From NCBI RefSeq assembly GCF_026151205.1, contig NC_087076.1, positions 1,125,692 to 1,189,691 on the forward strand: a stretch of 64,000 bases of DNA. The letters run 5' to 3'. The notes beneath the pieces are model-generated. The model was not told the DNA's origin. It did not search any database and saw nothing but the letters and a program-made list of their open reading frames with translations. Positions 1-64,000 of the stretch are shown in pieces. The DNA is from Bolinopsis microptera. Its lineage: Eukaryota; Ctenophora; Tentaculata; Lobata; Bolinopsidae. The translations under genes were made by a program, and so were the position numbers. Position 1 is the first letter of the stretch, and each line of letters opens with the position of its first letter.

Positions 1-60
1 ACCTTTTACCTTCATGCAGCAATATTATCAACTAGGTAACAGTAATTGGTAGAAACTTTA

Positions 61-146
61 CAATGTCAAATTAAATTAAATCAGTGTCAAGGTAAATTAA
101 ATTAAATTAAATCAGTGTCAAGGTAAATTAAATCAGTGTCAAGGTA
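61..146. repeat. Short tandem repeat, TTAAATCAGTGTCAAGGTAAA-type
   Basis: Three near-identical copies of a unit built on AAATCAGTGTCAAGGTAA, separated by runs of TTAAA. The rest of bases 1-580 is AT-rich and I see no gene in it. Confidence 0.75.
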
Positions 147-579
147 AGCATGGTTCGGTATGGGTGCAGATAAAGTTGGCCTGTACCCAAGACAGGAGGT
201 CTAATGCTTTTTCAACAACACGTGACACGATAGTGATTCAGATTACTGCTAGAGATTTTCAAAAGTATTGTTAGTATAGGGTGTAATCGGAAATTGAGAT
301 GAATTAGTTATTAGACGGGCGGGATGGCTAATAAATCTTAGGGGTCGTAAGACTAAATGACGGACTTTTTACCGTATTTTTTTGTGGAGAGGCTGAGCAT
401 TTGTGGCCCACGAGAGGATAGCATATGGATACTTTGCTAACCTCTGGGGTATGGCAGTCCTATAGGAGGATGTATAACTATAATGGAGGATGATGGTGTG
501 TTGAGATGTGTCATAAATTAACGCTGGGTGTGGACGAGAAAGGTGAGCTAAAACGACATGTGAGTAGTCGCTATGTCAC

Positions 580-1180
580 ACCGGTCTGGTCCAGCTCCTC
601 GGGCACAATTAAGCGTTTGGTGCGGTTTGCGAAGTTGACAATAGAGGAGATGTGTTGGTTGTCAAATATGTCATTGACGGAGAGGTCATAGTCCTGGAAA
701 TATTGCCCTCTTATTTGGGCAATAACCGGACACTGTCCTAAAAGTGTGAGACAGTGTCCTTTTCGTCGCCGCACATAGGACCAGCACTGGTGCTTGATTT
801 GCAAATGAAGTGAAGTGTTTGTTTAGGCCACAATGTCCCGTGATGAGGTGCACTGAAGTTCAATAATTTTGTCTGTTGTTACTGAGTGTAGTGTTAAGAT
901 TTTTTATGATGTTGATGTGTTTGTGAACGAGTGTCAGTTTGGTGTGTCTGGGACCATTAGTTAACCAGGTTTCCTGATTTAGTCTGGTGACTTTGTCGTC
1001 GATCAGGCGTTTGATGTAAGATTGTGGAATTGGGAACTTCAAAGTGGATTCACTGGTTGTGCCAACTGCCAATCTTGGCCAGCTCATCTGCTTTTTCATT
1101 ACCCAAAAATCCGATGTGGAAATTGGACATACTGACTCAAAACACGCGGCCAAGTAACGCTTCAACTGATAGTGAAGTGG
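580..1180 (-). pseudogene. Decayed 3' end of a LINE: RNase H and zinc-knuckle region
   Basis: Read on the minus strand, about 1062-1125 encodes GFLGNEKADELAKIGS, the conserved C-terminal motif of the RNase H domain found in jockey-like non-LTR retrotransposons. Further along come TTSESTLKFPIPQSYIKRL, then TGHCGLNKHF, a Cys-rich knuckle (CGDEKDTVSHLLGQCP) and a tail ending near RLIVPEELDQTG. This order (RNase H, TGH..L motif, CxxC...H...C knuckle) is the normal 3' end of such elements. At least two frame changes are needed to read it through, so it is a dead copy. The upstream reverse transcriptase part is absent. Its orientation is opposite to the neighbouring LINE at 1333-3309, which belongs to a different family. 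Confidence 0.75.
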
Positions 1181-1320
1181 TCGGGTGAAACAAAGTGGTA
1201 AATGTAAAGTACAGAGCTGTTTGGTAGGAATTTGAGTAAAAGTATAAAAATGTGATTGTTGGGGTGTAATACAGTGTATTATTGTGGGGTGGTAAAAATG
1301 GAGGGTAATTAGCTGATAAA

Positions 1321-3321
1321 ATGATATTTAAACAAACTCCCGACCAACAGGAAGCATGTCAAGACTAACATCAACCAGCTAAGACGTAAGATCACAAAGA
1401 GACTCAGAGATATCAACAACCGCAGTGCTGACACACTCGTCGAAGAGATAAACAACACAGACGACGCCCGGAGATACTTTGGAGCCTCTAAGATACTCGC
1501 CAAAGGATATGTTAGACCAGCTCTAACCGTCCACAACTCTGCTGGGAATATCGCAGGTACTAATGAGGAGAAAGCGAGGATTATTAAGGAGTACTTTGAA
1601 GCTGAGTTCAACGACGCTGATGAGCCTACCCTTCCTGCCTTCCTTGACCCCCCATCTAGCCTTAACAGTCCCATCACCGTTGCAGAGATAGAGAGAGCCA
1701 TCAGTAAACTCAAGTCTGGTAAAGCAGTGGGTATTGATAAAGTTCCTGGCGAGGTCATGAAAGCCCTGAACAACCCCCTCCTTCATGAAGAGCTAGCTAA
1801 AGTGTTCAACGAGTCTTTCGAGAAAAACATTCACATTGAAGCAATAGGAGCAGGCATCCTCACACCACTGGCTAAGCCTGGTAAAACTCGCGGCCCAGTT
1901 AAGTCGATACGACCATTGACCCTGCTGAATGTTTCTAGAAAGATCCTGTCACTGATAGTGCTAAACAGAATAGAGAGAGCTGTGGACAACTTCACCGGAC
2001 CGTTCCAAGCTGCCTACAAAGCTGGCAGGAGCTGTGCCGACCTAGTTTGGGCACAGAGCATGCTCATATCTGTAGTAATGAAGAAGGAGTTTGAATGGAA
2101 CAAAGTGAGTATCGACATGTCAGCTGCCTTCAATACCATCCGCAGAGGTACAACAATCAGACTACTAAAAGCTGCAGGATGCTCCAGAGACGACCTGAGG
2201 CTTGTACAATACCTCATGGCTAACACCACTCTAGTAGTCAGAGTGTGTTCTACTGACTCAGAGATGTTCTCTTTCAACATAGGAGCCTCCCAAGGAGACA
2301 GCACAGCTGGTAAATTGTTTACCCTCAATCTAGCTGGAGCTGTAGTGCACATAAGAGCAGTCCTCCCCTCAAGACCCAACCCTCCGATAGCCGATAACCA
2401 CATGCCTCTTGAGTCCGGCTATTCAGACGATGTAGAAGAGATTGGTGAAGATATGGAGGAGTTACAGGATATCTTTCAGATCTCCAAGAATATTCTCAGT
2501 GAATGGAGTCTCTTTGTCAATGACACAAAGACAAAGTTTACTAGAGTATATTTAGAAGAAGTTGGTGCCTGTGACGAGTGGGGTAATGAACTAAGAGGAA
2601 AAGAGGAGTGGAGAAACGAGACGCTTCTTGGTACTAAGCTTGGATCAGAGCAGGATGTTACTAATAGAATAAATAAAGCTAACTCTGCCTTCTGGTCATT
2701 TGACAAGCTGTGGTGCCAGGGATCAGAGAGGAGTCAGATAACTGAGAAGAGAAAGATCAAACTCTACGACTCACTAGTAGTATCAGTGCTCCTGTACAAC
2801 TGCTGCTGCTGGGCCGTACCTCAGCATGTTCTAGAGTCTGTAGATGTTGTTCAGAGGAAGCACCTCAAGCGCATCCTACACATCTATTGGCCTAGCTCAA
2901 TATCTAACAAGGCCCTCTACGCTCGTACCCAGACCAGGCCCCTTTCCGAGAGAGTGGAAAAGGCACGGTGGACAATGCTAGGTCATGTTCTACGCAGTGA
3001 CAACGACACGCCTGCCTACCAGTCTCTGTTATTTGCTACACTAGGATGTCAAACACTAAAGGGACGAGTGGGTAGACACAGGACTAATTTGTATGATATT
3101 ATTATGAAAAAGGACCTATTTAAGAGACAAATTTATTTGAAAAATGAAGATGATTTTACCAACTTAGTGAACTTAGCAAGAGATAGAGTAGGATGGAGGA
3201 GTTTATTTACTTTGAGACATATTGAACGAATGAGTCTTCGTAAGCGTAAATAGGCCAGCACTTTGCTGAGCCTCTTTAGGTGCTCTTTTGTTTATAAATG
3301 TTATTATATATGATATTTAAA
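1321..3321 (+). mobile_element. 5'-truncated non-LTR retrotransposon with 12-bp target-site duplication
   Basis: The 12-mer ATGATATTTAAA occurs at 1321-1332 and again at 3310-3321, exactly flanking the reverse-transcriptase segment 1333-3309. That is the signature of target-primed insertion. The element starts inside its coding region, as is usual for LINE copies, and ends with a short AT-rich 3' untranslated tail without an obvious poly(A) run. Confidence 0.85.
1334..3253 (+). CDS. Reverse transcriptase ORF of the truncated LINE (640 codons, no start)
   Basis: The frame is open from the insertion boundary to the TAG at 3251-3253, so about 640 residues of reverse transcriptase remain without a stop. 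Recognisable parts are the fingers motif (SGKAVGIDKVPGEVMK), the palm region with SIRPLTLLN, the ASQGDSTAG segment in place of the usual PQG, and the catalytic loop YSDD at about 2418-2429 instead of the more common FADD. The C-terminus (GRVGRHRTNLYDI, then WRSLFTLRHIER) is typical of endonuclease/reverse-transcriptase polyproteins that lack RNase H. The APE-type endonuclease that should precede it is lost to 5' truncation. The long intact frame and perfect target-site duplication suggest a fairly young insertion. The clade is not certain. Confidence 0.85.
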   Translation, partial: KLPTNRKHVKTNINQLRRKITKRLRDINNRSADTLVEEINNTDDARRYFGASKILAKGYVRPALTVHNSAGNIAGTNEEKARIIKEYFEAEFNDADEPTLPAFLDPPSSLNSPITVAEIERAISKLKSGKAVGIDKVPGEVMKALNNPLLHEELAKVFNESFEKNIHIEAIGAGILTPLAKPGKTRGPVKSIRPLTLLNVSRKILSLIVLNRIERAVDNFTGPFQAAYKAGRSCADLVWAQSMLISVVMKKEFEWNKVSIDMSAAFNTIRRGTTIRLLKAAGCSRDDLRLVQYLMANTTLVVRVCSTDSEMFSFNIGASQGDSTAGKLFTLNLAGAVVHIRAVLPSRPNPPIADNHMPLESGYSDDVEEIGEDMEELQDIFQISKNILSEWSLFVNDTKTKFTRVYLEEVGACDEWGNELRGKEEWRNETLLGTKLGSEQDVTNRINKANSAFWSFDKLWCQGSERSQITEKRKIKLYDSLVVSVLLYNCCCWAVPQHVLESVDVVQRKHLKRILHIYWPSSISNKALYARTQTRPLSERVEKARWTMLGHVLRSDNDTPAYQSLLFATLGCQTLKGRVGRHRTNLYDIIMKKDLFKRQIYLKNEDDFTNLVNLARDRVGWRSLFTLRHIERMSLRKRK

Positions 3322-3823
3322 TAAGGATCGCTGCCAAAGAAACGTCGTTCTAGAAGATTCCCACAGCCTTACTCAAATTCTCATCTAATGATCACGTACT
3401 ACTATTAATATTATGCTCCTCAAACTTAAAACATTCCGTCCAGATTGTTTCCAATTGCAAATAAAAACCATCATTTATAGCATGTCAAGAAAATTTGTAT
3501 CAATAACAATTACATATTTAAGATACCAAAATGTTAATTTTTGGCCCCAAAGTCTCTGAGTAAAAACATTCAGCGAGCTAAACAAGTCTGTAGCTACATT
3601 CAAACAACCACATTATTAAATATAAACAATTTATACAATCAAATAGATCTTGACAATGGTGGGGATTCTTGTTGTTTCTAAATAAAGACTTGGTTTGACC
3701 AATTAGTTTCCAGGATTGACCAATCGAAACCCAGAATCACCGTCATATGTTCAAACAAATATGATTAACCTCCCAACCATCATCTAGATCTACATGTCTT
3801 GTACCAAAAACATAAACAGAGCA
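3322..3823. other. Spacer between LINE and LIM gene
   Basis: AT-rich, no coding signal or repeat recognised. It includes the 3' untranslated region expected for the minus-strand LIM gene. Confidence 0.4.
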
Positions 3824-6265
3824 TTAATATAATGCAGATGCTGAGCCGAAACTGGCGCGTCGGTTGACCATGTCAGAGAAACATTGTCGGTTACAGAAGA
3901 GTTCTCCTTTTGTTGTGATGAGCTTAGCGCCCACTAAGCTGGCCTGGCAGCCGCAACATTTAAAGCAGGAGGCTGCCGCGTGCCAGCGCTTCCTCCCCAG
4001 AGAGTAAAATGGAGTGTCGATCTGGGAGACAGAAGATTTAAGGGAGGATTTTATTAGGAGAAACAAAGTGGTGCAGAATTTGTTGAATCAACAAGTCGAA
4101 CTTCCTAGTCTAATGTCGTGATATGTGTAAGTTAACTAGATATAATGGTATACCTGTATACTATATACTAAACTAACCTGAATAGCTCCCTTGCAGGAGC
4201 GACATGGTTTAGCCAGATGTACATCATAACATCTGAGACACATTGGGTAGACACCACAACCGTAATACTTTTCTCCTGACAACACCACCGCACACTGCCA
4301 ACATTGGAAGTGTTCCGGGTGGTAATATCGACCATTTGCTCGTGTAAACGTCTCGAAATTGATCTCCTGAACAGTATCAGGATTAAATAGAAGTCAGCTT
4401 ATTTTTTGAAATTTTACACATTGACCGAAAATAGCAACATTAAAACAAAAACAAACCAAATATTCATAAACTTTTACTTTGCAACGTAACATAAATAAAT
4501 AATTGATACACGTTGTAAACCACTTTTGACTTTTCTTTGAAAATGGTATACAACGTGTATCAAATAAATAAAGATAACAGAGGATATATTCTGACATTCT
4601 CACCTCCATACAGTAGCTGCATATTTTAGGGAGGTAGGGTTTGTGCTTTGAACAATATCTACGTCCCTCAAAAGGATGATAGATCAAGTTCACGAGATGT
4701 CTGCCACATGTGTAACACCTGTAAAAGTGAGTTAATAACCTTACCCGCCATTTATCAGACGACAGGTTGTAAGAAGTTATGTCTTAAACGGCATTATCAT
4801 TCGAAAATATTCGTTATTATGAATTTAATAAACTGCTGGTGAAACTTCAAGTCTCTGGCTAATCTCTCATGCAGTTTAATTTTGTCGGCTTCTGAAGAAA
4901 TCTCGGTTTCTTAGAATTTGAATTTCACGACAACAAAACGTTTATACACAGTCCAAACCTGTAACCGTGAAACATTCCCGGGTATAATATCAAACGACAG
5001 GAGTAATGGAGTATTACCACTTAGGAGTGATATTATACTTACTTGAAGCAGCCCGGGTGCCAAACCATCTTAGGAGGGGACTCGTTTGAACAAATCACCA
5101 AGGACCCTTTCATAATCATGTCACCACATTCCCCGCAGTACTGTTGGGTTTTTGTTTTTCAGTAGAAAATATCAAATAAATTTATCGCAACGAAACTTTA
5201 ACTCACTCCACAATCAGTTTAATTGGAATTTAACATGAACTGAAAATAGATTAAACACATTCCATATCTTACTAAGCGAATTAGCATTACTTACGAGAAA
5301 GTTAGTTTGGTTTGATTCGAAGGAGTGATGAGCTGCTTTTGATTTGATAAGTCGTGCGCTTTTAGGGTCCGTCAGCTCGTCTCTACCCAATATTGTCAAA
5401 CATTTCTTCTGATTCATATCTATTGAACCCTGGAGGTGATTTAACGCGTCATTATTCATTATTGAAGATATCAATTGAGTGAACAGTGATTACACAGTAT
5501 GCCTCTCACTCAAAAAATAAACCTTATCCAAGATAAAATTAACACAGAACAGTCAGCAAACTAATAACCTGATATTTGGGAGTTTTCTTCTTCATCTTCT
5601 TTTTTAGATTGATGAGAATATCTCTCTGTCCCATGATAAGAGCAGAATTCAGTTTCATCCGTCTCTTTGTTCGCACATTCAGAGACTCACATGACCCCTG
5701 GTCCGTGTCTGTAGATTGTGAACACCACAGAGACCGTGCACTTGCTGACCTGTCGGGGTTACATTTCGTTATCAAAAAATAAATTTAATCGGAAAGACAA
5801 AAATTACATTCGCACACAAAACGTGAAATTGAAATTTGAGAGATTGCAAACGTCCATATTTGGTTATTAATTCAAAAAGTAACGAAACTGACGGCGACTA
5901 AGAAACTTACTCTCCCACACTGGCATTAGATATGGACAGTCTACTGGAGTCGTCAGACGCTGCAGAAGTACAGGATCGTCTGTGATCCAGTTCTTCATCT
6001 GTCACTGTAGCTCGGTTCAAGTAGAACGCATTTGTTCGCTTTATCTGTTAAAGTTTATCAATTAGTAAGCGCAAGAGTGACTTGAGATAAGAGCTACATT
6101 TTATTCAGCTAGAACTCGACTTGAAAGTAATATCGTAGCGATTAAACCGACAATGAACAGAAACGAGGTTAAAAAGATATTGGTACCCTTCTAGGTTTCT
6201 TTTTAGCCCTGGGTGATCTCACTTCAGTTACGATCTTTGGCTTGTCGTTGACGTCTTCCACATAC
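3824..6265 (-). CDS. Prickle/Testin-like protein with three LIM domains, 3' exons of the gene
   Basis: Eight minus-strand exons join in consistent phase: 6265-6187, 6044-5911, about 5752-5569, 5429-5295, 5140-5043, 4718-4604, 4366-4178 and 4021-3824 (stop). LIM1 runs from CGECGDMIMKGSLV through WHPGCFKCYTC to KICSYC, LIM2 from INFETFTRANGRYYHPEHF to LRCYDVHL, and LIM3 from CRSCKGAIQ through KRWHAAASCFKCCGC to LFCNRQC. Spacing and motifs such as NLIYHPFEGRRYC match LIM1-3 of Prickle and Testin, and the LIM3 end with FCxxxC matches Prickle better. In that family LIM domains bind zinc and mediate planar-polarity or cytoskeletal complexes. The exons before LIM1 are basic and Ser-rich (KKKMKKK) and contain no recognisable PET domain, which normally directly precedes LIM1. 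No start codon was found, so upstream exons are missing or lie beyond 6265. Confidence 0.85.
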
Positions 6266-6305
6266 CTGAAAAGGAAAGATTCTCAACCTATGTCAGGAAC
6301 CTGGA

Positions 6306-6432
6306 ACATAGTATACATAGTATACATAGTATACATAGTATATATAGTATACATAGTATACATAGTATACATAGTATACATAGAATACATATTATACATA
6401 TTACATAGTATACATACTACATAGTATACAAT
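6306..6432. repeat. Microsatellite, CATAGTATA units
   Basis: About a dozen copies of a 9-10 base unit (ATACATAGT) that degrade towards the right end. It lies upstream of the most 5' LIM-gene exon recognised. Confidence 0.85.
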
Positions 6433-6460
6433 ATACCCAATATACATTTATTACATACTG

Positions 6461-7844
6461 ACCCTGGTCATTAGAAACACCCCTAAAAGTTCGTTTTTTG
6501 ACAACAAATTTAAAACTTCTGTAAATTCATTTCTGTTTTAGTTACACATTTGATTTTTGTTATGCGTATGAAAATCGATACGGCTTTACAATGAGATGTT
6601 CGGCGACCTCCTAGCTCACTCACTAGACTCAGTAGGAGTGATTGAACTGCGAGGGATAATTGAGGCTAACGAATTAGCCCCATCACTTTAAAAAAGAAGT
6701 TTCTCATGTTACGTCCATGATATCCAAGTTGCAAGTATAATCCATAGTGATTATACTTGATCGAGATCTAAGCTTTAAATATTCGAGGTGAAAATGAGGC
6801 TAACCACCTTTGGACAGGGTGAAATGAGGTTAACAAGTATACTTTTGTCTATATTTTCGAGCAGGTTCGGTATTGTGACTATCTAATGCGTCACAATAAA
6901 GATTGATTCATCGTCGTCAAGCTAGAAATTTCAGAAATCTCCGAGTCTACTTGTAGGAGGCCAAAATGAGGCCAATAAAGAATTCGAGTTTCGACCGCAT
7001 TTTTACTTTAATGTACGGAAACAGGTTATAGACACACTAATAAACTTGTAATTGTAGCCCGCAGGTTATCGAGACTTTATCATAACTATCTCCTCCGGGA
7101 GGCGAAATTGGGGCTAACAGATACTGTTGATCTTCAGTCCCTAGATATTGTACTGTCACAACTCACAAGTTATTTGATATCCTGTTGCACATGAAATTCC
7201 TTGGGATTATACTTAGTCGAGATCTAAGCTTCAAATATTCGAGGTGAAAATGAGGCTAACCATCTTTAGAGAGGGTGAAATGAGGTTTTCAAACAATTTT
7301 AAGGGCTAGTCCGAAGAAGCAGTAGAACAAGTAATGAACAAAACCTTGATAGTCAGCCTTATTTTACCCTCCATCAAAAGACAGAAAGGGTAGATGGAGT
7401 CTACCATCGACCTAAAGTAGCCATATAATGTATACCAGGTCAAAGGATAGTTTATAGGACGTTATTGTTCAAACATAATTCAAAAATTAGAAATGATCTG
7501 TTAGCCTCACTTTACCCTCCGTTAAAAGGAAAAAAGGGGTTGGCTGGGCCGGCCTTCGACCTAGAGCATCCATCATGTATTTTAGGTCAGAGGATACTTT
7601 GATAGACGTTATTATTCAAATATAATTTAAAAATTAGGAATGACTTGTTAGCCTCATTTCCCCTCAATTAGCGTAAAAATGTCCCTCTTCGGATTAATTA
7701 AACACGTTTAAAATTTTATTGCATGCTTGGAAGCTGTCATTAGAAAACAAAATGTAAAATGAGTCGTTAGCCTCAATTTTTAGCCTCAAGTTAAATTGGG
7801 AAAAACGTGGTCTATCTCGTGTGAACTTTCCTAATGACCAGGGT
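6461..7844. mobile_element. Foldback-type element with internal GAGGCTAA repeats
   Basis: Ends are inverted: ACCCTGGTCATTAG at 6461-6474 and CTAATGACCAGGGT at 7831-7844. The left half carries AATGAGGCTAAC-type motifs repeatedly and the right half carries the complement (GTTAGCCTCATTT). Within it, a segment of about 85 bases near 6755 is repeated directly near 7205 (both contain TCGAGATCTAAGCTT), and a segment of about 130 bases near 7410 is repeated near 7550. No ORF is seen, so it is probably a non-autonomous DNA transposon. Confidence 0.6.
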
Positions 7845-9012
7845 TACCCTGGCAAGGTACTATACAATATAAATGTCCTAAACAACTCCCTATTTCCATG
7901 CTCCACCAAGTACAGCACAAAATAAAAGCTTTTTATAAATCTGCGATAGAGGATATTATTACAGTTCTTGCTTGTGCAATAATTATACTCAGTGGTTGCA
8001 CAGACCGAACTACAATAAAGCTTGAAAATGTGACCAAGAAATTATGTCCACTAATTATGTCCACTAATTATGTCCACCAGCTAACCTAATGCTGAGAAGG
8101 GACGCAGTACTGTTCCGGTGATGACAGCCCTCAGAGGACATGGCAAGATACTGAAGGGAAAAGAGAGGAGCCTATCAAGTACAAGCGTAAACGAGCCTAC
8201 TTTATAGACTCTCTAGCTATATTTTATAACGTCAGCAATACAATCCAATCTCAAGAATTAAACAAGTCGTGGTCACGTGATCACTATATTGCAGTCCTGG
8301 AGATCTTATTATCTCACTACAAATGTGTGTTGTGTATCAAATTGTCGATAAACAAAGTAATGGCGTTCAACGTGGAGGTTTAAATTTGATGAACAGTTTG
8401 AGTCACCAAAACTCAAAATTGGGTAGAGTGTACCCTTTTTCAAGAGAAGTGAGTACAGTGGGTGTAAATGTCCACGGTCTTGGTTGCAAGTACTGTGATA
8501 GGTGCGGCCATTTGGCTGTAATAACCAGGTAACCAGGCAGTAACCCCACCACCCTCCCCCTCATTATGATCATCATAATGTTTACTGGAATCGTTAGATA
8601 ACTAATCACATAAAAGCAAAGGGTCTCAAAAATGAGCGTTTTACCAGCAAACGTTGATCGAGGTAAATAAAGTTATTGCTTTAAAAAAATTATCAAGTGA
8701 ACTTCATCCATGAACTGCAAAATTTAATCTGGTGACCGAATAGAAAAGTGGTCTGTAAAGTAATGAAAATCGCATGCACTGCTTTTCAGCTGTAACTGTA
8801 CTTAACTATAGGACTACTTTTAGATGCTTCGTTCTCCTAAAGCCTTATTAGGTGTTTTAGTGTAGCACAGTTACTGGTTAGCTGGCATTTGAACCAGGTA
8901 AAAGGATCTTCCCTTCATTGTAAAATATTCTGCATATTCATGTCATTACTGACAGAGGAAGAGGAATTGAGAAGAAGTCGGGAAGTCAGGAAGTTTGAGA
9001 CTAAGGAGTTGG
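7845..9012. other. Non-coding stretch
   Basis: Short ORFs only, none with a recognised motif or plausible splice structure. A few local duplications occur (ATTATGTCCACTA near 8040). Confidence 0.4.
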
Positions 9013-9208
9013 AGAGTCAGGGAGTTAGGGAGTTAGGGAGTCAGGGGTAGTCAGGGAGTTAGGGAGTAAGGAGTCAGGGGGAGTTAGGGAGTCAGGGAGT
9101 CAGGGGGAGTCAGGGGGAGTCAGGGAGTCAGGGAGTTAGGGAGTCAGGGAGTCAGGGAGTCAGGGAGTCAGGGAGTCAGGGAGTCAGGGAGTCAGGGAGT
9201 CAGGGAGT
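9013..9208. repeat. Minisatellite, GGGAGTCA units
   Basis: An 8-base unit GGGAGTCA with a GGGAGTTA variant repeats about 24 times. It is strongly purine-rich on the plus strand. Confidence 0.9.
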
Positions 9209-9217
9209 TTGAGACTA

Positions 9218-9832
9218 CCTTAAGAACGACAAATTTAGTCTACCATAAATTTAGTCAAACTTTTGACTAAAATTGTTGTAAACCAAATTATATGTGACTA
9301 AATTTTTCGGCGACTAATTTTGAAGTAGACCAAAATTTTAGTAGAGCATATATGAATTAAATTTTGTTGAGCTTACATTCTTTATCATATGTTTATGATA
9401 AACAGTTAAATATCGCTAACTGTACACAAGATCTTAGTGATACAGACTCTGGATCTGATGTAATTGAAATTCCTGAGTAATGCATTGAAAATTAATCTGT
9501 AACAGCTCAGACGTGTGCTCACTGCTCATTGCTGAATCGATAGATAGCAGTTTATTTTAGAAATTAATTGTTTTATTTCTTTATTGCAACAAATCATTTA
9601 ATTAACACCCCTAACGATAAACTATAAAGTATGACTTTATATGCGAAATTGAAAAAAAACTAGCTTAATAATGGAAAAATCAAATATATGGAATGGAAAA
9701 TGGTTTCGAAAAGTCAAAAAATGCGACTAAAACTGTTGTAGACTAAAAATTTGCGAAATTTGTGCCCAAAATTATGGTAACCAAAATTATAGTAACCAAA
9801 TTTATTGTGACCCAAATTTGTTGGCCCTAAGG
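9218..9832. mobile_element. TA-flanked inverted-repeat element (MITE), copy 1
   Basis: Left end CCTTAAGAACGACAAATTTA and the complement of the right end (CCTTAGGGCCAACAAATTTG) are similar inverted repeats. The element is bounded by TA on both sides (9216-9217 and 9833-9834), as expected for Tc1/mariner-type insertions. The interior is AT-rich without an ORF. A second copy lies at 10973-11487. Confidence 0.65.
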
Positions 9833-10820
9833 TATATTTAGACAACAATATAATGCCCCTATAGTAGTTTCCTTAACCGTGGTGTCTGCAGTTACTGTAG
9901 TTTCCTTAACTAACTCTGTAGAATTGATCTTAATTTTTAGTCTGTCGCCATTGGTAAACTTGATTTGATTTTAAGAGGTTTGAATTAAGACTTCCCTGAA
10001 AATGTATCTAATTTAAGAGATATTGCTGAGGTGCAAAGGAGGGTAGACGAGAATCACGAGATTACAATATAATGTTAACTGTTTATCAGTACTTCAACTA
10101 GTGACCATATACTTACAGTTAAGTTATAGATTATAACTTAAATGCTTTATATGGACAATATTAACAAAACTGAGCACTCTAAGGCAAGGCATTGCAACAT
10201 ACTTGTGACTCTAGTGGTTATTTCTGAGCTCATTCACAGAACCACCAAAGTATCTATGACTTTCAGGGAGTTTCTTATATTACTTATACTCTTACAATTT
10301 ACCATAATGACTTTTTAGGCCCTAAAGTAGTCACAAACTGATTCTTACATATTATTAACACAACTTGTAGGATTAAGTGCATCAATGCACCATTATTTAT
10401 ATTTGGTTGATGTTGCAATAATTGGGCCTGTTAAATATGAAAAACAAAATAAAGAATATTTCAGAGGTACCAATATTTTGATAATGATATTACATGTAGG
10501 ATCGCCACAATTTGGAAGCAGCTTAGTTAACGAGATGAAATCATCGTTAACAGATTTAATGATAGTAAATCAATGGATACGTTAGTATGTAAGAAAGCCA
10601 AATGTTCAACGATTAAAGCCAATGGTCACCGGCCTATTAGGGGAGCGGAAGTATCTTAGAGAATCCAGAAATTATTAATATACAATATACAAGGTATTAA
10701 AAACCCTACCATATTAAACAGAAAAGCCGCTACACGAGTGGAACACTCTTTTTTTCTCGTTTAGTTGGCGGAGTTGGGGTTATAAAAAGCTAAACAGAGC
10801 TATAAGAGATCGTCAACGAA
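9833..10820. other. Non-coding stretch
   Basis: AT-rich with no gene recognised; the small ORF at 10385-10585 has no identifiable motif. Confidence 0.4.
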
Positions 10821-10930
10821 GGGTCCTGGTAGTGACGTCACTACATTACAGGGTCCTGGTAGTGACGTCACTACATTACAGGGTCCTGGTAGTGACGTCA
10901 CTACATTACAGGGTCCTGGTAGTGACGTGA
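10821..10930. repeat. 30-bp tandem repeat carrying palindromic CRE-like sites
   Basis: Three full copies and one partial copy of a 30-base unit that starts GGGTCCTGG. Each full unit contains the perfect 16-base palindrome GTAGTGACGTCACTAC, which embeds the cAMP-response element TGACGTCA (first copy 10829-10844). The fourth copy decays to TGACGTGA. Confidence 0.9.
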
Positions 10931-10972
10931 TGTAAATAGCTCATATTCGAGCTGGACATTAAAACAGAGAGG

Positions 10973-11487
10973 AAGAACGACAAATTTAGTCTACCATAAA
11001 TTTAGTAAAAATTTTGACTAAAATAGTTGTAACCAAATGTATTGAGATTACATTTTCCGACGACTAATTTAAAAGCAGACCAATATTTCAGTTGAGTATA
11101 TATGACATGAATATTATTGAGCTTACATTGTTTATAATTAATATAATGACATCACCGTTCCTACTGCTGAACTACTTTGACTACTACACGTGTAATCCAC
11201 TGCTTTTATGCTTTAACATGCTCTTACTTCCTTTTCCCATCAGGCAGTGTCTGCATCTAGTTTAACTCATTGAAGTAATTATGTGAAACGACCCCTTCTA
11301 GAATTTAGCCTTTAAAACCGCTGCTATATTTAATGGAAAAATCAAATAAATGGAATGGAAAATGGTCTCGAAAAGTCGGAAAATGTTACTAAAATTGTTG
11401 TAGACCAAAAATTTGCGAAATTTGTGACTAAAATTATGGTTACCAAAATGTTTGTAACCAGATTTATTGTGAACCAATTTATTGGCC
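10973..11487. mobile_element. Inverted-repeat element (MITE), copy 2, shorter
   Basis: It shares AAGAACGACAAATTTAG, the TAGTCTACCATAAATTTAG continuation, the central CGACTAATTT and the terminal TTTATTGTGA motifs with the element at 9218-9832. The outer few bases and part of the interior are lost, so it is an older or deleted copy. Confidence 0.6.
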
Positions 11488-11586
11488 AATTCTCCATTTA
11501 TGCCAATTTATGCCATGAATTTAGGTCTTCATATTTGACCTTTAGGATGACTTTAAATTCGCAAATATTATTAGTACTTGAATAAG

Positions 11587-13172
11587 AGACATGTTTCATG
11601 ATGCTATATTGAAGTAAAATGTTTAGTAATTCTAGTCTGGTCAAAAGTATCTGTTATTTTGAAATATTTTTACAGGATAGTAATGAGCTTGGCAAGACAA
11701 AACGTTTAGTACCGAATTTATGATATTTGAAGAAATGTTTTGAAAAAGTTTTACAATTTTTATAAAACTTATAAAAGTTGTGTTCGAGCTGGCAAACTGT
11801 TAAAGTTCGAAATACGATAAAAGGGCAAACATTCATTTTGGCGTTTATAATGATATTTAGATTCTAGATGAATATTTAATTCAATCGTTCCTTAAGGCTG
11901 AAACTTTGTAAAAGATTGGTTTTTCCTAACTTTAAATTAAAAAAGGGCATGAAATGACATACAATTTATATGGCGAATGTGGAAAAACTTTTGGGTTAAT
12001 TGGCATCATGCTCTCATCACCTCAATGGGATACTAAAACTTTATCTTTTATTGTAAATGACACACATGTTCTAGTTTCGATACTAAATACAAAGACAACG
12101 GAATACAAAAGGTATGGGTACGGATGGCTACATCACTTATACAACGGAATTCCCAGACCATTGATAAAAGTTTTACTTGCAGCACATATTAGCACAGGAT
12201 ACGACACTCTTTCGAGAATAGGAACGGAATTGGCAGCATTGGATGATATTCCTGAAATTTCCCTCAAAGGAGAAGCACAGATCAAGAAATGCGAGAGAAA
12301 CCCTGTCAAAGTTATCTAACTTACAACAGAATTTGTCACATTTGACTCCTTGAGAGCCCTCCAATATAGAAATGATTCCACTAAACGAAAAACTATATAC
12401 ACTGGCTTTTAATTAATGACCAGTTTTGATCGACACAAAACGACAGTTTCGATCGAATTCTAACGGAAAAAAGCGAACACTGCTTGTACTGAACAACCCT
12501 GATAAGACCCGTCATTATCTTGGTTTGAACATAATTTTTGGTCAACAATTATCTGTTGATGATAATTATTGCATCATACTGTATCATCAACGCTCATTAT
12601 TGATCAACATAGTTGATTGATGCACGATGCCATTATCGTGCAGATTTAATGAGGATGTTAATCCTTTGCAACTCTGAGATTGTAGCTATGCATATAATCA
12701 TAATTATAATCATAATCTCGCCAAACGATACTAAAGTTATAAGGTCAGTAGTATTTATTAAAGTATTAACAAATGTACTTTTAAATGTAATATTTGGTTG
12801 AAATATTGGTGCCGTCCAGTAACTCCGGCTTAAGTGTTTATAAACATGATCGAAGAAATGGCGGAGTGAAGAGATAACGCCGCCTAGTAACAGTTGATCG
12901 TACGAAGGGTATGGCGCTCCAGGTTATGTGGAAGATTTCTGATAAAGAGATTAAAAGGTTTTGGTCCTGGTAACTATGCGTCTTTTACCTATTCGCTCGC
13001 CAGCGTGCAATTACATATTACGTAGCCAGTAGAGGCTCATACCAGGAGTACTAGAGGTATGATCCAGTAGAATTTGACATGATGATATCTATATTGAAGT
13101 ATAATTTTGAGTAATTCTAGTCTGGTCAAAAGTATCTGTTATTTTGAAATATTTTTATCGTAATGAGCTTGA
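11587..13172. other. Segment bounded by ~100-bp direct repeats
   Basis: Bases 11587-11693 and 13069-13172 share a long stretch (TAATTCTAGTCTGGTCAAAA followed by GTATCTGTTATTTTGAAATA). Between them is about 1.4 kb with one candidate transposon-related ORF (11954-12319). This could be an LTR-like or recombined mobile element, but the ends do not show the TG...CA form of classical LTRs. Confidence 0.4.
11954..12319 (+). CDS. Short ORF resembling a transposon-associated protein fragment
   Basis: A 121-residue ORF with a plausible ATG. Residues about 75-92 read LLAAHISTGYDTLSRIG, which resembles the HxLTGCDTxS motif seen in many uncharacterised invertebrate proteins linked to DNA transposons. The usual Cys of that motif is replaced by Tyr. 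No other domain is visible. The position between direct repeats supports a mobile-element origin. It may equally be a chance ORF; I do not assign a function. Confidence 0.3.
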   Translation: MTYNLYGECGKTFGLIGIMLSSPQWDTKTLSFIVNDTHVLVSILNTKTTEYKRYGYGWLHHLYNGIPRPLIKVLLAAHISTGYDTLSRIGTELAALDDIPEISLKGEAQIKKCERNPVKVI

Positions 13173-14186
13173 CGAAACAGTTAGTGATTCTGCACTAACT
13201 TGACGTAACACGACCAAAATTGAACGGGGAATCGTTGGATATCACTTTCGAGACACCTCGACAAAACCTACTCACGCCGCATTATCCTGCTTCGTGTTTG
13301 TATGTTACCTTGAGTGCTGCACTCAAAATTTCAAGTGCACGATAAAAGGGGATACAATAATACACAAAATCAGACAGAATTAGTAGGAGTAGTATAGGAA
13401 TAATTTAAAATAAATTAAAATAAAGATGAAAGGGACGGTCGGGGACCGTTGCTATATTATCTGACATGGTATTGCTATCGTGCAAACCAATCGGAACATA
13501 AGGAAGCATCACATTACAGTTATATATCTGGTCGCAGACAACGTCGCTTAATCAAGCGCGAAGTAACGCAAAGTATAAACTATAAAAGTTCTTGTCAAAC
13601 TAACTTTTACATTTCAAGAGAAGAAACTGTAAACTGTGGTTTAACGGAGAAATACAGTTTATCTTGATGGTTCATGATTAAAGCCAAAACTTAAACGATA
13701 CTTGGGGATTTTTAAAACTTTGGCAATGATTGTACCAAGGTTTTTAAAAATTGTTCTCGGTTAGTCCTATTTATGAGAATTACACCGGGCAAGGAATTCT
13801 TGCATATAGGACCAACCGAAAAATTTTTTGTAAAACGATGGTGCAATCATATTGGACCGCAAGGAAAACAATACAGAGTATACAATAGACTGGAGAACTA
13901 AATCTAATAGCTACACGGCGGGGGCAGAATACTACAATCCTTCTGAGCCAGCAAGAGCCAGCCTATATCGTTGGAATCAAATTCAATATTGATTGTATTC
14001 GATCTATTATGATCCTCAGGCATATGGTCAATACTTAAACATTATTAAATAATAACCGCTTAGTTGAAATATCATCGATGATCAATATTGATTTTTTAAA
14101 CTGCTTATCGCAGTTGCCGGAATTAATATCCTCAATTAAATAGTCGGGGCATTATGACAAAATTTCGAATTGATTTGCCACAATCA
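13173..14186. other. Non-coding stretch with a long hairpin
   Basis: No gene recognised. Contains an imperfect inverted repeat, left arm 13723-13770 and right arm 13804-13853, with a loop of about 33 bases. The arms share ATGATTGTACCA.. and CGGTTAGTCCTAT against their complements. Confidence 0.5.
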
Positions 14187-15164
14187 TTTATGTGCAGGAG
14201 TGTGTTGTCCATACTCCATAGACGCAGAAACCACCACAAGGTGGATCTGATGGGAACTATTAGCTAGAGTAGTTATAGAGCATAATATCATCTCAATGCG
14301 CCCTACTTATTTGATTCTGCTGTTAGGAAAGTACTCCGTAGCTCAATATTCGCGATGGTCACATTATCACAGGAGAATGGAGGTTTGGAAGTGCGTTCCC
14401 GCATACTTGTTCCCAAATTCAAGAACCAATTTATACAAGTTATGCAGAATTAGAAACTGTTTAGTAGGGAAGTTCCTGCTGGTGGTGAAAGCTAACTTTC
14501 TAACCTTCTGGTCTCTCTTTCCTTAGAATACAATAGTACAATAGAGTTCGTAACTCCGTGTAGAGGTGCAGGTGAGAAGTATGAAGTCAGCGGAGGTCAC
14601 TACTTTGGCGTGCTGGGATAATCCTGAGGTTTTACTTTGCTGGACTACTGGAGCGAATGATTACATACTGTCTGTGGTCTGTGATTTCTGAAACCAGGTT
14701 CTGATTGAACCACTGTAGTTGTTCTTCAATCTTCATCATTCTTCAGCCTTCCTCTAGGCTGACATTAAATCAGCATGATGGTTATGAGGTTTCACTCCCA
14801 GCTGTATTTAGGGATAGGATGTTATCTGACAGAGGGAGAGAGCAGTGGTAGACACACTTAGTAGGCATGAAGTAGATGTCTTCTTTTGATTGGTCGGCGT
14901 CGACTGTAAGCCTTCCTTGCGGTGGCTTTCACAACGCGTCCCCATTCTCTAACTCCTGCTGCTAGAGAGAGAGACTCCCAAGTTATATACCATAATTATA
15001 TTATACATAGATATCGACAACAGACTCCGAGAGTCTTGAAGTTCTGTTACCACCGCCCCTGGTGCAACCCCTTACGGGTTAACGATGAGGAGACAGGGAC
15101 TTCCAGGGACGGTCATGGCCTGCTACATGCAACTCGTAGGAGTATGCAATGTTCCTGTAACGTC

Positions 15165-16850
15165 ACTGTAGACCACTCCTCTGTCGTTGTTTTGAGTGTC
15201 CGATCCAAAAACCAAATCCTAGGGTACACGAGACGTGGAAGCCTGTGAGCGTGTTAGAGTCTGTTAAGTGTTAGAGTCCTAGGGCTACACGAGACGTCGT
15301 AGCCTGTGAGCGTGTTAAATCCTAGGGTTACACGAGACATGGTAGCCTGTGAGCGTGTAGACCGCTCCTCTATCGTTGTTTTGAGTGTCCGATCCAAAAC
15401 CAAATCCTAGGGTACGAGGCGTGGTAGCCTTTGAACGTGTAAAATCCTGGGGTTACACGAGACATGGTCAGGGACGTAGCCAGGATTTTTCTTTGAGGGG
15501 GGCTGTCGGCGAGCGAAGCGAGCCGACGCGTCCAATCAAGCTGCGCAGCGAGCAAGCTGTGGCAGGGGTCTGGGGGCGCAGCCCCCAGCGGGGTCCAGGG
15601 GCGGAGCCCCTTGGCGGGGGCTAGGGGGGCGCAGCCCCCCGGAAATTTTTTGCGAAACAGGGTGTTTTAGACGACATTTGGCATTAAAGAAATTTTTAGG
15701 ACAGCAATAAACTGGGATTGAAAAGAATCAAGTACTCACGTAAATTTGGTAACTTCACAACAGCAATCTGCATTCTCCAATCAGAATTTACGACTTACTC
15801 AGGCCTCATCGTCTTAAGATTTTTACATTTCCTACGGTCTAGGGGACACTATTGACTATAATTATAGAAGTCTTCTAGAATGTTTGCTTGGATTTAATGA
15901 CATATATTTACTAATCCACAGTTCAAATCTTTGACTGACTGCAGTCATAAACACAGCCCAGTTACCAGGCGACCATGGGGACTAGGGGGCTTATCTTTTT
16001 TCTGGGGTTCGATTTTTTCCGGGGGGGCTGCCGCCCCCTAGCCCCCCCCCCCCCCCTGGCTACGTGCCTGGACATGGTAGCCTGTGAGCGTGTAGTCCGC
16101 TCCTCTATCGTTGTTTTGAGTGTCCGATCCGAAACTAAATCCTAGGGTACACGAGACGTGGAAGCCTGTGAGCGTGTTAGAGTCTGTTAAGTGTTAGAGT
16201 CCTAGGGTTACACGAGACGTGGTAGCCTGTGAGCGTGTTAAATCCTAAGGTTACACGAGACTTGGTAGCCTGTGAGCGTGTTAAATCCTGGGGTTACACG
16301 AGACGTGGTAGTCTGTGAGCGTGTAGACCGCTCCTCTATCGTTGTTTTGAGTGTCCGATCCGAAACTAAATCCTAGGGTACACGAGGCGTGGTAGCCTGT
16401 GAACGTGTAAAATCCTGGGGTTACACGAGACATGGTAGCCTGTGAGCGTGTAGACCGCTCCTCTATCGTTCTTTTGAGTGTCCGATCCAAAACCAAATCC
16501 TAGGGTACACGAGACGTGGAAGCCTGTGAGCGTGTTAGAGTCTGTTAAGTGTTAGAGTCCTAGGGTTACACGAGACGTGGTAGCCTGTGAGCGTGTTAAA
16601 TCCTGGGGTTACATGAGACGTGGTAGTCTGTGAGCGTGTAGACCGCTCCTCTATCGTTGTTTTGAGTGTCCGATCCAAAACCAAATCCTGGGGTTACACG
16701 AGACATGGTAGCCTGTGAACGTGTCAAATCCTGGGGTTACACGAGACATGGTAGCCTGTGAGCGTGTATACCGCTCCTCTATCGTTGTTTTGAGTGTCCG
16801 ATCCAAAACCAAATCCTGGGGTTACACGTCATGTGGTGGCCTGTGAGCGT
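15165..16850. repeat. Compound minisatellite (TACACGAGACGTGGTAGCCT family)
   Basis: Two interleaved units: one of about 43 bases (TACACGAGACGTGGTAGCCTG, then TGAGCGTGTTAAATCCTAG) and a second block (AGACCGCTCCTCTATCGTTG, then TTTTGAGTGTCCGATCC). They alternate about ten times over 1.7 kb and are interrupted by the insertion at 15469-16070. Confidence 0.85.
15469..16070. mobile_element. hAT-like MITE with 8-bp target-site duplication
   Basis: The element begins CAGGGACGTAGCC and ends with the near-complement GGCTACGTGCCTG. It is flanked by the identical octamer GACATGGT at 15461-15468 and 16071-16078. Eight-base duplications and CAGGG-type ends are characteristic of hAT transposons. The 602-bp interior is GC-rich at both ends (G- or C-runs) and non-coding. 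It sits inside the minisatellite, so it is younger than the array. Confidence 0.85.
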
Positions 16851-17539
16851 GTTAGTTTCCTACGGAAGGTGTTATTTGCCTGTGGGAAAAGCGGTTATGC
16901 TGCGGTTCTAAGGTTAGTAGAGGCTATTAGAGCCTTTCCTTGTTGTAGAGATGGCTAGTCCCTTCCTTTGTATAGGTTAGAAACACCCATGCACCTCCCG
17001 TTCGAGCCACCCACCCCACACCGCGTGGAGGTTCGATGAGGTTTTTCGTGGGGCATGAAGTAGATGTATCACTCAGAGTCTATTAGCTGTTGACTTCCTC
17101 CCTGACCATTGATAAATATCGACAGGATATAAATGTTTAAGGAATTTGATCTTTCAGGATTGATACCTCAGATTCAGGTCGCGTATTAACACATGATCAG
17201 ATCATGTACTTTCGATTTGAAAAATTATGCAGTAAATATACCAGCGATTAAATATCTAATGTTTTCCTAAATTTAAAATAAATCGATCATTGACGCTCAG
17301 ATAAATTTCGAACCCTCATTAGCTTGCCACAATGTGGCCTTTTCTGTCATTTTAAACCCTATTTTGTGCTCCTAACGGCAGAAACAAATTTGTAAAGTGT
17401 ATCATTAGGGCGCCTGGAGATAATAAGCTCTAGCTAGTTGTGCCCATCAGATCCACCTTGCGGTGGTTTCTAGGACTATGGACAACACACTCCTGCATAG
17501 AAATGCTTGTTAGTTCCCAGACTGTTCTATATTTATATA

Positions 17540-17905
17540 CTAATTGATCCTAATTGCAAAGCAAAAACCGTATTTTAAATTCAATAAAAGTGGAATGTTA
17601 ACAAACCTGGCATGAAGAGAGATGAATTGTTTAGTTCGGTCCGCAGATCTGGATCTGTGTTTCCTCGGTTTTGGTATCGAGAGCAGGGAAGCTTTGCTGA
17701 GCTGTGAACCGACCGATCCTAAACTCTGATCTGTGGAGGAATCTGCAGGCGAATAGACTGGTAATGGGTGGTTTGTGGGGGCTTCAGTCAGATATATTAT
17801 CCTGTCTCTTATTCTATAGTTAACTTTTATCAAACTCGATCGAAACATGTGTGCAGCAGCGCAGCAGATTGCACAGGAACAAATTAAACCAACGTGGAGC
17901 AACAA
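17540..17905 (-). CDS. Hypothetical ORF with hydrophobic N-terminus
   Basis: A minus-strand ORF starting at 17905 with a hydrophobic segment VGLICSCAICCAAAHMF (possible signal peptide or membrane anchor), followed by a Ser/Pro-rich, basic stretch (KPRKHRSRSADR). A potential splice donor follows SLHA near 17608, after which coding character is lost. It could be a first exon of an unrecognised gene or a chance ORF. No domain recognised and no matching downstream exon found. Confidence 0.25.
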   Translation of the reverse strand: MLLHVGLICSCAICCAAAHMFRSSLIKVNYRIRDRIIYLTEAPTNHPLPVYSPADSSTDQSLGSVGSQLSKASLLSIPKPRKHRSRSADRTKQFISLHARFVNIPLLLNLKYGFCFAIRIN

Positions 17906-18687
17906 TAATGTGCCATTTTAAAGGCAAACCACCCCATGACCTAAATTGTATTTTCCAGACGGCTGAAAGTTCTAATGACATGGCTTACCGGTTAACAGTG
18001 CAGGTTTTCTAGTTGTCATGTCATGCTAACTGCTCCAAAGTATTGCTGTCATTTGCTTCTACCAAGGTCCAAACTGATGAAGTTTAAACTGCTTTAACTT
18101 CCTGCATCTAGCGCAATTACCATGCTGATAATTTGGAGTATTTAGTTGGGAAAGTAGAGAATTCTACATTGGCAGCAGTTGAGCGGGTGTGCATTATTAG
18201 ATCTAATAATTAAATGTTATATTAGCCAAGTAAAAATGCTGCCTGGGAAGCTACTGTATAACTATGTAATATTCTGTTTTATATTTCACGTGGTCATAAT
18301 TAAATCTTGACGACAAAATATACAAAATTATGTCATACGAGAGCAATGGGCAAGTTTTAAATTCTCAGGAATCTGAATGTACACTCAAGTGACTATGTTG
18401 TAATTATATTCATGATAATAACAATCTTAAAATCACATGATCGATCAATTTATGTCTGTCAACGCCTGAGCTCAATCGTGGTTTGCTCGTCAACTGGTAA
18501 AAGTCACGTGTGTTCACGACATCCAACAGTATAAATATATGAATTTTATATATTTGTGTAGATTTTTCGCTGAATTATTCTTGTAAAGACTTCCTCAATA
18601 AATTCGAAACCACAGTTGCCAATCAACATTTTTTAAAGCTGTCAAAGTATTCACTAGTATAGGGACCGTTTAGATATTATCTTAGAA
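17906..18687. other. Non-coding stretch
   Basis: AT-rich; nothing recognised. Confidence 0.4.
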
Positions 18688-19317
<630 letters not shown>

Positions 19318-20899
19318 TAATTTCCGAGCGGCTTAATCAAGAAAACGGTAAGAGTTACGGGACTGGTTTTTTCGGTATAGTTTCGACAAAACTCTGACGA
19401 AACCAAATGAATACGGTATTTCAAATTGGTCGGTGGTAAATGGTTTAATTGATGGTTTTGTACCACAAATGTGACATAAATCTTTTTTTCTCCCTCCTCG
19501 CTCTCTCTTCCCATTACTGCATATTATGTAGCGTTGGTACATGAATCATAATTAGGTTATACTATAAGTTAATACTATAAGCTTATTAGGGGGGATAGCA
19601 CTCATTGCGGTCTGTTTGGACTGTAGAGAGAGAGAGAGAGAGAGTTCATACTTTCATACGACAATGTTATGCGTGTTTTCAAATATAATAGGCGGGTTTA
19701 TACTTTTGCATTTCCACTGCGATAGTGAAGTCCCGGCCGTAGGCACGGGTTACACTAGTGTTAATATGATTTTGCAGATTTTAAACCCCCACTTCCCCTT
19801 CTGTCATATAGCTTTTTGTATAAATAATATTAGCATTTCCTTCTCCTGCAGATCTGCAGATAATATGTAATATGATGTAATATAACAATTTTGAGCGCTG
19901 TTTTTCATCATCATGGCTAAGTTCAGAAATAATACCAAGTACAAATGGGTAGAAAGCAGTTAAACTTAAGCAGTATTAGTAATCGGAAAGTTAAAATCTA
20001 AACACAAACAAATCATATGTTAAAATAGTACTGAAGTTAGATAACACTCGATGCTTTAAAATTAATGAACGCAATAATAAATAATTAGATAATAATTAAA
20101 ATAGCCCTTCCATTTTGGCACCATTTACCTACATAATCAAATCATGTTGGTTGTGCAATCAAAAATGTGTTTAGATAAATTATGTTGTTTCTACTTAATT
20201 ATGTATGCTTCATTTATTTGGGTACTATTGCCAAGGAAATCCCTTTTTAAAAGAACAAATTTATGAATCGTCACGTGTTATTGCTGTTAGCCGTTATGTA
20301 GAAACAACATTGTTATTATGAGGCTCCTTCTTAGTTAGGCTCAAGCCAACAGAAGCTCTCTTTTGAAGGAGCTCTATAAAAGATCTCATAACGAGAGGGA
20401 TATTCTTTATTTCACCTTTATTTCACCTTCGACAGTGACCACCTGTCCGCAGGAAGCGTTAGTTTATGTAATCCCTGTAGTTAGTGTAGTTGATACCATG
20501 GCTGATGGCACTGAACGCGGACTGGCTCCCCCGCGAATCACTGCCAAGGATTAATCTGACGAGAGCGTGGGTCTGATAAGATATTGTTAGGATTGAACAT
20601 ATGCAGCCTCTACTTCGTAAGTTTAATCATGCTAATCAAATTCCTCCGAAACTCTGTCAAGTTAAGTTGTTAAATCGCATTTGAAACATCACCTGATCCA
20701 CGTCATGTCCAATAACAATGGGTAAGACTTGTTAATTTCACCGTTCCCCGGTTGAACAAAGCACTTAATTGACTTTTCTGCGGCCAAACGAATTAGGTCA
20801 GAAAAATTTGAACTTGCTAGATTTTGAAGATAAGCTATAAGGTAGAGTTAGACTGAAAGAGTCATTTCCACAAGATTTTCGGCGATTTCAAGTTGAAAA
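19318..20899. other. Upstream region of the LPMO-like gene
   Basis: No coding region recognised. A GA run lies at 19626-19643. A TATA-like TATAAAAG at 20375-20382 could mark a transcription start for the gene beginning at 20900 if its 5' untranslated region is about 500 bases long. This is not supported by other evidence. Confidence 0.3.
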
Positions 20900-23800
20900 A
20901 TGAAGTGTTTATTGTTAATGGCAGGTGTGCTCTCGGCAATAGCTGCGCACTCCTGGATGTCATGTCCCCCCTCTTTTGATACAAGTCCCGGACGAGGTGG
21001 CAACACAGGTCAGATCCCCTCCTTGATTCGACCATGACAGGGCACGTGATGATGGGCCTGTAATCTTGTGATTAAACATTTGTGTGTCACTCAATTGTTA
21101 TGCCGTCTACAGTAGTCTCTCAGAATTTGTCATTGGATTTCTAATTCGTCCCGATGACAAATTGCAAAAACATTTGCAACCCGAACCTATAGTTTTATTA
21201 AGAATCATAACTATTATCAAGAGTCCAGGTAAATATACTAAACATTTTATTTGATCTCAATACAGTTGGCCCCTGTGAACGGGAGGGTAGGAAGAAAATA
21301 GTGACGAATGTGAAGGCTGGAGACAGACTTAAGGTCGGCTGGACCAGCAATAATCACGCCGGGGGATGGGTCAGACTTTCTCTCGTACCTGAAGGTAGGC
21401 TATTATCCATCTACACCAGTCCATACACTGCCATGATGTGGACATTTGCATTGAAAAATGATGGGTTTTAAATTCAAAAGTTATAATTTTAAACCCATTA
21501 AAAACATATCTTAGTAATAATTATCATTATGCCAAAATCAGGACAACATAAGTGTACGAACACTTTGAGCAGAATGTGCTTAAGGTAGTGTGTTATGGGC
21601 ACGATGAGAGAAAAGGAAAGACAAGCTATGGTGACTGTGTTCATCCTTGCAATGCAAGGAAGGGTTGCGAATACATGGCCAATAAATATGACGGCAATAG
21701 GTTAGTCTGAAATGTGTGTTGATTTGAGATTTAGATCTTTCACCTTATATTTACCTTATATAAGGTTAAGAAAATGGATATAAATTCTAATCAATATGAA
21801 TAAGTGGGACTACCTGTGTCCTGTTACATATTAAACTATTTAAATGAACAGCAAACATAATACCAAAAACTCAGGTACGATACAACCATCAAGATTCCCT
21901 ACAATCTGCCGGAGGGTGTGTACGTTCTCCAATACATGAGTGCTATGAGTGCTCACAAGACTTTCTATTACTCCTGTGCTAGAATCAAGGTGACCTTACC
22001 ATTATCCTTTTAAGAATGACAACTCAAGATTTCATCATATCTAATTATCATTAAATAAATACATATCAATACTTCAACACGACTTTCACTATCCAAAAAT
22101 CAGATTTCAGGGGGAAAGCCGGCTCTGCCTTGCAAAAGAACCGGTTTGGCTCCAGTAGCATACGGCTGTATGAAAGGTATGGCAGTACCTCTTTCTAAAT
22201 ATGAGAAGGACACGAAGATGGGTAATTTCTGTTTCTCGACATCTGGACTTGGGGACCAGGTCAGATTGCCAGATTATCTAACTTCATTATTATCCTCAAT
22301 CACAGAATCTCTTGAACATGTTTAAAAATGTGGTTATTGTAAGATAAGAGCTCCCATTTTGTTGCTGTTGTACTGTTATAGTTTTATCTTTGTATACGTC
22401 GAGGTCTGAAATAAACCTATAACAGGACGCTGATATAAGGAAAGTGCCAGTAAACGCAGACTGTGATCCTAGAATCACGTGTCAGTTGAGTGTCCAGTAT
22501 AAGAGATGTATGGAAGCAGACAATAAAATGAAGGACATTACAAACGCATCAGATCCTAAACAAGTCTGTTCTGGGGTAAGTTCCACAAAATATGGTTAGT
22601 TTAGTCTGTATTCCAAATCATGTTATTGGAAGTGTGTAGAAAAATCAAAAAATATGATTTAGCGTTTAAACGTTTTGAAGGCTGCAAGTAAAGCTCAACC
22701 GACAACCACCAAGAGAACTATTCCCCCGTATGGCAGTGGGATGGCCATTTTGACGAACAGATTGTACAATATAGACATTAGTCGACTATCATATCTGACA
22801 CCTTCGCAATATTCTATTAATCGAATATTACCAGAATGTAGTCCCCCGTGGCAATCATTCAATATTAGCTAAGTAAGTGACAAATACAGATCAAAGGAGC
22901 GAACGGTTTTGAAATACGTAACGACGGTTAAGTTTCCCTCCAGGTTGTGGAGTGGTGTAAATAGTCTCGTTACACAACTCTGCAATCGTTTATTGAGCAA
23001 GCGGTAGCACCGTACAGCTTACAAAAACATAATAGCCAATAGTAATGATGCAATAGTAACACAGCAGACTGAATGCAAAATCTTCCTTGAATGGTATAAA
23101 CTATAAAGTGATGTGTGTTCGTTGGTTACCATGGTAACGATGAAATATAAAAGAACCGTAACTTACCGACCGTTCTATTTTAGCAAATTAGAACCGGTCA
23201 ATCCTCTTACAGTATGTAAGGCCCCTCCAGACCTCATTTATCATTAGACTGACCTCGCAGGAAGTAAGGCCCCTCCAAACCTCATTTATCATTAGACTGA
23301 CCCCCCCCCCCCCCCCCCCAGGATGTAAGGCCCCCACCGGAACCCACGTGTAACGATGGCAAAAGGAACAATGGTGAGCAGATGGTGGACTGTGGAGGTC
23401 CCAACTGTGACGCCTGCTACGAGGAACCCACCGAGCCAGTGGATGAGAGGATCTACTCGTGAGTATTCTTCCTAGGAGCTCTTCAGCTCTTTACACACTT
23501 TTAAGCGAACGAGCTTGGACCTACTTTGATCTTTCATGTGCCCTCAAATTTTCGAACATAGTTTTGCGATTTCATGAAATTGATCGTTCTGATCTGGATC
23601 AAAGGGATTCCTCTTTTAATATGCAAATTTGTCTGGATTATAAAATACCAGAATGTAACTTGTCGAACCGTGTGATATTAGAGTATTTTAATTTAGCATT
23701 AGTTATAGTTGGTAGCCTACGTTTAAAAGGAAATCACCAGCACTACGAGAGAGTGCTGCAAAATCAACAGAGCAATAAATCAACTCTTTTAGAGCGGCTC

Positions 23801-25099
23801 TCCAAATATCCAAATAGAGACTAATAGTTTTTTAATCGCTGTAATCTGCCTTGAAATACGAAGGGGATCGATAAATACACGAGACCGGGGAGTCGAACTG
23901 ATGCATTACAAATTAAAGAGTTTAAAATCTCTCCTTCTGAGCAGTTTAAGTTAGGCGACTTCATTTAACTCATTTAAATCTATTTACGTGGTTAACTTTA
24001 CGGATCATATATTCTTGTATTCTTTGGCAGAGATCTGAAGTACAAAGAGAAGGTTCTATTAGAGCGAGGGATGATGGAGGTGCGGGCATCTCTAGTTGTT
24101 AAGAAGGCTGCAAACGACTGGCGATTTGCCATTTTCCTGGATAAACCAGTAAAATGGACTCATTTTTGGAACTGCAAGCTCATCAGTGTCAACAAGTATA
24201 ACACAGTAAGTTTCTTTCAGATCGTTAGATTTCACGCAAAAGGATTGGATAGATGGAAATATCAATTTGAGAGCGTCTGTAACGATAAAGAAGAAAGCTA
24301 ATGATTGGCGCTACACCATGTTCTTCACTAAACCGGTCGATATAAGATCTCATTGGGGCTGTAAGGTTATCAGTGTCAATGAGTTCCAAACTGTAAGTTA
24401 TAAATGTTCCTCACGTTCATCAGCCATAATTGTCGCCCTATAGCTACCATTCAATTGAGATTATATAGTCCAGACAGTAGCCTCATTTGCAAAAATTGTT
24501 TTATCAAATTGAGATAACTTGATGAATAATATTGTAATTGTCAAATAAATCTGAAGGTCACTAATCTAAATCCCAAACTGACACAAACTATGTCCCAATC
24601 GTTTCCGATAAAAAGCTTGACACACATCCTCAGTTATTTCATATAAAATATTTGTGATAACTGATAACCTTAACAATTTCTGCAGATCTGGACATTTGGT
24701 CCCATGCCATGGACCAAGAAAGTTAAACCAGGACAGAAAATAAACCTTGGATTTAACGGCAGGTTCGAATCTGACGGAGAGGCTCCACAAACCGTGACCA
24801 AATCTTTCGTCGGTAAGCTTTATAAAACACCACTAACATTCTTTACCTTAAACGAAATTCATATCATGTTGTGAAATTCTCGATAATGTTAAAACTTGAG
24901 AGGATTGCCACAAACCTGCAAACCGGTTATTTGTTGTAAAATATTAGCGGGTGTAACGTGAGTTGTTGCAGTTAACCCGGGTACCATTTTAACATAGAAA
25001 CCATTCCACATTAATTCTGAAGAAGGCGGTTTAATCATAATTCGTAACTAATATTTAATTCGCTCAATTTCAGAATACAAGCCCGATGAATTGGAGTAA
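20900..25099 (+). CDS. Secreted LPMO-like copper-enzyme candidate with C-terminal CBM2-like module
   Basis: Exons: 20900-21008, 21266-21394, 21553-21700, 21875-21989, 22104-22259, 22426-22575, 23322-23458, then one of 24031-24205 or 24221-24392, then 24686-24812 and 25074-25099. All phases agree. A signal peptide (MKCLLLMAGVLSAIAA) is predicted to leave His as residue 1 of HSWMSCPP. A second His lies in TSNNHAGGWVRLSL, and an aromatic precedes Cys in FYYSCARIK. This arrangement (N-terminal His, internal His, axial aromatic) is the copper histidine brace of lytic polysaccharide monooxygenases, which oxidatively cleave chitin or cellulose outside the cell. A Cys motif follows (CNDGKRNNGEQMVDCGG.NC..C), then a CBM2-like domain with WNC, WTFGPMPW and KPGQKINLGF. 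The acceptor of exon 3 has a weak pyrimidine tract. I cannot assign an AA family; a non-catalytic chitin-binding role is possible. Confidence 0.75.
23211..23340 (+). repeat. Tandem duplication of the exon-7 acceptor region
   Basis: The start of exon 7 (AG then GATGTAAGGCCCCC) is preceded by two upstream copies, TTACAG/TATGTAAGGCCCCTCC and GCAG/GAAGTAAGGCCCCTCC, each followed by ACCTCATTTATCATTAGACTG. A run of 19 C precedes the true acceptor. Three tandem candidate 3' splice sites result. Confidence 0.8.
24031..24205 (+). CDS. Alternative exon A of the CBM2-like module
   Basis: A 175-base exon that enters in phase 2 and leaves in phase 0 at GTAAGT. It encodes about 58 residues including RASLVVKKAANDWRFAIFL and KWTHFWNCKLISVNKY. 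The Trp residues (DW, KW, FW) sit where CBM2 domains carry surface and core aromatics. It is homologous to exon B. Confidence 0.85.
24221..24392 (+). CDS. Alternative exon B of the CBM2-like module
   Basis: A 172-base exon with the same entry phase 2 and exit phase 0 as exon A. It encodes about 57 residues including RASVTIKKKANDWRYTMFF and RSHWGCKVISVNEF. From RAS onward roughly half of 42 positions are identical to exon A. Its acceptor (TTTCTTTCAG) starts five bases after the exon A donor, so the intron between A and B would be 15 bases. Confidence 0.85.
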
Positions 25100-25997
25100 C
25101 ATAAAGGCGTTGAAGAACTGTACATTTTATGTTTTTCTTCGTTAATGACGTCGGTATCGCCATCATATCAGTTAATTTGCAGTTTTTTAAAAATTTCGTG
25201 CGAAATGAATATCATTGGTTGTAATGAAGTATAATACTATGTATAATGCCACCTGAAAATTCTATCCATTCAAATGACTTCATCTCCTATTATATGCTAC
25301 ATAAACACAAACTATTGGAGATATTGTCGATGAAGAATTAATATTGGAATTAAAATCACGCTCATCATTAATAATTGCAATCATAATCACTAGAATTATG
25401 AGCAAATTTACAAAAAATTGAATAGATTCTATATATGCCCATCTATGCGGAAATGATCATAGAGAATTCGTCTACGTTCATCTGTCCGTTGAATTGACCT
25501 AATGCAATTCAATGTCAGACAACTTTACAGAGCAATGAGGGCAATTATACTGTAGATTTAGTACGATAATTCACACAGATATAATTGCTCATTTCTACTT
25601 TTCGATTTCTCAATTCTCTTCGTTGATCGTACTGTTATGTAAAGTTATCCAAGTCTGATGGTCCAAGACTGATGGTCCGAATGAATAAGACAGATGGCTG
25701 TTTTAGCCTTGTTCTCTTGATGGCCTTTGGAGCTATCTCTGCCGTGGATAAAGGTATGCTTTGAAAAGATACTGTTATAAAACATGTAGTGTGTACAGTA
25801 CAGTATGTAGGTACCTAGTTTATACAGTATTGTACCTAGTTTATGTAATATGTACTCCGAGTTAACCACATTAACAAGGTACTGCTCAGCAATCGAAAGA
25901 CTAAAAAATACTCAATATCAACTGTAAAATAAATACTGAAATGAAAGTTACACAAAATTAATGGAACTGTTCTATCTATTGTTCCCGGAGTTGAGAT
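25100..25997. other. Intergenic region between convergent LPMO-like and actin genes
   Basis: Both genes end here. AT-rich, no gene recognised. Local duplication of the type TACCTAGTTTATACAGTAT near 25810. Confidence 0.5.
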
Positions 25998-27594
<1,597 letters not shown>

Positions 27595-27770
27595 TTCAGT
27601 ATCAGAGTCTGATCCTCACAGTTTAGCAGTAGGTTACTCAGAATGAGAACAAAATAAGTTTAGCTCACACGGCATCTAGGTGTGTTTTAAACCGACCCAC
27701 GAACGAAGTCACGTGATATTGACACGTCACTATAGAACACTTGCAATCCTCGGGAAAAACTCTTTAATGA

Positions 27771-27780
27771 CCATATTTGG
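27771..27780. promoter_or_regulatory. CArG box upstream of actin
   Basis: CCATATTTGG fits the SRF consensus CC(A/T)6GG and lies about 177 bases upstream of the actin start codon. SRF control of actin genes is well known in animals. A few such sites are expected by chance in an AT-rich 64-kb window (others at 5853 and 39856), so position is the main support. Confidence 0.5.
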
Positions 27781-27984
27781 TGATAATAAGACCATCCAGG
27801 ATGTTTGGGTTACTCTAGCGCCAAAGGGAAGCGGTGAAGATAAACAACAACAAAGTTTATGATGCATGTTCACCGATAAATATGTTGGTTAATTGTTGAG
27901 AGCTATAATATTGATGGTGCGAGAGACAAGTTTTTGTGGTTAATATGCAAGTGTCATAATACATTGGTTAAATTCATCTGGTGG

Positions 27985-28110
27985 GTCAGCATAGTCTATT
28001 CTCGTTCAGACTTCAGTTAACTGAATCAAGGCAGTAAGGTAGTACGTTTTCATGAAAAGTCGGGGTGAGATGTGCCGAGAGCAGGAATTGAACCCACAAC
28101 CTCCCGAAAA
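27985..28110 (-). mobile_element. Possible 5'-truncated tRNA-derived SINE fragment
   Basis: On the minus strand the sequence GGAGGTTGTGGGTTCAATTC followed by CTGCTCTCGGCAC resembles a tRNA T-arm with a B-box (GGTTCAATTCC) and a foldable 5-bp stem. The D-arm/A-box half is absent. Could be a SINE remnant or a tRNA pseudogene; evidence is thin. Confidence 0.3.
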
Positions 28111-29149
28111 CATTGGTTAAATAATTGATTATTCATTTTGTTTCCAAAATCAGTAATTCTGACGAGAAGAGATTAATTCTAGTGGTCAGAAATATTTTGC
28201 GTTCGAATGAAAGAAATAAAAATCACTCGCAAGAAGATATACCACATGTGAAAAAATAACGTAATAAAAATTGTTAACATTTTCACTTTTTGATACGCAC
28301 TAAATTAGCATGATACTTTTTTTTAAATAGCAATAAATTGCGATATCATTTAATATTAACAACCACCTAACTATCTTATCGTATTCTATAATAAATGAAT
28401 ATTTGTTAGAATTCAGCTCAAAATCTAACATCCTAAATCAGCTCAATGTCTTATTGTACTCCTCTTCATTTTTAAGACGTTCGATTTTTAAAACGTGTTA
28501 ATTTCATCGTTAAAAATATTTTCAGAAGTACAAATTAAAATGAAAAAGTATTAATAAAATAAGAACCCAGCTCAAAGCAATATATTTTTTGTTACTTTAA
28601 ATACTTACAAAAAATCCAAAAACAGCTAAAAATTGCAAGAAAATTAAAAAAATTTAATCAGCTAAATGCCTTTAATCGTATTCAGCTTAGATTTTTAGAA
28701 GTATTAACATATAATAAAAATAGAACTCAGCTCAATACAAAAAAACCCTCTAAAACAGCTAAAAATTGCAAGAAAATTGAAAATTATCGATCAGCTTAAT
28801 GCCTTCAATCGTATTCAGCTTCATTGTTAAATCCGTTTAATTTTATTATTTTTAGATTTTTAGAAGTATGTATTAATAAAATAGAACTCAGCTCAAAGCA
28901 ATATAATGCTGATACTTTAACATACTTACAAAAACAGCTAAAAAATTGCCGTTTAGACTTATTATTTTTAGATTTTTAGAAGAACGTATATAATAAAGAA
29001 GAAGAACTCAGCTCAAAACTATTGTCTTCTCAGTTTTCTGATATCTTAATGGACTCTGATAGTCAAGGTCTTTCTGATAGAAAACAGTACATATGACAAA
29101 CCCTAAATTATTCTGTGGCAGTCTCAAAGTGGGTTCTCTCTGCATTCTT

Positions 29150-32100
29150 CTACTCTGTCTTTTCTTCTTTTCCTGTATTTGACACAACTTCTCCGGTTTC
29201 TGCAACTGTCCCTTGCCATATTCTATCCCATCCAGCCCGTAGATAGCATGCCACAAACTTGAATACCTTCACCACATAATCTACGATTGTGTTCTCGTAA
29301 AGCAGTGGATTAATTACCGAGTTGATGGGAAGAATTGCGATGGTGAAAAGAGGGTAGAGCTCCGTGGCATCGTAGGTCCCTCCGAAGTGGAGCCAGCCCG
29401 CGACGGTAAACGGCAGCAGGCAGAGGAAATTAGTCACCACTATGGCGGTAATTTTCCTCTGGAGATTTCTGTTTCGTATCTTGGCACCTTTGTCGTCGTT
29501 GCTGGCCACGTTCTTGGCAGACTCGGCGGTCCGGGAGTAGATAAGGACGTAGCAGATGGCGATCACCACGCCACATGCTAAATTCACAACGGAAACTCCG
29601 AGACTGAACCACTTCTGGGAATCCTCTCTGGTCACCAGGTACTTGAACACACACACACCGTCATTGCCATAGAAATGGATGGTCTTCCCGGTAACACCTG
29701 CATAGGAGTTTATTGAATCGCGTGAGAACAGCCACTAAAAGTAGATATTATTATGGAAGAAGGGATCATAAAAAGTTATATATATTGTTAGTCAGCCACA
29801 ACTGTCAGTAAAACAACGCCTTGACTTCAAATTTCGGTAAAATATACTACCTTTACAGTCATCCTCAATAAATGTAATAGATTTGTAGTGTTGTAATTAG
29901 TTTAAAACTAAACTAATACATTGATTTACTCAATTTGAAACTTACCACCATAATCGTTCGAGAACATCTCTCCCACTAACATTCTGATGTTCTTCCAGGA
30001 TAGCTCCCTAAAGTGGAGTCGACCAAAATGTGCTTTAAGGATGTTAAAGTGGGTGACCTTATCAACTGAGGCAGTAAAGATTGGATGGTCATGGTAATAG
30101 AGGCCATTCACAAAAAAATCTTCGAAGGCCGGGACAAGGGGAATAACTGCACATGGGATTGCCATTGCAAAAACAGTTGCTACGGTTGCAAACACTTTCA
30201 GCCTTTCATATCGTCCATCGTCCAGTCTCTTCTGGATCATTTGTCCAAAAGTAGACACTCTAAGAATACTAAGAGCGCACATAGAGAAAAGAGAGAGTTG
30301 GTATGCCATGTTGTTTACCACGCCAAGGGCAGCGCAGCTCTTGCTGGAAAGCCACAAGTATTTGTTTCTGCAATAGGTGTCCTTGTAATACAAGTCAGTG
30401 GACGCCAAGACCAGCAGATAGCACCCAACCACCGTGTCACTTAGACCAATTGTCGCAATCAGCGCATGGTTCTTTGCCACATTGCTCAGGTCAGTTTGCA
30501 ACAAATTTCTGAACGACGTCGCCATGACGACGCAGTTGAAAGCGACTGCAGATGCCCCCAAAGACCACGCTGACATTCTCAGTGCGTAACTTCCAATGAT
30601 GCGTTTACCTTTAGAACAATCAGAGTTACATTCGTCTTCAAAGTCCCGGCAATCCTCGAAGCCGTCACATTTAGAAGTTAATGGAATGTGCTCCTTGTGG
30701 GCGGGACAGTAGAAGCTGTTTCCGCAGTTTGTTTCATCACTCTCGTCACCGCAGTCGTTCACTAAGTTGCACACCTTATCATACGGGACACATTGATTAT
30801 TGTCGCAGGGAAACAAATCGTCTCCATATCTGTTTCCCGACATCTTGACCATGAGTGAGAGTTTGGAGTTTTTGGACATCGCATAAGACTTTTTTTGTAC
30901 GTTAACGCAACTGTCTCGTTCGATGGGTTTAAGCACACATTCGGTGTTGATACAGCGATCGGAGCAGCTCAGATAAACCAAAGCCTCTCCGAAGGTATGG
31001 GTGCAATCTACCGGTGCTATGGGCAAGTCAAGGTATGTTATTGAAGCAAGGACAGACCTACTAGGACAATCTTGGTAAAATGGAAGCCTCTTTTGACAGG
31101 AACTGACATCCATTTGAAGGTACTCAAGACCTTTAATGCAATGAAGGAGCACCTTGTGAGATGTTTCATACTTTAAAACATTGTTCATGGTTGTAGCCTG
31201 GTTCCTAGACTCCATGCACACATCATTCTCCCTCCCACATGTGTTTATTCTATCACACATCTCAAAAAACTGGATGAACTTCACTTGGCCCACCTGACCA
31301 CACAAATAAACTTCCTCACATATCGTGCCTATCTCACCATATCTTATGAGATCTTCTTCAAGCCCACACTTGTCCCACGAGTTCACATTTTCATCTTTGC
31401 CGTCCACGCAATCTACAGTTCTGTCAACAACCCATTTAGCCGGTATTTTCAACAGTTTACTACTCTTGTATGGAAATCTCCTGACACAGGTGCTGTCGAA
31501 AAGTTTTCGGCAAACGGTTGCCTTCTCGTCACCGCCCCCCGGACAGTCTTCAAAACTGTTGCACAGTTCAGTTTTGTGGATGATGCAACCTCCTTCCGCA
31601 CTAAAACAGGCGTCATCATAGCCGTCGTCACACTGTTTGTAACCCTTACAGATCGCTAGCTTGGACACAAATGCTTCTTCGCCTTCTATAGGACAGGAGA
31701 GACCTATCCTACTTTCATCGTAACAGTTTATCTGTTCTCGCCCGTCTGTACAGATCTTAGCTGGATTTTCAGGAGTAGCTGGTACGGCGCATATCTGGCT
31801 GGGGTAAAGGTTACGAGTAACGTCTCCGTTCATACACTGACGTGTGACCTCTTTTGGGTCGCATCGCTCATCTTCCCCCTCATAACAGTCCTCCGTCCCA
31901 TCACAGAGGCTATTAGCGTAGAGATACTCTTTGAGAACCTTACTTCCTCTATTGTTCATAACCTTGCATTTCAGTCCGTAGATAACGCCGTTACAATCCC
32001 CTTCATCGTCACACAGGGGACAGTCACACTTAAGATCACACACTTTAGATGTATGGATTTTTTCCTGAACAGTTCGTGGTCCTATTGTCTGAAAGCTACA

Positions 32101-33246
32101 AGAGTAAATGTCATTAGAACCAGTTGAGTCGATCAGAAGGCGCTCCTCAGCTCCAATAAACTCTGTCGTATCTGTGTCGCAGAAAGCCTCGTCAAGAATT
32201 GTATTTTGGCAGTCGTAACGACGGTTGCAGTCTATATATTGTAGCACCTGTGAGCCAAATTGGGGGATAGTCATTCCTAATTTCACTGCACCATCACAAA
32301 TAAAAGTTCCGCATAGCAGGTCATTCCCCCGGTGTGTGGTGAATCCTTCACATCCATCTATTCCACAGGCCTGAAAATATGTTGGCTCATTTTCGCAAAT
32401 TCTATCTACAGCAATTTGCTCACAAAAGTTTCTATTCCCAGATGAGACGATGCCGTAGTACTCATCCGAAAGCATGCATTTGTACCAGGTTATGTCGTCA
32501 AAGATGCAGAATGTCTTCCAATACTGCAAGTCTAACGTCCCAGATCCGATACCTGCAGTCTGACAATCCTTGAACTCTCGAACCTCAGGTCTAAAGCTTG
32601 TGATAGGGGATTTAATTGAAGCATCTATAGGAGAGACAAATTTTATCCAAACGATGTTCTTTTCAAGCCAAGTATTAGTCATATCGCAATCGCCAGAGAA
32701 ATTATCTCGATCACTCAAATAAATAGAATAGATTTCCTTTCCATCTTTGGAAACTTTAAGGTTCGGATCGGACGGATTGTAATCCATCTCAATTTTCCAC
32801 TCAATGGCTTTACTCCATGACATAGAATCGATAGGGCGATCTATAGGTTTACAGGATTTCAAGGACATATGTATTGTGGGGAGTGGGAGATCAAATACTA
32901 TTTCAATAAATGAAACATATTTTAAAATAGCAGAACCCTGAAGGGGAGTGAAGAACTCGATGCGGCCAGTCAGGTAAGATCCAAACTTGGCATTTGTTTT
33001 GAATATCAAGGTATTGTTATTGAAATCAAACGGAATCAACACATCGTGTGGAGCCTCTTTGAAATCTGAAAAATTCAAAAAATTACTTAATATTTGAGAC
33101 TTTAAACAAGCGACTAAGATTTGCCCAACTTTGCATAATCTGTTGTAAAATTAGATGAAATTCCTACATTTTAAGAACTAACTTTTTGAAAGAATTCCTT
33201 CTAAAGTAGCCAAGCTAGTGATGAGAATAAATAATATCATCAGCAT
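29150..33246 (-). CDS. LDLa-repeat rhodopsin-type GPCR (complete, 1243 residues)
   Basis: Three exons in consistent phase: 33246-33183 (signal peptide MLMILFILITSLATLEG), 33065-29946, and 29697-29150. The first ~170 residues form a region I do not recognise. About ten LDL-receptor class A-like Cys repeats follow; the clearest is CDNNQCVPYDKVCNLVNDCG then DESDETNC. The seven-helix region starts near SYALRMSAWSLGASAVAFNC. TM3 ends LSILRVSTF, so the usual E/DRY is LRV. TM6 contains LCLLPF and TM7 ends INSVINPLLYEN (NPxxY). Overall it resembles GRL101-type receptors (large LDLa ectodomain plus class A helices) but shows no leucine-rich repeats. Ligand unknown. The C-terminal tail is Glu/Lys-rich. 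Its promoter lies head-to-head with the lectin/Ig/FN3 gene. Confidence 0.9.
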
Positions 33247-33439
33247 GTTTTGCCAGGTGAGTCAGGAGCTGTGAGCTGCAACTTAAACTACAATCAATAT
33301 ATGTCTGGCATTCTTTACGAATAAGTGTCACTGGAACATTTGCCGTCAGCTTTTCTTGAAAGTGAGCCGTATGGCCAAAGATCAAGAATGAATTGAAATG
33401 TTGGTGTGGGTAGAAAAGTTGTATATTTATTGGTATCAC

Positions 33440-33635
33440 GTGATAATCAATATAATCACGTGATAATCTTTAAGTCATCTGCCCTTGAACCTAATATTAG
33501 CACAAATTATTCGGTGACAATGAAACGAGCAAGCGACGCGGGCACGTTTTATTGTAACACCGTTATTATTCCAAGTTGGGGAGAAAAATCAGCGATCAGC
33601 GTGCAACCCTCTAGGCACAGGACTTTATTTTGTCA
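33440..33635 (+). CDS. Ig-domain half exon (source copy of a local duplication)
   Basis: Encodes NISTNYSVTMKRASDAGTFY followed by CNTVIIPSWGEKSAIS, the typical end of an Ig domain (DAGTFYC). A possible acceptor is CTTTAAG near 33472. A clear donor is not visible; GTGCAA after SAIS is possible. It may be an upstream exon of the lectin/Ig/FN3 gene, whose next exon begins at 35323 beyond the inserted LINE. A near-identical copy lies at 38516-38806. Confidence 0.45.
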
Positions 33636-34845
33636 ATCATGCTTCTTTTGGACTACAGCAAGGCCTTCGACATGGTTGACAGCAGTATTCTTCTGAGAAA
33701 ACTTGAGCACTATGGAGTTCGGGGATTGGCTTTATCTTGGTTTCACTCATATCTTACCGATAGAGAGCAATACGTGAGCGTCAACAACTGCAAGTCCTCT
33801 CACCTCAAACTTAACTACGGAGTACCACAGGGCTCCATTCTCGGACCAATTCTGTTCATAATTTACATCAACGACCTTCCTCAGATTAGTAATTTAGCTA
33901 AACATATTTATTTCGCTGACGACGCAAACCTAATAATAAGTACAGATACATTTGAACAACTTAATGCAACGGTGAATGAGATTCTGACTTTGATAATTGA
34001 TTGGGCTACTAATAACGGGCTTAAATTAAATGCTAGCAAAACTAAATATATGATCTTTACAAATAAGAAAACTGAGGATATAGAAATTTACATGGGAGGT
34101 GAACGATTAAAGCAAAGTGATCACGAAAGGTTTCTTGGCGTGATCATTGATACCAAGCTAAATTGGGCCCACCACATTAGACATTTAGCCACTAAAGTAT
34201 CTAGAAATGCGGGCATACTCTACAAACTCAAAGGCTCTGTACCTAACAAAGCACTCAAGTTGATATACAACAGCTTTGTTCAGTCTCACTTGTACTACTG
34301 CTGCACAGTTTGGGGAACAAGATCGCTAAACTCTGTTAAAAGAGTCTTCTCGGCCCAGAAAAAGGGCATTCGCGCTGCAGATAACCAATACCACCGCTAT
34401 TTTTATGACAAAGATCTGAACAGTACACCTTCACACACAAAGGAAATTTTCAATAAACTAGAAGTATTAGCTTTACCGAACGTGATAGCTAAATGTATAT
34501 TATGCTTAAATGCACAAAGTTTATTCTAACACTGCACCACCAAATATTATAAGAATGTTCACTGTTTCAAACTTAAACGCACCTAGAAGAGAACCTGAGT
34601 TCTTTGCAGTACCATTTAACCGTTTATGTAATTCAGACAAGAGCATTTCTTACATTGGGCCTAAGTTATATAACAAAACAGTCAACATTATTAACAAGGA
34701 CATAAAATATGTCACGACTTGCCTACAAGACAAATTCCTAAATTCATTCAAGTCTACAGTCAGCAAGCATGTGCTTACAGCACAAGCACTTAACCCGGAT
34801 GACAAGGACTGGAACAACTCAAATTTCGTACTTTTAGAAATTTAA
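33636..34845 (+). pseudogene. Reverse transcriptase of CR1/jockey-type LINE, frameshifted
   Basis: Encodes MLLLDYSKAFDMVDSSILL, NYGVPQGSILGPILFIIYIN and the catalytic IYFADDANL, followed by the LGVIIDTKLNWAHHI motif; these are reverse-transcriptase motifs 3-7 of the CR1/jockey group. The frame ends at TAA 34527-34529 (CLNAQSLF) and resumes in another frame at SNTAPPNIIRMF up to 34845, so there is a single frameshift. The endonuclease and the N-terminal part of the RT are missing. Confidence 0.85.
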
Positions 34846-35203
34846 ATAATTTGGTACAACATACGTTGACAATAACGAGCAACAAAACTTTAACCTCATA
34901 ACGAAATATGACTATCTTCGAGCATTTTCTACAATGCTATCGCTACCGCACAATTTCACTGTCATTTACAAGACAAAAATATCACCGCGCATTCTTCAGA
35001 CCCTGTGTCGCTGTTCTAAATTTATGTCAAGAGATAAGAGTTATTTAGAAATTCTTAATAGTAGTACTATTCAAATTTGCTAATAGCGTAATCATATTTT
35101 ATACATTATTCATATTTTATACATTGTGTGTATATATTTATATTTGATTGTAATTAAAGATTTTAAGGCGTTAGTGCCGAGTAATGCCTCTGGGTAGTGC
35201 TCC

Positions 35204-35225
<22 letters not shown>
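33636..35225 (+). mobile_element. 5'-truncated LINE with (CAAT)n tail
   Basis: Runs from within the reverse transcriptase to a 3' end of repeated CAAT units (35205-35225). The duplicated locus at 38516-38806 lacks the element: there TTTTGTCAATCATTC runs directly into CTATTCAGTAAATCG. So the insertion is delimited by comparison with an empty paralogous site. Confidence 0.85.
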
Positions 35226-35235
<10 letters not shown>

Positions 35236-35322
35236 ATTCAGTAAATCGATATTGATAATATAAATAGGTACAAGAAAATAACCACGTAATTCCTGTATAT
35301 TCTACTGATTTATATTTTACAG

Positions 35323-36500
35323 AATGCTGTTCAGATTATAGATTGAAAAAATCTGGAATGGCTGAAGTAGATATACCCATTACCCCTCTGAAACCCCTCT
35401 GTTTCACATCAGGAAATATTAGAAATGAGTTTCTATTGGTACACAAGCCACTAGATTGGGAAAAGGCTAAAATGTTCTGTGAAACTCGAGGTGGGGAGCT
35501 GCCCTGTGTCAGACATACTGATCAAATCAAGGTAACAACCTTGTTAGCATGTCCTCCCATATAATAGACAAAAATGTTGATGGGGGACGCAACGACCATT
35601 AATGACCATTGGAATGTTATCGGTCCCGTACAGAAACTATTTTGATCAATTATTATTATTATCATAGAATATTAGAATATCACTACATCTCTGGTCTAGA
35701 CTGGTAATTATTGACTGGTGACACAATGTTTTGATAACTTTGACAGTATGACAATATTTCAGAACGTATTCCGATATTTCCTTAATTTTGCGATAGTACG
35801 TCAAAATCTTAACAGCTCTTACACATTACAGGAGGCACTAATAATGATGAAAAGGACAAATGTGAGTCAAGTGTACATCAAAGGTTTGGAAGTAGTGGGC
35901 TTTGGGGGAAAATCAGGTAACAATGAACAAGATTAGAAAGATATATAAGTATATTATGGGGGAACAATGTCACATGTTTGACCTGAACTGAATCCCATAA
36001 GATTGTTGCAATGCTGTGTGACACAGGAGAATGGAGTATGATTAACCAGGTATCATTCAGGATCGTGCGGTTTGAGCGAAGCTTCTCTGCTCAAGAGATG
36101 GGGTTTCTCGCCAGTATCTGATAAAACCTTGAAGTTCCCTTTTCTATGTACACTTCCATTTAACAAACCACTTCCAAAATTCTTATCAGGTTAGAACATA
36201 TTATTATCATTATCGAACTTTCTGGAATTGCAGTAAACTGTCCTAATCTGACAACTTATTATTAAATTTAAAAAGTTGAGAAAAACTAAAATTCATGCCC
36301 AAATGTAACAACTACAGGTAAACTGTACCTCTCTGACTCGACAGAAGCCAGTGTGAGTGACTGTACTACTTTATGTCCACGATGTGATTACGACACAGAA
36401 CGGGCTGCCGCACTACTTAACGGACAACACGATGTTGCTTGGATCGCTGTCACTCAAACATGTGGGACAACCGAATCTGGATCTTTATTTCATTTCAATA
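35323..36500 (+). CDS. C-type lectin-like exons of the membrane protein
   Basis: Exons 35323-35531, 35832-35916 and 36318-~36500. The first encodes LKPLCFTSGNIRNEFLLVH, LDWEKAKMFCETRGGELPCV: the Cys, W..A...C and GG.LP features of a C-type lectin-like domain. Later exons carry YIKGLEVVGFGGKS and VAWIAVTQTCG. The calcium-ligand motifs (EPN/QPD, WND) are not visible, so sugar binding cannot be assumed. Confidence 0.65.
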
Positions 36501-39500
36501 GTTATTAGTGTGCACTTTGAAATGCACCATTTGTAATAAAATTTCAACCTTCACTCGTTCAGTTAGGAACGGGAGTTACAAGTGCCGCAACGGAGAAATA
36601 ATCAGCTACCTACCAAATAAATTTATACCAGTTGATCTGGATCTTAAGAAATCTCTTCTGGGAGTGGTGGTGACAGGGAGAGGAGATTGGGGCTATCGGA
36701 CAACCTTACAGGAAAATAAAGTAGTGTGCGAAGAAAGTGGGGGTCAGTGCTGTTATGTTGCTTTCTTAAATCGGTTAAATATTAAGGATTCAGTGATCCG
36801 GAACAACCTATGTGTGCTTTCTAAATTAAAACAATGTCCACAGAGTTGAGAATATCTCTGACACCGTCTCAAAACATACTTTACGGATCGAAGATAAAGA
36901 TAAAGTGTACGGGACACGGAGACCACATTTCTCTCAAGCTGGTCAGACTGTCAGATAACTGTCAGCTTGCTGTGGGAATTGGAAACATATCAGCCGAGGT
37001 GAGAAGGTTATTTGCAGTGAACTTAACTATCGAACAGTCAGGCAATCTGCCTTTACAGTTTTCACCAATACAAAATTGCTTACAATACATTGTAATCTGT
37101 ATGTACTCTATAAAAAAAGAAACTCGTCTTAATTATGTACATTGTACATGGGAGATGCTCTTTGCTGTGGAATTAGACGCATATTTTTAACTTGAATCAG
37201 ATAGGAGGTGAACAAGGAAGTTTGGGAGAATACGAATGTCTGATAAAAAGTTTGTTACACCCTAATACACCACTGCTCAGCACCACAACTACCCTTTCGG
37301 CCACGCCTCACTTTTACTCCCCAAACATTACCTACGTGGTCGGCCAGGATGGGAACATGTTCCATAACTGTTCCTATTTCGGGTATCTTAGAGGAACTTT
37401 AACTGCAGCGACAGGTTGGAATTTATTAAAATGGTTATTAAAAATAACTTTTCAATGGTTAAACTTTATAACATTTAAAATGTTAAAAATCAAGATGCAC
37501 AAACTTGTCTTGTTCAGGTGAGGGTTTGGAAATGTTCCATTTGAAGGAAGGTTGTAAAAGACTAGAACCAGTTCCTGGAGTATACAGCTGCACCGTTAAG
37601 AGGGAGGGATCTACTTGGGTTAAGTACAGCCAAGTTAGTGTTTTTCTTATGATTTGAAGAAAGAAAGCAGGAGAACCACAAAAAACTGGAAAAATGTATT
37701 ATTCCGTAAATAATCGATATTGCTAATATTTTTAATAAAACTAAGTATTGATGTCTAGGTGACTGACGGAACATGGTTACAAATACCTGGAAACGTAACG
37801 TTAAGTGAAAAGGAGATAAATATGAAGTGCGTGATGAACAGTGTTATTGTGTTTGATTTCTTTATTAATGATGTCCCGGTCAGATCAACATCAGGTAAGA
37901 ATTAACTTTCTTGGTTTCAAGATTATGGAAAACATGAAAATTAAACCTTAACCTAAATATACAATAAAAATGTAATCTATGTTTCATCTGAGAGCCAGGC
38001 ACAATATATTATTACAAGTAATAACCTGACAACAAACAACTCCTATGCTCCAGGAGCAGAGGTGGGATTGGACTACATACTCATCAGGAATCCAAACCAC
38101 ACTCACGTGGGTGTGGTGGTTTGTCAACTCCCCGGTAAATATAAGGAAACTTCGGGATCTTCAGTGGCATATATCGCCCCCCCCCCCCCCCCCCCCCAGG
38201 ACTTTCCGGCGCCGCGACAAGCCAAACTAGGCAAAATCGTGGCGAATTCGCGGCGAAAGATAATGTATTTGCAGAGCCAAGTTAGATGTCATAAATTCGT
38301 TAACTAGTTCGGATTGAAAGGAGAAATGTGCAATTTGTCGCGGAGAACTGAAAAAATAACGATTTGTCGCGAGGATCTGAGAAAATCGCGATTTGTCGCG
38401 GCAAACGTAAAAAATCGCGATTTGTCGCGGAGAATGGGAAAAAATCGCGATTCCGCAAGTGCCCCGATTTCCTTTTGATCCCCCCCCCCCCTGCTGAGAC
38501 CCCTGAGGGCCGAGTCACGTGATAATCAATATAATCAAGTGATAATCTTAAAGTCATCTGCTCTTGAAGCTAATATTAGCACAAATTATTCGGTGACAAT
38601 GAAACGAGCAAGCGACGCGGGCACGTTTTATTGTAACCCCGTAATTATTCCAAGTTGGGAAGAAAAATCAGCGATCAGCGTGCAACCCTCTAGGCACAGG
38701 ACTTTATTTTGTCAATCATTCCTATTCAGTAAATCGGTATTGATAATATAAATAGGTACAAGAAAATAACCACGTAAATCCTGTATATTCTACTGATTTA
38801 TATTTTCCGCACGTGCCTCGATTTCCTTTTGACCTTGGTCCCCCCACCCCTGCTGAGACCCCTGAGGGCTGAGTCCTCACCGCGCCGATTCCATTTCTAA
38901 CGAAACTGATTTGAAATTGCCAAGATATGCATGCTACTAATAATGCCGAACTTTATGCATGAACATTTTTTATCGCTGTAACGAATGGGGATACACTGCT
39001 CGTATAGCTTTTATTATTGATTTTCTGAGAAATATTGCACCAGAAAATGATTAGTGTCGTTTAAACTAAAGCGTCATAATTTTACATGCTCACCTTCAAT
39101 TAAGGAACCCGGCACAAGGCATTTGGCGCAATAAACGGTCCTCCAGTAGCTAGATTGCCGGGAGAGATTGTGGGAACAGCTGACGAGGAAATTGTTATGA
39201 ACTGTAACGTCAAAGGTGAGCTAAAATAAAATCGTAAAGTAAGAGAGTACGTCTAACAGATTTACCTATTTATAAGATTCGCGAGCAACATAGTGAACTG
39301 AATACTTGAAATTAACAACTAAACAACTAGATCCCTATCTCAGCCCATCCACAAGCAGAAGTTAACTGGTTCACCAGAGATGGTCATATTGGGACCGGAA
39401 CAACTGTCACATTCACTCCTGGATATTCCCTCAATCAAACACATGTTATCTGCGATGCTCGCAACTCGATGGGGTACTCTAGAGTACAGAGCAAGCTTGT

Positions 39501-42500
39501 ACTTGGAGATCTGGATATCATTAACAAAGTGAGTAACATAACTTAGAGATATTTGATATCATTAACAAAGTGGGTAACATAATTTAGAGATATTTGATAT
39601 CATTAACAAAGTGAGTAACATAACTTAGAGATCTTTGATATCATTAACAAAGTGGGTAACATAACTTAGAGATATATTTAATATTAAACTTAGTCCCTTT
39701 AGTTAGAATAATTGGAGAATTGCCAAGAAATATAACTTAAAACTTTTGTTATACTCTTAGAAAAATTAATTATTTCATGCCAGTAACCGAGCCTATAGAA
39801 TATGAGAATAGGGAAGAGGTCCCTCAAAGTAATCAAATCATAGATCGTAGCTCCCAAATATGGCCATAAAGCATGTGTTAAAAAGCACTAATGTTCGATT
39901 CTTTGTATACAGATTCACGATGTGGTGGCTATCACCTTCACGCTGACCAGTCATCTTACTGATTGCTTTGTAATCTTAGTAAATCTATGAATTGCGATCG
40001 CGGAGTCTCCAAATTAATCTATTGTCAATTTGTAAAATCAATATCATGGAATAACTGACATTTTCCTTGCATGTGAAACTTCTTAAAACTGAATTATGCG
40101 ATGGTTTTCTAATTAATAATAGGTCGAATCAAGAATCAAAACTGTAAGTTAAAATTTACAATACAAATAAATACAGGTTTAACTGATCTGGATGGTGGGG
40201 GAGAGGTGAACCATATTTGTCTTGACACGTGACATCGATTAACTGATCAGCTTAATCGCTGTCAAGTGTCAGGAAAAATATGGTACGTCTTCTTGCTAGT
40301 TCAGTGTTTAATGCTAAAATGTTAAATACTGTAGCGGGTGTAGTTTTAATTACGGGCAATATAAAACCTGTCGCTCTCCGTGTTCAGAAACCAATCTAAT
40401 CAAACTTGTAGCAGCAATCAATAATAATGCTGGACAAAGCATCACCAGTTGAATGTTTAGATACCCTAGCTTGTAGTTTATAGCTTTTGAATAAATTTCT
40501 TGAAAAAAAAAATCGGCACCGCACAAAATGATTCCTGCATAGCCTTCAAGCATTCTGAGTCAATATAAAATATTTGTTCATGTAAAGCAAACTAAAATGA
40601 TAGAGTTCACCACAAGTCCATATTTGCAATACAAAGATGGGCGTTTACTTTGTAAAAATTGTAAAAAACAACTGCGAGGTAGTCTCCACAGACCACAAGA
40701 TTGTCTAATGAAACTTTAAGACCGACGTCATGGCGTTTATACAGAGTGTGCTAAGTACCGGATACCTATTCAGTTAATTAGGTAATCAGCCGATCCCACG
40801 GGCTGACAAGATCCTGCAGCTGTTGGTGGATTACATGATCGACACCCAGCTCTTGAATGAGTTATAGTCTTGAAATTTTGGGAACCTGTCCAGTTTTAAA
40901 TTATCAACACAATGCACTAAAAGCTCTATCCCAATCTCTACCCCCATAAGTTTGTCCTTTGCTCATCTCCTGTCATATTATCCGAATTTTCAACACGATA
41001 TCGTTTAAGCTCTGTAGTAAAAAGTCTAGAATTGGTCAAATTTGAATTGTATATTTAGTAACGAGTACCATACTCAGGTTGATTTCTTAGATCTGGACGA
41101 GGGAGATGACGCGATGCTGCAATGTACAGCTGTGGGAATGAAACCGATCACATACGAGTGGAGAACGAAGAAACATCGCATATCAGCAAACAAAACTGCT
41201 CAACTCAGGTCTGAGCTCCGTCTGTGAAGAGCTTAAACAAGCTCTGCTTAAGTTTTAAGCTAACTAATCACTAGTTTGTCTGCACTCAGCTCTACAATCA
41301 TGAGATTTTCCTGGAATAGTCATACTAAATACTTCCATATTTCATGTATTCAAATCAGATGATCAAATAATAATAATCAGTGTCTCGAGATAAAATGGAT
41401 CATAACGTGATCAAAATGTTGAGTTCGTGACCATCCATTTCTTGCAGCCTGTAATACTGCTTACAGTTGAAACATTTTCGTTGGCATAAGATACCTTAAT
41501 TACTTTAAAAAATACCAATTTCATTAATAAGGAAAAGGTTAAACCATGTTTAACTCCATACAATGTTTATTGGGGGGGGGGGAGGGGGCAGCAGTTAATC
41601 AAACGAACCTGCCCATCTAAAACCAACGTCTGACGGCATGGTTAACTAGGAACCCTGATAGATAAATACAACAAAATACAGTAAGATTAGGACTAGATGC
41701 TTCGTGATCGATCGAAGTTCAATAAAAATCACAGCGTTTCTTGGAAGACGAAAAATGTTTGGGTTCGGTTGTTGACATATCTGAGTCCTTAGGGACAAGG
41801 GAATAGCTTAAACTATATATAGTTATATATATATATAATTATGTAGGAGCCCACAAGATTACACGAGGGCCTATGGATTGTGTCCCCGACCAAACAAAGT
41901 TAATAATGGATAGAACTGGTACCTAAACGTAACTCTACATGTATTTTAATGACAGAGCTCGTGTTACAGGAACGTTACAAGGAACACCCCAGAAAAGGTC
42001 ACGTGTGCTGTTTGCTCACCCCTAAGCTGCCTTCAACATACTATTACTCTTAGAGTCAGAGGTGGGAACAAATGTCATGTTTTTGTATTATATATTAAAT
42101 ATTCTTAGTTAAACATTTTGATAAGAAACATTTTGGAAAATTGCTCTCCTTCCCTTCTCTATCAATCGAGTAATTTTTTACTAAAGCATGTTATCAGAAA
42201 TAGCCCTATTTTATTTAGGATAAACTTAACACTTTAACATATCTTATAAAACTCACTACTCAGAGTACACTATCCTTTAGGTGCGCCCAAGAGACTGTCC
42301 CCACCATTTGTAGGTCAACTTAACACCACACACCTGCTTATAGACTGGGAATATCGTGACAATGTTACTTACTCCTTCTACTTCTTAGTCGGGTCGGAAA
42401 AGCCAACAATCTGGCAAAGCTTGACTAAAAATGAAACTGTGATAAAAAGAAGAAAAGGCTTAACTGAGGTAGATATTGGTTTATCAGCTTGAAATGGCAG

Positions 42501-45500
42501 CTTTATAAAAATTATTATGTGAAATGTAGCATCACTGAGATTACGAGATCAGAGTAAATTTCTAAACATTTATTTTCTCTCAGGTAAGGTTTGGAGTGAG
42601 TGCCCAGAACAAATACGGCTCCTCGGTGGTGTCCTACACATGGCCCCCTTTTAACCTCTTCATCCCAGCCCCTAACAACCTCCATGTTCTCCGAGTAGAG
42701 GACACGTTTGTGGAGATAGGCTGGGGAGTGACTGACTGTGAGAGATACGATATAACAGTCGCCAACTCCTCAACAAACTTCACCGTCTCCACCGACCACC
42801 TCCACGGGGTGGAGACCCAGACCCTCCTGATCAGGGGCCTGGTAGCTTGGTCTGAATACCACATTGTGGTCATTCCAAAGGCTCTAAACAGTGCTGGGCC
42901 CTCCAGTAACACGGTTATTGTGCAAACCCTGGCGAGTAAGATGGAGAACCCGGTCGAGAGTCTGGCGGCAGAAATCGTGTCAGTTTCTGAAGTGTTCTTA
43001 TCTTGGGAACCACCTCATATGATAGAATCTAATGGATTGCTGGAAGGGTTTAAGCTGATCGAAGAGTGGCTGCCAATGGAAGCTGACGTGAACTCTAATC
43101 CAGGTGCAAAAGTTTAATCGACACAGTTATACACTATACAGTTTATATGGTTTTCGAAGCAAGATTTAAACTTAACATTTCTATTTCATAATTTAAAAGC
43201 CACTGGATATAACAGGAAACCACTCCAGATACAAAGAAAATCTCCAGAAGACAAGCATTACAATCAGTGAGCCTGGGTTACGCTGCAAGATCTTACCTCG
43301 CCCGAAACCTGCCACCGAAAAGAAAGTATCAGTTCACGATAATTGCGATCGCTTCTGCCGGTTCTGGGCCACCTGCCGACCTAGCTGTAGATACAATGTA
43401 AGACATTTCTTTCCGGTGTTCATTATCAAGAATTTCATAGCTACAAATGAACCAACTTAGAACCAGAAAAATCCCTGGTAATTCTCAGGTATGACAGATA
43501 CGAAGTTCCTAAAAACATAACACCTCTGATGAGCGGTGAGGGTGAGCTGGAGCTGACTTGGGACGGAGTGCCAGGAGAGGATTACAACATCAGGTACTGG
43601 AAACTGGAGAATAAGAAGCAGTATCTGACAGTGAGCAACAGATCGAGGGCTGTTATCCCGCTTCCAGCCGGAGATAATATCATGTGGAACATTCAGGTGA
43701 GATGGATTAATGTCTTCTCGGTCTGAAAAACACTGAATACAACCCCTAAGACATTATGCAGAATAATTGTCTGTACCAAATGTTCCGATCATGTTTTATT
43801 TTCGATATAACCCACTTATAACGCCCTTGCTATCCTGATCCCATGTGACCCAGTGTTACCCCCCAGGTAGGGAGAGAGCACGAAGGTATGGTGTACAAGT
43901 ACTCTGATGTTATCTCTCTAAACACAGTAAACTCTGAAAACCTGCTAGAAATAACTCTGACTCCTGTGAACGGTAATTAATCAAGCAGTCTAAAATGGAC
44001 AAACAATTTGAGTTTGTAAAATAAAATACAGTAGTATAGCTATACTACAGGGTGGCCCAAAAGTGACTACCCACACGCAACCTCTTAATAACTCACGTAA
44101 TTCGTCTCCAAATTGCACCAAAATTTCACTATACTTATACTACTATAAGTAACATATGTTGAAAGTATAGTTCATGTTGTTGGGAGTGGGGTCGGTCTTC
44201 CAAATATGTCTATAAATGACACGTGCTATAAGTAACACGTGCCAAATCCAGAGGACCAGATAAAAATAAAATGGAAGTTTGAACACGGTTACGATCTGAA
44301 CAGTGCGGTCATTTCTCTGTACCCTCTAGAGTTACGAGTAACCAACTTTTCTCAAGATGTTTGGAGAGAGATGGAGAGGACAGGACATAGGAAAGTAGAG
44401 GTTTGTAAACAGTCTCCACTAGTTAAATACAGAGACTAATATTAAATAAAGGCACGGTTCTCAGCCACTCTAAATTAATAAACCACTCACTTAACAGAAT
44501 AATGAGATAATGCACAAAATAAAGCAACTAATTTCTACATGATATTTCTCAAAGCAGCGGCTCTATAACTCCATAAGTAATCACGATTCTGAGAATTGTA
44601 GTGCTGATAAATCTTAAAATCACTCTAATAGTGCTTGGACTGTGGAGGGGGGGGGGGGGGGGGGGGGGGGGGCTGAGGGGTGTGGACGACGTCCACCTAT
44701 TTATTCATTTATTGTTAACGTTTTGATAAAAGTTTCTCTAAATTGACAACAAATATTTTCTTTTGTTTGGATTGTTTTCTAGATCAATTCGCCAGGTAAA
44801 ATTAAAGTGAACCTGTACGAGTGTGTATTTTTACCCTTTCTTGTTCATATTTGAACGAGAGATGAACTGTTTTGACAAAAATGAATATTAATAAATGCCC
44901 CCCCCCCCCCCCCCCCCAACTCAAACCCCTCCCCCAGCAGCTTGTGTGCTGTCCACGACTATAAATAATAAATAAAACCGACAAACCAACTAGTCACGGT
45001 TATCTAACCACATACTATACTTGATCACATACCGATAAATTGGTGGCTCACACAAAATTAGTGCCGAGTACTGCCTCAGTGTAGTACTCCTCAATCAATC
45101 TTAGAATCAACAGGTCCTGGAGAGCACTTAGTAACACACGTACAGCAGGTCCTGGAGAGCACTTAGTAACACACGTACAGCAGGTCCTGGAGAGCACTTA
45201 GTAACATACGTACAGCAGGTCCTGGAGAGCACTTAGTAACACACGTACAGCAGGTGCTGGAGAGCACTTAGTAACACACGTACAGCAGGTGCTGGAGAGC
45301 ACTTAGTAACACACGTACAGACTACAGCCGGTCCTGGAGAGCACTTAGTAACACACGTACAGCCGGTCCTGGAGAGCACTTAGTAACACAGGTACAGCCG
45401 GTCCTGGAGAGCACTTAGTAACACAGGTACAGCTATCCTGGAGAGCACTTAGTAACACACGTACAGCCGGTCCTGGAGAGCACTTAGTAACACACGTACA

Positions 45501-48500
45501 GCCGGTCCTGGAGAGCACTTAGTAACACACGTACAGCCGGTCCTGGAGAGCACTTAGTAACACACGTACAGCCGGTCCTGGAGAGCACTTAGTAACACAC
45601 GTACAGCCGGTCCTGGAGAGCACTTAGTAACACACGTACAGCCGGTCCTGGAGAGCACTTAGTAACACACGTACAGCAGGTCCTGGAGAGCACTTAGTAA
45701 CACACGTACAGCCGGTCCTGGAGAGCACTTAGTAACACACGTACAGCCGGTCCTGGAGAGCACTTAGTAACACACGTACAGCAGGTCCTGGAGAGCACTT
45801 AGTAACACACGTACAGCCGGTCCTGGAGAGCACTTAGTAACACACGTACAGCCGGTCCTGGAGAGCACTTAGTAACACACGTACAGCAGGTCCTGGAGAG
45901 CACTTAGTAACACACGTACAGCAGGTCCTGGAGAGCACTTAGTAACACACGTACAGCAGGTCCTGGAGAGCACTTAGTAACACACGTACAGCAGGTCCTG
46001 GAGAGCACTTAGTAACACACGTACAGCCGGTCCTGGAGAGCACTTAGTAACACACGTACAGCAGGTCCTGGAGAGCACTTAGTAACACACGTACAGCCGG
46101 TCCTGGAGAGCACTTAGTAACACACGTACAGCCGGTCCTGGAGAGCACTTAGTAACACACGTACAGCAGGTCCTGGAGAGCACTTAGTAACACACGTACA
46201 GCAGGTCCTGGAGAGCACTTAGTAACACACGTACAGCAGGTCCTGGAGAGCACTTAGTAACACACGTACAGCAGGTCCTGGAGAGCACTTAGTAACACAC
46301 GTACAGCAGGTCCTGGAGAGCACTTAGTAACACACGTACAGCAGGTCCTGGAGAGCACTTAGTAACACACGTACAGCAGGTCCTGGAGAGCACTTAGTAA
46401 CACACGTACAGCAGGTCCTGGAGAGCACTTAGTAACACACGTACAGCAGGTCCTGGAGAGCACTTAGTAACACACGTACAGCAGGTCCTGGAGAGCACTT
46501 AGTAACACACGTACAGCAGGTCCTGGAGAGCACTTAGTAACACACGTACAGCAGGTCCTGGAGAGCACTTAGTAACACACGTACAGCAGGTCCTGGAGAG
46601 CACTTAGTAACACACGTACAGCAGGTCCTGGAGAGCACTTAGTAACACACGTACAGCAGGTCCTGGAGAGCACTTAGTAACACACGTACAGCAGGTCCTG
46701 GAGAGCACTTAGTAACACACGTACAGCAGGTCCTGGAGAGCACTTAGTAACACACGTACAGCAGGTCCTGGAGAGCACTTAGTAACACACGTACAGCAGG
46801 TCCTGGAGAGCACTTAGTAACACACGTACAGCAGGTCCTGGAGAGCACTTAGTAACACACGTACAGCAGGTCCTGGAGAGCACTTAGTAACACACGTACA
46901 GCAGGTCCTGGAGAGCACTTAGTAACACACGTACAGCAGGTCCTGGAGAGCACTTAGTAACACACGTACAGCAGGTCCTGGAGAGCACTTAGTAACACAC
47001 GTACAGCAGGTCCTGGAGAGCACTTAGTAACACACGTACAGCAGGTCCTGGAGAGCACTTAGTAACACACGTACAGCAGGTCCTGGAGAGCACTTAGTAA
47101 CACACGTACAGCAGGTCCTGGAGAGCACTTAGTAACACACGTACAGCAGGTCCTGGAGAGCACTTAGTAACACACGTACAGCAGGTCCTGGAGAGCACTT
47201 AGTAACACACGTACAGCAGGTCCTGGAGAGCACTTAGTAACACACGTACAGCAGGTCCTGGAGAGCACTTAGTAACACACGTACAGCAGGTCCTGGAGAG
47301 CACTTAGTAACACACGTACAGCAGGTCCTGGAGAGCACTTAGTAACACACGTACAGCAGGTCCTGGAGAGCACTTAGTAACACACGTACAGCAGGTCCTG
47401 GAGAGCACTTAGTAACACACGTACAGCAGGTCCTGGAGAGCACTTAGTAACACACGTACAGCAGGTCCTGGAGAGCACTTAGTAACACACGTACAGCAGG
47501 TCCTGGAGAGCACTTAGTAACACACGTACAGCAGGTCCTGGAGAGCACTTAGTAACACACGTACAGCAGGTCCTGGAGAGCACTTAGTAACACACGTACA
47601 GCAGGTCCTGGAGAGCACTTAGTAACACACGTACAGCAGGTCCTGGAGAGCACTTAGTAACACACGTACAGCAGGTCCTGGAGAGCACTTAGTAACACAC
47701 GTACAGCAGGTCCTGGAGAGCACTTAGTAACACACGTACAGCAGGTCCTGGAGAGCACTTAGTAACACACGTACAGCAGGTCCTGGAGAGCACTTAGTAA
47801 CACACGTACAGCAGGTCCTGGAGAGCACTTAGTAACACACGTACAGCAGGTCCTGGAGAGCACTTAGTAACACACGTACAGCAGGTCCTGGAGAGCACTT
47901 AGTAACACACGTACAGCAGGTCCTGGAGAGCACTTAGTAACACACGTACAGCAGGTCCTGGAGAGCACTTAGTAACACACGTACAGCAGGTCCTGGAGAG
48001 CACTTAGTAACACACGTACAGCAGGTCCTGGAGAGCACTTAGTAACACACGTACAGCAGGTCCTGGAGAGCACTTAGTAACACACGTACAGCAGGTCCTG
48101 GAGAGCACTTAGTAACACACGTACAGCAGGTCCTGGAGAGCACTTAGTAACACACGTACAGCAGGTCCTGGAGAGCACTTAGTAACACACGTACAGCAGG
48201 TCCTGGAGAGCACTTAGTAACACACGTACAGCAGGTCCTGGAGAGCACTTAGTAACACACGTACAGCAGGTCCTGGAGAGCACTTAGTAACACACGTACA
48301 GCAGGTCCTGGAGAGCACTTAGTAACACACGTACAGCAGGTCCTGGAGAGCACTTAGTAACACACGTACAGCAGGTCCTGGAGAGCACTTAGTAACACAC
48401 GTACAGCAGGTCCTGGAGAGCACTTAGTAACACACGTACAGCAGGTCCTGGAGAGCACTTAGTAACACACGTACAGCAGGTCCTGGAGAGCACTTAGTAA

Positions 48501-51500
48501 CACACGTACAGCAGGTCCTGGAGAGCACTTAGTAACACACGTACAGCAGGTCCTGGAGAGCACTTAGTAACACACGTACAGCAGGTCCTGGAGAGCACTT
48601 AGTAACACACGTACAGCAGGTCCTGGAGAGCACTTAGTAACACACGTACAGCAGGTCCTGGAGAGCACTTAGTAACACACGTACAGCAGGTCCTGGAGAG
48701 CACTTAGTAACACACGTACAGCAGGTCCTGGAGAGCACTTAGTAACACACGTACAGCAGGTCCTGGAGAGCACTTAGTAACACACGTACAGCAGGTCCTG
48801 GAGAGCACTTAGTAACACACGTACAGCAGGTCCTGGAGAGCACTTAGTAACACACGTACAGCAGGTCCTGGAGAGCACTTAGTAACACACGTACAGCAGG
48901 TCCTGGAGAGCACTTAGTAACACACGTACAGCAGGTCCTGGAGAGCACTTAGTAACACACGTACAGCAGGTCCTGGAGAGCACTTAGTAACACACGTACA
49001 GCAGGTCCTGGAGAGCACTTAGTAACACACGTACAGCAGGTCCTGGAGAGCACTTAGTAACACACGTACAGCAGGTCCTGGAGAGCACTTAGTAACACAC
49101 GTACAGCAGGTCCTGGAGAGCACTTAGTAACACACGTACAGCAGGTCCTGGAGAGCACTTAGTAACACACGTACAGCAGGTCCTGGAGAGCACTTAGTAA
49201 CACACGTACAGCAGGTCCTGGAGAGCACTTAGTAACACACGTACAGCAGGTCCTGGAGAGCACTTAGTAACACACGTACAGCAGGTCCTGGAGAGCACTT
49301 AGTAACACACGTACAGCAGGTCCTGGAGAGCACTTAGTAACACACGTACAGCAGGTCCTGGAGAGCACTTAGTAACACACGTACAGCAGGTCCTGGAGAG
49401 CACTTAGTAACACACGTACAGCAGGTCCTGGAGAGCACTTAGTAACACACGTACAGCAGGTCCTGGAGAGCACTTAGTAACACACGTACAGCAGGTCCTG
49501 GAGAGCACTTAGTAACACACGTACAGCAGGTCCTGGAGAGCACTTAGTAACACACGTACAGCAGGTCCTGGAGAGCACTTAGTAACACACGTACAGCAGG
49601 TCCTGGAGAGCACTTAGTAACACACGTACAGCAGGTCCTGGAGAGCACTTAGTAACACACGTACAGCAGGTCCTGGAGAGCACTTAGTAACACACGTACA
49701 GCAGGTCCTGGAGAGCACTTAGTAACACACGTACAGCAGGTCCTGGAGAGCACTTAGTAACACACGTACAGCAGGTCCTGGAGAGCACTTAGTAACACAC
49801 GTACAGCAGGTCCTGGAGAGCACTTAGTAACACACGTACAGCAGGTCCTGGAGAGCACTTAGTAACACACGTACAGCAGGTCCTGGAGAGCACTTAGTAA
49901 CACACGTACAGCAGGTCCTGGAGAGCACTTAGTAACACACGTACAGCAGGTCCTGGAGAGCACTTAGTAACACACGTACAGCAGGTCCTGGAGAGCACTT
50001 AGTAACACACGTACAGCAGGTCCTGGAGAGCACTTAGTAACACACGTACAGCAGGTCCTGGAGAGCACTTAGTAACACACGTACAGCAGGTCCTGGAGAG
50101 CACTTAGTAACACACGTACAGCAGGTCCTGGAGAGCACTTAGTAACACACGTACAGCAGGTCCTGGAGAGCACTTAGTAACACACGTACAGCAGGTCCTG
50201 GAGAGCACTTAGTAACACACGTACAGCAGGTCCTGGAGAGCACTTAGTAACACACGTACAGCAGGTCCTGGAGAGCACTTAGTAACACACGTACAGCAGG
50301 TCCTGGAGAGCACTTAGTAACACACGTACAGCAGGTCCTGGAGAGCACTTAGTAACACACGTACAGCAGGTCCTGGAGAGCACTTAGTAACACACGTACA
50401 GCAGGTCCTGGAGAGCACTTAGTAACACACGTACAGCAGGTCCTGGAGAGCACTTAGTAACACACGTACAGCAGGTCCTGGAGAGCACTTAGTAACACAC
50501 GTACAGCAGGTCCTGGAGAGCACTTAGTAACACACGTACAGCAGGTCCTGGAGAGCACTTAGTAACACACGTACAGCAGGTCCTGGAGAGCACTTAGTAA
50601 CACACGTACAGCAGGTCCTGGAGAGCACTTAGTAACACACGTACAGCAGGTCCTGGAGAGCACTTAGTAACACACGTACAGCAGGTCCTGGAGAGCACTT
50701 AGTAACACACGTACAGCAGGTCCTGGAGAGCACTTAGTAACACACGTACAGCAGGTCCTGGAGAGCACTTAGTAACACACGTACAGCAGGTCCTGGAGAG
50801 CACTTAGTAACACACGTACAGCAGGTCCTGGAGAGCACTTAGTAACACACGTACAGCAGGTCCTGGAGAGCACTTAGTAACACACGTACAGCAGGTCCTG
50901 GAGAGCACTTAGTAACACACGTACAGCAGGTCCTGGAGAGCACTTAGTAACACACGTACAGCAGGTCCTGGAGAGCACTTAGTAACACACGTACAGCAGG
51001 TCCTGGAGAGCACTTAGTAACACACGTACAGCAGGTCCTGGAGAGCACTTAGTAACACACGTACAGCAGGTCCTGGAGAGCACTTAGTAACACACGTACA
51101 GCAGGTCCTGGAGAGCACTTAGTAACACACGTACAGCAGGTCCTGGAGAGCACTTAGTAACACACGTACAGCAGGTCCTGGAGAGCACTTAGTAACACAC
51201 GTACAGCAGGTCCTGGAGAGCACTTAGTAACACACGTACAGCAGGTCCTGGAGAGCACTTAGTAACACACGTACAGCAGGTCCTGGAGAGCACTTAGTAA
51301 CACACGTACAGCAGGTCCTGGAGAGCACTTAGTAACACACGTACAGCAGGTCCTGGAGAGCACTTAGTAACACACGTACAGCAGGTCCTGGAGAGCACTT
51401 AGTAACACACGTACAGCAGGTCCTGGAGAGCACTTAGTAACACACGTACAGCAGGTCCTGGAGAGCACTTAGTAACACACGTACAGCAGGTCCTGGAGAG

Positions 51501-53198
51501 CACTTAGTAACACACGTACAGCCGGTCCTGGAGAGCACTTAGTAACACACGTACAGCAGGTCCTGGAGAGCACTTAGTAACACACGTACAGCAGGTCCTG
51601 GAGAGCACTTAGTAACACACGTACAGCAGGTCCTGGAGAGCACTTAGTAACACACGTACAGACTACAGCAGGTCCTGGAGAGCACTTAGTAACACACGTA
51701 CAGCAGGTCCTGGAGAGCACTTAGTAACACACGTACAAGCAGGTCCTGGAGAGCACTTAGTAACACACGTACAGCAGGTGCTGGAGAGCACTTAGTAACA
51801 CACGTACAGCAGGTCCTGGAGAGCACTTAGTAACACACGTACAGCAGGTCCTGGAGAGCACTTAGTAACACACGTACAGCAGGTCCTGGAGAGCACTTAG
51901 TAACACACGTACAGCAGGTCCTGGAGAGCACTTAGTAACACACGTACAGCCGGTCCTGGAGAGCACTTAGTAACACACGTACAGCAGGTCCTGGAGAGCA
52001 CTTAGTAACACACGTACAGCAGGTCCTGGAGAGCACTTAGTAACACAGGTACAGCAGGTCCTGGAGAGCACTTAGTAACACACGTACAGCAGGTGCTGGA
52101 GAGCACTTAGTAACACACGTACAGCAGGTCCTGGAGAGCACTTAGTAACACACGTACAGACTACAGCCGGTCCTGGAGAGCACTTAGTAACACACGTACA
52201 GCCGGTCCTGGAGAGCACTTAGTAACACACGTACAGCAGGTCCTGGAGAGCACTTAGTAACACACGTACAGACTACAGCCGGTCACAACATAACCGTCAC
52301 GTGATATACGTATCGTCTCGTTTTATATTATACATAGTTGATATTAAGATAGTCAGGGAGGATTATTCTCCTAGAATTGTATTCCGCCAGGCAGATGGTC
52401 GGTTTATGGCATATTTCTTATTTCTAGATTTGTGTCTCTGGAATTAACAATAGCCAAGATAAACTTACAAGTGTACATATATTTACTGTCATAACTATTA
52501 ATAGGTAACAATTATATGTTATAATGAGATAAGACATAATTGCAAAAACTTTACCAGCAATTGACGCCCAAGTGTGTAAAAACAAAACGGTGTCAGGTAC
52601 TGATAATAAAAACAACATACTTCACTCATCCATATCAAATGCTAATCTTTTTGTAGTGGAGTCAGAAACACATAAGCATTAAAAACTCGAAATAAACTCA
52701 CAGGTGCAGGTTGATAAACTGAGCAGTGGGGAGATCACTCTAACAATCCCTACTAAAATGGTGATGTATGAGGCGAAGGCGAGAGCCAGTTACATGGGCT
52801 TCCAATATACAAGCGTTAAACACTGGTACATGAAGCAACATCAGACACTTTCTCAGAGACTCTGGTTTAGGTACAATCTTGATTTAAAGACGCAACCTTT
52901 ACCTTTGCTAGATAATAATACACGAATGTTCTCGGGAATACGTCAATACTGATTTCTCAATTTAATCACAGAAATCTCTTGCTTCTTAAAATAGCTCAGC
53001 CAGTAGTTCCGCTAATATCTAAGTCAGTAGTTTACGTTACCACTAGATAACCACAGGTACCTTCTGATCCTGGCAGGGTGTGGAGCATTCCTCCTCGTTT
53101 TGTGGACTTGTCTGCTGATACGAGCTCATATCATAGTTACCCAGCAAACTAAAGCTCCCGTTTACAAGAGGCAGGCCACGCTCTCAACTGCTACCTGA
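35323..53198 (+). CDS. C-type lectin / Ig / fibronectin III single-pass membrane protein
   Basis: A large gene assembled from about 20 exons by splice sites and phase, ending at TGA 53196-53198. Order: C-type lectin-like module, several divergent Ig domains, about five FN3 domains, one membrane helix (LLILAGCGAFLLVLWTCLLI) and a short cytoplasmic tail (about 25 residues, RAHIIVTQQTKAPVYKRQAT). Such proteins act at the cell surface in adhesion or recognition. The start and signal peptide were not found; an Ig-type exon at 33440-33635 may belong to it. A LINE lies in the 5' intron, an Ig-exon copy lies in the intron after 38134, and a 7.2-kb satellite lies in the intron 44401-52703. Two places (36840 and 43201-43397) do not join cleanly in frame. 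Domains are divergent from textbook families, so the boundaries are approximate. Confidence 0.75.
36567..38134 (+). CDS. Ig-like exons, first block
   Basis: An open segment ~36567-36849 (NGSYKCRNGEIISYLPNKF, then SGGQCCYVAF) is followed by 36840-36998 (LTPSQNILYGSKIKIKCTG), 37201-37414, 37518-37633 (VPGVYSCTVKREGSTWVK), 37759-37894 and 38054-38134 (HTHVGVVVCQLPG). Features are the paired Cys and G.Y.C ends of Ig domains. The join near 36840 is unclear: the two frames overlap and no good intron is visible there. Confidence 0.55.
38178..38515. repeat. Interspersed repeat with TCGCGATTTGTCGCGG motifs
   Basis: After a C-run, four spaced copies of AAATCGCGATTTGTCGCGG-like sequence lead into CCCCGATTTCCTTTTGATC and a CTGCTGAGACCCCTGAGGGC end. 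A second copy of just that end lies at 38806-38876, so the duplicated Ig exon is bracketed by direct repeats. Confidence 0.6.
38516..38806 (+). repeat. Duplicated Ig half exon and flanking intron (LINE-free copy)
   Basis: Over 95% identical by eye to 33440-33635 joined directly to 35226-35318. It reads SVTMKRASDAGTFYCNPVII. The copy ends just before the splice acceptor that precedes the lectin exon in the source locus. Confidence 0.85.
39119..42061 (+). CDS. Ig-like exons, second block
   Basis: Exons ~39119-39215 (PGEIVGTADEEIVMNCNVK), 39344-39528 (AEVNWFTRDGHIGTGTTVTF, VICDARNSMGYSR), 41078-41208 (DEGDDAMLQCTAVGMKPITY, EWRTKKHRI) and 41970-42061 (NVTRNTPEKVTCAVC). These form two consecutive Ig domains of the I-set/C2 type with the Cys...W...Cys pattern. 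Phases agree from 39215 through 42061. Confidence 0.7.
39513..39674 (+). repeat. 41-bp tandem repeat across an exon-intron junction
   Basis: Unit GATATCATTAACAAAGTGAG followed by TAACATAACTTAGAGATATTT is present four times. The first copy contains the real exon end and donor (AACAAA/GTGAGT, exon end 39528). The later copies carry AACAAA/GTGGGT or GTGAGT. Confidence 0.85.
39675..41077. other. Intron with a 75-nt hairpin
   Basis: Intron of the lectin/Ig/FN3 gene without recognised coding sequence. It contains the inverted repeat 40210-40284 (see findings). Confidence 0.5.
40210..40284. other. 75-nt hairpin of pre-miRNA size
   Basis: Arms 40210-40241 and 40253-40284 pair at 28 of 32 positions plus one G-U, with an 11-base loop that contains the palindrome CTGATCAG. 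A small RNA precursor or a tiny foldback element are both possible. Confidence 0.5.
42281..52825 (+). CDS. Fibronectin type III exons
   Basis: Exons 42281-42468, 42584-43103, ~43201-43397, 43489-43696, 43867-43972, 44252-44400 and 52704-52825. Recognisable FN3 features include PPFVGQLNTTHLLIDWEY, PNNLHVLRVEDTFVEIGW, VSEVFLSWEPPHMIESNG, YQFTIIAIASAGSGPPADL and MYEAKARASYMGF. Splice phases agree except at 43201-43397, where a one-base change is needed. The last FN3 domain is split by the 8.3-kb satellite-bearing intron. Confidence 0.75.
44047..44075. mobile_element. Lone end of a TA-inserted DNA transposon
   Basis: CAGGGTGGCCCAAAAGTGAC matches the terminal repeat of the element at 60328-61094 (CAGGGTGGGCCAAAAGTCAG) and is likewise preceded by CTA. 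No partner end is seen nearby. Confidence 0.5.
44645..44672. repeat. Poly-G tract
   Basis: About 27 consecutive G (GTGGAGG just before). A poly-C tract of 19 lies at about 44879-44897. Both are in the satellite-bearing intron. Confidence 0.9.
45058..45105 (+). mobile_element. 3'-terminal LINE fragment at the satellite border
   Basis: TTAGTGCCGAGTACTGCCTC followed by GTACTCCTCAATCAATC matches the 3' end of the LINE at 33636-35225 (TTAGTGCCGAGTAATGCCTC, GCTCCTCAATCAATC). It is an extremely 5'-truncated copy that directly precedes the 35-bp array. Confidence 0.75.
45111..52282. repeat. 35-bp satellite array, ~205 copies, inside an intron
   Basis: The unit GTCCTGGAGAGCACTTAGTA followed by ACACACGTACAGCAG (35 bases) repeats for 7.17 kb. 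The centre (about 46150-51500) is almost perfectly uniform. The edges show variants: GCCGG for GCAGG, GTGCTGG for GTCCTGG, CACAGG for CACACG, and GACTACAGC insertions near 45321, 51660, 52158 and 52268. It is not a multiple of three and carries stops, so it is not coding. It lies in the intron 44401-52703 of the lectin/Ig/FN3 gene. Confidence 0.98.
53057..53198 (+). CDS. Terminal exon: membrane helix and cytoplasmic tail
   Basis: Enters in phase 2 completing a Trp codon with the exon ending at 52825. Encodes YLLILAGCGAFLLVLWTCLL, then IRAHIIVTQQTKAPVYKRQAT and a TGA stop. About 20 hydrophobic residues followed by Arg mark a type I membrane anchor. The short tail has a single Tyr and no recognised signalling motif. 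Confidence 0.85.
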
Positions 53199-53965
53199 TA
53201 TCTTACTCTTCTACCCCGAGATTAAAATTCAAATATTTATAATTTATTTCTAAACTTTTACTCAGAAATAATATCAATGGTCTAGAATCTAGATACTAAA
53301 CGCTAAACTACAGCAGGCCAATTTCATACAATCAGAACATAAGATTTCTGGTTGTGCAGTGTGCATTTGAAACATAGAACTTCTTGCAGGTGAATACTAT
53401 ATTATGACGATACGATGTTTACATGATTTTCTTGGATTCAGTTAAAAACTGCCATGTTTTATACCTATTCATTTTGATTGTTATGAGACATAATCTATTG
53501 AGTTTAAATATTCACCAACACTCACAAAAATGTTCCCATTTTGAAGTTTTACCATTGTATTTTAACAATTCCATTTAGTGAGCTCAACACTTTTAACTTG
53601 TCAACATTACGTTACAGAAATTAAATCAAATTTGCAACTGCACGTCGAGGTCTAAACATGGATAATTTAATTATTCCTGGTAAAGTTGGCAGTTGGTTGT
53701 GTGAACGACTCGTCCTTTTCAACAGACATCGGATTACATAATGGTAACACAATCAACACTTGACAGCGCTCGACTCAATTCGATTAATAAAACAAAATCC
53801 AATTAAGCATCACCGGAAAAAGCGCAGTCAATTTAAGAAGCTGTAAAGACTGGCGACAGTTTGTGCGATTTAATTCTCAGAGACGTTTTGCTGCTTGTGG
53901 CTGTTTAGTGAAGTGTTTAGCGTGGTGGGCGGTGTCTGGGAGTTGTACAAACTAGAGGTCCTGCA
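53199..53965. other. Intergenic region between two plus-strand genes
   Basis: AT-rich; contains the 3' end of the lectin/Ig/FN3 gene and the promoter of the tectonin-like gene. Nothing else recognised. Confidence 0.5.
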
Positions 53966-56782
53966 ATGCAAGGTGTGTTGCTTTTGGTGCTGATTGTAAT
54001 AAGTGGAGTTATATCAGATGAGGGTGAACTGGAGACGTTTGTGGGGGATCAGGATGAGGTTGTTGGTGAGCTCAGTTAAATAACAGTTTACTGCGTAGTG
54101 AATAATATGTGCTCGACATATCAGATTTTACTATATCAGATTGTATTTTATATATTATGTAAATATCTTCCAACATGCCATTACTACCAGGAGAAGCACT
54201 AATTGGTGTAGTTGACAAGGCAGGAAGACTGAGAATCGGGCTGATTACAACAACGGATCTGGAGATAAAGTGGAAAACAATAGCCAGAAATATCATAGAT
54301 CTGGAGATCTCATCATCGGGTTCGACTGATTGGATTACTTTTCTGTATCAAAGTTATGACAAGGAATTAAAATCATAACAATATGTTCTTTGATATAATG
54401 TTAAGATTTAAATTTCATTTTAAAAATATTTACCAGACGATAAAACTAGAATAAAATATTCACATTCAGGAGTTTTATGGGCAGTAAATGCGAAGTCACT
54501 TCATCACATGATACCGTTTACTGACGAGACCCTGAAAAGATTGCAGGTGGTGCCCTCGTTCGAGCTCGGAGAAGGGTTCAAGGTTCTCACTGTCAGCCCA
54601 GATAACGTTATCTGGACAAGTAAGCACTATTATAAGCTATTTGCTCTTTATGCAAGATATCAGGTACAAGTTGTTAGACTATTATAAGAGATTCATTCAT
54701 TGGACTCGGGCCAAATTAATATCTCCCAATCGAACCGTGAATTATTTTATCCGCCCAACCTAATATCATTTCAGTTTCAACAGCCAATATATTTCACTCA
54801 AACCGAACGGGTGAATGGCAGGAAGAATCTCTGAACGGTATTAGCAGAGGGTAGGTTCCCCCGCAGGATATATATCCAAAATGGAACAGCGATTTATGAA
54901 TTTAGTTCCCACTTTCATCCACTCTGATGTCTAGTCATACAATTGTCTATTAAACATATGAACTAAGCAATTTGAATTATGACGCGAGTAGAGTAGAATT
55001 CTCGCCTAAATTTTGAACTTCTACTCCATATTTGCTGTCATAATTCCTTCAAAACTTCATGAAACCTAATGAGAACTTACAGTATGCAAACTCTGTCCAG
55101 AAAGTGTGAGAACGCAAACGATCTGTCTATATCAGAGTCGGGTGACGTTTGGGTGATTTGTGATTCTCAACTAGGGAGGTATGATCTTGCATCTACTATG
55201 ATAATAATTCCAGAATTCTATAACCAGTTATGTAATTGAACCCTCTTAAAACTTCCTTCCCACGAATTAACCCCACACAAAAAGGATGGTTAATACGATT
55301 TTGCTACTGCTTTTAAACGGTTAGATATTGTATGAAGCTCCCACACGACAAGGGATGTTGTTGGTCGACTAAGACTGAAACTGCAGGATCACCGGAGGAA
55401 AAGACTGGGATCTCACGTATAATGGCAAAGGAGGCAGTCACGTGGCAGCTATAGGGACCAACTATGTCGTCTACACTACAACCATCGATAACAGCGACAA
55501 AATGATCAAGTAAGTGGTAGTGGTATCCAATGAAATTATAAGGACGACGCGGCAAAGAAAATTGAAAGGTTGTCAAAGTTGAACAGCATTAGCTAATTTG
55601 TCGTAGCTTCGGTGAGTGGATTTAAAGATTTAAACACATCTTTATGTTGTAACCACTTCCTCAAGTTGAGACAAATTCTCCGTCATGAAGACATGCTAAA
55701 AACTATTTTATACGTTAATCATGATAGCGGCAAATGCAGGCACGACCTATCAAGACAAGTTACACGACATAAAATTATATATTATTGAGTTTTGGCAAAA
55801 TGTTTATAAACCCTCTACAAATTGCGAATGCGCATTTAAAGCAGGTTAATAATTACTTGACTGACAGTCAACAAAATTAAAACCGGGATTCCACCAATTT
55901 AAGGAGTATGTTTGAGAGCGGAGGAAAGCCAGAAGCACGATCTGACAGCAGCGATGTCAGCTACTACGACGGCAGCATCTGGAAACTCAGCAAAGATGGC
56001 AGCAAAATTGTAGAATATCGAGACGACCAAAACAACCGCCTCCGTAGAGTTCGAGAATTTGAGCTAGGAAAGTTTAACGCGGCCAGGATCTCGGTTGGGC
56101 CGTACACAAAACCGGTAGAAAAACCTGTGGAACCCACGCAACCTCCATACTACCCACCAGGTAAAATATAATTAAATACTGTTATTAAGTTTTGTAGGGT
56201 TATGGCAGGATTAGGGAATGATTATGGACGAGGTTTATTAAAAGCAAAGTTAACCGGAGTATTGTGACTTAACCAAGATATCTAACCTAAACCTTTAAAT
56301 ATGAAGAGTAATTCGAAATTAAAGTTGAAATTAAAAACTGAAATCTTGACTTGTATCGGTCATCGGAGTTAGATATTTGACATTGACGCGTTATGAAGAT
56401 CGAGAAAGATAAGACATGATTGCAAGAATGGTTAAATGGTGGATTTTCTAAAGACAAAGATAAAATCAGAATAATAGTTTGGAAAAGATTTTTAAAGATT
56501 GCAACGATGGCACGACTTCAAATTGCAGGACAGCGTAAAGCATTATTATTTCATCAGGCCAGGTTAGCCAATGAAATTGCAACGATATTTTAACTAATTG
56601 AAAAAAGAAATAATTTATTTAGCATCGAACTAGTATTGAAACATCAGGACAAAGCATTTTTGTGGTCCAGAGGTTGAAATCCTAAATCGCCTAATATCAT
56701 TGTGTTTCCAGTTTTACAGATTGAGCGTAATTCTACAAAGAGCGTACAACACTACAACAAGGTAATCTTCTACAACCTTTAA
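53966..56782 (+). CDS. Secreted tectonin-like beta-propeller protein
   Basis: Eight exons with consistent phase: 53966-54065, ~54197-54351, 54470-54619, 54775-54850, 55101-55178, 55387-55509, 55904-56160 and 56712-56782. The signal peptide is MQGVLLLVLIVISGVIS. Repeated short segments follow, with the tectonin signature of an aromatic after a small loop: GVLWAVNAKS, VSPDNVIWT, ESGDVWVICDS, and DGSIWKLSKDGSKIVEY. Tectonin domains build beta-propellers that bind glycans or bacterial envelope sugars in animal lectins such as fish-egg lectin. The C-terminus carries a Pro-rich segment (KPVEKPVEPTQPPYYPPG) and a short last exon. The donor of exon 2 (GTTATG) is the weakest junction. I am fairly sure of a propeller-like secreted protein, less sure of ligand. 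Confidence 0.7.
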
Positions 56783-56896
56783 ATGGATCCCAAACTCCAA
56801 ACTCAACCCTACTGAGCTGCATATAATTATAATTCAAATTGTACCTCTTAATATTGTATCTCGTATCAGAACTGACAATGTCTAAAGTAAAATCTT

Positions 56897-56902
56897 AATA
56901 AA
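56897..56902 (+). terminator. Probable poly(A) signal of the tectonin-like gene
   Basis: AATAAA 115 bases after the stop codon, in the expected orientation and range. Confidence 0.5.
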
Positions 56903-57138
56903 ATTGTCGGTATAATTGTTAGTTGAATATATGTAACTATATTGTGTTTTTCAAGTGGTACAATTTTTCCTATTGTTTCGGACAAAAGAAGAACAGATAT
57001 TTTGGTCACTGAAAACGAATTGAAATTAGAATTTGTAATTATCAAAGATCGTGCTTTAAAAATCGTGCTTCAAATTGATCAAAAAAGTTTTTCACGAAAG
57101 CTTCATTAGGAAGCATAAGACGATTTCTCCTCCTTAGC
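56903..57138. other. Space between convergent tectonin-like and dipeptidase genes
   Basis: Holds the 3' untranslated ends; nothing else recognised. Confidence 0.4.
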
Positions 57139-60100
57139 TTAGGAACGTGACATTTCGTCCAGATATGCCGCAAACAACTTGTGCTGAAAATTAATGAGTT
57201 TTACGACACGATTTCGACAATATAGTTAGTGAGCTGGCCGTTAAAAGTTAAATACTAACGAGACAACGCAAAACTAATTTGAAATAAACGGAGCCTCATC
57301 CCTTATGAGGGTCGCTCACATTACTTAGCTTACTCAAACGATCTCAAGAACTAGAGCAGCTTTTACCAAAACCGTGACAAATTGCACTTAAAAGCAGCAA
57401 TTTTATTAATTTTGACAATCGAAGATTTTCAGAAATTGCCTTACATGGTAGGTTTCACTAAATGGAATGTAACATTGGTGAAGTAACCAATGGTAGTTTG
57501 TAAAATCTAATAACTTACCCCTTCGATGTAGTTTCTTATGTTTATCTTCTCATTTTGAGAGTGAGCCCCATCGTCCCCGGCTCCCATAGGCAGCAACATC
57601 ACGCTCTTTCCTGGAAATTGTTACTCTTTTCTAATCATTTTCATACTAAAAAGTATGCACAGCATGGCTGTTCTAACCGTTATAAAATTTCAATCAACGA
57701 AAATATTCCTTTCTTGAATTTCGACAAAAACAACACTGAAAACAATAACAGAATTCAGAATTGTTCTCAAAACGTACCAGTAGTTTTCTGGAAAGTCAGA
57801 GTGACAGGGATGCTTCCTCCCTCTCTGGTCAGATCCGGCTCACAACCGTACACTGAAACATATATTCCATTATTACTAATTCCTGGATGCAATCAAAGAC
57901 TTTTTATCTGACAGAACTATTGGGTTGCAAGTAGAAGGAAAACTTCCTGGTATCCGGAAAGTGTTATCATGTGCAGCACAAGGATCTGTTTTAGGTCCTA
58001 AATTTAAGTGCATGATGTTAAATGGTAAATTAGCAAACTGTCATGCAGCAGCGGTTGGAATTTCTTAATTTAACTACAATTATACTACTGTACATTATCT
58101 GAAAGAAGAATCCGTGGAGATCTTACAGAAACCTTATAAATATTTAGTGGTTTAATAGAATATGGTTCAGATATTTTAAATATCAGTAGATCAGGTATGA
58201 ATATTGTTTCAAGATAAGATGCAATATTAAAAGCGTGCACGAGAGAGGTATGCAACGTACAGCAAGAAATACCCTACCAGTAGATGTTATCACTGGAAGT
58301 AGAATTGAAGGAGATAATTATTTTGAAATTAAGAGTTAGCATAATGATTAATGATTATCTGTGGTTTCGACCCTATTTGGCAAAAAAGAAGTTTATTAAT
58401 TTGAATTAGGTCGTTTGGGTATAATTTATTAAAAACATATATTTAATGAATATTTGTGATGATCTTATGTATCCTAATTTTTCGATTTCACTACAGTTTA
58501 CATTTTCATTACCAACAAAGAAGGGTTAACAGATGATAATAAGAAAATAACGGATATTTTAACAGACAATTACGTACCAAGTTTGGTGGCATTACGTCCG
58601 GCTTGGTACTGGGAATCGTTAAAGTCAGTTACCCACCAGTTTCCACCGTGCTCCATCCTTACAGTGCATTTGTTGGGAGAGTTCAGCTCAGCAAACACTT
58701 TCTTGACGTGGTCACACGTGTCCTTCTCAACCTGTTCGTGGTGGAGACTTGTTAACAGCGGTGAAATAAGGAAAATGTACTCGCAGAGAGGGATGAAATA
58801 GTACACTAGCTGGTGCACAAGTCACTAGACTTACCAGTAGTACTGGTAGAAGATGAATTTGAATTGCACAAGCAATAAATTATTTAAATTAATTAATAAA
58901 TGAATCGCAAAACCATGTGCCTCACTGATTGGTCACTAGTCTTTTCATTATAAAACATAAATGGACGACGGCGCGCGACGTTAACGGATCAGCTTTTATA
59001 CCAGTGCAGCGACGTGAGATATCTGAATAGTATTACAATTTCTAACCACCGGGCACCGACGATCATTTATGTTTTATCTAAAGCCACGTTAGGTAATGTT
59101 TTTTATATATAATACTCTTGTATACTCTTCTTATTCTGTTTACGCCAATTCTGTGCTTTGCTATTTCTTTACCTTTTAGAACAAGATAAGCGCATTTGAC
59201 CGTGTAAAAAAGCGCAAAAAGTTAGCACTGTATACATATAATAATTGCAATTTAAAGCGAAATTTCATTTTGCACTTGACAAATATATTGCCCATCTCGC
59301 AAAAAGCGAGCCGCCATATCTGGACTCTAACTAGATTGCTGGATAACCTTTCTTAGATGACGATCGAGGCAATCATAATTTGCCACGTAGGACGAGGTCC
59401 TCAACTAAAACTATGTATCAATTTGTTAAAAGCTGCAGGACTTAATATCGTCAGCTGACATAATTTAATCAACCAGGATTATATAACTCAACAAAATTAA
59501 CACGTCATTTTGTAACTTTAGACCTCTTATCTCGCTTTAGGACTGCCTGCTATTATACCAGGTGACAGAGATGTGTATAGAGTCTGGTCACAAGTATAAA
59601 AGAGGCAGGTCTCAACTTAAGAATCTCCACAGTTTGTAGAACACACACAAGCAGGCGTATTACTACTGATCAGAAGTAAAATGTTGAATCACTGTCAATT
59701 AATTCTTAATTCACCTTCGTGGAGGTATAGAAAATATAAAAGTTATAATCTAACTATTATTATATATATTATATGGTGCAAATCAAATTAAATAATGAAA
59801 AACAATTATTAAAAAAACCACTCGTCTAATTAATAATCAGCGTATAATAGCTTTATAACATTATCAGATCATGAAGCTTGTAAATGCACACCTGCTCGAT
59901 CGTGTGATTAGGCACGATTCTGATCGAGAACTTTCCAATAACTTTCCTGGGGATAACAGTTTTACAACCCCCTCCAGAGAAGGCTCCTTCTATTCCGTGA
60001 ATACTCAGACTTGGGTACCTCCACCTGGTAGGATAATACTATCTTAAATAGGAGTTGTTATTAAAACTGAGAACGAGACAGTAATCATATGATTAGCGAT

Positions 60101-62522
60101 ATAAGCATTAGCAGCTGTTATCTTAGATGAGGACTGATTCAGGATAGCCAAAATAAGCTTTGACTTATAAATTGTTGGGTATTAGTTAGTCTACAGTTTA
60201 TTACTTTTAAGAATTTTCAGCTGTTAGTATTTACAGGTCGGACGTTTATAGCTGAGTTATAGCTTTCATGGTAAAGTTGGACTAATCTATAATTCGTTCG
60301 ATTCATCAATTATATGAGCTGTTAGTACAGGGTGGGCCAAAAGTCAGTACCCATACGTTGGCCTTAATAGCTCCGCCGTGTTTTATATTTGAGAGCTGTT
60401 GCTTTGCAGATTGCATACTGTACTTACTGGTTCGAGGATTCCGTCGTCAAAATTTGAAAATTCGAATATTTTAGACCACGCCCATTCAATATTAAAACAC
60501 CTATATTGTTTTCTCTGAACATGCTGAACGCCTAATTTTTTCAGAGACGGTAGATTATCAAATGTTACATATGATCTGAAAACATGAGGCAAAACGGATT
60601 AGAAATGACGAAGTTATCAAGCATTTTCTGTATCTCGTTAACAAAATTGACTGGGTGATTATGTGACACCGTGACACGACACCTTAATTGGGCTCTCTTA
60701 ACAATTCCCATAATGTTTAACGGGGTAGTTAACGGGGTCACCTTATCACGTGATTAGGTAATCCAATCACCTGATCACACGTAATGAATAAACTCGTTAT
60801 GCTTCATATCTCGGTCATCTGAGAAGCTACAGTTTTAATTCTTTCAGGACAAACGTAATTCGAATGGCCAAACACAATTTAATAACATTAAGCTTGATCC
60901 AATTATCCAAACTATCAAATAAATGTGAAAATGAACCTCCATTTGAAAAAAATGAACGCGAATATTTTTCGAGTTGACAAATTCCTCGAACCAGTGGTGG
61001 TACTAAGTCATATCAGAAGGAAGTATTTAAATTGGGCACTCAGTGACTGAGCTATAAAGGCCAACGTATGGGTACTGACTTTTGGCCCACCCTGTATTTA
61101 GGTCGACATTTTTTCTCTTTCACTTTTTCTCATTTTCAGCTGTTAGTATTTACAGGTCGGACGTTTATCAGCTTGAGTTATAGCTTTCATGGTCAAGTTG
61201 GACTAATCTATAAGTCGTTCGATTCATCGATTATATCAGCTGTTAGTATTTAGGTCGACATTTTTTCTCATTCACTGAGTAGAGTGCCTGATCGAGATAA
61301 TTCTTTCTGGTATGACTTGCTATTTTTTAAAAAATAAAGGTTAATTTTTGTAGCTTTAAGTCATTTTGAATAATTGGATCGAGTCAAATTGTAATGAATT
61401 GTGTCTGGCCATCAAAATTACACATGTCCTGGAAAGATGAAAGCTGTAGCTTCCAGATGATCGAAGTATCAAGTTTATTCATTATGTGTGATCAGGTGAT
61501 TGGGGTGACACTAGATCCGCATTATGGCAATTGACGATTCCCGGAATCGTGCAGGAATCCCAACTAGGGAGTAGGGTGTCATATCACGCATACAAAAAAC
61601 ATATTTTAATGTTGCCATGGGGTGGCAAGTCCCCATACATCGTGGTCCGGTAGTTTCATTGCGTCCTAATATATGATCACACAATCAATTTTGCTAACGA
61701 GATTACAAATGCTTGATAAGACCGTAATTTTACCTCCGTTTTTCAGTTTTACCTTTGCTGGAGGACCTCCTCCTTTGTTTCCTTTTGTAGAGTCTCACAA
61801 CCGACGTCTTTCTTGTATTCGTTCAGACAGAACTGTATTGGTTTGTAAACCTGACAGGAATATATATTATAGGGGGGAGGGGGGGAGGGGGGCCATTATA
61901 GGTGAAGATGTTTCATTGTGTTACGATCCGGCGGTTTGTTATTGGGCAGTGTGTATCAATCAGTAACACTGTAAATTCAGATCTTTACAAATAACCCTCT
62001 AAATTTCTAGTTACAAATTTTTAGAGTTCTAACCTTTTTCTCTTCTTCGGTCATTGGAACTACAGGCTCGTTGATTCCAGGAATGAGGATCTTGCCTTTT
62101 GTATCAACCAGTTTTGAGAGAACGCTCACACAGTCCACCATCGCTTCATGCCTAGAAAACACCATCGTGTAAGGATATTTTAGCAATAAAGCGGCAATAT
62201 ATTTATTAAATTATATGCCATATTGTAGCCATTTCAGACACTCTGTAACACATACTTAGCTCTTGATAATTAAAAATCAAATTTAATTTAGGCGCTACGT
62301 GTCTGGGCAGTGAGCATGCTAAATACTATTTTCACTAACAAACTCTTGCTATAAACACTTTATAAACACTTACACAGCTCCACCGTAGACACCACTATGG
62401 AGATCCTTAGCAGCACACTCAATCTCCACGAAGAAGTAGCAGACCCCTCTCAGTCCGTATGTGAGACAGGGCTTCTCAGAGCCCAGCCAGTAGTTATCAC
62501 TTATACACACGAAATCAACCTC
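57139..62522 (-). CDS. CNDP-type cytosolic M20 dipeptidase, C-terminal 287 residues
   Basis: Eight minus-strand exons in perfect phase: 62522-62374, 62151-62034, 61850-61753, 60024-59892, 58731-58578, 57852-57778, 57610-57519 and 57183-57139 (TAA). They match carnosine dipeptidase / cytosolic non-specific dipeptidase. [13 protein letters not shown] contains the metal-ligand Asp, [11 protein letters not shown] the substrate His, [19 protein letters not shown] the dimer-domain loop, [11 protein letters not shown] a second His, and [11 protein letters not shown] the terminal metal-ligand His. The end is [14 protein letters not shown]. The family uses two Mn or Zn ions to hydrolyse dipeptides such as Cys-Gly or carnosine in the cytosol. 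Family members have about 475 residues, so roughly 190 N-terminal residues, including the other metal ligands, lie upstream beyond 62523 and were not found in the window. Introns hold a TA-flanked transposon and its relative. Confidence 0.93.
58732..59891. other. Dipeptidase intron
   Basis: No coding exon, ORF or repeat recognised in this 1.16-kb intron. Confidence 0.4.
60214..61275. repeat. ~140-bp tandem duplication, first copy split by a transposon
   Basis: TTTTCAGCTGTTAGTATTTA begins both copies (60214 and 61133) and GGTCGACATTTTTTCTC ends them. The first copy is interrupted at TA by the element 60328-61094. The second copy is uninterrupted and shows the original site GCTGTTAGTATTTAGG. 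Confidence 0.85.
60328..61094. mobile_element. 767-bp Tc1/mariner-type non-autonomous element
   Basis: 46-bp terminal inverted repeats with one mismatch, beginning CAGGGTGGGCCAAAAGTCAG. TA is duplicated on both sides (60326-60327 and 61095-61096), and the empty site is preserved in the adjacent duplicate. No transposase ORF. Confidence 0.92.
61365..61525. mobile_element. Inverted fragment related to the 60328-61094 element
   Basis: Its reverse complement (GTCACCCCAATCACCTGATC, then ACATAATGAATAAACTTG and TGGCCAGACACAATTCATTA) matches the interior of the neighbouring element with about 80% identity by eye. It lies about 270 bases downstream in opposite orientation and lacks terminal repeats. 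Confidence 0.75.
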
Positions 62523-63673
62523 CTGAGATATTAACAAGGGTAAAGGTACTCATAGTCAGTTTTAATGGAGTCATCAAGCTTGCTATTTAATGTAGTCATC
62601 TTAACGTGGATGTGTGATGGGGATGTTTTAATTCTAGAACGGTCTAATATAATATATCGGTAATTGTTGTAGAGAAAATATGAGATTCCTGTGGGGATAT
62701 TCAAAATTTAAATTTAAATCTTGGTTTACGTAATTGGGTATTCAAGATAAGGCCATTACGAATATTTTCTAATCTCACCATGATTTAAAAATTAGTCATT
62801 GTTGTCTTGCAAATCTTGGTATAGTGCATGCAGCTAGGACTTCAACCATTTGACGATTATATAGAACAATACACACATTGAAATATGATCTTACTTTATC
62901 ATCGTACTCGCGAGAAGATTCCAGTAACTTTTTACAAACTTAAAATCGCCTGTTTCTTCATTATCATGATTATATAACAATTAAGGATCGATGAAATTCT
63001 GAAAAACGAATCCAACAAACGAATGAATTCGATTGAGAAACTCCAGGACAGGATTTGAGGATTACAAAATTTGTAGGATTATCAGATTTTTTATATAATT
63101 GAATTTGGAAGTGAGTTATGTTGAGAGATAAGAAAAGTATGAAGTCCTGAAGTTTAAGCTCTGCTTACATCACAAACTCAGTGAAATTGGTACGGAAACT
63201 TTCTAGAGCTTTCTAGCTTTCACAGGAATCGGGATACCCAGATAGATTATTGAATACATTAGTACGGTATAATATGCTATATTACACATACGGTACAACT
63301 TTGGCACATAATAGACAGTTTGGATATCTATATTATATATGTATCTAATAAATGTAACTTTCTAAGTTTCTTCAGAATGTTACATTTTAATCGTTTCTAT
63401 TTCAAAGAATCACGGCTGTCATTACTTTTCAAAGATTTTGGTCACCAGATGTTTGTAGCCTCAAAATGTTAATGCAATAACTAAACCCATGGTAAAATAA
63501 AGTAATAACAATATTCTATTAAGTCCCGATTCTGAAGAAAATATTGATCTTATCTCGCCACATTGCTTGAACAGCCAAGTTAAGGCAAATAAGGGTCACT
63601 TTATGATTGAAGTCTTGAAATTTAGCTTGTTTGGGATCCCAACTTAAAGTACACGTTTAAAGGTCTTGTTCAC
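62523..63673. other. Upstream intron or flank of the dipeptidase gene
   Basis: No further dipeptidase exon was found by searching for the conserved EGMEESGS and DDKG regions. AT-rich, nothing else recognised. Confidence 0.45.
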
Positions 63674-63861
63674 AAGTTACCAGTTACCAGTTACCAGTTA
63701 CCAGTTACCAGTTACCAGTTACCAGTTACCAGTTACGCGTTACCCGTTACCAGTTACCAGTTGCCAGTTACCAGTTACCAGTTACCAGTTACCAGTTACC
63801 AGTTACCAGTTACCAGTTACCAGTTACCAGTTACCAGTTACCAGTTACCAGTTACCAGTTA
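63674..63861. repeat. 7-bp tandem repeat, CCAGTTA
   Basis: About 27 copies of CCAGTTA with a few substitutions (ACGCGTT near 63735). ORFs reading SYQLPVT repeats are artefacts. Confidence 0.95.
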
Positions 63862-64000
63862 CTTGTTCACTTCTCACAATCCCACACTTACCACCATGTT
63901 AAGGAAGCAGCAAGATCTGTACAAAAACAAAATGATCTGTCTTAAACTCTGCTATAAGCCTCATAACATGAAACCAATTATATAATTTCACAAGTTAACT

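Follow-up and report, generated by a model that had tools for sequence, protein, structure and literature searches.

Within the window, i.e., the whole 64-kb stretch of DNA that was analyzed, a gene on the + strand (20900-25099) carries two adjacent, homologous exons, here called A and B, which are best read as mutually exclusive, the choice between them being hard-wired by the geometry of a 15-nt spacer; judging from the sequence, we place the probability of this reading at a little under four in five. The evidence consists of the geometry of the sequence, its reading frames, the homology and constraint between the two exons, and a marginal domain match.

Gene architecture and the A/B exon pair

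The gene model and its translation assign ten coding exons to each transcript, all on the + strand, and either isoform comprises, in order, a signal-like segment, His17, an LPMO-like domain, a Cys-rich linker, and a CBM2 module made of A or B plus a shared exon C. Exon 1 (20900-21008) holds the start codon, the signal peptide, which would be cleaved just before His17, and the beginning of the LPMO-like domain. The domain continues in exon 2 (21266-21394), which contains His67 in the motif NNHAGG, in exon 3 (21553-21700), where the frame is kept only with an AAG acceptor and the boundary is the least certain of all, and in exon 4 (21875-21989), which contributes the FYYSC motif; the gene model then places exon 5 at 22104-22259 and exon 6 at 22426-22575. 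The Cys-rich linker is encoded by exon 7 (23322-23458), the 5' partner common to A and B, with an acceptor that follows a C19 run and a GTGAGT donor in phase 2. Exon A (24031-24205, 175 nt, DLKYKEK...NKYNT) and exon B (24221-24392, 172 nt, SLDFTQKDW...NEFQT, with the donor GTAAGTTA) each encode the first half of the CBM2 module, the second half of which, including the Trp72 equivalent in PMPW, lies in shared exon C (the ninth, 24686-24812); the last coding exon (25074-25099) contains the stop codon. Between A and B lies the spacer (24206-24220, 15 nt, GTAAGTTTCTTTCAG), in which the donor of A is fused to the acceptor of B. The remaining introns of the gene measure 114-762 nt. It was also observed that 23205-23334 carries three near copies of the exon 7 acceptor together with the beginning of that exon (CAG plus GTAAGGCCCC, at spacings of 48 and 61), the C19 run preceding the last of them; the upstream copies could be alternative acceptors, with the length of the C-run setting the frame.

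Both A and B are entered in phase 2 (after 23458) and left in phase 0 (into 24686), and it was indeed found that the coordinates, phases and spacer given for them in the first-pass annotation were exact. Being adjacent, homologous, nearly equal in length and identical in phase, they have the properties of a tandem-duplicated exon pair, and each is furnished with a CAG acceptor and a GTAAGT donor. When the donors of exon 7, A and B (GTGAGT, GTAAGT and GTAAGT, respectively) were compared with the U12 donor consensus, none was of the U12 type, and incompatibility between U2 and U12 sites was thus rejected as the mechanism of exclusion.

Five exon combinations were then translated in silico. The A-only and B-only products were open throughout, at 423 and 422 amino acids, respectively, while the frame was lost in the A-B join, in the form that retains A, the 15 nt and B, and in the form that skips both exons, which is frameshifted. 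In the two forms containing both exons, translation stops at a TAA within exon B (24299-24301, + strand), 91 nt upstream of the donor of B; the earlier claim that joining A to B or reading through the spacer would break the frame is thereby borne out, and so is the broader one that geometry and frame together prevent productive double inclusion. A stop codon that lies far enough upstream of an exon junction sends the message to nonsense-mediated decay, and a transcript retaining A, spacer and B would be expected to meet this fate.

The rarity of the spacer was examined at two levels of stringency. The pattern GTAAGTYYYYYYCAG occurred once in the 64 kb, both strands included, and in none of 100 shuffles. 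The looser pattern GTRAGTNNNNNNCAG also occurred once, against 1.36 occurrences expected per window, and was present in 82 of 100 shuffles, so that the bare donor-to-AG spacing was rejected as a rarity in itself. Where the spacer departs from chance is in being located between homologous exons and in having a pyrimidine tract.

Homology and constraint between the two exons

Alignment of A and B gave identity at 25 of 57 residues when one gap was allowed (23 of 57 without it), and tblastn returned 50% identity over 46 amino acids (E 1e-13). The pair reached a Smith-Waterman score of 135, and none of 2000 shuffles exceeded 53; the homology originally described, with about half of 42 aligned residues identical, is confirmed. 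When tblastn matches in the window were admitted at E values up to 10, the next-best one resembling A or B had an E of only 0.78, and the idea of a third exon copy within the window was dropped for lack of a significant match. Pattern scans for relatives retrieved four matches among viral contigs and 11 among genome contigs, none of which was a relative.

Over the last 45 codons, the two exons differ at 18, 11 and 26 first, second and third codon positions, respectively. The corresponding NG86 pN/pS, which is an average over both exons, was 0.48 (bootstrap 2.5-97.5%, 0.28-0.82), with 13 of 2000 replicates at 1 or above; dS ranged from ~1.9 for these codons to 4.0 for all 57, i.e., near saturation. 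Neutral decay was simulated for comparison. At d=1.9, the frame remained open with AG and GT in place in just 0.04% (A) and 0.07% (B) of 20000 runs, the relics retaining a mean of ~8% amino acid identity; at d=0.5, 1.7-2.0% were still open with AG and GT. In view of the constraint and the rarity of intact neutral relics in the simulation, both exons have probably been preserved through the greater part of the period that followed the duplication.

These results bear directly on the rival explanation that survives best, although we regard it as unlikely, namely that a single exon is in use, the other being a duplication relic whose function was lost recently and which still looks intact. It is to be noted that the acceptor of B is limited to a short pyrimidine tract and a branch point in A or its donor, and B could thus be poorly used; moreover, the pN/pS, as an average of the two exons, is compatible with recent loss of one of them. 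Against this stand the combination of near-saturated synonymous divergence with a pN/pS of 0.48, the near absence of simulated neutral relics with frame and splice sites preserved, the retention of both GTAAGT donors, and the fact that A and B, each joined to C, complete a CBM_2 match as fragments. Overall, the description of A and B as two homologous, constrained and interchangeable exons, each with both splice sites, is supported.

RNA structure around the exon pair

A second explanation, which we consider improbable, is that the exclusion is set mainly by RNA structure of the docking and selector kind or by trans-acting repressors, the short spacer being incidental. In its favor, a perfect 13-nt inverted repeat pairs exon B (24362-24374) with the branch region upstream of C (24660-24672), and shuffling the region 400 times gave one as long in 11 cases; the local duplex of the actual repeat was calculated at -22.2 kcal/mol, the corresponding part of exon A reaching -9.8 and the next-best unrelated one of 235 26-mers tested -10.6. 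A 24-nt repeat of 71% complementarity additionally pairs the spacer with exon B. However, the folding of 23990-24440 was not in excess (z -0.11, with 39 of 100 shuffles as good), and none of the long duplexes in six segment pairs was unusual, the best being equaled in 36 of 150 shuffles and that between exon B and its downstream intron in 82 of 150. A strong structural switch around A and B was rejected on these grounds, and the geometry by itself already forbids the joining of A to B.

The spacer, the branch point of exon B and steric exclusion

The first-pass annotation had argued that 15 nt is too short for any known spliceosome to remove. This argument does not hold, since 15-nt introns are annotated in Stentor, where they make up 8173 of 8806 annotated introns, and where 8005 of the 8806 have their branch adenosine at position 10 (PMC9505925). 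The ultrashort human introns reported to be spliced measure 43-65 nt (PMC8363638). The adenosines of the present spacer occupy positions 3, 4 and 14 only, i.e., they belong to the donor and the terminal AG, and the spacer thus contains no adenosine capable of branching and would not form an internal lariat by the normal route. The Stentor precedent nevertheless allows a further explanation, that the spacer is a true tiny intron, or else is retained so as to yield a truncated protein without a complete CBM or to act as a decay switch, to which the defined stop 91 nt before the donor of B would be suited. We consider this very improbable: a branch-capable adenosine is lacking, removal of the spacer leads to a frameshift, and the other introns, at 114-762 nt, do not make the gene look like one from a tiny-intron genome, while retention, which may occur, leaves two constrained homologous exons unexplained. 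Equally hard to credit is an assembly artefact joining exons from two paralogous genes or haplotypes, as a misjoin would hardly leave an exact donor-then-acceptor in the correct phase, and the window has no other significant match to A, B or C.

Returning to mutual exclusion by spacer geometry, the lack of a usable adenosine in the spacer leaves exon A and its donor as the only places for the branch point of exon B. Candidates within 60 nt of the B acceptor were ranked by a simple weighted yUnAy score, distances being counted to the last base of the acceptor AG. Three adenosines shared the top score of 5.5, namely A24201 in the motif GTATAAC (24196-24202, + strand, within the coding sequence of exon A) at 19 nt, A24182 at 38 nt, and A24162 at 58 nt; A24209, in the donor of A, scored 4.0 at 11 nt. 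Only A24201 among the top three had no AG in the interval from 12 nt downstream of it to the real acceptor, AGs being present at +5 and +9. Thus, the most likely branch point for B is predicted to be A24201, 4 nt before exon A ends. The motif should not be taken as a sign of selection, a notion that was rejected: when the last 20 codons of A were recoded synonymously at random (n=5000), 25% of the recodings scored as well under the AG rule, and 100% did so without it. When the homologous end of exon B was placed before the spacer, its branch score was 2.5 as against 5.5 for the end of A under the AG rule, and 4.0 as against 5.5 without it. Any branch point for B within or upstream of the donor of A would fall, by sequence, inside the donor-to-branch distance of less than ~50 nt at which steric exclusion applies, its exact position being a prediction.

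A sequence of events can be proposed as follows. A and B would have arisen when a single CBM2 half-exon was duplicated in tandem along with its minimal splice signals, leaving as a spacer the donor of A abutting the acceptor of B, with no adenosine for its own removal. The branch point of B would then reside within A or its donor, with A24201 as the likeliest site, such that U1/U6 on the A donor and U2 on the B branch point would compete for the same RNA, and the two exons would never be defined together. Should both be retained nonetheless, the stop in B would subject the message to nonsense-mediated decay. The product would be a secreted LPMO-like protein with A+C or B+C as its CBM2 module. 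Alternative use of the exons, the location of the branch point, the decay and a difference in polysaccharide binding are what we infer from the observed features.

The CBM2 module and what the exon choice would change

Assignment of the module to CBM2 is supported, albeit marginally. Against the Pfam CBM_2 gathering cut-off of 24 bits, the A+C fragment (111 amino acids) scored 26.6 and the B+C fragment (110 amino acids) 25.6; the full-length scoring, which covered isoform A, B being scored as the B+C fragment, gave 23.5, just under the cut-off. Exon C alone scored 18.9 bits, while exon A alone and exon B alone matched no Pfam family. The best PDB match of B+C was the CBM2a of Cellulomonas fimi Cex (1EXG, E 0.044), with which it shares the positions of Trp38, Trp54 and Trp72, although the match is weak and the module is here encoded by two exons, the first of them in two versions. 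For A+C, the best CBM2 structure was ChiC (2RTT, E 1.5), which an unrelated chain outranked (E 1.4). By these alignments, exon B spans the Cex positions Trp38 and Trp54, exon A that of Trp54, and exon C that of Trp72.

Cellulose binding by Cex relies on Trp17, Trp54 and Trp72, and CBM2a modules conserve a glycine at the third residue past the Trp17 equivalent (PMC5935602). At one aligned site, exon B reads W-I-D-G and exon A L-L-E-R-G, i.e., Trp in B is replaced by Leu in A. The Trp of WIDG may be the Trp17 equivalent; this correspondence calls for three residues inserted with respect to Cex, and the phmmer alignment begins past WIDG. Of the triad, the equivalents of Trp54 and Trp72 are present in both versions, and that of Trp17 would be present in B and replaced by Leu in A. 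The difference originally pointed out between the two versions was in the aromatic residues of KWTHFWNC and DIRSHWGC. Exon A does have an extra Trp and Phe there, near the Trp54 equivalent, but the ligand Trp itself is kept in both, and the Trp of WxxG in B against Leu in A appears to be the better, more telling difference. That the swap alters substrate preference is plausible, at about one chance in three.

The catalytic domain

The catalytic part was marginally matched by Pfam AA9 (28.3 bits, cut-off 27.8). With the full-length query, the best PDB match was the AA9-type chain 5nns (E 0.058); a query limited to the catalytic part yielded AA9-type chains at E 0.36 at best. Candidate AA9 features in the primary structure are His17 after the signal-like segment, His67, and FYYSC at 159. 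The NCBIfam model SCE4755, described as polysaccharide monooxygenase-like, was also hit, at 26.5 bits, far below its cut-off of 75. Pfam listed no match to LPMO_10, the model of LPMO family AA15, at E up to 1, a range in which the HMMER filters drop most matches above ~0.1. AA15 identity of the domain was rejected on this result; the LPMO label stands in the form of LPMO-like, on the marginal AA9 match. The domain is best called LPMO-like, marginally nearer to AA9/SCE4755 than to AA15, of uncertain family and putative activity. Animal LPMOs described in print include members of AA15 (PMC5823890), distant LPMO14-related matches have been noted in bivalves, corals and anemones (PMC5320794), and CBM2 appears on AA10 enzymes in the truncation table of one review (PMC10154629).

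Other features of the window

Frames for actin, GPCR, LDL-receptor-repeat, fn3 and reverse transcriptase sequences were found, and judging by these, the window appears to come from an animal genome. Two adjacent frames at 25998-27300 on the - strand match successive parts of the Pfam Actin profile and probably represent one intron-split actin gene. A 1074-codon open frame at 29926-33150, also on the - strand, matches the LDL-receptor class A repeat at three places and has an end that is GPCR-like by eye, and a 7tm_1 match (29150-29734) lies near it. The RVT_1 reverse-transcriptase frames at 1325-3253 and 33615-34529 probably belong to retrotransposons. A long (CA/TG)n and CAGA-type repeat array occupies 18654-19523, in which several frames on both strands appear open by eye. 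Rfam, at the gathering threshold, and a tRNA scan of the window found nothing.

Discussion

Alpha-tropomyosin and alpha-actinin contain sterically regulated mutually exclusive exons. The principle is thus already known, but a spacer that consists of nothing but a donor and an acceptor appears unusual. In humans, 57 of 629 clusters were counted as potential cases of steric exclusion with a donor-branch distance of <50 bp (PMC5740500), and the rule that a too-short intron prevents the joining of an exon pair is likewise in print (PMC6071210). A close parallel in design is OGDH, the exons 4a and 4b of which are tandem homologs with the downstream branch point too near the upstream donor; in the human gene, however, branching occurs 25-41 nt downstream of the donor, and the intron measures 118-131 nt in birds and mammals (PMC7969005), in contrast to the present 15-nt spacer with no usable adenosine and a branch point upstream of or overlapping the donor. 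Among exclusive cassette pairs, the middle intron was <100 nt in 18 of 60 human and 21 of 60 mouse transcripts, for which steric interference was proposed, although a 15-nt donor-acceptor fusion is not mentioned in the part of that report concerned with these introns (PMC2432081). The Stentor introns resemble the spacer in their 15-nt length and GT...AG ends, and differ in having an internal branch adenosine at position 10 where the spacer has none (PMC9505925). As to exonic branch points, a disease variant that creates a cryptic one has been described. On the enzyme side, the AA9 gene eglD of Aspergillus niger has a splice variant such that two LPMO-active products differ somewhat in catalysis, but the relevant portion of the report does not present the variant as an exchange between homologous exons of a binding module (PMC11031446). 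Among the titles and abstract openings listed by the literature search, which covered few subscription journals, no LPMO-type enzyme that chooses its binding module by splicing was found.

The arrangement also offers a hint of its own origin. The spacer begins with GTAAGTT, as does the donor flank of B, and a 47-nt direct repeat of 74% identity runs through both; the end of the spacer, TTCTTTCAG, resembles the acceptor of A, TTCTTTGGCAG. A single tandem duplication, comprising the exon with ~7 nt downstream and ~9-11 nt upstream, would give the arrangement at once, although these likenesses are no more than suggestive, since polypyrimidine acceptors resemble one another. We put forward, tentatively and at somewhat less than even odds, that the pair was born mutually exclusive by one duplication of an exon with ~7-11 nt on each side, with the branch point of B in the codons of A and two CBM2 faces as the outcome. 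If this is true, the codons of one exon double as a splicing signal for the other, and the protein alternates between a B face with the canonical Trp triad and an A face with Leu for the first Trp and an extra Trp and Phe beside the second.

If the switch is real, it would be the limiting case of steric exclusion, in which there is functionally no intervening intron. Exclusivity would then exist without an evolved regulator, the branch point being forced into coding sequence or a donor, and one duplication would be enough to create an either/or switch at the protein level. The enzyme would also be the first oxidative polysaccharide-degrading one known to have its binding module chosen by splicing.
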